Shown piece after piece: positions 1-50,608 of a stretch of 50,608 bases of DNA; positions within the stretch are counted from its first letter, which is position 1; every line of letters starts with the position of its first letter. The notes under the pieces are model-generated. The model ran no database searches. It saw only the letters and a program-made list of their open reading frames with translations, and had not been told where the DNA came from. The stretch is from Deltaproteobacteria bacterium (lineage in GTDB: Bacteria; Myxococcota; Myxococcia; Myxococcales; JAHFDP01). Made by a program: the position numbers and the translations under genes. The stretch covers positions 1 through 50,608 of the forward strand of contig JAHFDP010000008.1 of assembly GCA_023248955.1 (NCBI GenBank), given 5' to 3'.

Positions 1-1833
1 GCGCACCTCTTGGCGTTCGACAAAACGCTGGCCGACCTGCTCGATGCCATGCCCGCTGATTGGACCGTTTTTGTGACCAGCGATCATGGCGCGCGCGTGG
101 ATGGCCACCATGGTTCTGATTCGCCCGAGCAGCGGCGAGCGCCGATTTACGCCTACGGACCGGGAATCGTGCAGGACCGCAACGAGACGCGGACGCTCGA
201 CCAGATCGATCTCGCCACGACCTTCGCCGCGCTCTTGGGCATCGCGCCGCCCGCGGTCAGCCGTGGTCATCTCCTGGCCGAATGGCTCGACGTTCCAGCG
301 GCCGAACAGGCGCGGCTGGCTTGCGCAGATCTGGCGCGGCTCTCCACCTATGCCGGCCATGTTCTGGAGGCCTCGACCCTGGATCGCAGCGGCGCCGGCC
401 AAGCGTGCGCGCAAGGAACGGCGACAGGGAAAATCGCGGCCGCGCGAACCGCGGCACAAGCCCTCGACCGCGCCTTCGACGCCGCCAGCGTCACGGGATC
501 GGCACTCGGATGGTTGGTGGTTCTCTTTGCGATCGCGGGATCCATCGCCATCGCGTGGATCGTTCTCGACCTCTCCCGCGCGCAACTCGCGTCGTACGCC
601 GCGCTCGCGCTTTTGCTAATGGCGCTCGGAACCGCGCTCGCTTTCGAGATCGAACGCCTCTCTGGAAATTGGTCAGCCGTCGTGCTCGCGGTTGCCGCAT
701 TTCTCCTCTACGCGGCGCTCGGATTGGCGCTCTGGCGCGCCGGTGACAGCGCCGCTTGGGTGGATCGCAACCCCGCGATCGGCGCGCTGCTCATTCCCGG
801 AATTCTCCTCGCTACCGCCACCTGGCAGACGCAAGCCAACGCCTTTGCCGCCGCCGGGTTGACGATGACCCTCTCGATGGTCCACGGGCTCCCGCGCGCG
901 GGCGCGCCGTTTTCGTTGGCGCAAGCGCCCCGTGCCAGGTGGAGCAAAATCGGATGGACTTTCGTCCTGTTCTTGTGCCTCATCCGAATTGCCTTCGAGC
1001 GCTACTCCTACCTGCCGCCGTTCATCGAAGGGCGTCCTGATCTGGTCCTTGGACTCGCGCTGGGTTCGATCGCGCTCTTCGCCGCCATCCGCCACGCGCG
1101 AAAAACTTCACTCATGCCAACCGTCGTTGGCGCGATCTTGGCGATGAGTTGCCTCTGGCTTCGCCGATCCGCACCCGCGCCGTTTTGTTTGACGGCCTGG
1201 CTCTCGCTCGGCGCACTGGCGTTTCTCACCTGGCGTCGCGGTGATCGACGGCTCACCGAACTTCTCGCGCTGTCGTCGTACGCGTGGGTCTCGCGCGACG
1301 CGGAAATTCCCGCGCTGCTGGCGACCTATCTGGTGGCTTGTTTCGCCGGCGACTCATTTGCACGCGACCTTGCACGCGACGTGCGCGACGACGGCCCCAA
1401 CGCGCCGCTGCGTCCCACGCACCTTCTCGCGCTGATTACTTTTCTCTTCGCCTGGACCTATTCGCAACGCATCGGCGTTCAGCTGGGCATCGATTTCACC
1501 TCGTTCGATTTTGGCGCGGGATCGTTTCGCGAAGCAGACGCCTCGCTGCTGCGAATCCTCGCGGCGGTGCTCTACAAACACGCCCTGGCGCGGGCGGCGA
1601 TTCTCTTTGCGGTGCTAATTCCGTTGCGTGCCGACTACCGGAATTGGAGCCTGCGCGGACTGATGGTCGCCGAAGCCGCGCGTATTGCCGTGCTCACGGT
1701 GCATCTCATCGTCTGCCGCGGTTCGTTCTGGACGTCGCTGCACGCGCTGGGCGATTTGCCACACGCGATGTTGGGGCTCGTGACGGCGGCGTTCGCTTAC
1801 CAGCTTTCGACGCGAAGCCCCGGGACGCGGTGA
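1..1833 (+). CDS. Membrane phosphoesterase, alkaline phosphatase superfamily (5'-truncated)
   Basis: The reading frame is already open at base 1, so the N-terminal half of the catalytic domain lies outside the window. The visible part begins with the end of an alkaline-phosphatase/sulfatase fold. It has the metal-binding TSDHG motif near residue 30 and a following GHHG, as in the GPI ethanolamine-phosphate transferase (PIG-N/PIG-O-like) branch. From about residue 165 onward come roughly a dozen hydrophobic segments with a largely polytopic profile. A catalytic domain followed by many membrane spans suits transfer or hydrolysis of a phosphodiester on a lipid or glycan outside the inner membrane; the substrate cannot be inferred. 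The last 37 bases overlap the 3' end of the convergent toxin gene. Confidence 0.75.
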   Translation, partial: AHLLAFDKTLADLLDAMPADWTVFVTSDHGARVDGHHGSDSPEQRRAPIYAYGPGIVQDRNETRTLDQIDLATTFAALLGIAPPAVSRGHLLAEWLDVPAAEQARLACADLARLSTYAGHVLEASTLDRSGAGQACAQGTATGKIAAARTAAQALDRAFDAASVTGSALGWLVVLFAIAGSIAIAWIVLDLSRAQLASYAALALLLMALGTALAFEIERLSGNWSAVVLAVAAFLLYAALGLALWRAGDSAAWVDRNPAIGALLIPGILLATATWQTQANAFAAAGLTMTLSMVHGLPRAGAPFSLAQAPRARWSKIGWTFVLFLCLIRIAFERYSYLPPFIEGRPDLVLGLALGSIALFAAIRHARKTSLMPTVVGAILAMSCLWLRRSAPAPFCLTAWLSLGALAFLTWRRGDRRLTELLALSSYAWVSRDAEIPALLATYLVACFAGDSFARDLARDVRDDGPNAPLRPTHLLALITFLFAWTYSQRIGVQLGIDFTSFDFGAGSFREADASLLRILAAVLYKHALARAAILFAVLIPLRADYRNWSLRGLMVAEAARIAVLTVHLIVCRGSFWTSLHALGDLPHAMLGLVTAAFAYQLSTRSPGTR

Positions 1834-2192
1834 AACTCGGCGCCGTTCCGCGTGGCCAGTGTGGTGTCCGTCGAGAGCGCGATTGAAGCGATCAGGAGAT
1901 CGTTTGCACCAATCATCGTGCCGGCTCGCTTGAGCTGCGCACGAAGCGTTCCGTACCAAGCTGCGGCTAAATCATCGAACGGGAGCGAAGTGAATGGGCG
2001 GAAGAATTCGTCCAGCTTGCGTAGGTTGGCATCGACCTTCTGGCTGTTCCGGGCGCCGTAGAGCAGCTCGGCTTTGACCACGCTGCAAAGGAAAACCTCG
2101 TCGTGGTTCAGCGCGAGAAGTCGATCGCGAACCTTCTTGTCCTCGCCGTTCAGGAAGGCGACGCAGATGTTGGTGTCGAGGAGAACGTTCAC
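1797..2192 (-). CDS. vapC: VapC-family PIN-domain toxin
   Basis: This 131-residue protein matches a single PIN domain, the ribonuclease fold of type II VapC toxins. The start LLDTNICVAFL carries the first acidic residue, KAELLYG the conserved glutamate and GANDLLIA a further metal-ligand aspartate. The C-terminal EFHRVPGLRVESW resembles the VapC branch known to cut initiator tRNA, so that target is possible but unproven. It follows the antitoxin gene by 6 bp on the same strand. Its 3' end overlaps the membrane phosphoesterase gene tail to tail. Confidence 0.9.
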   Translation of the reverse strand: MNVLLDTNICVAFLNGEDKKVRDRLLALNHDEVFLCSVVKAELLYGARNSQKVDANLRKLDEFFRPFTSLPFDDLAAAWYGTLRAQLKRAGTMIGANDLLIASIALSTDTTLATRNGAEFHRVPGLRVESW

Positions 2193-2198
2193 AAGGAC

Positions 2199-2411
2199 TT
2201 AAGGCTCTTCAGGCGGCGCGTCTTCGATGGCGGGAAACTTACCGCCCCAGCTCCCGTAGAGCTTGGTGAAATCTTTGGGCCAACGCGGCGGCCGCAGCGC
2301 TTCCGTGGCCAGGTCCGCCATGAACGCCGAGAGGCTCTTTCGCGAACGCTTGGCCTCCTTCTTCACCTGTCGTTCAAGCGTTCCTGGAAGATAAATGGTA
2401 AGCTGGGACAT
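2199..2411 (-). CDS. Ribbon-helix-helix antitoxin partner of the PIN toxin
   Basis: A 70-residue protein. MSQLTIYLPGTLERQVKKEA begins with a beta strand and then two helices, as in ribbon-helix-helix (CopG/Arc-like) DNA-binding antitoxins. The C-terminal segment, rich in Pro and acidic residues, would wrap the toxin. I chose the ATG at 2411 over the longer frame to 2546 because the extension has no family character and a good promoter (2420-2447) ends just before this codon. Toxins of this PIN branch are often paired with AbrB-type VapB, so an RHH partner is a slightly unusual combination. It probably represses its own promoter. Confidence 0.85.
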   Translation of the reverse strand: MSQLTIYLPGTLERQVKKEAKRSRKSLSAFMADLATEALRPPRWPKDFTKLYGSWGGKFPAIEDAPPEEP

Positions 2412-2419
2412 AGGCCACT

Positions 2420-2447
2420 TATATATGACAAAGTATAGTTTGGACAA
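2420..2447 (-). promoter_or_regulatory. Sigma-70-type promoter of the 2199-2411 antitoxin
   Basis: On the minus strand TTGTCC (2442-2447) and TATATA (2420-2425) are separated by 16 bp. Only 8 bases separate the -10 box from the ATG, so transcription should begin at or next to the start codon and give a leaderless message. The surrounding AT-rich stretch is the likely operator for autoregulation. Confidence 0.5.
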
Positions 2448-2530
2448 GTGTCGCGCGCTACGAACACCAGCAGCGGCAATAACCCCTTTGACAGAGAGCA
2501 AAGTCCATCCTTGACGCACCTCGCCGCCGC

Positions 2531-3433
2531 GTGAGACTTTTTCCACTGGTGAACACTCGATTCCATCTCGTTCTCGCTGCTCTTTCCGCCATCACGCTCG
2601 GGTTGTCGACCGCGGCCTCCGCGGCTGAACAGCTCCCCAAACTGGCGTTGGCCAACGTCGGTGCCGGAGAAGGCGTCTCCATCAAAACCGCGGCCACGGT
2701 CGAGGAGTTGCTCCTCGGCGCGCTCGAAGACACGCACCGATTCAAGGTCATCGGCTCGAGCGACATCTCCGGGCTTCTGAGCTTCGAACAGAAACGCCAA
2801 GCCGTCGGCTGCACCGAAGATAGCTGCATGGCCGAGCTGGCGGGCGCGCTGGGCGTCGAGTATGTGGCCTCGGCCAACGTGGGCCGTTTGGGCGATCTGC
2901 GTGTACTTACATTCAAAATAATCGACGTCAAAGCCGCGCGCGTTGTGTCCCGCGTGCGCCGCACGGTGGCCAACGACACCGAGTTGGCCAACGCCATCGA
3001 CGCGGTGGCCAAAGAAGCGGCGGGCGAAATTCCTGCGGCCAAGAGAGCCGAAGCGAAGGCAGCGAAACTTGAACCCGCAACGATGGCAACCGCCTCGGCG
3101 CCACCTGCCGCGGTGGCCTCGATCGCACCGATCGCACCTCCATCCGCGGCGCCCGTCGAAGCGATCGCAACAGCCACCGTAGAGCCAACCCAACACACAC
3201 GCTGGCCCGCCTACACCGCGCTGGCATTGGGTGCGGCGACGCTAATCGGCGGCGCGACTTTCTCCTACCTGGCGCACAACGACGCCAGCACGCTCAAATC
3301 TGGTCCGCAAAGCGGCGCCGTACAGGCCACCCGTCTCGCCAACGTGAACACCAACAACGATCGCGCCACCTGGCTCTTCGGCGGCGGCGCGGCCATTCTT
3401 GTGGGCGGCGGCGTCCTCTTTTTTGTCTTTTAG
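2531..3433 (+). CDS. Exported CsgG/TolB-N-like protein with C-terminal membrane segments
   Basis: The 300-residue protein starts at GTG and has a signal peptide ending near residue 32 (STAASAAEQ). Residues about 36-160 (KLALANVGAGEGVS, then FKVIGSSDI and CMAELAGALGVEYVASANVGRLG) resemble the alpha/beta domain of CsgG/TolB-N-like proteins that score a cellular parameter or bind partners in the periplasm. An Ala/Pro-rich linker follows (about 175-230). Two hydrophobic segments come last (about 236-258 and 283-300), the second ending the protein. The HYDIN-repeat lipoprotein begins 9 bp downstream, with its ribosome site overlapping this stop, so the two are co-transcribed. Its exact function is unknown. 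Confidence 0.75.
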   Translation: MRLFPLVNTRFHLVLAALSAITLGLSTAASAAEQLPKLALANVGAGEGVSIKTAATVEELLLGALEDTHRFKVIGSSDISGLLSFEQKRQAVGCTEDSCMAELAGALGVEYVASANVGRLGDLRVLTFKIIDVKAARVVSRVRRTVANDTELANAIDAVAKEAAGEIPAAKRAEAKAAKLEPATMATASAPPAAVASIAPIAPPSAAPVEAIATATVEPTQHTRWPAYTALALGAATLIGGATFSYLAHNDASTLKSGPQSGAVQATRLANVNTNNDRATWLFGGGAAILVGGGVLFFVF

Positions 3434-3442
3434 GAAAGGTCT

Positions 3443-5698
3443 ATGCGACGCATTTTCATCGCCACACTCGCGCTCCTCGCCGGCTGCCCGGCAAAGGTCA
3501 CGCTCGGCGACGTTCCCTGCACCAACAACACCAACTGCCCCGACAACGCGTTTTGCGAGGTTGCCACTGGCCGTTGCGCTCCGGTCGATCCGGCGCGCCC
3601 GGCCACGGCCAAGTTGGCGCTGCAAGCCGGATCTAGCGGCGATTTCGGAACGGTTGGAATCGGCGGCAACAAAGAGCTGACGCTCACCCTCGTCAATTCG
3701 GGAAGCGCGGCTGCAACGGGAATAGCGGCCGTCAAACTCGACGCGCCCTTCACCTACAAAGAAGATGCTTATCCCGGCACCGGCGGCACCTGCGGCAAGA
3801 CGCTCGCCGGAAGCGGCGGAAGTTGCAAACTCGTTCTCGTTTTCGTGCCCTCCACCGAGGGAAACGCCAACGAAACGTTGAAGCTCAACTACAACGACGG
3901 AAAGAGTAACCAAGCCTTCGAGCAGGCACTCACGGGCGCCGGCGCGCTCCCCGCTGCGCTCTCGTTTAGCGCCGACAAGCTGAGTGCCGACGCGCTCGAT
4001 TTTGGCATCGTCGCCATTGGAGGATCGGCCTCGGTGGACGTCTCCGTTGCGAATACGGGAGCGCTCCCGGCTACCCAAATCGCCGCGGCTAGCCTCGGTG
4101 GAGATTTCGCGTTCGAAGGGGGCACATACCCAGGAACCGGTGCAAACGGATGCTCCGCCACCATCGCCGCCGCTGCCTCTTGCAAGTTGCATCTCGTTTT
4201 CAAGCCATCCGTCGCCGGGGCCGCCGCCACCGCGCTCCTCCTCTCCTTTTCAGATGGCGCCGTCTCCAGCCAAAGCGCAATGCTCAGGTTGACGGGAGCC
4301 GGCGGCAAACCGGCTCTTCTCACCTTTCATCAAAGCGCCCTGGATTTTGAAGTCGTGCGCGTTGGAGCAAGCACGGCGAAAATTTTCAACGTCGACTACA
4401 GCGGTGAAGTAGCCGCCACCGGCGTTTCCTTGAGCAGGCTGGTGTCGCCCTTCGCTAGGACCGGAGGGAGCTGCGGCGCGACGATTTCGCGTGGCGGATG
4501 CACCTTGGAAATCACCTTCACGCCAACCGCGCAGGCGCTGGTGGGACCGATCGGTTTGTCGCTCTCCTACAACAACGGCGTCTCCACCCTTTCGACGCCG
4601 TCCGCGAGCCTCTCCGGCCGAGGCGTCATTCCGGCGACGCTCTCGTGGGCCGACGCTGCTGATCACAATTTTGGGCCACAGATCGTCGGCGTAACCACGC
4701 CGCTCTCTCTGGATGTGAACTATGACGGAGGCGTTGCGGCGACTGCGCTCAGCGCCAGCCTTTCGAATCTAGAAGGCCCCGATGGCGGCTTTGCCGTCGA
4801 CGCCGGAAGTTGCGTGGGTCCACTCTCGAGGGGCTGCACCGTCGGCGCGAACTTTTTGCCGCAAAACAGCGGGGCGACTTCGGCGCAGTTTAACCTCGCC
4901 TACAACGATGGGGTCGGCACGCAAACGCTTAGCAAGAAGTTGTCCGGCACGGGGCAGCTTCCGGCGGTGCTGTCTTTTCAGGAAGGAGCGAGATTTTCGT
5001 TCGCCCCCGTTCTTCTGGGACAGTCGGCGACCAAGACCTTTCACGTCCTTGCCGTGGGCGACGTTGCCGCGACTTCCGTGACGGCGAATACAGGTTCCGG
5101 ACCGTTCGCGGTGACCAAGAACGATTGCGGGACGTCCATCGCCGCTCCCGGAGGCTGCGCCATCACGGTCACCTTTACGCCGGCCGTCGTGGGAACAGCC
5201 ACGGGAGTGTTTGGACTCTCGTACAACAACGGACTACGCGCGACCGACGTGGGAGTCACGCTTACTGGCACCGGAACCAGCAGCACGACGTCGTTGGTTT
5301 GGACGAATACCGCCAACTATGGGTCGGCGACGGCAGGGTCGACTTTGGTCATTCCCGCCGGTTCTTGCTCGACACAAGGACAGACCAGCACCGTCACGGT
5401 CGCTTCCGGCCTGAACGGAGTTCAGGTGCAGTACGCGGTTCGCGGCGTGGCTAGTCCATCTTGCGCCGTCTACTCAACGTCGTCGACCAGCTTCGTAAAG
5501 GAATGCGGAATTCAGCCCGCCGCAACCTATCCCGTCGGCACGTACATCACGTTTGCCTGCTTTACGCCAGCCTTAACACCAATAAATCTGCCCTTTCCTG
5601 GCGAGGATTTCGGCTCCGCGGGGGCGCCGAACCCGACGGAGTATCAGGTATGCAATCGCAATTTCACTTTCATCTTAGGCACCTACACCTGCAAATGA
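3443..5698 (+). CDS. Lipoprotein with five HYDIN/ASPM-like Ig repeats (choice-of-anchor D type)
   Basis: A 751-residue secreted protein. The signal peptide ends in the lipobox LLAGC with Cys15, followed by a short Cys-rich stretch (CTNNTNCPDNAFC) typical of myxobacterial lipoproteins. About five repeats of 105-115 residues run from ~50 to ~610. Each contains a 'FG.V..G......V.N.G...AT' strand pattern, a Cys pair and a 'CKL...F.P' strand, as in ASPM-SPD-2-HYDIN/choice-of-anchor D immunoglobulin-like folds. The tail (~611-751) is Ser/Thr-rich with several cysteines. It is probably a surface adhesive or scaffold protein. The stop shares ATGA with the next start, giving translational coupling. 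Confidence 0.8.
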   Translation: MRRIFIATLALLAGCPAKVTLGDVPCTNNTNCPDNAFCEVATGRCAPVDPARPATAKLALQAGSSGDFGTVGIGGNKELTLTLVNSGSAAATGIAAVKLDAPFTYKEDAYPGTGGTCGKTLAGSGGSCKLVLVFVPSTEGNANETLKLNYNDGKSNQAFEQALTGAGALPAALSFSADKLSADALDFGIVAIGGSASVDVSVANTGALPATQIAAASLGGDFAFEGGTYPGTGANGCSATIAAAASCKLHLVFKPSVAGAAATALLLSFSDGAVSSQSAMLRLTGAGGKPALLTFHQSALDFEVVRVGASTAKIFNVDYSGEVAATGVSLSRLVSPFARTGGSCGATISRGGCTLEITFTPTAQALVGPIGLSLSYNNGVSTLSTPSASLSGRGVIPATLSWADAADHNFGPQIVGVTTPLSLDVNYDGGVAATALSASLSNLEGPDGGFAVDAGSCVGPLSRGCTVGANFLPQNSGATSAQFNLAYNDGVGTQTLSKKLSGTGQLPAVLSFQEGARFSFAPVLLGQSATKTFHVLAVGDVAATSVTANTGSGPFAVTKNDCGTSIAAPGGCAITVTFTPAVVGTATGVFGLSYNNGLRATDVGVTLTGTGTSSTTSLVWTNTANYGSATAGSTLVIPAGSCSTQGQTSTVTVASGLNGVQVQYAVRGVASPSCAVYSTSSTSFVKECGIQPAATYPVGTYITFACFTPALTPINLPFPGEDFGSAGAPNPTEYQVCNRNFTFILGTYTCK

Positions 5699-6279
5699 TC
5701 GAACCGCTCGAGCCGCAAGATCTTTGGCCGCTTCCGGTCTACGCGCGCATCCGCGACGAGGTTCGACGGCAGGTGATCGCGCACAAAAAGCCGCGGCGCC
5801 TCGAGCTGGGCCCGAGCATGTCCGTGCTCTTCGAAACGCGGCTGTCGGTGAAGTTTCAGGTGATGGAATTGGTGCGCGCGGAAGGCATGACCGAGGAGGC
5901 CGCCATCGCGGAGGAGCTGGCGGCATTCAATCCGCTGCTGCCTGGAGAAGGCGCGCTCCACGCGACACTGATGGTGGAATCACCGAGCGAAGCGGAGGCC
6001 ATTGCGATTCTGGAAAAGCTGCAAGGGCTTCAAGGAACGGTGGCGCTGGAATTTAAAAACGGCGCGCGTTGCGTGGCCACCTTCGACGAAGCGCGTGACG
6101 ACGGACGGCGGATTTCGGCGGTGCAGTTTCTTCATTTCGCGCTGGGGCCGCTGGCCGAGAATTTGCCACCGAAAGCAGGTGGAACGGTGCGACTTGTATG
6201 CACACATATGCACTATTCGTATGCATCGGTGCTGATGGCCGAGACCCGCGCGGCGCTGGTGGACGATCTAAACAGCTAG
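5695..6279 (+). CDS. DUF3501 family protein
   Basis: A 194-residue soluble protein recognised as DUF3501 from the opening LEPQDLWPLPVYARIRDEVR, the IAHKKPRRLELGPSMSVLFE block and the EELAAFNPLLPGEGALHATL block. The family has no established function; in other genomes it often sits near rubrerythrin or Fe-S genes, which are absent here. The ATG at 5695 overlaps the upstream stop as ATGA and agrees with the usual family length. The longer frame from 5461 is the shadow of the lipoprotein gene. Confidence 0.85.
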   Translation: MIEPLEPQDLWPLPVYARIRDEVRRQVIAHKKPRRLELGPSMSVLFETRLSVKFQVMELVRAEGMTEEAAIAEELAAFNPLLPGEGALHATLMVESPSEAEAIAILEKLQGLQGTVALEFKNGARCVATFDEARDDGRRISAVQFLHFALGPLAENLPPKAGGTVRLVCTHMHYSYASVLMAETRAALVDDLNS

Positions 6280-6320
6280 CTCCGAGATCGGCGTTTCCCG
6301 CGTCTTGATCGGCTCGCCGC

Positions 6321-6986
6321 TCACTTGGGCAGCGGAACGAATGGGAAGCGGCCGGTCGATTGCACATACGCAGCAAGCCGCGGTCGCCTGCCGATGCGCT
6401 CGAAATGGGCCATCAGAAGCGCGAACGGCGACAGCGCGGCGAATCCGTTGTCGCGAATGAGTTCGCACAAAAGCCAGAGCGCGAGATCGGCAACCGTGAG
6501 CGAATCGCTGACCAAATAACCACGGCCATCACCATTCGAGGCGAGCAGGCGATCGAAATGGCCGAGCCAGCGTGGGAGAAATTGCGTGTCTAGCTCAACG
6601 CGCAAAGCGGCGCGCTGGTCGCTTTCGACGAGAACCAGCTTGCGCAATTCGCCGCGCACGTCGTCGTAGGCCCCGAGCATCTGATCGATTTGGGCCACGT
6701 CCCGCGCGGTTTTGCCGAGCATTCCGTGCGTCGCGCCAAGGTAGCGCACGATGGCCATGCTCTGCGCCAATCGAAAACCATCGTGATCTTCCCACACCGG
6801 CACGGCGCCGAAGGGCAAGAGGCCCGAGGCCTTGAGCGCGTCGAAATCAGTGGGCCGGCCATTGGTGGGTAACGTTCCTTTTCCCACTGGATGCTCTTCC
6901 CACTTCATCCCAGATTCGGCGAGCACGAGGCGAATCAGCTCGGCACGTCCGCGCGCCGCGAAATAGATGAGCGTTGGCTTGGTCAT
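6321..6986 (-). CDS. Glutathione S-transferase
   Basis: A 221-residue two-domain cytosolic GST. The N-terminal thioredoxin-like domain (about 1-85) opens with LIYFAARGRAELIRL, where Tyr8 is at the catalytic position of sigma/alpha-like classes, and contains the glutathione-site elements FGAVPVWED and LAQSMAIVRYL. The all-helical domain (about 95-215) carries the conserved SLTVADLALW hydrophobic staple/N-capping region. The usual role is conjugating glutathione to electrophiles or peroxides. It is divergent from the glyoxalase-fold gene, and the 56-bp gap must hold both promoters. Confidence 0.9.
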   Translation of the reverse strand: MTKPTLIYFAARGRAELIRLVLAESGMKWEEHPVGKGTLPTNGRPTDFDALKASGLLPFGAVPVWEDHDGFRLAQSMAIVRYLGATHGMLGKTARDVAQIDQMLGAYDDVRGELRKLVLVESDQRAALRVELDTQFLPRWLGHFDRLLASNGDGRGYLVSDSLTVADLALWLLCELIRDNGFAALSPFALLMAHFERIGRRPRLAAYVQSTGRFPFVPLPK

Positions 6987-7042
6987 GCGCGCGATTTACG
7001 CCCGACAAGTGCCGCATGCAACACGCCGCAGTAGAATAAGGG

Positions 7043-7483
7043 ATGGTCCAAGAACTTGGTCATCTCGTTCTCTACGTTCGCAATCTCGCGCGCTCACGCA
7101 CGTTCTATCGAGACATCCTGGGCTTCCGCGAAATCTTCGCCCTGCCCTACGGCGCGGCGTTTTCGAGCGGACGCACGCACCACGAATTGCTCTTGCTCGA
7201 AGTCGGCCCGACGGCAGCGCCGATTCCGCGCGGTGCGCGCGTGGGCCTCTACCACTTCGGCTTGAAAATCGGCGACAGCGACGACGACCTGCGCGCCATG
7301 CTGCTCGCGCTTTCGAAGGCGGGCACCACGATCGTCGGCGCGAGCGATCACGTCGTCACGCACAGCCTCTACATTCTCGATCCCGACGGAAACGAAGTGG
7401 AGCTCTACATCGACGTACCGGGCGTCGATTGGAAATCCGATCCCGCGATGATGATGGGCGCGCCGAAGCCGCTGCGACTCTAA
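7043..7483 (+). CDS. VOC-family glyoxalase/dioxygenase-like protein
   Basis: A 146-residue single vicinal-oxygen-chelate protein with two beta-alpha-beta-beta-beta modules. The first metal ligand is in ELGHLVLYVRNLARSRTFY and the second Glu in YILDPDGNEVELY. Relatives include glyoxalase I, fosfomycin-resistance enzymes and extradiol dioxygenases; the reaction cannot be assigned. A TAGAAT hexamer lies at 7032-7037, five bases before the ATG. This could be a -10 box of a leaderless message, because there is no properly spaced ribosome site. Confidence 0.85.
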   Translation: MVQELGHLVLYVRNLARSRTFYRDILGFREIFALPYGAAFSSGRTHHELLLLEVGPTAAPIPRGARVGLYHFGLKIGDSDDDLRAMLLALSKAGTTIVGASDHVVTHSLYILDPDGNEVELYIDVPGVDWKSDPAMMMGAPKPLRL

Positions 7484-7543
7484 CGCCCGTGCTTCGCTCG
7501 ACTGCGGACTGGCGAGTGGCCGGTTCGAGCGTAAACTACGGCC

Positions 7544-8488
7544 ATGGCTCGCCCTCCGCGCATCCCCGAATCCGAAATTACACCCGAGCGGCTCTACCTC
7601 GGACGGCGCGATTTTCTCGCGCTGGGCGCGGGTGGGGCCGTGGGCGCGGCAGCCTTGACCTCGGCGATCGCGCGCGCCGCAACACCAGCGGGCACGCCGC
7701 TTTCCGCTGTGAAAAAGCAAAATTTCGCCGGCGACGAGAAGCCGAACACGCTCGACGAAATCACGCACTACAACAATTTTTACGAGCTCGGCACCGACAA
7801 GGAAGATCCCGCCGTGCATGCAGGATCTCTGAAACCGCGACCGTGGCAAATCGCCGTGGAAGGCGAAATTAAAAAGCCGCGCATCTTCGACATCGACGAG
7901 CTCATGAAGCTCTTTCCGCTCGAGGAACGCATCTACCGCATGCGCTGCGTGGAGGCCTGGTCGATGGTCATTCCGTGGCTCGGGTTTCCGCTCGGCGATT
8001 TCCTTCGCCGACTCGAGCCGACGTCGAAAGCGAAGTACGTCGCCTTCACCACGCTCTTCGATCCGGCGCAGCTGCCCGGCCAGCAGCGCGCGGTTTTGCA
8101 GTGGCCTTACGTCGAAGGATTGCGCATCGATGAGGCGACGCATCCACTGGCGATGCTGGCCGTCGGGCTCTATGGACAGACGCTGCTCGGGCAAAACGGC
8201 GCGCCGATTCGTCTCGTGGCCCCTTGGAAATATGGGTTTAAAGGCATCAAGTCGATCGTGAAGATTCGACTGGTCGCCGACCAGCCGCCGACCAGTTGGA
8301 ATCTTTCCGCGCCGCACGAATATGGTTTTTACGCCAACGTGAATCCCGCGGTGGATCACCCACGCTGGAGCCAAGCCAAGGAGCGGCGCATCGGGGAATT
8401 CGGACGGCGCAAAACGTTGCCGTTCAACGGCTACGCGGACCAGGTGGCTTCGCTGTACAGCGGGCTCGACTTGGCGAAAAATTTTTAG
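7544..8488 (+). CDS. msrP: Protein-methionine-sulfoxide reductase, molybdopterin subunit MsrP
   Basis: A 314-residue sulfite-oxidase-fold molybdoenzyme that repairs oxidised methionines in periplasmic proteins. The N-terminus has a twin-arginine signal ([15 protein letters not shown]) for folded export after cofactor insertion. The Mo-coordinating Cys is in [11 protein letters not shown] at about residue 146, and [14 protein letters not shown] is a typical family block. The gene for its membrane partner starts 2 bp downstream. A TAAACT hexamer at 7532-7537 lies six bases before the ATG and no ribosome site is visible. Confidence 0.95.
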
Positions 8489-8489
8489 C

Positions 8490-9092
8490 GTGGCGCTCGA
8501 CAAAAACAAATTGCGCCTGATCAAAAGCGTCGCCTTCGCCGCGCTGTTGATGCCCATCGCGCGGATCGCCTTTCAACTCTGGCGCCACACGCTCGGCGCC
8601 GATCCGGTCGCCATCACGCTCAACCGCCTCGGCTTCTGGACGCTGACGTTTCTGCTCTCGTCGCTGGCCTGCACGCCGATGAAGAGCCTCACGGGATGGA
8701 CGTGGCCCCTGCGGTTGCGGCGCATGATCGGCCTCTTCGCTTTTTTCTACGCGGCGCTGCACCTAACCACCTACGCGGTCGTCGATCAGCAGCTCGACTG
8801 GCATGACATTTTCGCAGACATCGTCAAACGCAAATTCATCACCATCGGATTCGCCGCGTTCCTGCTGCTCGTGCCGTTGGCCGTCACGTCGACCGACGGC
8901 TGGGTGCGCCGCCTCGGATTCAAACGGTGGAAACGGATCCATCGGCTCGTCTATGTCGCCGCGGTGCTCGGTGTCCTCCATTTCATCTGGCGCGTGAAAG
9001 CCGATCTGCTCGAGCCGGTTGTCTTTGCGGGCGTGTTGTTGGTCCTGTTTCTGATGCGGATCCTCGACGCGCTGCAGTCCAAGAAGGGGTAA
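8490..9092 (+). CDS. msrQ: MsrQ, haem-binding membrane partner of MsrP
   Basis: A 200-residue ferric-reductase-like transmembrane protein with a GTG start 1 base after the msrP stop. About six hydrophobic helices are visible. Conserved His residues sit in [10 protein letters not shown] and in [19 protein letters not shown], the usual b-haem ligands. In MsrPQ systems MsrQ carries electrons from the respiratory chain or cytosolic flavin to MsrP. Adjacency and spacing show it is co-transcribed with msrP and probably with the hut genes behind it. Confidence 0.93.
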
Positions 9093-9100
9093 AAAAACGC

Positions 9101-10753
9101 ATGCCCACCATTCGCGCACCGCGTGGCACCGAGCGTTCCTGCAAAGGCTGGGTGCAGGAAGCCGCGCTGCGCATGTTGATGAACAACCTCGATCCGGAGG
9201 TGGCCGAGCGGCCGAACGATCTCGTGGTCTACGGCGGCACCGGCAAAGCCGCGCGCGATTGGCCTTCGTACGAACGGATCGTGGCCACGCTGCGGCGGCT
9301 CGAGGACGACGAAACGCTGCTCGTGCAATCCGGCAAACCGGTCGGCGTCTTGGGCACGCATCCCGACGCGCCGCGCGTGCTGATCGCGAATTCAAACTTG
9401 GTCGGCAAGTGGGCCACCTGGGAGCACTTTCGCGATCTCGAGCGGCGCGGCTTGATGATGTACGGCCAGATGACGGCGGGCTCGTGGATCTACATCGGCA
9501 CGCAGGGAATTTTGCAAGGCACCTTCGAGACCTTTGCCGCCGCGGGGCGTACCCATTTCGGTACGGACGATCTGCGCGGACGGTTCATCGTTAGCGCAGG
9601 GCTGGGCGGTATGGGCGGCGCCCAACCGTTGGCGGCGACGATGTGCGGTGCGGTTTTTCTTGGGGTGGAGGTCGATCCATCGCGTGCGGCACGGCGCGTG
9701 GAGCAGCGTTACCTCGACGAAGTCGCGCCCTCGCTCGATGCCGCGCTGGCCGCGGTGAAGCGCGCTTGCGATCGCGGCGAGCCGCGCAGCATCGGCGTGA
9801 TCGGCAATGCCGCGGAGATCCTGCCGGAGCTGGTTCGCCGCAATGTCGTTCCCGATCTGGTCACCGATCAGACATCGGCGCATGATCCACTGAATGGATA
9901 TATTCCCAGTGGATTATCTTTACAAGATGCCGCGGTGCTACGGACAAACGATCCTGCCGAATACCAGCGCCGTTCACTCGCCTCGATGGCCACGCATGTC
10001 GGCGCGATGCTGGAATTGCGCCGCCGCGGCAGCCACGTCTTCGACTACGGCAACAACCTGCGCGCCTTCGCGCAAGAGGCAGGCGTCACGGACGCATTCG
10101 CCTATCCGGGCTTCGTGCCCGCCTACATTCGTCCGCTCTTCTGCGAGGGCGCCGGTCCCTTTCGTTGGGTCGCGTTGTCCGGCGATCCGGCCGACATCGC
10201 CGCCACCGATCGCGCCATTACCGCGGCGTTTCCTGAAAAGGCACACCTTCAACGCTGGTTGAAACTTGCCGCCGAGCGCGTCCAATTCCAAGGATTGCCC
10301 GCGCGGATCTGCTGGCTCTCGTACGGTGAGCGCGCCAAAGCCGGGCTCCTCTTCAACGAGCTCGTCGCGCGCGGCGAAGTGAAAGCGCCGCTCGTGATCG
10401 GCCGCGATCACTTGGACTGCGGCTCGGTGGCCAGCCCCAACCGCGAAACGGAAGCCATGAAAGATGGCACCGACGCGGTGGCCGACTGGCCAATCCTGAA
10501 CGCGCTCGTGAACGCCGTGAACGGCGCCAGTTGGGTGTCGTTTCATCACGGCGGGGGCGTGGGCATCGGCTACTCGCTGCACGCGGGGCAAGTCATCGTG
10601 GCGGACGGCACCGAATCAGCGGCAAGGCGAATCGAACGCGTGCTCACATGCGATCCCGCCATGGGTGTCTTGCGCCACGCCGACGCGGGCTATGACGAAG
10701 CCATCACCGTGGCACGCGATCGCCACGTCGACATTCCGGGGCTCACCCGTTGA
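9101..10753 (+). CDS. hutU: Urocanate hydratase
   Basis: A 550-residue enzyme of the expected length that converts urocanate to imidazolonepropionate in histidine degradation. It holds the NAD-binding [12 protein letters not shown], the substrate region [14 protein letters not shown] and the C-terminal [17 protein letters not shown]. The ATG at 9101 is preceded by AAGAAGGGG in the end of msrQ and gives the standard N-terminus [13 protein letters not shown]. It lies 8 bp after msrQ, and its stop overlaps the next start as TTGA. hutH and hutF/hutG are not in the window. Confidence 0.97.
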
Positions 10754-11985
10754 AAGTCGTCCTCACCACCGTTGGTTCGCGCGGTGATGTGCAGCCGTTT
10801 CTGGCGCTGGCGCAGGCGTTGCGCGCGGCGGGCCACAACGTCATTCTCGGCGCGCCGCCCAACTTCAAGGGCTGGATCGAAACGTATGGGATCCCATACG
10901 TTTCCTGCGGCATCGACGTGCAGGCCTTCCTCACCCAGCACGGGACCGACACTACCAGCCTGGCCGCGGTACGTCGCAACATGGGCATGCTCAGGGATTC
11001 GCTCGAGCCGAATACCGCGGTGCTCATGGACGTCGCCAAGGGCGCGGATCTCGTCGTCGTGGGGGCGCTGCAACTCATGGGGTCCACCGTCGCAGAAGCT
11101 TTGCGCCTGCCCACGCGCTACGTCGCCTACTGCCCGCAGCTCATCGCTTCGCGACAGCATCCGCCGATCGCTTGGTCCTCCCAAACGCTGCCCGGTTGGT
11201 TGAACGCATTGGGCTGGCGCTTCAATGGCGCCGTTTGGAATTATTTTTTGCGCGACCCGCTCAACGCCATTCGAAAACGCCTCGGCGTCGCGCCGATCGG
11301 CGACATGTGGAGCTACGCTGCCTCCGCCGGAATGTTGGTCGCGTCCGATCCCGCGCTGGGGCCACTCCCGCCCGAGGCCCTTCCGACTACCGAGCAGGTA
11401 GGTTCCTTTTTTCTCCCCAATGAGAGCCCGCTCGATTCCGCGCTCGAAACTTTTTTGCGCCAAGGCCCCCCGCCCGTCTACATCGGCTTCGGAAGCATGA
11501 CCGACCTCGCGCCCGCGGCCACCAGCACGCTCGCCGTGCAAGCCGCGCGCGAAGCGGGTTGCCGCCTGGTGTTGGCGCGCGGTTGGGCGGGACTGGACGC
11601 GGGTTCGGACACAAATGCGATCACCGTCGGCGACGTGCCACACCCGCAGCTTTTTCCACGCCTGGCCGCGGTCGTGCATCACGGTGGCGCTGGCACCACA
11701 GCGGAAGTCGCCCGCGCGGGCGTGCCGCAAGTCATCGTGCCGCACCTGCTCGATCAACACTACTGGGGCCACCGCATTGAACGCCTCGGCGTTGGCCCTG
11801 CGCAGATTCTGCGCAAGCATCTAACGCCACGACGGCTGGCCGAAGCGCTCGCGCGCTGCGTGCGTGACGAAGCGATGCGCGGACGAGCGCGCGACCTGGC
11901 CACCCGGATGCACACCGACGGACTGGCACGTGCGGTTCGCGCGCTCGAGGCCGCCGCGGCGCAACAACGGCGGGAGACCGCATGA
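10750..11985 (+). CDS. UGT-like (GT1/MGT family) glycosyltransferase
   Basis: A 411-residue GT-B enzyme. The acceptor half starts [24 protein letters not shown], the sterol/macrolide UGT signature. The donor half contains GFGSM and the sugar-nucleotide motif [18 protein letters not shown] with a following HLLDQHYWG. Such enzymes transfer sugar to sterols, macrolides or lipids. It uses a TTG start overlapping the hutU stop, and its own stop overlaps the hutI start as ATGA. It is therefore translated in series with the hut genes although no histidine-pathway step needs a glycosyltransferase. Confidence 0.92.
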
Positions 11986-13211
11986 TTAACGTCGTTCGCC
12001 ACGCGCGACTGGCCACCATGCAGGCTGCGCAAGCGCTCCCAGGGGAAGGGCCGCTCGCGCTTATCGAGGACGGCGCCATCGTGACCAGAAGTGGTCACAT
12101 TGCGTGGCTAGGTCCAGACCTAGACCTGCCGGCCGAGTTCCATGGGATCCCATGCATCGACGCCGGCGGCGCTCTGGTGACACCCGGCCTCGTGGATTGC
12201 CACACGCATCTCTGCTTTGACGGCGAACGCAGCGGCGAGTTCGAACGGCGTTGCGCGGGCGAAAGCTATCTGGAGATCGCCAAGAGCGGTGGCGGCATTC
12301 TCTCGACCGTTCGCGCAACGCGCGCGGCCAGCGACGAACGACTCGCGGCGCTTTTGGAATCACGACTGGCTCGACTCGCGGCATGGGGCGTCACCACCTG
12401 CGAAGTGAAGAGCGGCTACGCGCTTGACGTTGCCGGCGAGCGACGGCTGCTGCGTGTGATTGCCGGTGCAGGAGCCGAGTCACGCCTGCATGTCATTCCC
12501 ACGCTGCTGATGCTGCACGCCCTTCCTCCGGAGCGCCATGCCGATCGCGCGGCCTTCGTTGCCGAGGCAGCTGCGCTCGCTGCGGATCGCGCAGCTCCGG
12601 CTTGCGATGCGTTCGTCGAGTCGTCCGCGTTTACCGCCGACGAAGCGCGAATCGTTTTTGACTCCGCGAAAGCCGCCGGCGCGCGGTTGCGCCTCCACGT
12701 CGATCAACTGACGGCCGGCCGCGGCGCGCAACTTGCCGCCCTGCTGGGCGCGGCAAGCGCGGATCATCTCGAACAGATCGACGCCGACGGTATCGCCGCA
12801 CTCGGACGCTCCGCGACGGTGGCCGTGCTTCTCCCGACTGCGACTTGGTTCATACGCGAGCGACGTTACGCCCCGGGCCGCGCGCTCATCGCTGCCGGCG
12901 CGACGGTTGCGGTCGCCACCAACGCCAATCCCGGTTCAGCGATGACGGAAAATCTCGGCCTGGCGTTCACGCTCGCTTGTCTCGAAAACGGTCTCTCACC
13001 CGCGCAGGCCTTGTGGGGATTTACCCGCGGTGGCGCGGCCGCGCTGGGCCTAGTGGATCGCGGTGTTCTCGCGGTGGGCGCGCGCGCAGACTTGGCCGCC
13101 TTCGGATGCCGGGATGCTGCGCACTTGGCATGGCACGCGGCGACGACGCACTGCACCTGGAGGATGGTTGGCGGAGCATTGTCGCCCCACACCGGCGTGC
13201 GTTGCGAATAG
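11982..13211 (+). CDS. hutI: Imidazolonepropionase
   Basis: A 409-residue amidohydrolase that opens imidazolone-propionate to N-formimino-glutamate, the step after HutU. The metal-binding VDCHTHLCF supplies the HxH pair (about residue 73), GERSGEFERR follows, and AVATNANPGSAMTENLGLAF is the family's substrate block. The late NPG is usually preceded by a metal Asp; here TNANPG occurs where many homologues have TDFNPG, so the Asp ligand seems replaced by Asn/Ala. ATGA overlap with the glycosyltransferase stop shows coupling. Confidence 0.95.
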   Translation: MINVVRHARLATMQAAQALPGEGPLALIEDGAIVTRSGHIAWLGPDLDLPAEFHGIPCIDAGGALVTPGLVDCHTHLCFDGERSGEFERRCAGESYLEIAKSGGGILSTVRATRAASDERLAALLESRLARLAAWGVTTCEVKSGYALDVAGERRLLRVIAGAGAESRLHVIPTLLMLHALPPERHADRAAFVAEAAALAADRAAPACDAFVESSAFTADEARIVFDSAKAAGARLRLHVDQLTAGRGAQLAALLGAASADHLEQIDADGIAALGRSATVAVLLPTATWFIRERRYAPGRALIAAGATVAVATNANPGSAMTENLGLAFTLACLENGLSPAQALWGFTRGGAAALGLVDRGVLAVGARADLAAFGCRDAAHLAWHAATTHCTWRMVGGALSPHTGVRCE

Positions 13212-13237
13212 ATATTTTATCAAGATCGACATTTTGT

Positions 13238-13491
13238 CTAGGGCGTGTCCCGAAATTCGCACGGGAGCCGAGACGAGTGAGCGTGGGCCGGCGGCGCGCG
13301 CGCGCACGAGGAGGACGCGAAGGCGCACTTTGCAGTGCGTCGAGCGGCCCCCGCAGGAGCCCGCAATCCGATCGGGCGCTTCCAGCGCCACCTTGCGGGC
13401 CGGTCGCGCGTCCAATATGCGCGGCAAGCACGCGTGTAGCCGGCCCGCGATCGCTCGTCGTAGGTCGTGCGAATTTCGGGACACGCCCTAG
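13238..13491 (-). repeat. Structured dispersed repeat, copy 1, with perfect 26-bp terminal inverted repeats
   Basis: A 254-bp block between the converging hutI and histidine-kinase genes. Its ends, 13238-13263 and 13466-13491, are perfect 26-bp reverse complements. The body, read on the minus strand, shares long stretches with copy 2 at 15331-15635. These include the 23-bp core (here 13370-13392, one base different), hairpin H1 (13405-13423) and hairpin H3 (13324-13339, CGCACT...AGTGCG). A 15-bp imperfect direct repeat flanks it (13224-13238 and 13491-13505, 13/15 identical), resembling a diverged target duplication. No gene or transposase is inside. Confidence 0.85.
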
Positions 13492-13493
13492 AT

Positions 13494-14612
13494 CTACATT
13501 TCGTCAAGAGCGCGCAACAACACCTCGGGCTCGAACGGCTTGGGCAACACGCGATCGACCGCGTAACCACCCGACGCGCCGGCCCATCCGGTTACCAACA
13601 CCACGGGCGTCTGCGGCGCCAGCGCCTTGATCTGTGCCGCCACCGCGCGTCCATCGAGTCCGTCCATGCTGAGATCGGTTACCACTGCATCGGCACCATT
13701 CTGCCGAAATGCTTCGAGCCCGGCCGTCCCACTGCCGGCCGTGGTGACCCGATGGCCAGCCTGTTCGAGCAGCTCAGCGAAAAGCTCGCGGTTGTCGGCG
13801 TCGTCCTCGATCACGAGCACGTGTCGCGGATAGCGCGCGCGCGTCGTCCCGTGCGGCGACGACGTGCGAACCAGCGCGGGCTGCATGCAGAGCGGCAGCT
13901 CCACCGTGAAGGTGGTTCCACTGTCGCTGGTCACGACCGAAATGGAACCACCCATCTCGCGGGTGGCGCGGCTCGCCATCGCCAGTCCGAGGCCGTTTCC
14001 CGCCGGCCCTTTGGTGGTGAAAAACGGTTCGAAGAGACGTGGCAAAACGTCCTGGGCGATGCCCGATCCGGTGTCCGACACGGTCAGGCGCGCATTCGCA
14101 CCCACGCGTTCGACGCAAACCGTCAGTGTGCCGCCCATGGGCATCGCGTCGCACGCATTCAGAATCAGATTCACGAGCACCTCGCCCAACTCGGCAGGAT
14201 CCGCCAGGACCGTGGCGTCGTCGAGCTCGGCATTCACCAGAAACTGGTGCGGGTTCATCATCGTCGGATCGGTCCAGCGTGGCCGCGTCACCTCGAGCGC
14301 ATCGCGGACCGCTTGGGCCAGCGAAGTCGGCTGCGCTGGCGACGGCGCCGCGCGTGCATGCTGAACGAGCCGCGAGAGCAGCGCCCCGCCATCGCGCGCG
14401 GCACGCAAAATCGCCTCGGCTCTACGCTGCACTTCCGGCGCAGGGTCACGCGTCAGGAGCTGCGCGTGGCCCGCGACCGTGGAGAGCAAATTGTTGACGT
14501 CGTGCGCAAGCCCCGCGGCCAAAGCCCCGATGGTGCGGAGACGATCGCTCTCCCCCGCGTGCGGCGTGAATGGCAACACCCAGTTTGCTGGCGACGCGCC
14601 CTGTTCGGCCAT
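13494..14612 (-). CDS. Soluble hybrid histidine kinase with C-terminal receiver
   Basis: 372 residues from the ATG at 14612, chosen because GGGAGG precedes it by four bases; TTG 14648 or ATG 14639 are possible longer starts. A HisKA dimerisation domain carries the phospho-acceptor His37 in AAGLAHDVNN. HATPase follows, with N-box VNLILNACDAMP, G1 SDTGSGI and the FFTTKGPAGNGLGLA lid. A receiver domain ends the protein, with EDD, Asp313 in VVTDLSMDG and Lys in VLPKPF. There is no membrane segment or PAS sensor, so input must come from a partner protein. It converges on hutI across repeat copy 1. Confidence 0.9.
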   Translation of the reverse strand: MAEQGASPANWVLPFTPHAGESDRLRTIGALAAGLAHDVNNLLSTVAGHAQLLTRDPAPEVQRRAEAILRAARDGGALLSRLVQHARAAPSPAQPTSLAQAVRDALEVTRPRWTDPTMMNPHQFLVNAELDDATVLADPAELGEVLVNLILNACDAMPMGGTLTVCVERVGANARLTVSDTGSGIAQDVLPRLFEPFFTTKGPAGNGLGLAMASRATREMGGSISVVTSDSGTTFTVELPLCMQPALVRTSSPHGTTRARYPRHVLVIEDDADNRELFAELLEQAGHRVTTAGSGTAGLEAFRQNGADAVVTDLSMDGLDGRAVAAQIKALAPQTPVVLVTGWAGASGGYAVDRVLPKPFEPEVLLRALDEM

Positions 14613-14727
14613 TCCGCCTCCCAACGTGCCCGCCACCATTGGCCGCAAGAGACGTTAGGTATGTGTTGGGAAGCGGGCAAGTGGTGAGACGCTCAAGCTT
14701 GTTGAAAAAAACGGGCGACGTCTATGG

Positions 14728-15249
14728 CTACGAAATCTCCGAATTCGATTCGTGTTGCAGCAGCCACGACTTGCGCCACAGACCGCCGGCGTAGCCGCCC
14801 AACGTTCCATCAGCGGCGATCACGCGGTGACACGGCACAACCAACGCCACGGGGTTTTTGCTGTTCGCGCCGCCCACAGCGCGCGACGCTGCCGCATTGC
14901 CGATACGCCGCGCAAGTTCGCGGTAAGAAATCGTGGTGCCCATCGGAATTTCTCGCAGCGTGGCCCAAACGGTTTTCTGAAATGGCGTTCCAGTTACGTC
15001 GATCGGGAGATTTTCCAGGGCACGCCGATCGCCGGAGAAATAGGCCAGAACACGACTTGCTATTTTGTCAACTCGACTGTCCGCCTCGAATCGCACATTG
15101 GGATGCACTTTGAGGAGTCGCCCGCGCACCGCATCGTCGCTGTCCGCGAACTCCAATGCGCAGAGTCCGACCTCCGAAGCCGCGAGCACCAGCGGTCCCA
15201 GTGGCGATTCAAGGCGTGCGAGCGCGAGGTGCATCGATGTTCTCCGCAT
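14728..15249 (-). CDS. ogt: Methylated-DNA-protein-cysteine methyltransferase
   Basis: A 173-residue O6-alkylguanine-DNA alkyltransferase that moves an alkyl group from O6-alkylguanine to its own Cys. The acceptor is in VVPCHRVIAADGTLGGYAGG, and the helix-turn-helix region SYRELARRIGNAAASRAVGGANSKNP precedes it. The N-terminal ribonuclease-H-like part is short, as in Ogt. The alternative ATG at 15234 would shorten it by five residues. Upstream it faces the 391-bp non-coding gap that holds repeat copy 2. Confidence 0.95.
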   Translation of the reverse strand: MRRTSMHLALARLESPLGPLVLAASEVGLCALEFADSDDAVRGRLLKVHPNVRFEADSRVDKIASRVLAYFSGDRRALENLPIDVTGTPFQKTVWATLREIPMGTTISYRELARRIGNAAASRAVGGANSKNPVALVVPCHRVIAADGTLGGYAGGLWRKSWLLQHESNSEIS

Positions 15250-15330
15250 GTTTTGTCCAGCGATCGGGATCGAGCGTCATCACCGCTTGATAACGAAATC
15301 GCCGCCACCGCGCTGGCGGTTTTCGGACCT

Positions 15331-15635
15331 GGCCGGAAAACCACAATTGCCGTTACCTACGACGGCCGAGCGTGGCCCGACTGCTTCAGTGCTTGCCGCG
15401 CATGTTGGAAGCGCGGCCGGCCCGATTGGTGGCGCTGGAAGCGCTCGATCACATAGCGGGCTCGTGCGGTGCCTCCTCAGCGCACCGAAAAGTGCGCTTC
15501 CGGGGGCTCCTCCTGCGCGCCTCGGCCGCGGCTCCTGTAGCCGCGGCACGGCTCGCGCTGTTGCGCGTAGCGGAAGGCCAGCATCCGGGCACCGCTCGAC
15601 CGTCTCGGTTCCACGGCAACTGTGGATTTCCGGCC
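15331..15635 (+). repeat. Structured dispersed repeat, copy 2, with 23-bp imperfect terminal inverted repeats
   Basis: A 305-bp block filling most of the 391-bp gap between ogt and the acyl-CoA synthetase; the other bases (15250-15330) show nothing recognisable. The ends 15331-15353 and 15613-15635 are inverted repeats (21/23) unrelated in sequence to those of copy 1. Between them the body matches copy 1 in the same order: ACCTACGACG, GTGCTTGCCGCGCAT, H1 (15396-15416, CCGCGC...GCGCGG), the 23-bp core (15428-15450), H3 (15480-15497, GCGCAC...GTGCGC) and a TCTCGG near the right end. It stops five bases before the synthetase stop codon. Confidence 0.85.
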
Positions 15636-15640
15636 TGCGG

Positions 15641-17482
15641 TTACACCACGTCGCCCGCGTAAAATCCGTCGAGCACGGTCTTGTAGCGCTCGTTGCAGAC
15701 CTTGCGCTTGACCTTCAGCGTCGGCGTCAACTCGCCCGACTCCTGCGTGAAGTCCTTCGGGAGAATCGCGAACTTCTTCACCGCCTCGTACGACGGCAGC
15801 GTGGCGTTCAAGCGGTCCATCGCCTCCTGCACCGCCGCGCGAATCTCCGGCTTGGTGGTCAACTCCGCGTAGTCGGCGTAGGTGACATTTTTATCCTTGG
15901 CGATTTTCTTCGCCGTGTCTTCCGCGACCGTCACCAGCGCGCTGACGAACTTCCGATTGTCGCCATGGATCACCACTTGGCTGATGAGCGGATTGGCCTT
16001 CAGCGCGTTCTCCAGCGCGGACGGCGCGATGTATTTTCCGTTCGACGTCTTCAGCAGATCCTTCTTGCGATCGGTGATGCGGATGTAACCCTCGGTGTCC
16101 ACTTCGCCGATGTCACCGGTGTGGAACCAGCCCTCGGCGTCAATCGCCTCCGCGGTGGCCTCGGGCAATTTGTAGTAACCCTTCATGATGCAACGGCCGC
16201 GTAGCAGAATTTCTCCGTCGGTGGCGATGCGCACATCGATGCCCGGAAATGCTGGCCCCACCGTGCCGATTTTGATCTTCCCCGGCGGCGGCGGATTGAT
16301 GCTGGTAACCGCGGTGGTTTCCGTTAGGCCATAGCCCTCGCAAATCACGAATCCGCAGATTTGGAAAAAGAGCGCGATCTTGCGCGACAGCGGCGCACCG
16401 CCGGAGATGAAAACGCGCATGCGCCCGCCTAATTTCTCGAGCAGCGCCGCGTGAATTTTCGGGAAGACCAGCTTCTTGGCCAGCGTGAACGGCAGCGACG
16501 AATAGGCCTGACCCTTCTCCATCGCTTTGGCGTAATTTTCGAACTCGCCCATGGCCATGCGGAACAGCGCGCCAGCGATGCCGGGCTTCGACATGCCGTC
16601 GCTGACCACCTTGTTGTAAATTTTTTCGAAGATGCGCGGGACGCTCGGGAGCACGCTCGGCCGCGACTCGGCGACATAGGCGAGAAGGCTATCGGGCGAT
16701 TCGCAAAACGCGATCGGATAGCCGAGGCGGAACCAGGCCGCCTTGATGAGCTGCGCGAAGGAGTGCGCCAGCGGCAAGAAGAGCAGCACCGAATCGTCGG
16801 TGGCGATCACGGCGCGGCTCTCGATGGACTCGCCGCCGAAGACGAACGCGTCGTGCGTCAACATCACGCCCTTGGGAACGCCGGTGGTGCCCGAGGTGTA
16901 GAGAATCGTGGCCACGTCGTCGGACGCTGTGGCGGCAATGCGCGCCTCCACTTCACCCGCATTCGTTGCCAGCCGCGCCTCGCCTTGCTTCTCGAGATCC
17001 GCGAGCGACATCACCCAGTCGCCGTCGCCCGGCGCGCCGTCCAACGTGATCACTTTGCGCAAGTTGGGCAAGCGCGCCCGCACCTGTTTGAACTTGGCGA
17101 CCTGCGATTTTCCGTCGGCGAAGGCCACCACCACGCCGGCGTTGTCGGCGATGAACTGCACTTCGTCGGGGAGATTCGAGTGGTAGATGGGCACGGAAGT
17201 CGCGCCAGCGCTGCCCACGCCGAGATCCGCGACCATCCAGTCGATGCGCGTGGCACCGATGATGGCGACGCGATCGCCCGGCTGTACATCGAGGCCGATG
17301 AGGCCTGCCGCAACCCGGCGCCGCCGCGCGTCCAACTCGCTCCAGGCGACGTCAACCCAAGCCCCGGCAACTTTGTGCCGAGCCGCCGTCGAAGCCCCCG
17401 CCTTGGCCACGCGCGCCGAAAAAACGTCGATGATCGACTTCACGCTGGACGGTCCCGCCATCACTTCTTTGGTCGCTCGCAT
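15641..17482 (-). CDS. Long-chain acyl-CoA synthetase (AMP-forming)
   Basis: A 613-residue ANL-family enzyme that activates fatty acids with ATP and CoA. The P-loop-like ILYTSGTTGVPKGVMLT (about residue 195), GYGLTETTAVTS, the hinge motif ITDRKKDLLKTSNGKYIAPSALE and the C-terminal Lys region (GELTPTLKVKRK) are all present. It is a complete FadD15-like length. GGAGAG precedes the ATG by about nine bases. It follows a TPR protein gene by 43 bp on the same strand, so the two may share a transcript. Repeat copy 2 lies immediately beyond its stop. Confidence 0.95.
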   Translation of the reverse strand: MRATKEVMAGPSSVKSIIDVFSARVAKAGASTAARHKVAGAWVDVAWSELDARRRRVAAGLIGLDVQPGDRVAIIGATRIDWMVADLGVGSAGATSVPIYHSNLPDEVQFIADNAGVVVAFADGKSQVAKFKQVRARLPNLRKVITLDGAPGDGDWVMSLADLEKQGEARLATNAGEVEARIAATASDDVATILYTSGTTGVPKGVMLTHDAFVFGGESIESRAVIATDDSVLLFLPLAHSFAQLIKAAWFRLGYPIAFCESPDSLLAYVAESRPSVLPSVPRIFEKIYNKVVSDGMSKPGIAGALFRMAMGEFENYAKAMEKGQAYSSLPFTLAKKLVFPKIHAALLEKLGGRMRVFISGGAPLSRKIALFFQICGFVICEGYGLTETTAVTSINPPPPGKIKIGTVGPAFPGIDVRIATDGEILLRGRCIMKGYYKLPEATAEAIDAEGWFHTGDIGEVDTEGYIRITDRKKDLLKTSNGKYIAPSALENALKANPLISQVVIHGDNRKFVSALVTVAEDTAKKIAKDKNVTYADYAELTTKPEIRAAVQEAMDRLNATLPSYEAVKKFAILPKDFTQESGELTPTLKVKRKVCNERYKTVLDGFYAGDVV

Positions 17483-17525
17483 GGGTTAGCACTCTCCAAA
17501 TCAAAACAAAAAAATCAAAACAAAA

Positions 17526-18245
17526 TTAAAGTTTCGCCCGAGCCTTCTTCGCGAAATCCTTCGCTCGCCGCGCTTCGGGCGGATCATACGTCTCATCACC
17601 CTTGTCCACTTCGTCGAGCAGCTCCGTCGCGCGCTTCTTGTTCCCTTCCTTGATCCACGTCTCCGCCAGATACACGCGCGCACGCAGATCCTGCGGGCAC
17701 GTCTTGATGGCATCCTCGAGCGCCGCGATCGACTTGTCACCGTCGTACTTCGGCCACGGCAGCTTGTACCAGTAGCGGCCGATAGCATTGAGCGGCGAGC
17801 AGTTCTGGTAGCTCTTGTTCACCCGAAGCGCCGCGTCGAGTGGCTCGCGGAACTTCTTCTCCAGCCCGTGCGTCAACGCGTGCAAAATGCCCATGCCCTC
17901 CGAGCGCGCACCCACGCAGGTCGCTTCCCAGTAGAGCCCTTCCACGCCTTCCGGAGATGTTTCGATGGCCCGCTTGGCCACGTCCCAACAAGCCAGTCCA
18001 GCATCGGCCTTCGGATCACCGGAGAGCGACTCCGACTTCCAATATTGAATCCGTGCCAAACGCCACAGCGCTTCGTAGCTCTTGGGATCATCTTTGAGCT
18101 TGGCATTGAGCAACGTCTCAAGCTGGTCGCTCACCCCCGGCGCATCGCGCGTGGCGTAGAGCGAATCGGCCTCGGCGGTCCAGTCGAGCGCGGCGGCAGC
18201 TGTCAAAGCGGACAACGAAAAAAGAATGGCGAAGGTGCGACGCAT
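17526..18245 (-). CDS. Exported TPR-like protein (TatT-like)
   Basis: A 239-residue protein from the ATG at 18245, preceded by GGGAGG nine bases upstream. The signal peptide MRRTFAILFSLSALTAAA is followed by helical repeats. The visible repeat-like segments are ALWRLARIQYWKSESL, GVEGLYWEATCVGARSEGMGILHALTHGL and RARVYLAETWIKEGNKKRATELLDEV. The composition and length recall the TatT/TRAP-associated TPR proteins of the periplasm. It lies between a VWA lipoprotein (63 bp upstream) and the acyl-CoA synthetase (43 bp downstream) on one strand. Its partner is unknown. Confidence 0.75.
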   Translation of the reverse strand: MRRTFAILFSLSALTAAAALDWTAEADSLYATRDAPGVSDQLETLLNAKLKDDPKSYEALWRLARIQYWKSESLSGDPKADAGLACWDVAKRAIETSPEGVEGLYWEATCVGARSEGMGILHALTHGLEKKFREPLDAALRVNKSYQNCSPLNAIGRYWYKLPWPKYDGDKSIAALEDAIKTCPQDLRARVYLAETWIKEGNKKRATELLDEVDKGDETYDPPEARRAKDFAKKARAKL

Positions 18246-18308
18246 CAGATGAATCCTCCCGTTGGTGCGAGTCAATAGCACAAGCGCGGTTGCTCGCAAT
18301 TGGGTTCG

Positions 18309-19628
18309 CTACGGACTCGTCAAATAGCGCACGTCGTAGGTGTCGCCTGGAAGAAGGCGGCACGGCCCGCTCGGCGCGAGCTCGATGGAGTCGGCGCTGG
18401 CGGTGTAGTCCGAACCCGCCACGCAGTTGATGGTCTGACCGCCACGCTCCACCTGGACCAGCAGCGATTCGGTGGGCGCGGGCGACGCGATCAAGGTAAG
18501 CGCGGAGGGAATGCCCACCACGCGCGCCACGCCGGCCAGCACCGGACCGTAGTCGTCCGCGCAGATGGACGATGCGATGCCACCGGTTGCATTCAGAAGG
18601 CGGCCGTAGCGCACCGACGGCTGTTCTCCCGAGCACCAGGCGTGGCACTGAACGCGGCAGTCGCTCTGACACTGCGTCGTGTTGGAGGCCCAACTGCACT
18701 GCGCAACGCACTGCTGCTGGCGGCTCGGTGTATCACAATCAGATTCGCATGTAATACTGCTGCAAATGCCCGGTTGCGCACTGCCGTTGGCGAGATCCAG
18801 CACGCCCGCGAAGAGAACCTCGCGCGAAAGCCCCTGCGTCCAGGAGAGGATTTCCGAAAGCGGCATCAGCGCCGATTGCCCTTCCGGCAGCGCGGCCTCC
18901 GCCACGCAGTGATCGAGAATGTGCCCGTCAACCGGGTCGTGCAGAAGCCCGACGGTGTGGTGCGACGGATCCGAGCAGTCGTCGCCATCGGTCACGAAGA
19001 GGACCACCAGCTTGGCACCGGAACGCAAGAGCGCCGGGTTCTTCGCCACCGTGCGCTGGAGCGCTTCGTAAGCGCGCGTTTGCCGAGCGCCATCGAGCGG
19101 AACGTGCAGGTTCTCCCCCAGCGCGATTGCCAACTGCGAGGGGGGACGATCGCCCTTCCGCAGCACGCTTGGATTTCCAAAAGCCGCGTAGAGCATGCCC
19201 GCGCGATCGTCGAACGACCGCAAGCAGGCACCACCGGCATCACAGACGAAGCCCTTGGCGTACCAGTCGGACTCGCACGTGGCGCTGATCCGGCCATCGG
19301 CTGGAGCGCAGCCGCCAAAGCGCTCGGCCACGGACATCGTGGTGACCGCGAGTTGGTAGTCGACCGGGGGATCCAGCGCATCGAGTGAAGCCACGAATCT
19401 GGCAAAGGCGCCAGCCATGCGATCAATTTTGGCGGCCATCGAGGGAGAATCGTCGACCAGGAAGAGGATGTCGGCGCGGGTGGCCACCTGAATCGTGCGG
19501 CGCTGGTGGACCATCACCAAGGCTTGCGAGTCGACGGGTGTGGCGACGCCTTGTTGGCAGGATGCAGTTGAAGAGACGACGACGCCGACGGCAACAGCTA
19601 CGTCAACGGATCTTGGAATCGTGCGCAT
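18309..19628 (-). CDS. VWA-domain lipoprotein with Cys-rich insert
   Basis: 439 residues from the ATG at 19628; the GTG at 19652 would add eight. The lipobox STASC places the acylated Cys at residue 24. A von Willebrand A domain follows, with the metal-ion-dependent adhesion site DDSPS (Asp59, Ser61, Ser63) after DILFLV and a later FVTDGDDCSD. Around residues 300-345 there is a cluster of about a dozen cysteines (CDTPSRQQQCVAQC, CQSDCRVQCHAWC), which would form a disulfide-stabilised knob. This architecture is frequent in myxobacterial surface lipoproteins, and a role in ligand binding or adhesion is likely. Confidence 0.85.
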   Translation of the reverse strand: MRTIPRSVDVAVAVGVVVSSTASCQQGVATPVDSQALVMVHQRRTIQVATRADILFLVDDSPSMAAKIDRMAGAFARFVASLDALDPPVDYQLAVTTMSVAERFGGCAPADGRISATCESDWYAKGFVCDAGGACLRSFDDRAGMLYAAFGNPSVLRKGDRPPSQLAIALGENLHVPLDGARQTRAYEALQRTVAKNPALLRSGAKLVVLFVTDGDDCSDPSHHTVGLLHDPVDGHILDHCVAEAALPEGQSALMPLSEILSWTQGLSREVLFAGVLDLANGSAQPGICSSITCESDCDTPSRQQQCVAQCSWASNTTQCQSDCRVQCHAWCSGEQPSVRYGRLLNATGGIASSICADDYGPVLAGVARVVGIPSALTLIASPAPTESLLVQVERGGQTINCVAGSDYTASADSIELAPSGPCRLLPGDTYDVRYLTSP

Positions 19629-19803
19629 CTTTTTCGCTTTTTGGGCGTCCACACATAAAGTAGGAAAAAAGACAAAAGGAACGAGCGATCTTCCGCTCGC
19701 CGGTTAAAGTGAGAACGAGCACCACGGAGTTCAAGGGGTCACATGGCGGTGGCGGGCTCGGTGGCTACGTTGACGAATTCCAACGGTAAGGAGTGACGAC
19801 AAG

Positions 19804-22281
19804 ATGTCCGACAAGATGAAGGGAATGACAGCCTCGGCTCCGGCGCTCATCGCCAAGGAGGACATTCCCGAGATCCTTCCGATCCTTCCGTTGCGCAACA
19901 GCGTCTTCTTTCCCGGTGGCGTGCTGCCGTTGGCGGTCGGCCGACAGAAGACCATCGCGCTCATCAAGGACGCGGTGCGCGACGACCAGGTCATTGGCGT
20001 GGTCACGCAGCGTCGCGCGGAAGAAGAGGATCCGGGCGCCGCCGACCTGCACGCCATGGGGACGGTGGCCCGCATCGTCAAGCTCCTCAAGATGGGCGAG
20101 GACAACTACTCGCTGGTGGTGCAGGGCCTGGCGCGCTTCCGGGTACTGGACCTGATTCAAGAGCAGCCCTACTTGAAGGCCCGCGTCGAGGCCATCGAAG
20201 ACAAGACGCCAGTCGATGATGTCGAGGTGCAGGCGCTGGCCATCAACTTGAAGAAGCTGGCGCGTGAGGTGATCGAGCTGATGCCCGAGCTCCCAGCGGC
20301 AGCCATTGAGCTGGTGGAATCGATCACGCATCCCGGCCATCTGGCCGATCTAATCGCAGCCAACGTCGACGTTCCCATCGACGAGAAGCAGGCCGTTTTG
20401 GAGACGGTCGATTTGAAAGCGCGGATGAAGCTCGTGTTGGAGCTGCTCAACCGCAAGCGCGAGGTGCTCAAGCTCTCGAACAAAATCGATTCGCAGGTCA
20501 AGGGCGAGATGTCCAAGACCCAGCGCGAGTACTACTTGCGCCAGCAGCTCAAGGCCATCAAGGAGGAGCTGGGTGAAATTGGCGAGGAAGAGGAAGAGCT
20601 CGACGAGCTGGGCGAGCGACTCAAGAAGGCAGGGCTGACGCCCGAAATCGAGAAGGTTGCCAACAAAGAATTGGCGCGTCTGAAGAGCATTCCGACTGCA
20701 TCTTCTGAGTATACTGTTGCCCGCACTTATCTTGAATGGATCGCCGATCTCCCGTGGGCAAAGGCCTCGCCGGACAATCTCGATCTCGACAACGCGCTCA
20801 CGGTCCTGGACCGCGATCACTACGACCTCGAAAAGATCAAGAAACGGATTCTCGAGTACCTGGCGGTTCGCAAGCTGAAGAACGACATGCGCGGACCGAT
20901 CCTCTGCTTCGTGGGTCCACCGGGTGTCGGCAAGACTTCGCTCGGGCACAGCATCGCGGAGGCGCTGGGACGAAAGTTCGTGCGGCTTTCGCTGGGCGGC
21001 GTGCGCGATGAAGCGGAAATTCGCGGCCATCGGCGCACCTATGTGGGGGCGCTGCCGGGGCGCATCATCCAGAGCATGAAGAAGGCCGGCACCAACAATC
21101 CTGTGATGATGCTGGACGAGATCGACAAGCTGGGCGCGGATTTCCGCGGCGACCCCAGTGCGGCGCTGCTCGAGGTGCTCGACCCGGAGCAGAACTTCTC
21201 CTTCTCCGATCACTACCTCGACGTGCCGTTCGATCTGTCGACGGTGATGTTCATTGCTACCGCGAATCAACTCGATCCAGTCCCAGGACCGCTGCGCGAT
21301 CGCATGGAGATCTTGGAGCTGTCGGGCTACACCTTCGAGGAGAAGTCGCACATCGCGCGCAAGCACCTCATACCCAAGCAGCTCAAGGAGCACGGGCTGG
21401 GCGTGGACAACCTCGAGATCTCCGAGGAGGCTCTGATCCAAACGGTGACCGCTTACACCCGCGAAGCGGGCGTGCGCGCGCTCGAGCGGCGCATCGCGGA
21501 CATCGCGCGTGCGGTGGCCGTGGACGTGGCCAAGGGCAGCAAGATTAAGCGCACCATCGACAAGGCCGAGTTGGAAATCATCCTCGGGCCGGAGAAATAT
21601 TATTCCGAAGTGAGCCAGCGGACCGAGGTGCCCGGCGTGGCGACCGGAATGGCGTGGACGCCGTCCGGCGGGGATCTACTCTTCATCGAGACAACCAAGA
21701 TGAGCGGCAAAGGGCTCTTGACGCTGACCGGTCAGCTCGGCGATGTGATGAAGGAATCGGCGCAGGCCGCGCTCTCCTATCTGCGCACCAAATCGAGCGC
21801 GGTGGGGATTCCGGTCAACTTCCTCGAAAAGCAAGACATCCACATTCACTTCCCAGCCGGCGGAATTCCCAAAGATGGACCGAGCGCCGGCGTTACCATC
21901 TTCACGGCGCTGACGTCGCTCTTCACCGGCATTCGCGTGCGTGGCGATACGTGCATGACCGGCGAATGTACGCTGCGCGGCCTGGTGCTGCCGGTGGGCG
22001 GCATCAAGGAGAAAGTGCTCGCCGCACACCGTGGTGGCATCAAGCGCGTGATCCTACCGGAGCGAAACCGCAAAGACCTGCTCGAGGTTCCGGAGCAGGC
22101 GCGGCGCGAGCTGGAGTTCGTCTTCGCAAACCACATGGAAGAGGTGCTGCAAGCGGCGCTGGAGACGAGCCCGTTTACGGCAGCCAAGGCCAAGGGCGGA
22201 AGCGGCGGCGGTGAAGGATCGGAGGAGACGCCGGTGACCGAAACGCCGATGGCGGTGAAGACACCCGAAGTACGGGCGTAG
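19804..22281 (+). CDS. lon: ATP-dependent Lon protease
   Basis: An 825-residue LonA-type protease that degrades misfolded and regulatory proteins in the cytoplasm. It has the N-terminal LON substrate domain (about 28-220), a coiled coil and an AAA+ module with Walker [10 protein letters not shown] (371-379) and Walker [10 protein letters not shown]. The protease domain has the catalytic dyad Ser694 (DGPSAG) and Lys737 ([16 protein letters not shown]). The C-terminal ~30 residues are a Gly/Glu/Thr-rich tail. AAGGAG lies ten bases before the ATG. The upstream gap (19629-19803) shows no clear heat-shock promoter to my eye. Confidence 0.98.
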
Positions 22282-22295
22282 AAGCAGGGCGGTAT

Positions 22296-22424
22296 CCGTT
22301 CAGTCCGGCCCACCAGTCGTCATGGCCGGCCGCTGATCCCCGGGTCAAGCCCGGGGAGGCCATCCACGTGCACCGAAATCCGCGTGGATGGCCGGGTCAA
22401 GCCCGGCCATGACGGACTGAACGG
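22296..22424. repeat. Nested intergenic palindrome
   Basis: In the lon-kinase gap, the outer 11-bp arms 22296-22306 and 22414-22424 (CCGTTCAGTCC / GGACTGAACGG) enclose GTCATGGCCGG and CCGGCCATGAC. These in turn enclose a shorter hairpin (CCCCGGGTCAAGCCCGGGG) and GGCCATCCACG / CGTGGATGGCC. The GTCAAGCCCGG unit occurs twice. Such GGCCATGACGG-type modules are familiar extragenic repeats in proteobacteria. It could end the lon transcript, although there is no T tract. Confidence 0.75.
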
Positions 22425-22502
22425 CTACGCAGGGCGTTGAAGGCGTACCTCGTTTTTAGGAGCTTCGGCTTAGCCGCGTAGGGTTGTAACCTGCTCGCTT
22501 AA

Positions 22503-24287
22503 ATGCCTCCCGAGGTTCGTCAGCTTGCGGCTCGTTACCAACTCCTCGAGGAAGTCGGGCAAGGCGGCATGTCGCGCGTTTACCGCGCTATTGACTCCAC
22601 ACTGCAACGCGAAGTCGCCGTCAAAGTTCTCCTCCCGCACCTCGCGCCAAAAGCCGACGCGCGGCGGCGCTTCGATCGGGAAGCCCGCGCCGTTGCTCGT
22701 CTGCGCCATCCAAATATTCTCGAAATATTCGACTACGCCGCCGGCGACGACACCGAGCTGCCTTTCATCGTCACCGAATTTATTCGCGGCGAGACGCTGC
22801 GTGTTTTTGCCGAGCGCGTCCGCTTCCTTCCAACGGAGTTGGCGGCGATGTGCGGCCTCTTCATCGCCAAGGCGCTCGCCCACGCCCACGCGGCCGGTGT
22901 CGTTCACCGCGACCTCAAGCCGGAAAACGTGATGGTGCGGGCCGACGGCACGCTCAAGCTGATGGACTTCGGCATCGCCACGCTCATCGATCGCGACGAG
23001 CGCATGACGGCCACCGGTTCGCTGCTCGGATCGCCCGCGCACATGGCGCCGGAAATCATCGAGGGCAAAGAGGCCGACACCCGCAGCGATCTCTTTTCGC
23101 TGGGCACCCTCCTCTACTGGCTGGCCACGGGGAAACTTCCGTTCGAAGGATCCAACGCGGGCGCGCTGCTCAAGCGCATTCTCGACGGTGACTACCGGCC
23201 AGCGCAGCTCTCGGAGCCGGCCATTTCCGACGGACTCGCGGCGGTGATCGACGGCCTTCTGATGCGCGATCCGGCCCGCCGTGTTCAGAGCGCGGATGCA
23301 GTGGTGGCGCAGCTTTCCGCGCTGATCGACGACGCGGGCATCGAAGATCCGTCGACAGCTCTGGCGGCTTTTTTCGTGGATCCAGCGACGCAAGCCGTCA
23401 CGCTCAGGTCTCGGTTGGTGTCGCGTTTCACCGAGCGCGGCGAGCGTGAGCTCAAGGCTGGACGCACCGCGACCGCGCTGGCGGCTTTCGGACGGGTTCT
23501 GGCGCTCGATCCGCAAAACGCTCCCGTGCGCGCGCGCTTGTCGCAAGTTCGCAAGCGCGCGCGTCTCCGCCGGCGCCTACTCGAAACGCTGGCCGTGGTG
23601 GCGATCGGCGGCCTCGGATTTTCTCTTTTTCAGCATTGGCCATGGGCGCCGGAGGTCATCGTGGCCACCCCGGTTCTGAGCGCGGCGGTGCACCTCGCGG
23701 AAAACCCGAGTCCCACGCCGCCGCCTGCTCTGACGTCAACACCGGCGAAACCCGACCCCGATACACCACCCCAAGTGGTTCACGCCGTCTCCCGCGCACC
23801 CGCGAGCCATGCGACTCCATCTCCCGCCGTCCTCGTGCCGTTCGAACTCAAACCGAGGACCTACGCTCACTTCTGGCTCGACGAGCGCGACCTTGGCGAT
23901 TCGCTTCCAAAATATGTCGGCCAAGCCAAGGCCGGTCCGCACCATCTGCGCGCCGAGCATCCCTGCTGCGCGCCGCTCGTGAAAACGATCGAGCTGGAAG
24001 TCGGCAAACCGAATCATTTCCCGATCGAGTTGGTACCCTTGCCGGCCTCCGTCATCATCACCAGCGCACCCGGAGCGCAGGTCCTCCTCGATGGAAAACC
24101 CGCCGGCACCGCCGAGGCCTCGCAGCGCACGCCGATTCAGGTTCCGATGATTGTCGACGGTCGTCCGGTCATGGAAAGGCAGATCGTCTTACGCGTGGAA
24201 AAAGACGGACATCGTTCAGAGGAGAGCACGCAGCGACTTCACGCGCACACACGCTACGATTTTGAGTTACCTATTAGGGCTGAATGA
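22503..24287 (+). CDS. Transmembrane Ser/Thr protein kinase with periplasmic PEGA domain
   Basis: 594 residues. The Hanks-type kinase domain (about 12-275) has the G-loop VGQGGMSRVY, Lys41 in VAVKVL, HRDLKPEN (135-142), DFG (155-157) and APE in HMAPEII, so all catalytic residues are present. A short TPR-like stretch (about 310-345) follows, then a single membrane span (about 360-377), a Pro-rich linker and a PEGA domain (about 505-575, SAPGAQVLLDGKPAGTA). The kinase is cytosolic and the PEGA part periplasmic. It leads a gene group with an FHA-domain regulator 1.2 kb downstream, a natural substrate-reader pairing. Confidence 0.93.
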   Translation: MPPEVRQLAARYQLLEEVGQGGMSRVYRAIDSTLQREVAVKVLLPHLAPKADARRRFDREARAVARLRHPNILEIFDYAAGDDTELPFIVTEFIRGETLRVFAERVRFLPTELAAMCGLFIAKALAHAHAAGVVHRDLKPENVMVRADGTLKLMDFGIATLIDRDERMTATGSLLGSPAHMAPEIIEGKEADTRSDLFSLGTLLYWLATGKLPFEGSNAGALLKRILDGDYRPAQLSEPAISDGLAAVIDGLLMRDPARRVQSADAVVAQLSALIDDAGIEDPSTALAAFFVDPATQAVTLRSRLVSRFTERGERELKAGRTATALAAFGRVLALDPQNAPVRARLSQVRKRARLRRRLLETLAVVAIGGLGFSLFQHWPWAPEVIVATPVLSAAVHLAENPSPTPPPALTSTPAKPDPDTPPQVVHAVSRAPASHATPSPAVLVPFELKPRTYAHFWLDERDLGDSLPKYVGQAKAGPHHLRAEHPCCAPLVKTIELEVGKPNHFPIELVPLPASVIITSAPGAQVLLDGKPAGTAEASQRTPIQVPMIVDGRPVMERQIVLRVEKDGHRSEESTQRLHAHTRYDFELPIRAE

Positions 24288-24302
24288 TCGCGAGCGAATA
24301 TT

Positions 24303-24640
24303 TCCCCTCCCCCGTCAAAGGGGAGGGAATTTGCGAAAAGAGGAGCCAGCCCGGCTTCGCCGGAGGGCGAATATTTCCCCTCCCCACTTTGCGGGGGAGG
24401 GTTAGGGTGGGGGGACCGAAATCGAATGCAAGTGACGCGCACCCCCACCCTGACCCTCCCCCGTCAAAGGGGAGGGAATTTGCGAAAAGAGGAGCCAGCC
24501 CGGCTTCGCCGGAGGGCGAATATTTTCCCTCCCCCCTTTGCGGAGGAGGGTTAGGGTGGGGGGACCGAAATCGAGCGCAAGTGACGTGCACCCCCACCCT
24601 AACCTTCCCCCGTCAAGGGGGACGGAATTTGCGAAGAGAT
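24303..24640. repeat. 149-bp tandem repeat, about 2.3 copies
   Basis: This fills most of the 367-bp gap after the kinase gene. The landmark GTCAAAGG recurs at 24314 and 24463, and as GTCAAGGG at 24612, an exact 149-bp period. Each unit contains a CCCTCCCCC...GGGGAGGG hairpin, a GCCCGGCTTCGCCGGAGGGC hairpin and CCCCACCCTAACCCTCCCCC-type pairing. The third unit is cut after ~30 bp. The gap shows no open frame with coding character. A related short palindrome occurs at 30034-30063. Confidence 0.9.
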
Positions 24641-24654
24641 TTGCGAAGAATTGA

Positions 24655-25497
24655 ATGATCGTTTTCGCCCTCTTACTTTCCGCTGCAACAACGTCCGTGC
24701 CGAACGCGCACGCCACCGCCGACCTCAAGGTCGCTCGTGCCGCGTTCGACTACGGCGACTTCGGATTGTCGGCCATGGCGCTGGAGCGGCTCGTTCCGGC
24801 CAGCGGTCTCTCCGACGGTGATCGTGGCGAAGCGTTGAAACTCCTCGGATTGTCACGTTTCTATTTGAAGAGCGAAGACGAAGCGCGCCGCGCCTTCTTG
24901 CAACTCCTCACGCTCGATCCCGATTACCAGCTCGATCCTTTTTACGTGCCGCCCGCCGCGGTTTCCTTTTTCGAGAGCGTGCGCGTCGACAACGACATGC
25001 TCCTTGCACCCTTGCGGGCCAAGCGCCAGAGCGACAAACGCACCGAGGAGACGTCCAAAGCCGCCGAGTTGCAACGTTTGCAGGAAGCGGCCTCGCGCGT
25101 TCGCGTCGACGTCGTCGAGCGCCACTACGTGCGTCGCCCCTACTGGACGGTGCTCTTGCCCTTCGGAATCGCGCAGATGGAAAATGGCGACGCCGGACTT
25201 TCGCTCTCCATCGGAATGGCCCAAGTCGCCGCCGCAGCCGCCAGCGTGCTTTTCCCTCTGGGAATCGAAGCGCTGCGCAATCCCAACACGGGACTCATTC
25301 CCTCCGACAAAGCCGTCGTGGCAGGCCAGCTCAAACTGGCGCAATACGGGAGCGCTGGCCTCTTCTATGTGTTGTGGGGCGTCTCCTGGTGGCAGGCTTC
25401 GCGGCACTACCAGGCGGAAGCATTGGAGTCGGAGTCCCGCGTCGCCGGCGCCACGGAATCTATTTCGACGCCAAATAAAGTAGTCATCCAAAAGTAA
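24655..25497 (+). CDS. Exported TPR-like protein with C-terminal membrane helices
   Basis: A 280-residue protein with a signal peptide (MIVFALLLSAATTSVPNAHA). Residues about 25-110 form a tetratricopeptide-like block (KVARAAFDYGDFGLSAMALERLV; EALKLLGLSRFYLKSEDEARRAFLQLLTLDPDYQLDP). A coiled stretch follows. Then RRPYWTVLLPFGIAQMENGDAGLSLSIG begins a P13/DUF5683-like membrane region with about three hydrophobic helices. Related proteins are frequent in myxobacteria near FHA/kinase genes. It lies between the PEGA kinase and the FHA activator, 21 bp before the latter, so a shared envelope-sensing role is plausible but not shown. Confidence 0.7.
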   Translation: MIVFALLLSAATTSVPNAHATADLKVARAAFDYGDFGLSAMALERLVPASGLSDGDRGEALKLLGLSRFYLKSEDEARRAFLQLLTLDPDYQLDPFYVPPAAVSFFESVRVDNDMLLAPLRAKRQSDKRTEETSKAAELQRLQEAASRVRVDVVERHYVRRPYWTVLLPFGIAQMENGDAGLSLSIGMAQVAAAAASVLFPLGIEALRNPNTGLIPSDKAVVAGQLKLAQYGSAGLFYVLWGVSWWQASRHYQAEALESESRVAGATESISTPNKVVIQK

Positions 25498-25518
25498 TCG
25501 AGCGCGACACAAACCATC

Positions 25519-27348
25519 ATGCCCAACTTTCACATTCAAAGTCCCTCTGGAAATCGTTCGGTCCGCCTGGTCAAGCCACTCACCACCGTGGGCGGCGATG
25601 GCGCCGACATTTCCGTGGCGCTCAAAAAGGGGCTGGTGGAGATCGCCTACGACGGCCGCGTCTGCATCGTCAGCGCCATCGACGGCGCGCCGCTCCTCAT
25701 CAACAACCGCCGCCGTGACACCTGCGAGTTGGTCGACGGCGACGTCGTTTCCGTCGGCGACGCCACGCTGCTCTACTCCGCAACCGACGCCGCGCCGGCG
25801 CCGATTTCCGCGCCCAAGGCCGCTTTCACCACCGGCGATCTCTCGTCGCTACGCCGCCTCTACGACTTCAGCAAGGAGCTCGCGGAGCAGACCGATCTTC
25901 CCAAATTGCTCGCCGCGTTGCTCGACCGCAGCATCGCCGTCACCCTCGCGGACAAAGGATTTCTGCTCCTCATCGAAGACGGCCGCGTGGTGGTCAAGGT
26001 CGCGCGCAACCTCGCGCAGGAGCACATTCGGGACGCCGTCGAGCAACTCTCCGACTCCATCGTGGCCAAGGTCGTGCGCACCGGCGCACCGGTCATCGTC
26101 TCGGATGCGCTGCACGATCGCGAGTTCAACGCCAGCGCCAGCGTGATCGATCTCAAAGTCTGCTCAGTGATGTGCGTGCCGCTCGCCGCCTTTGGCAACA
26201 TCTTAGGCGCCATCTACGTGGCCAACGATTCGGTGGTGAATCTCTTCGAAGAGCGCGGGTTGGAAGTTCTCACCATCTTCGCCGCGCAAGCCGCGCTGCT
26301 AGTGAAAAACGCGCTGCTCGTGCAAGGGCTGCAAGCCGACAACGCCGATTTGAAACGCCGCCTCGACGACGCGCACTACGGCGACATCATCGGATCCTGC
26401 GAGGCGATGCGCGACGTCTACAAGAAAATCGACAAGATCGCGCAAACCGATATTTCGGTGCTCATCACCGGCGAAACGGGCACCGGCAAAGAGCTCATCG
26501 CACGCGAAATTCACCGCCGCAGCACGCGCAAGAACGGGCCGTTCATCACCATCAACTGCGGCGCGATTCCCGAGGCGCTCCTCGAGAGTGAGCTCTTCGG
26601 CCACCTGCGCGGCGCTTTCACCGGCGCGGTCACCACGCGGCCCGGCAAATTCCAAGCGGCGAACGGCGGCACGCTCTTCCTCGACGAAATCGGCGAAATG
26701 CCCGCCGCGCTTCAGGTGAAAATTCTGCGCGCGCTGCAAGAACGCTCGGTCACCAAGATCGGCGAGACGCGTCCGGAGAGCGTCGACATTCGCGTGCTGG
26801 CGGCAACCAACAAGATCCTCGAGGAGGAAATCAAAACCGGCCGCTTCCGCGAAGATCTCTACTACCGGCTCAACGTGGTGAAGGTGCACCTGCCTCCGTT
26901 GCGCGATCGCGGTGAAGACATCGTTGTCCTCGCTAAATTTTTCCTCGGCCGCGCCGCCAGCGAATTCGGCGCCAAGGTGCGCGGCTACTCGCCCACCGCG
27001 CTCATCGCCATGCGCAAATACGCTTGGCCCGGCAACATCCGCCAGCTCGAGAACCGCATCAAGAAGGCCGCGGTCATGGCCGACGCCGCGGTCATCACGC
27101 CCGAAGACATGGAAATTCTTCCCGAACACATGGAACCGATCATGCCGCTGGCGCAGGCCAAGGAAGAGTGGCAACGGCGCTTTGTGAACGAAATTCTCGA
27201 GCGCAACAACGGCAACCGCACCAAGACCGCCAAGGATCTGGCCGTCGATCCGCGCACCATTTTTCGCCACTTGGAGCGCATGGAAGCCGACGCCAAAGGG
27301 GAGCCAGGCGAGGAGCCGATCGCCAGCGGCGAGGACGACGGAGCGTGA
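25519..27348 (+). CDS. Sigma-54-dependent activator with FHA-like, GAF, AAA+ and Fis-type HTH domains
   Basis: 609 residues. An FHA-like domain (about 10-95) and a GAF domain (about 115-275) sense inputs. The AAA+ domain has Walker A GETGTGKE (318-325), the sigma-54-contact loop GAFTGA (365-370) and Walker [14 protein letters not shown] Fis-like helix-turn-helix ([25 protein letters not shown]) binds enhancers. The FHA part lacks a clear GRS...SxxH pair, so phosphothreonine binding is uncertain. In this architecture a kinase, such as the PEGA kinase upstream, typically controls the activator. Its stop overlaps the next start (GTGA). Confidence 0.93.
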
Positions 27349-27962
27349 CAAACCTGTCGCGATCTCGAAACGGCGTCCGGCTAACGCCGCGAAACCAGGG
27401 GCCGCGGTCGCGGCACGCGACTTGCTTTTTTGTCATGTGCGCGCTGGGCGCCGGATGCATTTTGCCGCAGGACCTCACCACCGAGAAGACGTTGACCAAG
27501 CTCGATCCACCACGTTTCGTCCGCGAAAAAATCGTGCCCGGCGATGACAAGCCGGCCGTGCTGACGTTTGGTCTTTCGGCCAACCCTCCCTGCCATATTC
27601 CGTTGGAGGTGCAGCGCATCCGCTCCGCCGACGCCGCGGCGAACCTGGAAGCACGTTGGTGGATCGACTACGTGGACAACAACAGCGCTGTCGCGGCGCC
27701 GCGCCATTTCAATACACTTCCAGGGTCGCATGATCCGCTGGCCATCGAGCGCAACGGACCGACGTTCGACATCGACGTTGGTCTCCTCGGAAACGTGGCG
27801 GGAGCCACCCATGTCGTCGAGCTAATCCTTGCGCACGAAAATGCGTGGGATCCCAAGTTTCCGGGGACACGCGCCCTTCTGATTCCTGACGACGCCGTGT
27901 CGTTTCGTTGGGTCATCAATGTCACGAGCGGGTCAGAATGCGGCGTGGGAGCAGCACCATGA
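27345..27962 (+). CDS. Putative lipoprotein of unknown function
   Basis: 205 residues from a GTG that overlaps the activator stop as GTGA. An Arg-rich n-region of ~28 residues precedes a short hydrophobic core and the lipobox LGAGC (Cys38), so a shorter, unrecognised start is possible. The mature part has two Cys and a beta-rich look (AVLTFGLSANPPCHIPLEVQRI; VVELILAHENAWDP) but matches no family I know. The stop overlaps the following lipoprotein start (ATGA). Confidence 0.7.
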   Translation: MTNLSRSRNGVRLTPRNQGPRSRHATCFFVMCALGAGCILPQDLTTEKTLTKLDPPRFVREKIVPGDDKPAVLTFGLSANPPCHIPLEVQRIRSADAAANLEARWWIDYVDNNSAVAAPRHFNTLPGSHDPLAIERNGPTFDIDVGLLGNVAGATHVVELILAHENAWDPKFPGTRALLIPDDAVSFRWVINVTSGSECGVGAAP

Positions 27963-29554
27963 TCAGGATGGCTTCAGGGAATGTGTGGCTAGGTCTCTGC
28001 GCCGGTCTTTTCACCGCTGCGTGCGCCGCCAAAATGACCTCCCGCCTTGGGCACGCGCCCTGCGGGAGCAGTGCCGATTGTGGCCGGAAAAACCTCATCT
28101 GCTTCGAGAGCAACTGCATTGCTACGGGCACCGCGCCACCGCTCCAAGTCGAAGTAACGCCCGGAGGCGGTCGTTACAAAGTGACGGACTTTCCCAACCG
28201 GACGTTTCCCTCCTCCGGCGTGCTCGACTTTGAAGTGCTCCCTCCCACGCATGTGCAAGGCTCCGTCCTACGCGGAGGCGTGGCCCCGATGCCCCTCTCC
28301 GACGTAGAGATCGTGCTCGCGCAAGATCCCGCTCTACTCCCGGATCGGTTACCGCTCACGTTTCAGGGACGCACCGCGGCCAGCACGGGCGCTTTCGATC
28401 TGCTGGTATCGCCCGGACGCTATGCGGTGACACTCCTACCGCCCAACGGCGAGCCAACCCAATCCGAAGTGGCGATCACGATCACTGCAAGCGGCACCAA
28501 TCTGCAAATCCCTCTGCCGGGGGACGATGCGATCTGGCGGCTCTCGGGAACAGTTGTTGCGCTCGGCGTTCCGGTGGCCTTCGCATCGGTGATCGCCGTG
28601 GATGACCTTACGCGTGCGCCATTGGCCCAGGCCATCGTCACGGATGGCGCGGGGAAATTTTCGCGCATGCTGCTCCCGGAAAATCCGCCGCCGTTCCGGC
28701 TTCGCGTCGCCGCATCGCCAAAAGCTCCGTTGTTGCCCACCTTCGCCGACAGCGAAATCGTACCAGTCGATCCCAGTTGGTCCGCGAAAAACCCGGTGTC
28801 CGTCGATCAAGATGTTGGCGCTTTTGGCGCAGCCACCACGCTCACCGGACGCGTCCATGATGCCGATGGAAATCCGATTCCCAGCGCGGAGGTCCGTGTT
28901 GCGACAGCGGCGATTCACAAATGGCACTGGTCGGGATTCGCGGTCACGGATGCGGTGGGCCTCTACAGCCTCGTGTTGCCGCTGGGAACTTACGATATTA
29001 CCGCGCTGCCACCGCCGCACGCTTCGTCGCAGATGCTGGTGCAACCGCTAGAGATGCAGCTCCAAGCGGGGACCACCACCCTCGATATTTCCTGCCCACC
29101 GCGCCAGTCCATCGGTCCCACGCACGTCTTCGATGCCGACGGAAATAGCGTGGCCGGCGCAGTGGTTACGGCCGAGCGGCAGGCCGATAATTTGGTACCG
29201 CGTCGCACCTACCAAGCGGTGACCGACGACGGGGGCGCTTTTACAGTAGCGCTCGATCCGGGCGACTACGTGGTGTCGGTGGATCCGCCGTCCGACAGCG
29301 CGGCGCCGAGGCTGGTGATCGGCGTTTCGAAGAGCGGCCCGCGGCTGTCGAACTTGACCCTTCCCGCAGCGGCACAGATTCACGGCACGGTAAGTGGAGA
29401 AAACGCCGCCGGCAAGGATGATGCCGCACTAGCAGGTGCCACCATCGACTTTTACATTCTCTCGTCCGACCGGACGCGCTCGACACTGGTGGCGCGCACG
29501 GTGGCTGACGCTCAGGGACACTACGCGGCAATCGTGCCGAGCATCGGAAAATAG
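27959..29554 (+). CDS. Lipoprotein with carboxypeptidase-regulatory-like repeats
   Basis: A 531-residue secreted lipoprotein. The start ATG overlaps the preceding stop, and the lipobox TAAC gives Cys22. A CGSSADCGRKNLICFESNC segment follows. The body consists of about four transthyretin-like/CarboxypepD_reg units, recognisable by repeats of 'V.G.V....G.P...A.V........T...G.Y......G.Y.V...PP'. Examples are TGRVHDADGNPIPSAEVRVA and HVFDADGNSVAGAVVTAERQ. Such folds act as extracellular beta-sandwich spacers or binding modules. It is co-translated with the two genes upstream. Confidence 0.82.
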   Translation: MIRMASGNVWLGLCAGLFTAACAAKMTSRLGHAPCGSSADCGRKNLICFESNCIATGTAPPLQVEVTPGGGRYKVTDFPNRTFPSSGVLDFEVLPPTHVQGSVLRGGVAPMPLSDVEIVLAQDPALLPDRLPLTFQGRTAASTGAFDLLVSPGRYAVTLLPPNGEPTQSEVAITITASGTNLQIPLPGDDAIWRLSGTVVALGVPVAFASVIAVDDLTRAPLAQAIVTDGAGKFSRMLLPENPPPFRLRVAASPKAPLLPTFADSEIVPVDPSWSAKNPVSVDQDVGAFGAATTLTGRVHDADGNPIPSAEVRVATAAIHKWHWSGFAVTDAVGLYSLVLPLGTYDITALPPPHASSQMLVQPLEMQLQAGTTTLDISCPPRQSIGPTHVFDADGNSVAGAVVTAERQADNLVPRRTYQAVTDDGGAFTVALDPGDYVVSVDPPSDSAAPRLVIGVSKSGPRLSNLTLPAAAQIHGTVSGENAAGKDDAALAGATIDFYILSSDRTRSTLVARTVADAQGHYAAIVPSIGK

Positions 29555-29556
29555 GC

Positions 29557-30027
29557 GTGTCTCGTCCGCTCGTGTTTCGCCCGTATCGGATGGGTTTCTA
29601 CGTCGCCCACGGACTCTTGACCGCGCTCGTTTGCGTGCTGCTTGTGCGCGGCGTGATGCTCGATCTTTACGCCCGCCCCTCGATGGCTGAAGAAAATGCC
29701 CCGCCGCGCGTGTGCGTAGAAGACGCGGACCGACTTTTCCGCGAACTGTCGTCACGGCTCGGCGGCAATCCCGCGCTTCCGGTCGGCGACACCGAAGTCG
29801 CCGAGCGCGAGTTAGACCTCTGGGAACACCGCTGGGATGACGAGTTGGCCCGGGTAACTTCGCGTTGCGAAAAAGCGCGCACGCCAGAGTGGGACCAAGC
29901 CATTGAAGGGCTGCAAGAGCTTCGCGGACACTTGGCGCGCTGTGGGGAAGATGGGCGAATGCTCGCGGCGACGGTGCGACGAAAGCTGGCGGGAGCGCGC
30001 ACGGCGGCGGGCGCGGAAAAGCGGTAA
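29557..30027 (+). CDS. Small single-pass membrane protein
   Basis: 156 residues from a GTG two bases after the preceding stop. One membrane helix near the N-terminus (FYVAHGLLTALVCVLLVRGVML) is followed by a charged, helical domain with three Cys (CVEDADRLFRELSSRL; RELDLWEHRWDDELARV). It matches no family I recognise. Position makes it the last gene of the plus-strand run from the sigma-54 activator. It probably anchors a cytosolic or periplasmic helical bundle. Confidence 0.6.
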   Translation: MSRPLVFRPYRMGFYVAHGLLTALVCVLLVRGVMLDLYARPSMAEENAPPRVCVEDADRLFRELSSRLGGNPALPVGDTEVAERELDLWEHRWDDELARVTSRCEKARTPEWDQAIEGLQELRGHLARCGEDGRMLAATVRRKLAGARTAAGAEKR

Positions 30028-30033
30028 GTCCCC

Positions 30034-30063
30034 TTTTCCCTCCCCCTTTAAGGGGAAAGGAAA
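30034..30063. terminator. Palindrome between convergent genes, possible bidirectional terminator
   Basis: CCCCTTTAAGGGG (30043-30055) is flanked by TTTTCCC and GAAAGGAAA, which extend the pairing. It sits in the 39-bp gap between genes that converge. It is also of the CCCTCCCCC...GGGGA type seen in the tandem repeat at 24303, so it may simply be a dispersed palindrome. Confidence 0.4.
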
Positions 30064-30066
30064 TCA

Positions 30067-30963
30067 TCACCGCCCTGGCGCCGTACCCGCATCCGGCGTC
30101 ACCGTGCTCTGCTGGACTTTGCGAATCCTCGCGCGCATCAGCGGCGCAAATTGGCTCGCCGAAAACGTCGCCGATCCGTTGCGATAAATCTCCACGGCCT
30201 TCGCACCATTCCCAAGCTGCTCGTAGGCCTGACCGAGAATGTACGTCGCGTAATCCACATTCTTGGTGCCCGGCGGGCTCTTGACGAATCGCTCGAGCGG
30301 CGTCACCGCGCCCGCGAAATCCTTCATCACAAACCGCGCGTCTCCCAATGCAAAAAACGTCGACGACTCCGGCTCGCCGGTCGTGGTGTCGAGGTAACGC
30401 TGCAGCGATTCGGCGGCCGCGGGCATCTCCTGATGACGAAAGGCCACCCTTCCCCGTTCCAATGCAGCCGACGCCACCTCCGCACGCAGCGCCACGATCT
30501 TATCGTCCAGCGCGCGGGCCTCCAGCGTGGACAACAGCGTACGCTCTGCCTTGGCCGCCTGCTGCACCGCAGCGGAGCGCGCCGGGCCCTCTTTCTCCGA
30601 GAGCTCCGCAAAAATCTTGGCGGCACGATCGGAGGCCTGCCGGCGCGCATCGCGATCGTCGGTAAGCTGCTTGACCTGCGCGACCAAGTCGCGCGCTTTT
30701 GCCGCATCGGCGCCTGCTTCGGCCCGTGCCGCCGCCCGTTCGCTCGTCGCGTAGAATACCGCGCCACCCGCACAGAGCGCTGCGACCAGGAGCAGCGCGG
30801 ACAATCCCGTGATCAGGTGCTGCCGCTCGAAGCCCTCCTGCTTCCTGCTGACGAGCTTGAGCTCGGCATAGAGGTTCTTGATCTGGTTGTCGGACTTGAT
30901 GACGAGGTTACGTGCCTCGATAATTTCTTTTTTCAGATCTTCGAGCTGCTTATCGATTTCCAA
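30067..30963 (-). CDS. Coiled-coil, single-TM protein with TPR region
   Basis: 298 residues. A charged N-terminal helix (LEDLKKEIIEARNLVIKSDNQIKNL) precedes one membrane helix (about 51-71, GLSALLLVAALCAGGAVFYA). A long Ala/Glu/Arg coiled coil (about 75-185) follows, then TPR-like repeats (about 175-280, MPAAAESLQRYLDTTTG; YILGQAYEQLGNGAKAVEIYRN). It is the last gene of the mutL operon and starts 24 bp after the beta-barrel gene. It probably scaffolds a periplasmic complex; no catalytic motif is visible. Confidence 0.7.
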   Translation of the reverse strand: MEIDKQLEDLKKEIIEARNLVIKSDNQIKNLYAELKLVSRKQEGFERQHLITGLSALLLVAALCAGGAVFYATSERAAARAEAGADAAKARDLVAQVKQLTDDRDARRQASDRAAKIFAELSEKEGPARSAAVQQAAKAERTLLSTLEARALDDKIVALRAEVASAALERGRVAFRHQEMPAAAESLQRYLDTTTGEPESSTFFALGDARFVMKDFAGAVTPLERFVKSPPGTKNVDYATYILGQAYEQLGNGAKAVEIYRNGSATFSASQFAPLMRARIRKVQQSTVTPDAGTAPGR

Positions 30964-30987
30964 TTTAATATCTCCAAAATAATATCT

Positions 30988-31602
30988 TTAATGATTTTCA
31001 AACGCCTGCTCCGGCGGGATGGAAATCCAAAAACCAAGCGCGGCCAAGTTGCCACCGACATTCACGACACCTTGCCCCCCAGAATCGGCATAGGCCAGTG
31101 TGTAGCGATCCTCGAGCTGCACCCCGAAACGGCGACCGAGTGCCCAACGCGCTCCAATGCAAAGCAACCCCGCTTCCGTCGATCCTTCGCTGTACGCCTC
31201 CTGCGCGCCGGTGGATTTGAAGGCCGTGACGTTGTGCACGCCGCCCAGCCCACCGTAAAGCGAAAACGTTCGCGCCAGACGCGTTGTTCCCAGCAGGAGA
31301 AATCCCACGGTGACCGCGTCGACGGTGAGCCTGGTGAATCCGGCCAGGTCGTAGCGGTCGCGTCCGTAGGTGGCGTCCAAGGCCACGGCCAGATGGTCGT
31401 CCCACTGGTAACCAAACTGCGCGTCGAAGCCGAACGGCACCTTGGCCCGATCCGTTACGCCCGCGGCGAAGGCGCCCTGCGGGACCGTGCGCACGCCCGC
31501 CAAAATCGTGACGCTGCCCTCATGCGCAATCGGCGTGCGCGGCCCGGCAGGCTCGACGACCGCCGCGCTGGAAAGCAAGAGAACGCCGACCAACGCGTTC
31601 AT
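30988..31602 (-). CDS. Outer-membrane beta-barrel-like protein
   Basis: A 204-residue protein with a short signal peptide (MNALVGVLLLSSAAVVEPAG). Alternating-hydrophobicity strands recur about every 20-25 residues (VPFGFDAQFGYQWDDHLAVALDATYGRDRY; FSLYGGLGGVHNV; GRRFGVQLEDRYTLAYA), the pattern of an 8-stranded OmpW/OmpA-like barrel. It has no C-terminal aromatic residue, which many outer membrane proteins have. The ATG overlaps the upstream lipoprotein stop as ATGA (31599-31602). Confidence 0.65.
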   Translation of the reverse strand: MNALVGVLLLSSAAVVEPAGPRTPIAHEGSVTILAGVRTVPQGAFAAGVTDRAKVPFGFDAQFGYQWDDHLAVALDATYGRDRYDLAGFTRLTVDAVTVGFLLLGTTRLARTFSLYGGLGGVHNVTAFKSTGAQEAYSEGSTEAGLLCIGARWALGRRFGVQLEDRYTLAYADSGGQGVVNVGGNLAALGFWISIPPEQAFENH

Positions 31603-32621
31603 GGATCCTCCTCTGCGTCGGACGGCGCCGCGGACACGCCGTGCATCAGGACATCAAAGTGCGGCCCGGCCAATGGAGCGAAATCGCGATCGTTCTTGGC
31701 GTGTGCCGCGAGCGCTGGATCCAGTGCCAGGGCTTGTCCCAGCTCTTTCAGCGCGGCGTCGACATGACCGCTGAGCGAGAGCGCACAAGCGTAGTTGTAG
31801 TGCCCCTCCGCGAAACGCGGCGCCCGCACCACCAGCTCGGAAAGCGGAACCAGCGCACGCTCGGCGTGCTCCATCGACAGCTCCAAAATGCCGACGGTCT
31901 CCAGCGCCCGCCGCCGATGGTCGGCCGAGAGCGCGCCGTTGCCACGAATCGCCAGCGCTGCCTGCCCGTGCGCGAGTGCGCGTGCAAACGCATTCGGCCC
32001 GAGGGCGTAAGCGCTCATCAAAGCCCCGTATTGCAACAGTGCTACATCCGAGATCGAAGCGATCAGTCCCTCGAAACGCTCGAGTGCGGCCGCGTAATCG
32101 CCAGTGGTGAGCAACTTCACCGCGGCCTCGAGATCCATTTCCCGTTGCACGTTCGGATCGCGCGGCAAGACGCGGAACGAATCCAGCGCGTCGCCAAACG
32201 CCTTCTGGGCGGCGGTTTCCGGCCCGGTTACCTCGAGGAGGAGACAGTCCGCCCCGCTCGGCCAGAATGCCCACAGCACACGCACCGTATCGCCGTTTGG
32301 CGGATGCAACGTGAATGTCCACGGCGCTTGCAGCCCCTGATCGGTCGGCTCCGGCGCGCCGGTCTTGGCAATGAATTCGTGCGCGGCCGCGCGACACGCG
32401 AGTGCCGTGCTGGGCTGGCCGCGGTGCAACATTCCCACGCGGACTTCCACGCCCGCCGCGCTCACCGCGCGCCCCGTTGCGGAGTTGATGGCCCAGGCCT
32501 GCGACGGCGAAAGCGTTAGCGCGTAGCCAAGCTGCGTGTCGGTCAAAATGGCCGCGGGCTGATCCGATCGCGAAAAATGCGCGCAACCGGCGAGCAGAAC
32601 AGCAGCGGTGAGCGCGCGCAT
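31599..32621 (-). CDS. TPR-containing lipoprotein
   Basis: 340 residues from the ATG at 32621, chosen because MRALTAAVLLAGC gives a lipobox at Cys13. The N-terminal half (about 30-160) is a globular domain unlike any I know. Residues about 175-330 form TPR-like helices (DYAAALERFEGLIASI; HAERALVPLSELVVRAPRFAEGHYNYACALSLSGHVDAALKELGQALALDP). It begins 16 bp after the mutL stop, and its own stop overlaps the barrel gene start. An outer-membrane assembly or envelope-complex role is suggested by the neighbours. Confidence 0.75.
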   Translation of the reverse strand: MRALTAAVLLAGCAHFSRSDQPAAILTDTQLGYALTLSPSQAWAINSATGRAVSAAGVEVRVGMLHRGQPSTALACRAAAHEFIAKTGAPEPTDQGLQAPWTFTLHPPNGDTVRVLWAFWPSGADCLLLEVTGPETAAQKAFGDALDSFRVLPRDPNVQREMDLEAAVKLLTTGDYAAALERFEGLIASISDVALLQYGALMSAYALGPNAFARALAHGQAALAIRGNGALSADHRRRALETVGILELSMEHAERALVPLSELVVRAPRFAEGHYNYACALSLSGHVDAALKELGQALALDPALAAHAKNDRDFAPLAGPHFDVLMHGVSAAPSDAEEDP

Positions 32622-32637
32622 TTTTTCTACAATAACA

Positions 32638-34407
32638 TCAGGTCTCGACGCGGCGCCTCGTCGACTTGTAGTCACGTCCGAATTCTCGCTCGAGCTCGCC
32701 CTGCGCCATTTCAAAAACCACCGGACGGCCATGCGGACAACGTGCGGCGCGATCGACGCCATCGAGTGTGGCGAGCAGCGCCCGCGCCTCTTCCGGCGTC
32801 AGGGTTTCCCCGGCGCGGACGCTGGAATGGCAAGCCACCGTGGCGAGTAACATCCGCCGCGTTGCCTCGGCCGCACCCGATCGCCCAAGGCTCAAGAGCT
32901 CCTGACCCAGCTCGCCAAACAGCTCGGCCACATCGCGGCCGGCCAGCGTTGGCGGAACAGCCGTGACAGCCAAGGTCCCACCACCGAATCCTTCGAGCTC
33001 GAATCCGAGCGCCGCCAAATCTTCGCCATGCGCGAGAACGGCCGCCGCTGCCGCTTGGCCCAGCTCCAGCGTGCGCGGCACCAGAAGCCGCTGCGATTCG
33101 GCTGACGCAGCACGATCAGCGCTGCTGATTGCTTCGAAACGCTGCCGCTCGTGCGCGGCATGCTGATCGATCAGAACGAGTCCGCCAACATTTTCGCAGA
33201 CGAGGTAAGTGCGATCGAGCTGGCCGAGAAAGCGCAGGCTCCCGAAAAAGCCGCGCGGCTTTTCGAGCTGAAGCAGCGGCTGCGCGTCGTTGCCAGCGGC
33301 GTGCGTGACACCACTTGGCCCGTTGTACGCGAAAGGTTCCGACGCTGGCTTCCCGCCGTATTGCGCCATCACCTCTGACACGCGCGACCGCGCAACGGCC
33401 TCGGGCGTGAGGGGTGTCGGTGCTACACGTGAAAGCGCCCGCGTAATACTTTCGAGTACAATGTCATACGCGGCGCGGGCCTCGGCGAACCGCACTTCGG
33501 TCTTCTGCGGATGCACGTTGACGTCCACGCGATCGAGCGGCACCTCGAGAAACAACACTGCCGCGCCGCTGCGTCCAAGCGGCAGCAGATCGGCATAGGC
33601 GCGATTCACCGCGTGCAGCAGCGCGCGATCGCGAACGTTGCGACGATTGACGAAGAGAAAAATCGACCGCGCACTTCCCGCTGAATAATCGGGCGTCACG
33701 CAGAATCCATCGATGCGCATGTCGCCACGCGCGTGCTCCACCGGAACGAGAAAACGCTCCACCTCGCGGCCCAGGGCCGCCGCAATGCGCGCGCGCCGAT
33801 CGCCGGCCGGCGCTTGCAAAAGGACGCGCCCTTCTTCCCGCAGCGTGAACGCGACGTCCGGATGCGCCAGCGCCAGGCGCACCACCACATCCTGTACATG
33901 CGCGGATTCCGTCTCCGCTTTGCGCAAAAATTTTCGGCGCGCCGGCGTATTGAAAAAAAGATCGCGGACTTCCACGACCGTTCCCGAAGGCGCGCCAGCC
34001 GGCTCGGCGACCAGCACCGCGCCCGCTTCGAGCTCCACACGCGTTCCCTCGGCGTGGTCGCGCTCCGCCGTAAGCAACGAGACCCGCGCCACGCTAGCGA
34101 TGCTGGAGAGGGCCTCCCCACGAAAACCGAACGTGGCGATCGCCGTGAGCCCCTCGGCATTGGTGAGTTTGCTCGTGGCATGCGGCGCAAAGGCGAGACG
34201 CGCGTCCTCGGCCGACATGCCGCAACCGTCGTCGGCAACACGAACCCGATCGCGTCCGCCCTCGGTGAGATCGATCGCGATCGTCCGCGCGCCCGCGTCG
34301 AGCGCGTTCTCGACGAGCTCCTTCACCAACGAGGCGGGGCGCTCGACGACCTCGCCGGCAGCAATTTGATTGGCGATGTCGGGAGAGAGAACGTGGATGC
34401 GCGACAT
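32638..34407 (-). CDS. mutL: DNA mismatch repair protein MutL
   Basis: A 589-residue full-length MutL. The GHKL ATPase domain has ELVENALDAGA, DDGCGM and TFGFRGEALSSIA. The C-terminal dimerisation domain carries the endonuclease motif DQHAAHERQRFE (414-425), which fits DQHA(X)2E(X)4E. This suggests that, as in organisms lacking MutH, it nicks the new strand itself. CPHGRP near residue 560 is the conserved C-terminal metal-site element. It lies 22 bp after the FHA-GGDEF gene and 16 bp before a TPR lipoprotein gene, and is apparently part of one operon. Confidence 0.97.
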   Translation of the reverse strand: MSRIHVLSPDIANQIAAGEVVERPASLVKELVENALDAGARTIAIDLTEGGRDRVRVADDGCGMSAEDARLAFAPHATSKLTNAEGLTAIATFGFRGEALSSIASVARVSLLTAERDHAEGTRVELEAGAVLVAEPAGAPSGTVVEVRDLFFNTPARRKFLRKAETESAHVQDVVVRLALAHPDVAFTLREEGRVLLQAPAGDRRARIAAALGREVERFLVPVEHARGDMRIDGFCVTPDYSAGSARSIFLFVNRRNVRDRALLHAVNRAYADLLPLGRSGAAVLFLEVPLDRVDVNVHPQKTEVRFAEARAAYDIVLESITRALSRVAPTPLTPEAVARSRVSEVMAQYGGKPASEPFAYNGPSGVTHAAGNDAQPLLQLEKPRGFFGSLRFLGQLDRTYLVCENVGGLVLIDQHAAHERQRFEAISSADRAASAESQRLLVPRTLELGQAAAAAVLAHGEDLAALGFELEGFGGGTLAVTAVPPTLAGRDVAELFGELGQELLSLGRSGAAEATRRMLLATVACHSSVRAGETLTPEEARALLATLDGVDRAARCPHGRPVVFEMAQGELEREFGRDYKSTRRRVET

Positions 34408-34429
34408 GCGGCTTAAGTGTACAGAATTT

Positions 34430-35329
34430 TTACAAGACGCGATCGCGCCCGGCCAGTTTAGCGCCGCGCAACTTCGCGGCTGCTCGAGCGATCAACGCAT
34501 CACCATCGTCGCGCGGTCCGGCCGAAGCGACTCCCGCGGACAACGTCACGGTCAGAAGTTTTCCCTCGTAGGTGATGCGGCTAGCCTTGATCGAGCTGCG
34601 GACCGCGTCCGCAAACGCGCGTGCCGCAGTCTCGCCAGCACCGATGAAGGCGGCGGCAAAACGATCGCCCCGCGAGCGCGCGTAGAGATCGGGTCGAAGC
34701 GGCGGCCAGCGGTCTTTTCCGTCGGCGGCCAGATCGCGCAGCACCTGACCGACCTGCTTGAGAACCAAATCGCCTGCCAGCGCGCCGTGCCGCTGCGCCA
34801 GATCGCGCATGTGATCGACGTCAAAAAGCACCAGCGCAATGGGCTGCGCGCCGTGCCGGCCAACTTCGCGCATCAACGCTTCATGGAAAACATTGGCCGA
34901 GGCCAGCCCCGTCAGAGGATCGCGAATCGCCAGCCGAAACACTTCTTCGCGAATGGCCAGCTCCAAGTGGCCGCCCGCGAGAAATCGAAAAAGATGCTGA
35001 CCGACCTGCAGCAGATCGCCATCGCGCAGTGCGTATTCGTCGATGCGGCGCTCATTGACGAAGGTGCCACGCTTGCTGCCGAGGTCCTTCACCACGATGC
35101 CGCCTTCGCGCGGAACAAGCGCAGCGTGACGCGCATCGACGGCCGGGTCATCCAGCCGAACGTCCGCCCGCGGCGCGCTGCCTAGGACGATCTCATGCTC
35201 ATCCAAGTCAAACCGCGACCCAGGGGAACGGCCGGTCAATTCAACGAGGGCGCGCTCGGGCATTGGCGTAACGGCCTCCAGGCGTCGCACAACCTGGCGG
35301 GGCGTAGCGTTTGGAACGGGGTTGCGCAT
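34430..35329 (-). CDS. FHA-GGDEF protein with degenerate GGDEF signature
   Basis: 299 residues. An FHA domain (about 40-115) has the structural GSKRGTFVN and VDARHAAL (SxxH-like), but GRS is replaced by GSA. A GGDEF domain (about 130-299) keeps the RDPLTGLASANVF and LFDVDHMRDLAQRHG elements, but the active-site signature is R220-G-D-R-F224 in place of GG(D/E)EF. The changed first Gly and the Glu/Arg swap argue against diguanylate cyclase activity. It may bind GTP or act as a regulator. It heads the mutL operon and has a good promoter at 35339-35366. Confidence 0.88.
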   Translation of the reverse strand: MRNPVPNATPRQVVRRLEAVTPMPERALVELTGRSPGSRFDLDEHEIVLGSAPRADVRLDDPAVDARHAALVPREGGIVVKDLGSKRGTFVNERRIDEYALRDGDLLQVGQHLFRFLAGGHLELAIREEVFRLAIRDPLTGLASANVFHEALMREVGRHGAQPIALVLFDVDHMRDLAQRHGALAGDLVLKQVGQVLRDLAADGKDRWPPLRPDLYARSRGDRFAAAFIGAGETAARAFADAVRSSIKASRITYEGKLLTVTLSAGVASAGPRDDGDALIARAAAKLRGAKLAGRDRVL

Positions 35330-35338
35330 TGTCTCCCC

Positions 35339-35366
35339 ATTCTAACCCAGGCAACCCGCCAGTCAA
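35339..35366 (-). promoter_or_regulatory. Sigma-70-type promoter of the FHA-GGDEF/mutL operon
   Basis: On the minus strand TTGACT (35361-35366) and TAGAAT (35339-35344) are separated by 16 bp. The -10 box lies nine bases before the ATG, so the transcript would start about three bases upstream of it and be essentially leaderless. An operator-like palindrome abuts the -35 box. Confidence 0.55.
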
Positions 35367-35389
35367 GCGGTAGTTTACGTAAAACCGCT
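35366..35389. promoter_or_regulatory. Operator-like palindrome at the FHA-GGDEF promoter
   Basis: A 24-bp palindrome, AGCGGT...TTTACGTAAA...ACCGCT, with perfect 6-bp outer arms and a perfect 10-bp centre, offset by two bases. It overlaps the -35 element by one base. That position suits an activator or repressor site, but the regulator is unknown. Confidence 0.5.
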
Positions 35390-35442
35390 GCAAAACAAGT
35401 TATTTACGGCGCGTATCCTCTCGGATGTAAATCTGTAAATCG

Positions 35443-36774
35443 TCAGAGAATGTTCGCCGCCAGCTCGGCCAAGGCGCTGCGCTCGCCTTTGTTCAAGGCA
35501 ATGTGACCCGCCAGCCGTTCGCCTTTGAACTTGTTAACGACGTGAACAAGGCCGTTATTGGTCGCATCCACGTAGGGATTGTCAATCTGGTACGGGTCGC
35601 CGGTCAGCACAATTTTCGTGTTGTCGCCGACGCGCGTGATGATGGTCTTCACCTCGTGCGGCGTCAGGTTCTGCGCTTCATCCACGATGATGTACTGGTT
35701 CGGAATGCTGCGGCCGCGGATGTAGGTCAGCGGCTCGATAGCGATGATGCCCATGTCCATCAGCTCTTTGTAACTGCGCCCCGCCTTCTTATCCGCGCGC
35801 GACAATCCCATTAGCAGCTCGACGTTGTCGAAGATGGGCTGCATCCATGGCGACAGTTTTTCCTCGAGATCACCCGGCAGGTAGCCGATGTCGCGCCCCA
35901 GCGGAAAGATGGGCCGCGAGACGAGCACCTTGTGGAAAATCTGCTCCTCCATCGTCTTGTGGAGACCGGCCGCGATGGCCATGAGCGTCTTGCCCGTGCC
36001 CGCCTTGCCAACGATGGTCACGAGCTTGATGTCGTCACTCAACAAAAGATCAAGTGCGAAAGCCTGCTCTTTGTTGCGCGGCCGAATGCCCCAAACACCT
36101 TCCTTCATCGTCTTGATGAGCGGCACGATGCGCTGCTTGGCGGCGTTGTAGCGGCCCAGCGCCGTATGGGTTGGGCTCTCGCGATCGCGCAGCAGCACGT
36201 ACTCATTGGGAGGATGGCCCGCCGGCATCTCCGCCGCCAGCTCGCCGTCTTTATAGAAAGCGTCGATCTGCGCGCGGTCGAAATCAATCTCTCGCGTACC
36301 CTGGTAGAGCTCGTCCGTCTCCTGTTTGTCGGCCTCGTAATCTTCCGAGCGAAGCCCCACCGCCTCCGAGCGAATGCGCAGGTTGGTGTCTTTGGTGACG
36401 AAGATGCAGCGCACCGCCGGCTCGCGCTCTTTTAGATCCATGGCGGTTGCCAGAATTCGGTTGTCGGTCAGATGCGAGTTGGCAAACTCGCGCGGCATCT
36501 CCTTCTGCGTAAACATCACCCGCAGCCGCCCAAGCTTGTTGCCCGCCTCGTCGGCGATCTGCACGCCCTCGGTCAGCGACCCGGTGTGGCGAAGCGCATC
36601 GAGCGTGCGCGACACCTGCCGCGCGTTGCGCCCAAGCTCGGACAGGTCGCGCTTGAAATTGTCGATCTCTTCGATCACGTAGATCGGGATGACAACGTCG
36701 TTATCCTCGAATTGGTAAATGGCGCGGGGGTCGTGAAGCAGGACGTTGGTGTCGAGGACGTAGTTCTTTTTCAT
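35443..36774 (-). CDS. phoH: PIN-PhoH family ATPase/ribonuclease
   Basis: 443 residues from the ATG at 36774, equal in length to YlaK-type proteins; the TTG at 36795 is less likely. The N-terminal PIN domain opens KKNYVLDTNVLLHDP, with Asp in VDAT-like positions and NRILATAM later. The C-terminal PhoH P-loop domain has GKAGTGKTLMA and the DEAQNLT Walker B. PIN-PhoH proteins link RNA cleavage with ATP-driven unwinding. It lies upstream of the FHA-GGDEF gene on the same strand, with a 113-bp gap that contains that gene's own promoter. Confidence 0.93.
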   Translation of the reverse strand: MKKNYVLDTNVLLHDPRAIYQFEDNDVVIPIYVIEEIDNFKRDLSELGRNARQVSRTLDALRHTGSLTEGVQIADEAGNKLGRLRVMFTQKEMPREFANSHLTDNRILATAMDLKEREPAVRCIFVTKDTNLRIRSEAVGLRSEDYEADKQETDELYQGTREIDFDRAQIDAFYKDGELAAEMPAGHPPNEYVLLRDRESPTHTALGRYNAAKQRIVPLIKTMKEGVWGIRPRNKEQAFALDLLLSDDIKLVTIVGKAGTGKTLMAIAAGLHKTMEEQIFHKVLVSRPIFPLGRDIGYLPGDLEEKLSPWMQPIFDNVELLMGLSRADKKAGRSYKELMDMGIIAIEPLTYIRGRSIPNQYIIVDEAQNLTPHEVKTIITRVGDNTKIVLTGDPYQIDNPYVDATNNGLVHVVNKFKGERLAGHIALNKGERSALAELAANIL

Positions 36775-36811
36775 CGGGGGCGAGGCCCTTTCCAAGAAAA
36801 AGCGTGAATGT

Positions 36812-36844
36812 TGACTGCCGCACAGAGAATGACTGTCGCACAGA
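36812..36844. repeat. Direct repeat pair upstream of phoH
   Basis: TGACTGCCGCACAGA (36812-36826) and TGACTGTCGCACAGA (36830-36844) differ at one base and are 18 bp apart. They lie 38-70 bp upstream of the phoH start, a fitting position for a pair of regulator sites. Confidence 0.45.
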
Positions 36845-36890
36845 AGCCTCCGTGCGGCTACGAGATAATCGAGAGGTTGTTGAAGTCATC

Positions 36891-36911
36891 GACCCGGCAT
36901 TAATCCCGGTC
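36891..36911 (-). terminator. Possible terminator hairpin after the 66-residue gene
   Basis: GACCCGG and CCCGGTC pair around a CATTAAT loop with one mismatch, 12 bases past the stop of the small gene. No T tract follows, so this is weak. Confidence 0.25.
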
Positions 36912-36922
36912 GGTCGCGCGCG

Positions 36923-37123
36923 TCAGGTTCTATAGTCACCGACGGAAACAGCCGCGTAATCGATAATCACTACGCCGCGCTCACCGGTCTCTTCTTCGTC
37001 TTCATCGCGGGAGCGGCTGGGGCGATCGGGCTCTTGGGGAACCGGAAGCTCGGCGCGCGGGCGCTCGTCTTCCTGTTGCTCCTTGCGACGCTTGATTTCA
37101 TCGATGATGAAAGCATCAAGCAT
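36923..37123 (-). CDS. Conserved small acidic protein (MLDAFIIDEIKRR type)
   Basis: 66 residues, MLDAFIIDEIKRRKEQQEDE then Pro/Arg/Glu-rich and ending in GERGVVIIDYAAVSVGDYRT. I recall small proteins with this opening in many deltaproteobacteria, all uncharacterised. It is soluble, highly charged and mostly disordered except for its ends, so a peptide partner of a larger protein is possible. A strong GGAGGCGAGG ribosome site precedes the ATG. The 188-bp gap behind it (37124-37311) shows no gene. Confidence 0.75.
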   Translation of the reverse strand: MLDAFIIDEIKRRKEQQEDERPRAELPVPQEPDRPSRSRDEDEEETGERGVVIIDYAAVSVGDYRT

Positions 37124-37311
37124 GGCCTCGCCTCCTTCGTGTCTAAGCGGCGCACGCAGCGTGCCCCGCGTTCATCACCCCCGTTAGACCTTTCCCCGGC
37201 AGGCTTAAGCGCCGCATCGACGCCGTCCGCTGCTACCCCACGATATGCCGACGGTCCTTTTTTACCTCTGAATCGCCACTATAGAATGTTTACCATGAAG
37301 CATTCCAGAGA

Positions 37312-38091
37312 TCAAATTGACGTAAAGGGGCGCAGCGCCTTCATCATCTCGCGCGCACTGTGAAATCGGTTCGCCGGCACGGGAGCAAGCGCCTTCGCGG
37401 CGACCGCCCGCAGCCGCGGATTGGCGATTCGAGGTACGGCATCCAGCGACGGATTGCCTGTTAGCAAATAGACGAGGTCCTTGCCAACGGCATACAAATC
37501 GCCCTCAGAGATCGGCTCCGGATCAGCTGTCCCCACGTCGATGACCTTCACCGAATCGGCCGATTCGCCGTGCATCAAAATGTTCTGGGGCCGGAGGTCG
37601 TTGTGCGAAAGGCCCGCCCGCTCGAACGCGCGCACGCCTTGCAGCACCTTCAGAATGATGCGCACCGATTGACGAACCGATCGCGGCTTCCACGGCATGC
37701 CCTCATGACCAAGCTCTTTGCCATGGATGAGCTCCATCACCAGCGCGTGGCGGCCCTCCGCCGTCGTGCCGACGCCGAAGCTTTTTGGAAGAATGCCATT
37801 GTGAACCTTGGAGATGATGTCCGCTTCGCGCTCGAAGGTGTCCGGTATTTCCATCGCCACCAGGTCGTCGTTCAGAAGCTTCACCGCAACCCTGTGACCA
37901 TTGCTTAGGTCACGACCTTCGTAGACATGGGCCAGCGAACCAGCGCCGAGCTCGCGACCGATTCGATACGCGTGCTCCCGCGCCCCGTGCTGCACCGTCA
38001 CGATTTTTCCAAACGGACTGGCCGGACGAGCTTCGGCCGGACCCGCCAACCAGGTTACTGCTCCGAGCAGTATGCCGATCGTCGCGCGCAT
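37312..38091 (-). CDS. Kinase-fold protein behind an export signal
   Basis: 259 residues. The N-terminus MRATIGILLGAVTWLAGPAEA looks like a cleavable signal peptide (cut after residue 21). A Hanks-type kinase fold follows: G-loop GRELGAGSLAHVY, Lys71 in VAVKLL, Glu89, SHNDLRPQN (162-170) in place of HRDLKPEN and DVG (185-187) in place of DFG. Lys71, Asp165 and Asp185 remain, so catalysis cannot be ruled out, but the fold would be outside the cytoplasm where ATP is scarce. The domain is short, ending soon after helix I. It starts 12 bp after the SRPBCC gene stop. Confidence 0.85.
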   Translation of the reverse strand: MRATIGILLGAVTWLAGPAEARPASPFGKIVTVQHGAREHAYRIGRELGAGSLAHVYEGRDLSNGHRVAVKLLNDDLVAMEIPDTFEREADIISKVHNGILPKSFGVGTTAEGRHALVMELIHGKELGHEGMPWKPRSVRQSVRIILKVLQGVRAFERAGLSHNDLRPQNILMHGESADSVKVIDVGTADPEPISEGDLYAVGKDLVYLLTGNPSLDAVPRIANPRLRAVAAKALAPVPANRFHSAREMMKALRPFTSI

Positions 38092-38103
38092 GTCGGGCGT
38101 CGG

Positions 38104-38538
38104 TTACGCTTTGGTTTCAACGCGGCGCTTGAAATTCTCGAGCAGGCTCGGCAGCGAATTTTCCGCGAGCGCCTTCTCCACGGAACTCGGCACGAGCGCG
38201 CCCAGCTTGAGTTCGATGGCATAGGTGGCTTCGGTTTTCGCGCCACCTTCGATCGGCGCCAGCATCCAGGAGCCGTCGTTGCCTTTCATGAACTCGCCGC
38301 GCAAGAGCGACCAGCTGGCCTTGAGCTCGGAATCCTTCTGATGGCGCAGCGTGTACTTGATGCGTTTGATTTTGAGATCGACGTCGTAAGTGACTTCCAC
38401 CGCGTTGCCGCTGACGGCGCCGACCTGCACGCCCTTCACCTCGGGGAGAAAATCCGAGTAGTGCGCGTAGTCGGAGATGACGGACATCACCTTGTCGGGC
38501 GATGCGTTGACGACGATCGATTTGGAGACTTTGGCCAT
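38104..38538 (-). CDS. SRPBCC/START-like (polyketide cyclase-type) protein
   Basis: A 144-residue helix-grip fold. The N-terminal VSKSIVVNASPDKVMSVISDYAHYSDFLPEVKGV is the standard SRPBCC opening, and a long C-terminal helix (SVEKALAENSLPSLLENFKRRVE) closes the hydrophobic cavity. Such proteins bind lipids or other hydrophobic ligands; the ligand is not evident. The kinase-fold gene starts 12 bp after its stop, so the two form a pair. Confidence 0.9.
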   Translation of the reverse strand: MAKVSKSIVVNASPDKVMSVISDYAHYSDFLPEVKGVQVGAVSGNAVEVTYDVDLKIKRIKYTLRHQKDSELKASWSLLRGEFMKGNDGSWMLAPIEGGAKTEATYAIELKLGALVPSSVEKALAENSLPSLLENFKRRVETKA

Positions 38539-38674
38539 GGGGACTCCGCAGGAAAAGGGGAATCGACAAATAGCAAATGCACGCCGAACGAGAAGGCCGC
38601 AACGGCGCGGACGTTCAACGGCGAGCAGTGCCGCTTAGCGAACAGGCGGCGTGGCCTTCTTGTGATGCGCGATC

Positions 38675-39637
<963 letters not shown>

Positions 39638-39669
39638 GGCGAGCTCCTTTTTAGCGGTGTGGGGGGCGA

Positions 39670-39698
39670 AACATAGGGATTCCGGGCCGCGACTTCAA
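39670..39698 (-). promoter_or_regulatory. Sigma-70-type promoter of glpX
   Basis: On the minus strand TTGAAG (39693-39698) and TATGTT (39670-39675) are 17 bp apart. Transcription should start near 39663, giving a ~26-base leader with the AAAGGAG ribosome site. It serves as an internal contrast to the leaderless-type promoters in the window. Confidence 0.5.
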
Positions 39699-39737
39699 TC
39701 GGTGTTGCGCACGCTCGGCCGGTCGGCGCTGGCAAAA

Positions 39738-39766
39738 TTGACTCTAGGGAGATGCAAATATATGGT
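39738..39766 (+). promoter_or_regulatory. Sigma-70-type promoter of the second antitoxin
   Basis: TTGACT (39738-39743), a 17-bp spacer and TATGGT (39761-39766). The ATG at 39774 lies where transcription should begin, so the message would be leaderless. The alternative upstream ATG (39762) falls inside the -10 box. Confidence 0.6.
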
Positions 39767-39773
39767 ACAACGT

Positions 39774-40025
39774 ATGGCATCGAAACGGCAAAAAACGACC
39801 GTCTATCTCGACATCGAATCGTTAGAAACCATCGAGCGGGCAGCCAAGGAGCGCGGCCGATCGTCCGCTTCGATGGTTCGAGAGGCGCTTGCGCTCTATG
39901 CGGGTCAGCTCGATCGGCCACTTCCTAGGTCCACTGGTGTCGTTCACAGCGGGCGCTCCGATCTGTCGCAACGAGTCGAAAGCATTCTCGCGCAGGGGCT
40001 GGGGCGAAAGCGGAGCGAGCCATAA
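39774..40025 (+). CDS. Ribbon-helix-helix antitoxin
   Basis: 83 residues from the ATG at 39774; the ATG at 39762 would add four and has a poorly spaced AGGGAG. RQKTTVYLDIESLETIERAAKERGRSSASMVREALALYAGQ is a typical RHH (CopG/VapB) N-terminal dimer. The C-terminal half (STGVVHSGRSDLSQRVESILAQGL) is the toxin-wrapping region. It is followed after five bases by the PIN toxin. It probably represses the promoter at 39738. Confidence 0.88.
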   Translation: MASKRQKTTVYLDIESLETIERAAKERGRSSASMVREALALYAGQLDRPLPRSTGVVHSGRSDLSQRVESILAQGLGRKRSEP

Positions 40026-40030
40026 GTCTC

Positions 40031-40447
40031 GTGCTCGACACCGGCGCATTGGTGGCCATGATCGATGGAGATGATCGCTTTCACCGGGCGGTTGTCGAGG
40101 TCGTGAAAGCCGCCCGCGATAAGCGAGAACACCTTTACGTTCCGGCGCTGGTGCTCTGCGAAGTTGATTACGTACTCCAGCGCGAAAAACTTTCACGCGC
40201 GCTGCCTGCGCTCGTCGAGGATCTGTTGAGTGGAGCCTACGAGCTGGTCGTGCCGACGCCCGTGGATCTCCGCTTCGCGATGCGACTTCTCGCCAAATAT
40301 CCAGTCGGGCTCACCGACGCAACGGTCGCCGCGTTAGCCGATCGCTCGGGGCGGAAAGTCGTCACCATCGACCGACGGGACTTCGTTCCATTGCGCGGGA
40401 GCGGTGGAAAACCGTTTACGCTCCTCCCGGACTGTTCAATCCGCTAG
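40031..40447 (+). CDS. vapC: VapC-family PIN-domain toxin
   Basis: 138 residues from a GTG five bases after the antitoxin stop. It is a PIN ribonuclease with VLDTGALVAMIDGDD (first Asp), LVLCEVDYVLQRE (conserved Glu) and LTDATVAALADRSGRKVVTIDRRDF (the later Asp residues). It belongs to a different PIN branch from the toxin at 1797-2192, and RNA cleavage is the expected activity. Its last 12 bases overlap the convergent hom gene. Confidence 0.92.
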   Translation: MLDTGALVAMIDGDDRFHRAVVEVVKAARDKREHLYVPALVLCEVDYVLQREKLSRALPALVEDLLSGAYELVVPTPVDLRFAMRLLAKYPVGLTDATVAALADRSGRKVVTIDRRDFVPLRGSGGKPFTLLPDCSIR

Positions 40448-41761
40448 CGCACGCTCGATGGGAATGATCTGCGTGGGTGCTTGTGTCGTCGGCAAGGCGT
40501 CGATTTCCGCGGAGGCCGCGCGCACATCACGTTCGCGCGCTTCGTGGGTCACGATCACGATGGAGACCGGCTCGCCAGGCGCGCCTTCGATCGCCGGAAG
40601 ATGTTCGCGCTGAACGAGCGAAGCGATGGAGACGCCGCGCGCGCCGAGGCTGCCAGCGATTCGCGCGAGCACACCTGGTGCGTCGAGGACCGTGAAGCGC
40701 AAATAGAACGCGCCGATCGTCTCTTCCGCGGGAACGATCGGGAGCGTTTGCGGCGCGTGCACCGCGAGATGCGGAACACGGCCCCGGTGGCCGCCGAGCA
40801 GCGCCCGCGCGGCCTCGATTAGATCAGCGACCACCGCGCTTGCCGTCGGCAGCGCGCCGGCGCCCTGCCCGTGCAGAAACAGCGGCCCCAAAGCCTCGCA
40901 GGAAATCCGCACCGCGTTGAAGGGACCGCGCACACCCGCCAGCAGACTCTGCGCGGGAACCATTGCGGGCGTCACGCGAAGCGAGAGCTTTCCATTTTCG
41001 CGCCGCGCGATGGCGAGAAGTTTCAGCGTCAGCCCGAGATCGCGCGCCGCCGCGTGATCGATCGGCGCCAGGCGAGCGATGCCTTCGGTGCTCACCATCG
41101 ACGGCGACACGCGTGCGCCGAACGCCAGCGCTGCGAGCAGCGTCAGCTTTTGCGCAGCATCGTGACCATCCACGTCGGCGGTTGGATCGGCTTCCGCAAA
41201 GCCCGCGCGCTGCGCTTCACCAAGCGCAGTGGCAAACGATTCGCCTGCTTCCGCCATGCGGCCCAGAATGAAATTCGTGGTGCCATTGACGATGCCGAAG
41301 ATGCTCTGCACACGGTCCGACGAAAGCGCTTCGCGCAGTGTGCGAATGATCGGAATGCCGCCACACACGGCCGCTTCGTAGAGAAGATCAACGCCTGCGT
41401 CACTCGCCGCGGCGAAGAGCTCCGCGCCTGCTTCCGCGAGCAGTTTTTTGTTGGCGGTGACCACGGTTTTTTTTCGCGACAGCGCTTGCAACACCAAGGT
41501 GCGCGCCGGCTCCAAACCACCGACCAGCTCCACCACGATCTCGACGCGCGGATCGTCGATCACTCGGCGCGCATCGGTGACGAGCAGCGTGCGATCCAAT
41601 TCGCCTACCCGCACCCGCGCCAGATCGCGCACCGCCGCGCGCACCACCGAGAGCCGCGCCCCGAGCCGTGATTCGATGTCCGCTGTGTGACGCGTCAGCA
41701 GCGACGCCACGCCACCGCCGACGGTGCCTACGCCCAGGAGACCGACACCGATGGTTCGCAT
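40436..41761 (-). CDS. hom: Homoserine dehydrogenase
   Basis: 441 residues from the ATG at 41761 (MRTIGVGLLGVGTVGGG), an enzyme reducing aspartate semialdehyde to homoserine for Met, Thr and Ile. The Rossmann GVGTVGGG, the VTANKKLLAEAG loop, AAVCGGIPII and the GFAEADPTADVDGHDAAQK substrate block are present. A C-terminal ACT domain (about 345-430, YLRFTVLDAPGVLARIAGSLG) would confer Thr feedback control. The longer frame to 41995 is read-through into repeat copy 3. Its ATG shares one base with the stop of the upstream lipoprotein (TAATG). Confidence 0.96.
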   Translation of the reverse strand: MRTIGVGLLGVGTVGGGVASLLTRHTADIESRLGARLSVVRAAVRDLARVRVGELDRTLLVTDARRVIDDPRVEIVVELVGGLEPARTLVLQALSRKKTVVTANKKLLAEAGAELFAAASDAGVDLLYEAAVCGGIPIIRTLREALSSDRVQSIFGIVNGTTNFILGRMAEAGESFATALGEAQRAGFAEADPTADVDGHDAAQKLTLLAALAFGARVSPSMVSTEGIARLAPIDHAAARDLGLTLKLLAIARRENGKLSLRVTPAMVPAQSLLAGVRGPFNAVRISCEALGPLFLHGQGAGALPTASAVVADLIEAARALLGGHRGRVPHLAVHAPQTLPIVPAEETIGAFYLRFTVLDAPGVLARIAGSLGARGVSIASLVQREHLPAIEGAPGEPVSIVIVTHEARERDVRAASAEIDALPTTQAPTQIIPIERALAD

Positions 41762-42561
41762 TAACGTGGACTCAAGAGTTGTCGATAATTGCCATCGACA
41801 ACTCTTGCCGTTGAAAGATCGGGCCGCCGCCCGCCCCTCTGCGCCGAGTGAATCGGCGCATGTACGGCGCTCACGGGAAGCGCCGTCGGCCCGAGTGGTG
41901 GCGCTGGAAGCGCTCGATCGAACCCCGGGCTCACCCCACCCTCCGACGCGCGCATGATTGCGCGTCGGGGTGAAGAGCTGCCGATTAATCGGCAACTCTT
42001 CACTTCAAAGCTCGCCAGCGCCAATGATCCCTGCGGCGTTTTTTGACCGTTCGCGAGTTCCCTCGTCAGCGCCAGTCGCACCATGCCGACCTCCGGTGCA
42101 TAGGTCCACTCCGTCACCAGCTCGCTGCCTGCATCGATGCGCGTGCGTGCCTGCACAACCAAGCAATCTCGAAATGCGCCAGCCGGAGCCGCGCAGTCCA
42201 CGCCCATTTGCGCCACGCGGTAGTGCTCGATGGCTTGCACGTTGACCACGCTGGTCCAGGTAGCGCCGGGCGCGAGCGGCATTTTCAAGAGATAGCGATC
42301 GCGATCGCGCAAACCTTCGCCGTCGAATGCCAACCGGCCTCCGCCATCGTCGATAAATGTGGCGCCTTCACGCCGCACGACGGTCACTTCGCGATCGACC
42401 TTTTCTCCGAGGAGCTGACCTGAGTAACGCCAATGATTGCCGACCGCGAGCGGGTAGTAGATTGCCGGATTCGGACCGCCGACAGGACCTGCGTCGACCA
42501 CGGGCGCATGTATGCAGGATGCCAGCAAAGTGCACACAACGAGGGCGGCAGCACGAGTCAT
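41761..42561 (-). CDS. Lipoprotein whose C-terminus is encoded by repeat copy 3
   Basis: 266 residues. The lipobox LLASC gives Cys16. The body to about residue 187 (YYPLAVGNHWRYSGQLLGEKVDREV; EWTYAPEVGMVRLAL) resembles small myxobacterial lipoproteins with a beta-rich domain. From about 187 (VKSCRLIGSSSP) to the end the codons lie in the repeat at 41774-42001. This gives an Arg/Pro/Ala-rich tail unlike any domain. The original stop was probably lost by insertion. The new TAA overlaps the hom start as TAATG, and its own start overlaps the HEAT protein stop as ATGA. Confidence 0.75.
   Translation of the reverse strand: MTRAAALVVCTLLASCIHAPVVDAGPVGGPNPAIYYPLAVGNHWRYSGQLLGEKVDREVTVVRREGATFIDDGGGRLAFDGEGLRDRDRYLLKMPLAPGATWTSVVNVQAIEHYRVAQMGVDCAAPAGAFRDCLVVQARTRIDAGSELVTEWTYAPEVGMVRLALTRELANGQKTPQGSLALASFEVKSCRLIGSSSPRRAIMRASEGGVSPGFDRALPAPPLGPTALPVSAVHAPIHSAQRGGRRPDLSTARVVDGNYRQLLSPR
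41774..42001 (+). repeat. Structured dispersed repeat, copy 3, inside the lipoprotein 3' end
   Basis: About 228 bp. It holds the 23-bp core identical to copy 2 (41897-41919), preceded by GGCCCGAGT as in the other copies and followed by CGGGCTC. The ends are self-palindromic: 41774-41806 has a 13-bp stem and a 7-base loop, and 41972-42001 is a 30-bp near-palindrome. They also match each other as inverted repeats (AAGAGTTG[T/C]CGAT). Internal hairpins at 41841-41859 (GCGCCGA...TCGGCGC) and 41944-41967 occupy the places of H1 and H3 in copies 1 and 2. Most of it is read as lipoprotein codons. Confidence 0.8.
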
Positions 42562-43475
42562 GGTCGGGCCGCCACCAATTTCTTGCGGCGCAATTCCTCA
42601 AAAGCCTCATGTGCCGCGGCCCGTACATCGGTATCGTCCGCACCGTGGGCCACCGCAAAAAGATAAGCTTCCGCGTCGTCGCCACCGAGCGTGCCAAGCG
42701 CGTAGGCGACCTGAACCATGAACGTGGCGTCGCGCTTTTCCGAGCGCTGAATCAGCGACCGCACCGCGCGACGATCGCCCAACGCCACCAGCGCACCGAT
42801 GGTTCGGAGCACCACGTCGGGATTGGCGCTCGTTAAATCGTTGAGCAGCGGCTCCAGCGCCGCCGGCCGCCGCCGCTCGGCCAAAACGCGAATGGCGTAG
42901 CCACGCCGGCGCGCATCCGAAGCATGGAGATCGGCAATGAGCGCGGCCTCGGGCTTTCCAGACGCGTCGAGTTGCAACGCAAGACCTTGCGTGGCGTCTT
43001 GCAGCGCGGCCTCCAACGCGGCGGAAAAAGCAGCGCCGTGCGCATCCGGATCCGAACCGCTCACGGCATGCTGACCTGTTCCTTCCGCAAGCGTGCGCTC
43101 GGCGCGCGAGCCGTCGCCGTCGGGAAGCCGAACCAACTCGAGCGCCACGCCCACCTCGGCGCGATTTCGATCGCGATCATGTCCTTCGCCACGCATGCGG
43201 CTTTCGCGCGCAAACGTCACCTCCGCTTGCACCCGATTAATGTCGCTGCCGGCTGGCGGCGCGCCCGAGACAAAACGTCCGCTTTGTTTGAGCACGCGCG
43301 ATACGGCCTGCTCGAAACCGGCGGCGCCAATGCCGAGCGAGGGTGTCGCAGCAAGCGAAGCGGCGTCGACGGAGATGCGTTCAACAGCAACGGCCGGCGA
43401 GCGGGCGCAAGAAAAAGTGGCTACAACACCGAGCGCAGCAAACACGACTTTTCTCGAACGGCGCTCGGAAAACAT
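42558..43475 (-). CDS. Exported HEAT-repeat protein
   Basis: 305 residues. The ATG at 43475 overlaps the HAD gene stop as TGATG. A hydrophobic signal (KVVFAALGVVATFSC) may end in a weak lipobox (Cys23). A Ser/Ala-rich domain (about 30-165) is followed by HEAT-like alpha repeats (about 185-300: RRRGYAIRVLAERRRPAALEPLLNDL; VVLRTIGALVALGDRRAVRSLIQRSE; MVQVAYALGTLGGDDAEAYLF). HEAT arrays bind proteins, so a scaffold in the periplasm or outer membrane is likely. Its stop overlaps the lipoprotein start. Confidence 0.78.
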   Translation of the reverse strand: MFSERRSRKVVFAALGVVATFSCARSPAVAVERISVDAASLAATPSLGIGAAGFEQAVSRVLKQSGRFVSGAPPAGSDINRVQAEVTFARESRMRGEGHDRDRNRAEVGVALELVRLPDGDGSRAERTLAEGTGQHAVSGSDPDAHGAAFSAALEAALQDATQGLALQLDASGKPEAALIADLHASDARRRGYAIRVLAERRRPAALEPLLNDLTSANPDVVLRTIGALVALGDRRAVRSLIQRSEKRDATFMVQVAYALGTLGGDDAEAYLFAVAHGADDTDVRAAAHEAFEELRRKKLVAARP

Positions 43476-44191
43476 CACAACCGGAAATCCTCGACGGCAG
43501 AAATGTTCGCCAGCACATTCACCGGACGGCCCGAGTGATCGGTCTTCAGATGAACGACGTGCGCCGAGGGAAACGCCACGCGATAACCGTTCACGTGCGT
43601 CGGCTCGTTGTCGAACGCGGCGGTGACCGTTCCGTGCGCGCGCAACCGTTCGAACGCGCTCTCCTTCCAAGCGTCGTCGGGAATGTCGAAGGTGGGCTTG
43701 AGCCACAGCTCCGCGCGCGGCTCGCGATCGGGGAGCGGAAAGCCGCCGCGTCCGAGGCTCGAGAGCGTGCCGTTTCGCATCGGTTCGTGACGGCCGGTGA
43801 GATAAACGACGCGCGCACCCGCGGCGATGACGCTTTGCACGAACATCGGCGCGCCCGGAATGGGCACGTCGAGATCGCAATAGTCGCTCGTAAAAAACCG
43901 CGCGCGCCAAAAATCGCGCAGCGCCGGAAAATGCCGCGTTACCTCGGCGTCGGAGAGACCGCAACGCGAAAGTGGAATGCGCAAATCCCAACCGTCGAAA
44001 TGCGCCGGTGCGCACTTTTCCAGAGGCGCAATCCCCGCCGCGGCGCCGAACTCACGAATGATTCGCGCTTGCCGCGGACGGTTGTCGAGTAGCGTGGAAT
44101 CGAGATCGAACGCGGCCACCGCACCGGGAATCGCCAGAGCGTCCAGGGCTGCGCGCAGAACGTGGGCTTGGCGCGGAGAGGATGCGGGCAT
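43475..44191 (-). CDS. HAD-superfamily phosphatase-like protein
   Basis: 238 residues from the ATG at 44191; the ATG at 44209 adds six, and neither has a ribosome site. HAD motif I is AAFDLDSTLLDN (nucleophile and acid/base Asp), motif II is VVYLTGRHE, the Lys is in the KPTFDIP region and the motif IV Asp is in TAAFDNEP. The cap is short. It is a small-molecule or protein phosphatase of unknown substrate. It leads a coupled chain of four genes that ends in hom and is divergent from the S1 gene. Confidence 0.85.
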   Translation of the reverse strand: MPASSPRQAHVLRAALDALAIPGAVAAFDLDSTLLDNRPRQARIIREFGAAAGIAPLEKCAPAHFDGWDLRIPLSRCGLSDAEVTRHFPALRDFWRARFFTSDYCDLDVPIPGAPMFVQSVIAAGARVVYLTGRHEPMRNGTLSSLGRGGFPLPDREPRAELWLKPTFDIPDDAWKESAFERLRAHGTVTAAFDNEPTHVNGYRVAFPSAHVVHLKTDHSGRPVNVLANISAVEDFRL

Positions 44192-44252
44192 TGGCCGAAA
44201 CGTTAGCATAAGAGCATGAGCGGGAACATCGGACTGTGATAGACAGCCGCGC

Positions 44253-45944
44253 ATGGCAGACTCTCCCAAAACCAGTGGCAAACCGCAGTTCGGAATGACG
44301 CGAAAACCGAAGGCAACTTTCGGCGACGTGATGGCGGGAACGCCTTCCGGAACCAGCCGCGACGAACGCCCTCGTCGCGACAAACCTCGGCGTGATGCGC
44401 CACGTACGGCCTCCGGTGTATCGGCGCCAATTCTCGATACGCCCGCGCCACCGCTCGCTTCGCAAGAAGCTGTGCCGATCGAAAACGAGTCGTTCGCTGA
44501 GCTCTTTGCCGCGCAGGACAAGCGCTCCACCACGCCCGCGGTCAAACCTGGCGCCAAAATTCGCGGGACCGTTTTTCATCTTGGGAAGGAGATGGCGTTC
44601 GTCACGCTGCCAGGCGCGCAAGAGGCGATGATCTCGCTCGCCGAATTTCTTGGCGCGGACGGCGCGGCGCCAACCCTCGCACTCGGAGATTCGATCGAAG
44701 CGTTCGTGGTTCGCGCGGACGCCGAGGGCATTCTGCTCTCCAAAGGATTCGGCCGCGGCGTGCACGGGCGCGCCATGCTGGAAGATGCCCGCGCAAGCGG
44801 ACTTCCCGTCGACGGCAAAGTGACCGGCGTCAATCCTGGCGGGTTGGAAGTCGAAGTCGGCGGACAACGTGCTTTTTGTCCAGTGTCGCAAATCGCGCTC
44901 GGATTCGTGGAGGACCCGTCGATCTTTGTCGGGAAGAAACTCGCCTTTCGCGTGACCGAGTTGCGCGGGCGCGACGTCGTGTTGTCGCGCAAAGCGTTGC
45001 TGGAAGCGGAACGCAGCGAGCGCGCGGTGGAGACGAAAAAAAAGCTCGCGGTCGGCGCCGTCTTTTCCGCGACGGTGACCAGCGTGCGGCCGTTCGGTGC
45101 GTTCGTCGATCTCGGCGGCGTGGAAGGTCTCATTCCCAAGAGCGAGCTCGGATACCAGCGCGGTCTCGATCCTGCGGAAGTTGTGAAAGTCGGCGAAACG
45201 GTTCAGGCCGAAGTCATTCGGATCGAAGCGGGAGACCCGACGTCCAGCGACAAGAGCAAACGGCACGATCGCATCGCGCTCTCGCTGCGCGCGCTGGCGG
45301 AGGATCCGTGGGACGTCGCCATGCGCACACTGGCGGATGGGCAACGGCTCGAGGGCAAAGTGGTGCGCACGGCGGCGTTCGGGCTGTTCGTGGAAGTCGC
45401 GTCGAACATGGATGGACTGCTGCACCGCTCGCAGCTCGGAAGTTTGTCGCCGAAAGTGGGCGAGACGATCGCGGTACGGATCGAGGGCATCGACGTCGAA
45501 GCGCGCCGGATTTCGTTGGCGCTCGACGGCGTCCCGGAGACGCGAGAGACGCCGCGCGAAACATCAGCAGCACCCGCGCAGCTCGCGACGAAACCGGCAG
45601 CGCGACCGATGCCACGCATTGGCGACGCCGTCGACGCCGTGGTGGAGCGCGTGGAATCGTACGGTGTTTTTGTCGTCTTCGACGGTGGACAAGGCTTGGT
45701 GCCGTCTTCGGAAACCGGCACGCCGCAGGGAGCGGATTTACGCAAACACTTTCCGAAGGGCGCCAAGCTCCGCGCGGTGATCGTGGAGATCGACGACCGA
45801 CGACGGTTGCGTCTCTCGGTGACTGAAGTGGCGCGACGTGAAGAGCGTGATGAAGCGGATGCGTATCTCGCGAAAAATCGGCCCAGCGTGACAGCGGGCA
45901 AGCACGGCATGGGAACGTTCGCGGATCTTTTCAAGAAGAGGTAA
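44253..45944 (+). CDS. Multi-S1-domain RNA-binding protein
   Basis: 563 residues. A charged, disordered N-terminus (about 1-95) is followed by five S1/OB-fold units. They lie at about 98-160, 183-245, 268-345, 363-430 and 455-525. The third (GAVFSATVTSVRPFGAFVDLGGVEGLIPKSEL) and fourth (RLEGKVVRTAAFGLFVEVASNMDGLLHRSQL) are canonical, and the first two are weaker. The size and number match ribosomal protein S1-like RNA chaperones, but this is not the ordinary six-domain rpsA. The C-terminal GMGTFADLFKKR is a short helical tail. A role in translation or RNA folding is expected. Confidence 0.88.
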   Translation: MADSPKTSGKPQFGMTRKPKATFGDVMAGTPSGTSRDERPRRDKPRRDAPRTASGVSAPILDTPAPPLASQEAVPIENESFAELFAAQDKRSTTPAVKPGAKIRGTVFHLGKEMAFVTLPGAQEAMISLAEFLGADGAAPTLALGDSIEAFVVRADAEGILLSKGFGRGVHGRAMLEDARASGLPVDGKVTGVNPGGLEVEVGGQRAFCPVSQIALGFVEDPSIFVGKKLAFRVTELRGRDVVLSRKALLEAERSERAVETKKKLAVGAVFSATVTSVRPFGAFVDLGGVEGLIPKSELGYQRGLDPAEVVKVGETVQAEVIRIEAGDPTSSDKSKRHDRIALSLRALAEDPWDVAMRTLADGQRLEGKVVRTAAFGLFVEVASNMDGLLHRSQLGSLSPKVGETIAVRIEGIDVEARRISLALDGVPETRETPRETSAAPAQLATKPAARPMPRIGDAVDAVVERVESYGVFVVFDGGQGLVPSSETGTPQGADLRKHFPKGAKLRAVIVEIDDRRRLRLSVTEVARREERDEADAYLAKNRPSVTAGKHGMGTFADLFKKR

Positions 45945-45946
45945 TT

Positions 45947-46032
45947 CGAAAACGTGATCGTAAGCGTGAATGTCGGCGTGATCGAAGAAACGCCAAGGCC
46001 AAAGGCCGATCACGTTCGCGGTCACGTTTTCG
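45947..46032. repeat. Inverted repeat between the S1 and methyltransferase genes
   Basis: Arms 45947-45969 and 46010-46032 (23 bases each) are 19/23 complementary, and three of the four mismatches form G-U pairs in RNA, so 22 of 23 can pair. An inner GGCCAAAGGCC hairpin sits in the loop. The arms contain repeated CGTGA hexamer-like units. It lies in the 100-bp gap after the S1 gene stop and may end its transcript. Confidence 0.65.
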
Positions 46033-46044
46033 CCTGACGCAAAA

Positions 46045-47169
46045 ATGGCCTACCGTTTTTTCGCCACCTGCAGCCGCGGATCCGAGGATCTCCTCGCGGG
46101 TGAACTTCGTGCACTCGGCGCCAAGAAAATCGCGCAGGCCCGCGGTGGCGTCTATTTCGTCGGCGCGTTGGCTGCCGGAGAACGCGCTTGTCTCTGGCTT
46201 CGCACTGCGCAACGCGTGCTCTTACCTCTCGCCGAAAGCGATGCCGCCGACGCCGACGCGCTCTACGCTTTCGCGCGCACCATCGGGTGGCAAGATCACC
46301 TCACCCCGCAAACGACATTCGCTGTCGAAGCAACCGTCAAATCCAGCGCCATCACCCATTCCCATTTCGCAGCGCTGCGCGTGAAGGACGCCATCTGCGA
46401 CGTGCTGCGCGAGCGGCTGGGCGCACGGCCCGACGTCGACGCCAAAAACCCCGATGTCTCCGTCGTGCTTCATCTCTCCTCGAACCACGCTTCGTTGGCG
46501 CTGGATCTCGCGGGTGAAGCGCTCTCGCGCCGCGGCTATCGTGTGTCGCCCACGCCCGCGCCACTCAAAGAAACGCTGGCCGCCGCGCTGGTGCTCGACG
46601 CGGGTTGGGTCGGGGAGCGGCCGCTGCACGATCCACTCACTGGATCCGGAACCATCGCCATCGAAGCCGCGCTCTTTGCGCTACGCCGGGCGCCAGGCCG
46701 CCGCCGCGCGATGGCCTTTCTGCGCTGGCCCGCGCTGGCCGCCACCTCGCGCAGCGACTGGACGCGGCTCTGTGAAGAGGCCGACGCGCTGGCCTTGACG
46801 AAACTTCCCGCGCCCGTGACCTGCGCCGATTTCAACGAAGACGCCGTCGCGGCGGCGCGCGCCAACGTCCGCGCCGCTGGGCTCGAAGGCCACGTCACGG
46901 TTCGCAAAGAAGATGTGCGCCGCATGCCGCCGCTCGATCCCTGTGGTGCGCTGGTGATGAACCCACCTTACGCCGAACGCTTAGGCCAGCCGCTGCAAGT
47001 CCTCGGCTTCTACCGGCAGATCGACGAAGTCTTCGCCACCTCGCCCGGCGCGACAGCGACCGTGCTCGCCACGGGTCTTTGGGCACAAGCGGTTACGCGA
47101 CGGCCCTTGCGCGTGCGCGAAGTGATGAACGGACCAATTTCGGCGCGGGTTTTTCACTACACGTTATAA
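46045..47169 (+). CDS. RlmL-like 23S rRNA methyltransferase
   Basis: 374 residues. An N-terminal THUMP-like region (MAYRFFATCSRGSEDLLAGELRALGA then about residues 50-160) binds the RNA. The Rossmann methyltransferase domain has PLHDPLTGSGTIAIEAALFA, with the SAM loop modified to LTGSGT. VMNPPYAERLG (about residue 305) is the N6/N2-guanine-type catalytic motif. This is the RlmL half of the RlmKL family, which makes m2G in helix 74 of 23S rRNA. There is no RlmK half, as in shorter homologues. Confidence 0.9.
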   Translation: MAYRFFATCSRGSEDLLAGELRALGAKKIAQARGGVYFVGALAAGERACLWLRTAQRVLLPLAESDAADADALYAFARTIGWQDHLTPQTTFAVEATVKSSAITHSHFAALRVKDAICDVLRERLGARPDVDAKNPDVSVVLHLSSNHASLALDLAGEALSRRGYRVSPTPAPLKETLAAALVLDAGWVGERPLHDPLTGSGTIAIEAALFALRRAPGRRRAMAFLRWPALAATSRSDWTRLCEEADALALTKLPAPVTCADFNEDAVAAARANVRAAGLEGHVTVRKEDVRRMPPLDPCGALVMNPPYAERLGQPLQVLGFYRQIDEVFATSPGATATVLATGLWAQAVTRRPLRVREVMNGPISARVFHYTL

Positions 47170-47194
47170 CGAGCGCCGCTTCCCTTAAGAGAAC

Positions 47195-48937
47195 ATGGCC
47201 CGCACACGTCTTCACGCCGCAACCGTCGAAGTCCCGCTCTCTTCTCTTCCCGCCGCCGCGCTTCGCGCCGTCCTCCGCGAAGGCTACAACGCCGCCGATT
47301 TGCGCCGCGACATCCTCGCCGGACTCGTTGTCGGCGTCGTCGCTCTACCGCTCTCCATGGCACTCGCCATCGCCGTTGGCGCGCCACCGCAACACGGGCT
47401 CTATACCGCCATCGTCGGTGGATCTATCGTCGCGCTGCTTGGCGGATCACGAACGCAGGTGACCGGCCCCACCGCAGCATTCATCGTCATCCTCGCTCCC
47501 ATTTATACCAAATTTGGCATGAGCGGCCTCCTGATGTCGGGGCTCCTCGCCGGCGTCCTGCTCACCGCGATGGGACTTTTTCGTCTCGGGAAATTGATCG
47601 AATTCATTCCGCATCCCGTCACCACCGGCTTCACGGCGGGCATTGGAACGGTCATCGCGACGCTGCAACTCAAAGATCTTTTCGGGCTCAAACTCACCCA
47701 CGCCGCGCCTCATTTTCTGGAGCAGGTCGCGGCGATGATCGAAGCAAACGCCACGTTTTCAGTCCTGGAATTCGCCCTCGGCTTCACCACGCTTCTTGCG
47801 CTGATTTATCTGCCGCGCGTCTCTCGCCGCATGCCGCCCGCGCCGCTCCTGGCGCTTCCGTTGGCGGCGATTGCGGCTTGGCTCATTCACCATCTCCATC
47901 CGTCGCTGCAAATCGCCACCATCGACTCTCGCTTCCACGGAATTCCGCAGACGCCACCGCTCCCAATCTTGCCGTGGACTGCCGCTGGTGCCGACGGCAT
48001 CGCTCTCCCTTTTTCGTTCGACACGCTACGCCTGCTCCTTCCCGGCGCGTTCGCCATTGCCATGCTTGGCGCAATCGAATCGCTGCTCTCGGCAGTGGTC
48101 TCCGACGGCATGGCCGGAACGCGGCATGATCCGGACGCGGAGCTGCTCGCCCTCGGCGTCGGCAATATCCTGTGCCCGTTCTTCGGCGGCATTCCCGCCA
48201 CCGGCGCCATCGCGCGCACCGCGACAAACATTCGCTCGGGCGGCCGCTCTCCGATCGCATCGGTGATCCATGCGCTCACGGTGCTCGCCGCCGTGCTCGT
48301 GCTGGCACCGCTGATCGGCTACCTGCCGATGGCTTCGCTCGCCGCGCTTCTTCTCCTTGTGGCGTGGAACATGTCCGACGCGAAGCATTTCGTGCATACA
48401 CTCAAAATCGCCCCACGCAGCGACGTGGCGGTCTTACTGACCTGCTTCGGTCTAACGGTTATTTTCGACATGGTGATTGCCGTATCGGTGGGAATTGTGT
48501 TGGCCGCGTTGCTCTTCATGCGCCGCATGGCCGCACTCACCGAGACAAAGATTCTGGAAACGGGAGCACATCCGCACGGTGCGCCGGGACCCTTGCCACA
48601 CGGCGTGCTCGTTTACGACATCGACGGGCCGCTCTTCTTCGGCGCTGCAACACGGGCCATGGACGCACTTCACGCGATCGGCGATCGCGCGAAGGTAGTG
48701 ATTCTGCGCCTCGAGGACGTACCAGCCATCGACGCCACGGGACTCGTCGCGCTGGAGAGCGCGCTGGCCCGGCTTCAAAAGGATCGTTGCCTTGCCATTC
48801 TTTGCGGCCTGTCGCGCCAGCCCGCAGTAGCGCTGGCCCGCGCGAAGATTGTTGACGAAGCGGATCGGTTGCTCATTCGAGCCGATATTGTGAGCGCAAT
48901 CGAAACGGCGACGCAATACATTGGATCGCGAAAGTAA
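47195..48937 (+). CDS. SulP-family inorganic anion transporter with STAS domain
   Basis: 580 residues. About ten to twelve membrane helices (from DILAGLVVGVVALPLSMALAIAVGAPPQHGLYTAIVGG) include the SulP signature GGSRTQVTGPTAAFI. The C-terminal cytosolic STAS domain (about 465-560) has LVYDIDGPLFFGAA and AIDATGLVALESAL, the anti-sigma-antagonist fold. Such transporters move sulfate, bicarbonate or other anions; the ion cannot be told from sequence. It ends 6 bp before the convergent acetyltransferase gene. Confidence 0.94.
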   Translation: MARTRLHAATVEVPLSSLPAAALRAVLREGYNAADLRRDILAGLVVGVVALPLSMALAIAVGAPPQHGLYTAIVGGSIVALLGGSRTQVTGPTAAFIVILAPIYTKFGMSGLLMSGLLAGVLLTAMGLFRLGKLIEFIPHPVTTGFTAGIGTVIATLQLKDLFGLKLTHAAPHFLEQVAAMIEANATFSVLEFALGFTTLLALIYLPRVSRRMPPAPLLALPLAAIAAWLIHHLHPSLQIATIDSRFHGIPQTPPLPILPWTAAGADGIALPFSFDTLRLLLPGAFAIAMLGAIESLLSAVVSDGMAGTRHDPDAELLALGVGNILCPFFGGIPATGAIARTATNIRSGGRSPIASVIHALTVLAAVLVLAPLIGYLPMASLAALLLLVAWNMSDAKHFVHTLKIAPRSDVAVLLTCFGLTVIFDMVIAVSVGIVLAALLFMRRMAALTETKILETGAHPHGAPGPLPHGVLVYDIDGPLFFGAATRAMDALHAIGDRAKVVILRLEDVPAIDATGLVALESALARLQKDRCLAILCGLSRQPAVALARAKIVDEADRLLIRADIVSAIETATQYIGSRK

Positions 48938-48943
48938 TACGGT

Positions 48944-49399
48944 TCACTCCTGGCCCAATTCGTACATCGCGTAGCGCGCCCGCCGCATGCCCAGTGCCGC
49001 ATACGTTTCCTGTGCGCGGCTGTTTTCATTCTCGACGTAGAGCCGCAATCCCCGAACGCCGGCGCTTTTCGATCGCGCCACCACTTCGGTCCACAGCGCG
49101 CGAAAGACACCGTCCCGCCGCGCCGCTGGCTCCACGTAAACCGATTGCAACCACCACCAATCGGCGTTTCGCCAATCGCTCCACTCGGTGGTGATCATGA
49201 GTTGTCCGACAACGGCAGCGCTCGTTTGAGCGACGAGATAAAAGCCCTTTGATGAATCGCGAAGCACCGCTTCGACACCCGCGCGCAACGTGGCGCGGTC
49301 GAGATGCTTCGATTCGGTTTCCAACGCCAGCGCGACGTTGAAGGCCACAATCGTTTCAATATCGTCGCCGCGCGCGTCGCGAACCGTCACCACGCTCAC
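48944..49399 (-). CDS. GNAT-family acetyltransferase
   Basis: 151 residues from the GTG at 49399, which overlaps the upstream stop as GTGA. The GNAT core is visible: VTVRDARGDDIETIVAFN at the N-terminus, QLMITTEWSDWRNADWWWLQSVYVEPAARRDGVFRALW (acetyl-CoA loop, RRDGV in place of the usual R-x-x-G-x-G/A) and GLRLYVENENSRAQETYAALGMRRARYAMYEL. It may acetylate an amine of a metabolite or protein. Longer starts upstream are read-through of the DHH gene in another frame. Confidence 0.85.
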   Translation of the reverse strand: MSVVTVRDARGDDIETIVAFNVALALETESKHLDRATLRAGVEAVLRDSSKGFYLVAQTSAAVVGQLMITTEWSDWRNADWWWLQSVYVEPAARRDGVFRALWTEVVARSKSAGVRGLRLYVENENSRAQETYAALGMRRARYAMYELGQE

Positions 49400-50406
49400 A
49401 ACGCTGCATCCACCGCCGCGCCGATGGCTGCGCGCACCGTCGTGAGATCCCCCTTCACCGTGCAGCCCGCCGCGTTGTGGTGACCGCCACCGCCAAACTG
49501 CTGCGCCACCGCCGCGACGTTCACCGTGCCGCGCGATCGAAACGAGATGCGCCACGCGTCCGTTCCGTCCAGCGGCTCGGAGAAGCTGGCGGCGACTTCT
49601 ACACCGTCGATGCTGCGTGCGAAGTTGATGAAGCCATCCGTGAGATCATCCGTACGTCCCGTGCGCGCCACCATGTCGCGCGCAACCAGAATCGACGCGA
49701 ACTTTCCGCTCGGGCTGGTGGCCAGCGTGCCCAACACTTCGCCCAGCAACTTCACGCGCGCCAGCGGCTGCGATTCGTAAATGCGCGACGCCATCTCCCA
49801 CGGATCGACGCCCGCCTCGAGCAGCGCGGCACTGATGCGCATGCACTCCGGATCGGTGGAGCTGTACTTGAAGCAACCGGTGTCGGTGAGGATCGAAGCG
49901 TACAGGCCGGCGGCCGCATTCGCCGAGAGCGGATGACCGAGTCCGGCGATGATTTTGAAAACGAGCACACCCACAGCAGCCGCGGCGGGATCGACGTAGT
50001 TGATGTCGCCGAAGGGATCGGTGGTCAGGTGGTGATCGAGGTTGATGGTCACGCCACGCCGTTCGGCCGTCGGAAGATCGGAGCCCAGGCGATGCAGCGC
50101 ACCCGAATCGCAAGCCACCATGGCATCGAAGGATCCTTCGGGAACGGTCCGCACCACCGCGTCCGAACCGGGAAGAAAACGCAGGTTGTAAGGCAACTGA
50201 TCAGGATTGTAATGCACGACCTCGCGGCCCATTTCACGCAGCGCCACGGCCAGCCCAAGACTCGATCCAAGTGCATCGCCATCCGGACCGCGGTGCATGG
50301 TGATGAGCACGCGCCGCGCGTCGCGGAGCACGTCGATCACGCGTGGTAAATTTTCCGCCGGCTTCCAGTCACGCGCGTTGGCGACACCGCGGTTTATCGC
50401 CTTCAT
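49396..50406 (-). CDS. DHH-family phosphoesterase (NrnA-like oligoribonuclease/pAp phosphatase)
   Basis: 336 residues. The DHH domain has HRGPDGDALGSSL, VACDSG and NLDHHLTTDPFGDINYVDP, giving the expected metal ligands. The DHHA1 domain ends in VAAVAQQFGGGGHHNAAGC. NrnA-type enzymes degrade 2-5 nt RNA and 3'-phosphoadenosine-5'-phosphate. It is coupled to the GNAT gene by a GTGA overlap. Its ATG lies five bases from a 66-bp tandem repeat that makes up its upstream leader. Confidence 0.93.
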   Translation of the reverse strand: MKAINRGVANARDWKPAENLPRVIDVLRDARRVLITMHRGPDGDALGSSLGLAVALREMGREVVHYNPDQLPYNLRFLPGSDAVVRTVPEGSFDAMVACDSGALHRLGSDLPTAERRGVTINLDHHLTTDPFGDINYVDPAAAAVGVLVFKIIAGLGHPLSANAAAGLYASILTDTGCFKYSSTDPECMRISAALLEAGVDPWEMASRIYESQPLARVKLLGEVLGTLATSPSGKFASILVARDMVARTGRTDDLTDGFINFARSIDGVEVAASFSEPLDGTDAWRISFRSRGTVNVAAVAQQFGGGGHHNAAGCTVKGDLTTVRAAIGAAVDAAL

Positions 50407-50411
50407 TTTCC

Positions 50412-50608
50412 GTCTCCGGAGTGGGGGACCCGTCCCCCACCGCCCGCCGGCGAAGCCGTCGTGCTCCTTCCCCCTGTGTCTCCGGAGTGGGGGACCCGTC
50501 CCCCACCGCCCGCCGGCGAAGCCGTCGTGCTCCTTCCCCCTGTGTCTCCAGAGTGGGGGACCCGTCCCCCACCGCCCGCCGGCGAAGCCGTCGTGCTCCT
50601 TCCCCCTG
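50412..50608. repeat. 66-bp tandem repeat, at least three units
   Basis: The GTCTCC landmark recurs at 50412, 50478 and 50544, an exact 66-bp period, and the array continues past the window. Each unit has a GTGGGGGACCCGTCCCCCAC hairpin and a CCGGCGAAGCCG palindrome, a 12-mer also in the 149-bp repeat. On the minus strand the array is continuously open, repeating a 22-residue unit (GDGSPTPETQGEGARRLRRR plus two). Minus-strand nrnA-like transcripts would pass through it. Confidence 0.92.

Follow-up and report, generated by a model that had tools for sequence, protein, structure and literature searches.

The catalytic domain of a bacterial Hanks-type kinase is expected to lie on the cytoplasmic side. 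A stretch of 50,608 nucleotides from a deltaproteobacterium (GenBank assembly GCA_023248955.1, contig JAHFDP010000008.1; hereafter the window) encodes a 259-residue kinase-like protein, P0001 (37312..38091, minus strand; ATG at 38091, stop at 37312), that opens with a stretch resembling a signal peptide, and this raises the question of what such a domain might do outside the cytoplasm. An exported kinase domain is odd in that ATP is thought to be scarce at its destination. The part of a Planctomycetota kinase survey drawn upon here gives the catalytic domain as cytoplasmic in all transmembrane-spanning proteins examined and describes the periplasm as devoid of ATP (PMC11032199). Among the matches listed in our literature searches there was no bacterial Hanks kinase with a signal peptide, although one may still be published.

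Kinase fold, kept residues and missing parts

Past its signal-like stretch P0001 is a single PknB-like kinase domain (residues 41-257; 37321..37971, minus strand). The Pfam model PF00069 matches residues 42-189 (E 9.5e-18; 65 bits against a cut-off of 31.7), the sequence matches in PDB are StkP and PknB, and residues 25-258 of a predicted model align with PknB (Z 25.7, rmsd 2.0, 223 residues), which together place the protein among the Hanks-type (PF00069) kinases on Pfam score and fold. This model, for which 38 sequences from viral contigs and one from the window served as helpers (39 in all), has a mean pLDDT of 86.2; 174 residues reach 90 or more, and residues 1-19 fall below 50. It is predicted to contain alphaC, alphaE, alphaF (196-211), alphaH and alphaI, its C-terminal helices lying at 225-234 and 246-256. 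AF2 prediction of P0001 without an alignment gave a mean pLDDT of 39, indicating that the model leans on the supplied relatives. A fold search with the model gave, among the matches listed, only ordinary kinases. The NCBIfam models for PknB and PASTA kinases score P0001 far below their cut-offs: the PASTA receptor kinase model NF033483 reaches 87.5 bits against 450 and covers residues 42-189 only. With that score, and with neither transmembrane nor PASTA parts, P0001 is not a PASTA receptor kinase.

Examination of the alignments showed that P0001 keeps K71 (the beta3 lysine), E89 (the alphaC glutamate), D165 (the catalytic aspartate), N170 and D185 (the metal aspartate), bearing out the statement of an earlier note on this DNA that the kinase lysine, the HxD-like aspartate and the metal aspartate (K71, D165 and D185) persist in variant motifs. 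These variants are HND for HRD (H163-N164-D165) and DVG for DFG (D185-V186-G187), with HxDLK changed to HxDLR. That earlier reading had overlooked a shortfall of about 29 residues in the activation segment and about 20 around alphaG. The activation segment has collapsed to residues 185-197 (DVGTADPEPISEG; 37501..37539, minus strand), directly before D198-L-Y, with a PE remnant at residues 191-192 that aligns with the APE motif; the link between alphaF and alphaH (residues 213-225; 37417..37455, minus strand), the usual site of alphaG, is shortened both in the model and in the alignments. D185 is separated from D198, the SDxY aspartate, by 13 residues, as against 35-48 (median 42) in 20 co-aligned kinases, and the DFG-SDxY spacing in the 39 other rows of a second alignment is 36-59. 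A simpler search by motif, run on 77 kinases, gave 35-55 wherever both motifs were found, except in L106 (25), where the pattern had caught the APE region and which falls within 35-48 by alignment, and L037 (67), whose own APE lies at 38. Measured against the consensus of 21 aligned kinases, P0001 lacks 23+6 positions in the region of the activation segment and another 21 in that of alphaG, and alignment to P0002 alone, a second kinase of this genome, again opens gaps at both places.

Lacking a complete activation segment with its APE (subdomain VIII), P0001 is best described as a homologue of the PF00069 family and not as a canonical member. It retains the conserved R242, the residue that usually forms a salt bridge with the APE glutamate. 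The activation segment with its P+1 region and alphaG are the parts by which canonical kinases hold their peptide substrate; in the alignments the losses thus fall on the substrate-holding side, with the ATP side intact.

This combination sets P0001 apart from several known systems. Mycobacterium tuberculosis PknB and pneumococcal StkP, its best matches in sequence and structure, have the same fold and the same K/E/D/N/D residues; unlike them, P0001 lacks the activation segment, alphaG and any transmembrane or PASTA part, and its signal peptide would place the domain outside instead of inside. The bacterial pseudokinases MviN/ActPs3 and EssB/YukC, as presented in part of PMC12599244, resemble P0001 in their deleted or attenuated activation loop but have lost the catalytic motifs, whereas P0001 retains K/D/D behind a predicted signal peptide; that part of the source describes no signal-peptide case. 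None of the Lys/Asp/Asp losses that mark bacterial pseudokinases by motif is found in P0001. The effectors OspG and NleH, from the portions of PMC3585378 and PMC4588518 considered here, likewise keep their catalytic residues, have no activation loop and work outside the bacterial cytoplasm, as P0001 is predicted to do. They are, however, injected and lack subdomains VIII-XI (PMC3585378, PMC4588518), whereas P0001 has alphaF, alphaH and alphaI and a predicted Sec-type signal; with alphaF, its C-terminal helices and R242, it extends beyond the OspG/NleH arrangement of subdomains I-VII only. Helicobacter pylori CtkA is also named among the effector kinases in the same portion of PMC4588518.

The N-terminus and the choice of start codon

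Residues 1-21 (MRATIGILLGAVTWLAGPAEA, followed by RP; 38029..38091, minus strand) show an n-h-c pattern with one arginine, an uncharged h-region (best 9-mer Kyte-Doolittle value 2.34) and a predicted cleavage after AEA at residue 21. Outside residues 1-25 the best 19-mer hydropathy is 0.75, and at the level of sequence the earlier observation of a signal-like N-terminus without any other membrane span holds. P0001 also passes a rule-based signal peptide test that admits 1.3% of the start codons of the window (57 of 4286, counting all six frames). Applied to 139 distinct kinase ORFs that had passed a motif filter (16 from the same genome, 68 from the order and 55 from viral contigs; kinases lacking the motifs fall outside this screen), the rule retains two, P0001 and P0002. 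Moreover, codons 1-30 of P0001 score as coding with a log-odds of +2.5, a value reached by 0.5% of off-frame windows, while 8.6% of true coding windows score equal or lower. Judging from these features P0001 is likely exported.

The Sec-type features are accompanied by a possible alternative true start. In-frame GTG codons at positions 31 and 33 (37993..38001, minus strand) would give a cytosolic protein; GTG31 is immediately preceded by GGAAA and stands 11 residues before the tyrosine that opens the kinase domain, much like the arrangement in PknB. The ATG at codon 1 has no clear Shine-Dalgarno sequence and follows the stop of the upstream gene by 12 nt. The combination of signal peptide and kinase fold put forward in the earlier note is supported, and strengthened by P0002, whose signal cannot be skipped; it is weakened to the extent that translation might begin at GTG31, after residue 25.

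P0002, the gene neighborhood and the search for relatives

P0002 is a protein of 281 residues encoded on a different contig (G000:C71:2086-2928(-); L007, L114), by eye between secA and ffh. PF00069 matches its residues 37-272 (E 1.6e-25), and it is motif-complete, with HRD, DFG, APE and a complete activation segment. Its start candidates within the first 100 codons are 1, 3, 56 and 71, and the glycine loop precedes codon 56; hence the signal peptide cannot be skipped without breaking the kinase, which makes the export of such proteins credible in this genome. A single pairwise comparison of P0001 with P0002 (E 3e-19) gives an identity of 27% across 255 columns. Both lie on long branches in the tree (1.69 changes per column for P0001), and their joining is unsupported and possibly a long-branch effect.

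The genome (3.83 Mb in 116 contigs) has none of its own family among the relatives compared. Its Pkinase match rows, 20 in number, fall within 19 open frames; of the 18 frames read, the 16 besides P0001 and P0002 have, by eye, ordinary activation segments. Peptide-pattern scans of the collection of genome contigs recovered no orthologue of P0001 or P0002. Neither did searches with both proteins in 145 genomes of the order and 195 of the phylum, nor with P0001 only in 147 of the class, these being overlapping sets in whose large genomes part of the candidates was scored (the order is probably myxobacterial, as its genomes are large and can reach about 300 kinase candidates each). All other matches were to generic kinases. 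Among the scored candidates L038 has the best E-value and is 39% identical over residues 42-192; it runs off its contig at the APE, and no signal peptide is visible in it by eye. A DNA pattern with a short gap (HRDxKPxN-DFG-short gap-SDxY) had no match in 193 phylum genomes, and a control with the normal gap matched in 40 of 40 genomes (381 matches in total); as the short-gap pattern needs HRD, Lys and DFG, it would miss P0001 itself and excludes motif-canonical cases only. The Pkinase match rows of five order genomes include just two open frames of less than 345 residues, and no signal peptide was evident by eye in these or in three frames of 361-362 residues. P0001 is a real and unusual protein known from one genome, and the collections that we searched yielded no orthologue of it. 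As a separate observation, eight viral contigs (L136, L142, L154, L158, L160, L163, L164 and L174) have two adjacent Hanks kinase genes as a recurring tandem.

On the minus strand of the window P0001 is preceded by an SRPBCC/Polyketide_cyc2 gene (38104..38538), and followed by a 66-residue ORF without a Pfam match (36923-37123), phoH and a gene for an FHA and GGDEF protein (34430-35329), a diguanylate cyclase with the potential to recognize phosphothreonine. The stretch showed neither a promoter nor a terminator that was convincing. Relatives of the SRPBCC gene at 29 loci (29 of the 129 other genomes with a match) had neither a P0001 nor a P0002 relative within flanks of about 1.5 kb to either side, or less where the contig ended sooner. 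Nor does this neighbor point to an envelope role. The SRPBCC gene itself occurs in two copies in several f7-family genomes (G013, G018, G026, G032 and others). Elsewhere in the window, a PIN-domain toxin-like protein (PF01850; 40031-40447, plus strand) has just upstream a small ORF that, by eye, might encode a ribbon-helix-helix antitoxin, giving a VapBC-like pair. We also considered anti-phage defence and set it aside: the PADLOC PD-T4-6 models match P0001 and P0002 but also the generic kinase core, and no defence gene was seen beside either.

Possible roles of P0001

Given a lost substrate platform and a kept ATP site, the most economical role is that of a nucleotide- or partner-binding regulator. 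Our leading, still tentative reading is that P0001 is an exported allosteric protein of PknB fold that binds a nucleotide or a partner, most plausibly P0002, and is not an ordinary Ser/Thr kinase. Sec would export it to the envelope as a stand-alone domain, where K71, E89, N170 and D185 would probably still bind nucleotide and metal; the deletions seen in the alignments would have removed the platform for peptide phosphorylation, and P0001 might serve as a ligand-, nucleotide- or partner-binding regulator, possibly of P0002. The observation behind this pairing is simply that both proteins look exported, and we propose it by analogy with Fam20A and Fam20C, a pair in which, according to part of PMC4421793, an exported kinase can be activated by its atypical paralogue, itself exported. 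The likeness, an analogy only, is of two exported kinase paralogues outside the cytosol, one of them atypical; Fam20A and Fam20C are animal secretory-pathway proteins (PMC4421793), and a P0001-P0002 interaction is hypothetical. The two options offered in the earlier note both need revision. "Pseudokinase" is too simple for a protein that keeps all catalytic residues, and "receptor" is not supported, for want of a membrane-spanning part to signal through. An extracytoplasmic kinase agrees with those residues, but a classical Ser/Thr kinase is unlikely because the peptide-substrate platform is absent.

The residues themselves would also suit an active extracytoplasmic minimal kinase, comparable to OspG and NleH, working on a protein or small-molecule substrate with ATP that is exported or set free when cells lyse. 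The part of the literature used here has both effectors active without an activation loop (PMC3585378, PMC4588518); on the other hand they act inside host cells, the periplasm is taken, in the survey part cited above, as devoid of ATP (PMC11032199), and P0001 has N164 in place of the HRD arginine and V186 in place of the DFG phenylalanine, which leaves this reading unlikely in our estimate. We would grant a similarly small chance to a cytosolic degenerate kinase translated from GTG31 (or GTG33) behind a 30-codon leader sequence. The PknB-like placing of GTG31, the GGAAA before it and the want of a clear Shine-Dalgarno sequence at ATG1 speak for such a start, against which stand the coding character of codons 1-30, the closeness of ATG1 to the upstream stop, the rarity of signal-like N-termini among start codons and the unskippable signal peptide of P0002.

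It is also conceivable, though quite improbable, that P0001 is a decaying duplicate of a kinase gene that is shedding pieces and has no present function. Its long branch, its several deletions and the lack of an orthologue in the order, class and phylum genomes searched fit such decay; however, the deletions are in frame and strike substrate-side elements, while the listed ATP-site residues and alphaF, alphaH and alphaI stay, the frame is open and codon use is coding-like.

Under our preferred reading of P0001 as an exported regulator, one genome would hold two signal-peptide kinase domains, one complete and the other without substrate-side parts only; two small soluble proteins would then allow a direct test of whether bacteria signal by phosphorylation, or sense nucleotides, beyond their cytoplasm. 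As a more speculative extension, in which we place little confidence, the two may form an envelope-side Hanks pair: P0002 would be a Ser/Thr kinase active outside the cytoplasm, and P0001 an allosteric partner to it that responds to nucleotide. If true, such a pair would be an exception to the rule that Hanks domains of bacteria, unless they are injected, function solely on the cytoplasmic side, where ATP abounds.

Follow-up and report, generated by a model that had tools for sequence, protein, structure and literature searches.

A MITE-like repeat within the final codons of a lipoprotein gene overlapping hom in a member of the Myxococcales

In a genome of the order Myxococcales (Deltaproteobacteria bacterium, GenBank assembly GCA_023248955.1), the gene of a predicted lipoprotein runs through a dispersed repeat and ends on the start codon of hom, the next gene. 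Two questions arise from this arrangement: where does the end of the lipoprotein come from, and did the repeat create the junction with hom or enter a junction that already existed? Here, we analyze the locus within a window that corresponds to the whole stretch of DNA studied, 50,608 nucleotides of contig JAHFDP010000008.1. We consider it highly probable that a MITE-like element inserted just upstream of an old lipoprotein-hom overlap and that a deficit of one base returned the reading frame to the ancestral stop codon.

A repeat element within a tightly packed gene run

The stop codon of a gene with HEAT repeats overlaps the lipoprotein start as ATGA, and the lipoprotein stop overlaps the hom start by 1 nt as TAATG. 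Hence, the three genes follow one another in a single, tightly packed run (Table 1), at the end of which homoserine dehydrogenase is complete according to Pfam. The lipoprotein frame carries a lipobox, LLASC, and is made up of native residues 1–186, an element-derived tail, and finally the native last codons with the TAA. These features agree with the original prediction, made from the sequence of the window, of a 266-residue lipoprotein whose stop overlaps hom as TAATG. The tail had been described as devoid of domain character, and a Pfam search with it was indeed empty. The repeat had been credited with about 77 codons, close to the count obtained here, 76 net codons and the presumed duplicate of the TGA. 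The final TAA had been placed inside the repeat; it is in fact host DNA, 8 nt past the right-hand TGA.

The boundaries of the element were defined by aligning its copies in the same genome. The alignment shows sharp ends common to the copies, TGA, AGAGYTGYCGATTAATCG ... ATCGACAACTCT, TGA, with terminal inverted repeats AGAGYTGYCGAT and ATCGACAACTCT. In the window, the repeat with both TGA flanks spans 42002 down to 41772, the last bases of the core being CTCT. The core measures 225–226 nt depending on the copy, contains no transposase ORF and is predicted to fold, over the entire element, as a series of hairpins (−136.6 kcal/mol). Rfam gave no match in the window, and the element is therefore not a known RNA family. 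A TGA stands at both ends of every copy in which both ends can be read; being invariant, it may derive from the target or from the element. The two gene junctions described below (ftsE-ftsX and activator-hydrolase) require exactly one TGA from the host. Nearly all copies have a G right after the right TGA, which suggests TGAG as the target. By its anatomy, the element is MITE-like.

Table 1. Features of the lipoprotein-hom region (window coordinates)
Feature	Position	Strand	Basis
Upstream gene with HEAT repeats	42558..43478	−	ORF list and Pfam
Lipoprotein CDS, 266 aa	41761..42561	−	ORF and 52 orthologues of 175–212 aa
Left flanking TGA (presumed copy of the target), not in the lipoprotein frame (GAA GTG AAG)	42000..42002	−	
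Left terminal hairpin, TGAAGAG..CTCTTCA	41971..42002	−	Fold, −23.2 kcal/mol
MITE-like element core, 225 nt	41775..41999	−	Own-genome copy alignment
Right terminal hairpin, CAAGAG..CTCTTG, just before hom start	41773..41807	−	Fold, −22.4 kcal/mol
One-base deficit, GGCAATTATCG vs. mostly GGCAAYTAATCG in other copies, removing an in-frame TAA	41784..41789	−	
Right flanking TGA (presumed second copy of the target)	41772..41774	−	
Lipoprotein TAA stop, host DNA, overlapping hom ATG as TAATG	41761..41763	−	
hom, homoserine dehydrogenase, 441 aa	40436..41761	−	PF00742 (E 3.8e-60), PF03447, ACT

The tail and the hom linkage in related genomes

Of 60 genomes from the same order, 54 contain a relative of the lipoprotein, and 52 orthologous loci could be read to their stop codons. 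These orthologues have 175–212 residues (median 193). As the original prediction had anticipated, all of them end close to residue 187, namely 1–27 residues past the position aligned with it or with the alignment end; a 79-residue extension is found in none of the 52. The element itself was not found in these genomes. Since no orthologue has the extension, the tail corresponds to element DNA, which supports the view that insertion of a small mobile repeat in the last codons of the lipoprotein gave the predicted 76-residue tail. Searches of GTDB 220 contigs with lipoprotein peptide patterns and a left-end DNA pattern returned no close relative. No genome of the same family was found either, and the empty site is therefore reconstructed rather than observed.

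In 21 of the 52 loci, hom lies directly downstream on the same strand, and in 19 of these its start is located at −4, −1, 0, +2, or +6 nt from the lipoprotein stop. These 19 element-free relatives, many of which belong to one family (f5) and are thus not independent cases, represent three families (f4, f5, and f9) other than that of the window. In seven of them the junction is TGATG, which overlaps by 1 nt just as the TAATG of the window does. When the element and one TGA are removed, the site reads GCG AGC TTT GAA GTG AGT CCA CGT TAA TG, which corresponds to a 190-residue lipoprotein ending in ...LALASFEVSPR* and still overlapping hom as TAATG. Thus, the linkage in element-free relatives and the TAATG kept in the reconstruction identify the stop and the overlap as properties of the host. 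On this comparative evidence, the stop/start linkage to hom is ancestral, and the insertion would have stretched and kept it, not created it.

The predicted Shine-Dalgarno pairing of hom amounts to −2.2 kcal/mol in the window and −4.5 kcal/mol at the reconstructed empty site; in the 19 relatives it ranges from −4.0 to −12.3 kcal/mol (mean −8.8). Given this near-absent pairing, hom of the window may depend on coupling.

One missing base and the readings it allows

The right hairpin of the window copy lacks one A that all other intact right ends read possess. The consensus core has 226 nt and, with the duplicated TGA, makes a 229-nt insert that shifts the frame. In several other copies, the frame used by the lipoprotein runs through to GGC AAY TAA in the right hairpin. 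With a hairpin of consensus length, the lipoprotein would have 258 residues, and its stop would lie 24 nt ahead of hom. In the window copy, this sequence is GGC AAT TAT, so that the net insert is 228 nt, or 76 codons, and the host frame is regained.

The course of events that we favor is as follows. A non-autonomous miniature inverted-repeat element would have entered a TGAG site in the last codons of the lipoprotein (GAA GTG AGT CCA CGT TAA TG), duplicating TGA, at a time when the one-base overlap with hom was already in place. A copy of consensus length would have shifted the frame, ending the lipoprotein at the TAA of the right hairpin, 24 nt ahead of hom. The deficit of one base at that TAA puts the window copy back into the host phase, with a 228-nt net insert, and the ancestral TAATG would be where translation ends. 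Moreover, ribosomes moving through the tail would melt the hairpin that precedes hom, and reinitiation at the hom ATG could follow. The boundaries of the element, the source of the tail, the old linkage in relatives, and the frame arithmetic follow from the sequences; we infer the order of events, any selection for the kept overlap, and translation and coupling as such, and the base may have been lost after the insertion or have been missing already in the copy that inserted.

Would the kept overlap matter? Reporter tests with six gene pairs showed that a spacing of about 20 nt almost abolishes coupling and reinitiation (PMC10666635), which, together with the weak Shine-Dalgarno pairing of hom, suggests that it would. 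Enumeration of single changes in the tail showed that no insertion or substitution restores the overlap and that 88 of 238 possible single-base deletions do so. Because a chance deletion would thus succeed in about 37% of cases, selection for the overlap is plausible but not proven.

Other readings of the locus have to be weighed against this one. The original prediction held the insertion responsible for the tail as well as for a new translational linkage to hom. Its first half stands, the orthologues being short. Its second half fails, since seven element-free relatives have the same 1-nt overlap and the TAA lies outside the element, and we hold the reading as a whole to be very improbable. 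It may also be asked whether the missing base is a sequencing or assembly error, in which case positions 41784–41789 would be AATTAATCG and not GGCAATTATCG, the true stop would be the TAA of the right hairpin, and coupling would be lost or weak. The presence of the base in all other intact right ends and the draft state of the assembly speak for an error. However, the copy sits within a long contig between unique flanks, the sequence bears no error mark, and the frame leads back to precisely the stop of the host, which makes this reading unlikely.

A stronger competitor holds that the tail is translated but meaningless, a neutral read-through at a C-terminus that tolerates additions, with an overlap that is not under selection. 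It differs from our preferred explanation only in denying selection. The lack of any domain in the tail, the variation of orthologue C-termini by 1–27 residues, and the chance with which a random deletion restores the overlap all speak for it. Against it stand the conservation of the overlap between families and the weak Shine-Dalgarno pairing of the window hom. We regard neutrality as a real possibility, though somewhat less than probable.

Other copies and comparison with known systems

A search of the genome itself, a draft assembly of 116 contigs that is 95.6% complete, gave 61 matches. The window copy and seven others are near full length, with 86–92% identity, and about 8–10 copies can be called near-complete. 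No copy was found outside this genome among 147 genomes of the class and 195 of the phylum, where three genomes gave only local matches of 44–67 nt (78–83% identity). The draft genome yielded no autonomous element with these ends, which could have been lost or have escaped assembly.

In four other copies, the first TGA of the element is the exact stop codon of the upstream ORF, and two of these lie in stop/start overlaps. One full element is found at the ftsE-ftsX junction (G000 C112:53532-53764; L003, L065, and L103). About 18 of 29 relatives have a 4-nt overlap there, in which TGA is the ftsE stop. The junction reads ...GTGACGAGCGACGCATGA in one of the closest relatives and ...ATGACGAGTGACGGATGA[element]TGAGACCG in the genome studied here. 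The element thus sits exactly inside what is likely an ancestral ATGA overlap. Without the element, FtsX starts as ATG AGA CCG CTC TAC (MRPLY); with it, FtsX may start from the ATG of the element, with a predicted junction peptide MATNRQLL-RPLYFLQ. The other full element (G000 C82:16293-16525; L008) occupies an overlap between an activator-like gene, so named from its sequence, and an alpha/beta hydrolase gene, assigned by Pfam. In five relatives this junction is GCGTGAGC, with a 4-nt GTGA overlap; in the genome studied here it is CAATGA[element]TGAGCGAGG, and the predicted hydrolase peptide is MAINRQLL-SEDAVG. At both junctions, the right hairpin of the element contains an ATG that shares the reading frame of the downstream gene. 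The upstream stop would therefore survive at both overlaps, and the element can supply a putative new in-frame start.

Tolerance alone suffices to explain such sites, gene-breaking insertions being lost and insertions at stop codons surviving. A more elaborate proposal is that the family is fitted to operons: entry at TGAG, a retained upstream TGA and an ATG near the right end, in frame with any gene that formerly started at the ATGA overlap, would split coupled genes and destroy neither, and where an insertion falls near a stop outside the overlap, as in the window, a small deletion would restore it. We consider this proposal doubtful. Searching the literature for elements inserted at ATGA overlaps gave no result.

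Two other repeat types in this genome have the middle of the element in common with it and differ in their ends, which brings the end types on the one core to three. Family B (L011, L012, L015–L017, and L023–L026) has ends AGCCTGTGA..TCACAACCTCT. Its 3-bp flanks vary between copies and match within six of nine (GTG/GTG or GAG/GAG; permutation p about 0.013), a pattern that supports a 3-bp target duplication. The start of several family B copies is no more than about 12 nt away from an upstream stop codon. The window repeats at 13291–13465 and 15355–15529, first taken for two further copies of the same element, belong to a related yet distinct third type, family C (also L028, L030, and L031), with long ends of type CTAAGCCGGAAA.. 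and no more than about 57 nt of the core in common with the element. One end of the family C type adjoins a DDE transposase gene on C95 (L014 and L177). A copy of the element on another contig (G000 C11:20113-22238; L162) is split by a group II intron (Rfam RF02001) with a reverse transcriptase/maturase ORF (Pfam RVT_1 and GIIM). On a further contig (G000 C58:935-1098; L018), an ORF of the opposite strand enters the right end of a shortened copy for about 44 nt and ends in ..LKSCRLIAIDNSCH, possibly a second repeat-derived C-terminus. The window also contains two tandem copies of a 149-nt unit (24305–24602, 95% identical) and, at its end, three tandem copies of a 66-nt unit (50412–50608).

The closest known case is that of the Rickettsia palindromic elements, which insert in frame in protein-coding genes (review PMC10969869). 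The likeness, one of mode of action and not of membership, lies in a short palindromic repeat with many copies per genome that is found in frame in host proteins, as the window copy is with its 228 nt net. In contrast, most copies here are at gene ends or intergenic, no conserved peptide is implied, the lineage is different, and the window insert is C-terminal and returns to the host stop. With bacterial MITEs having short target duplications, the element shares terminal inverted repeats, short TGA flanks, and multiple dispersed short copies without a transposase gene; it departs from them in the three end types on one core and in that no transposase for the window end type was found. REP/RAYT palindromes are also palindromic and lie outside coding sequence, as copies here often do directly behind stop codons. 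However, REPs are 20–40 bp long (PMC3733652), far shorter than the window element. A search for the Y1 (RAYT) transposase PF01797 was negative in the draft genome and positive in 5 of 14 control genomes, so that IS200/REP-type mobilization is ruled out as far as the draft genome goes. Finally, the lipoprotein-hom pair resembles the overlapping gene pairs at which termination-reinitiation is described (PMC6728339, PMC10666635) in its co-directed genes and ATGA/TGATG-type geometry, with the difference that the upstream gene has a repeat-derived end.

The locus thus offers a clean case of mobile DNA turned into predicted protein sequence, in which the frame reveals the evolutionary before and after. 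It also revises the view that the linkage of the genes was the work of the repeat; a likely reason for the tail to extend precisely as far as the host stop is the old stop/start overlap. At ftsE-ftsX and at the activator-hydrolase pair, the repeat interrupts overlapping genes and leaves both readable. The event is of an ordinary kind in an unusually legible form, and the behavior of the element at stop/start overlaps is what most deserves to be followed.
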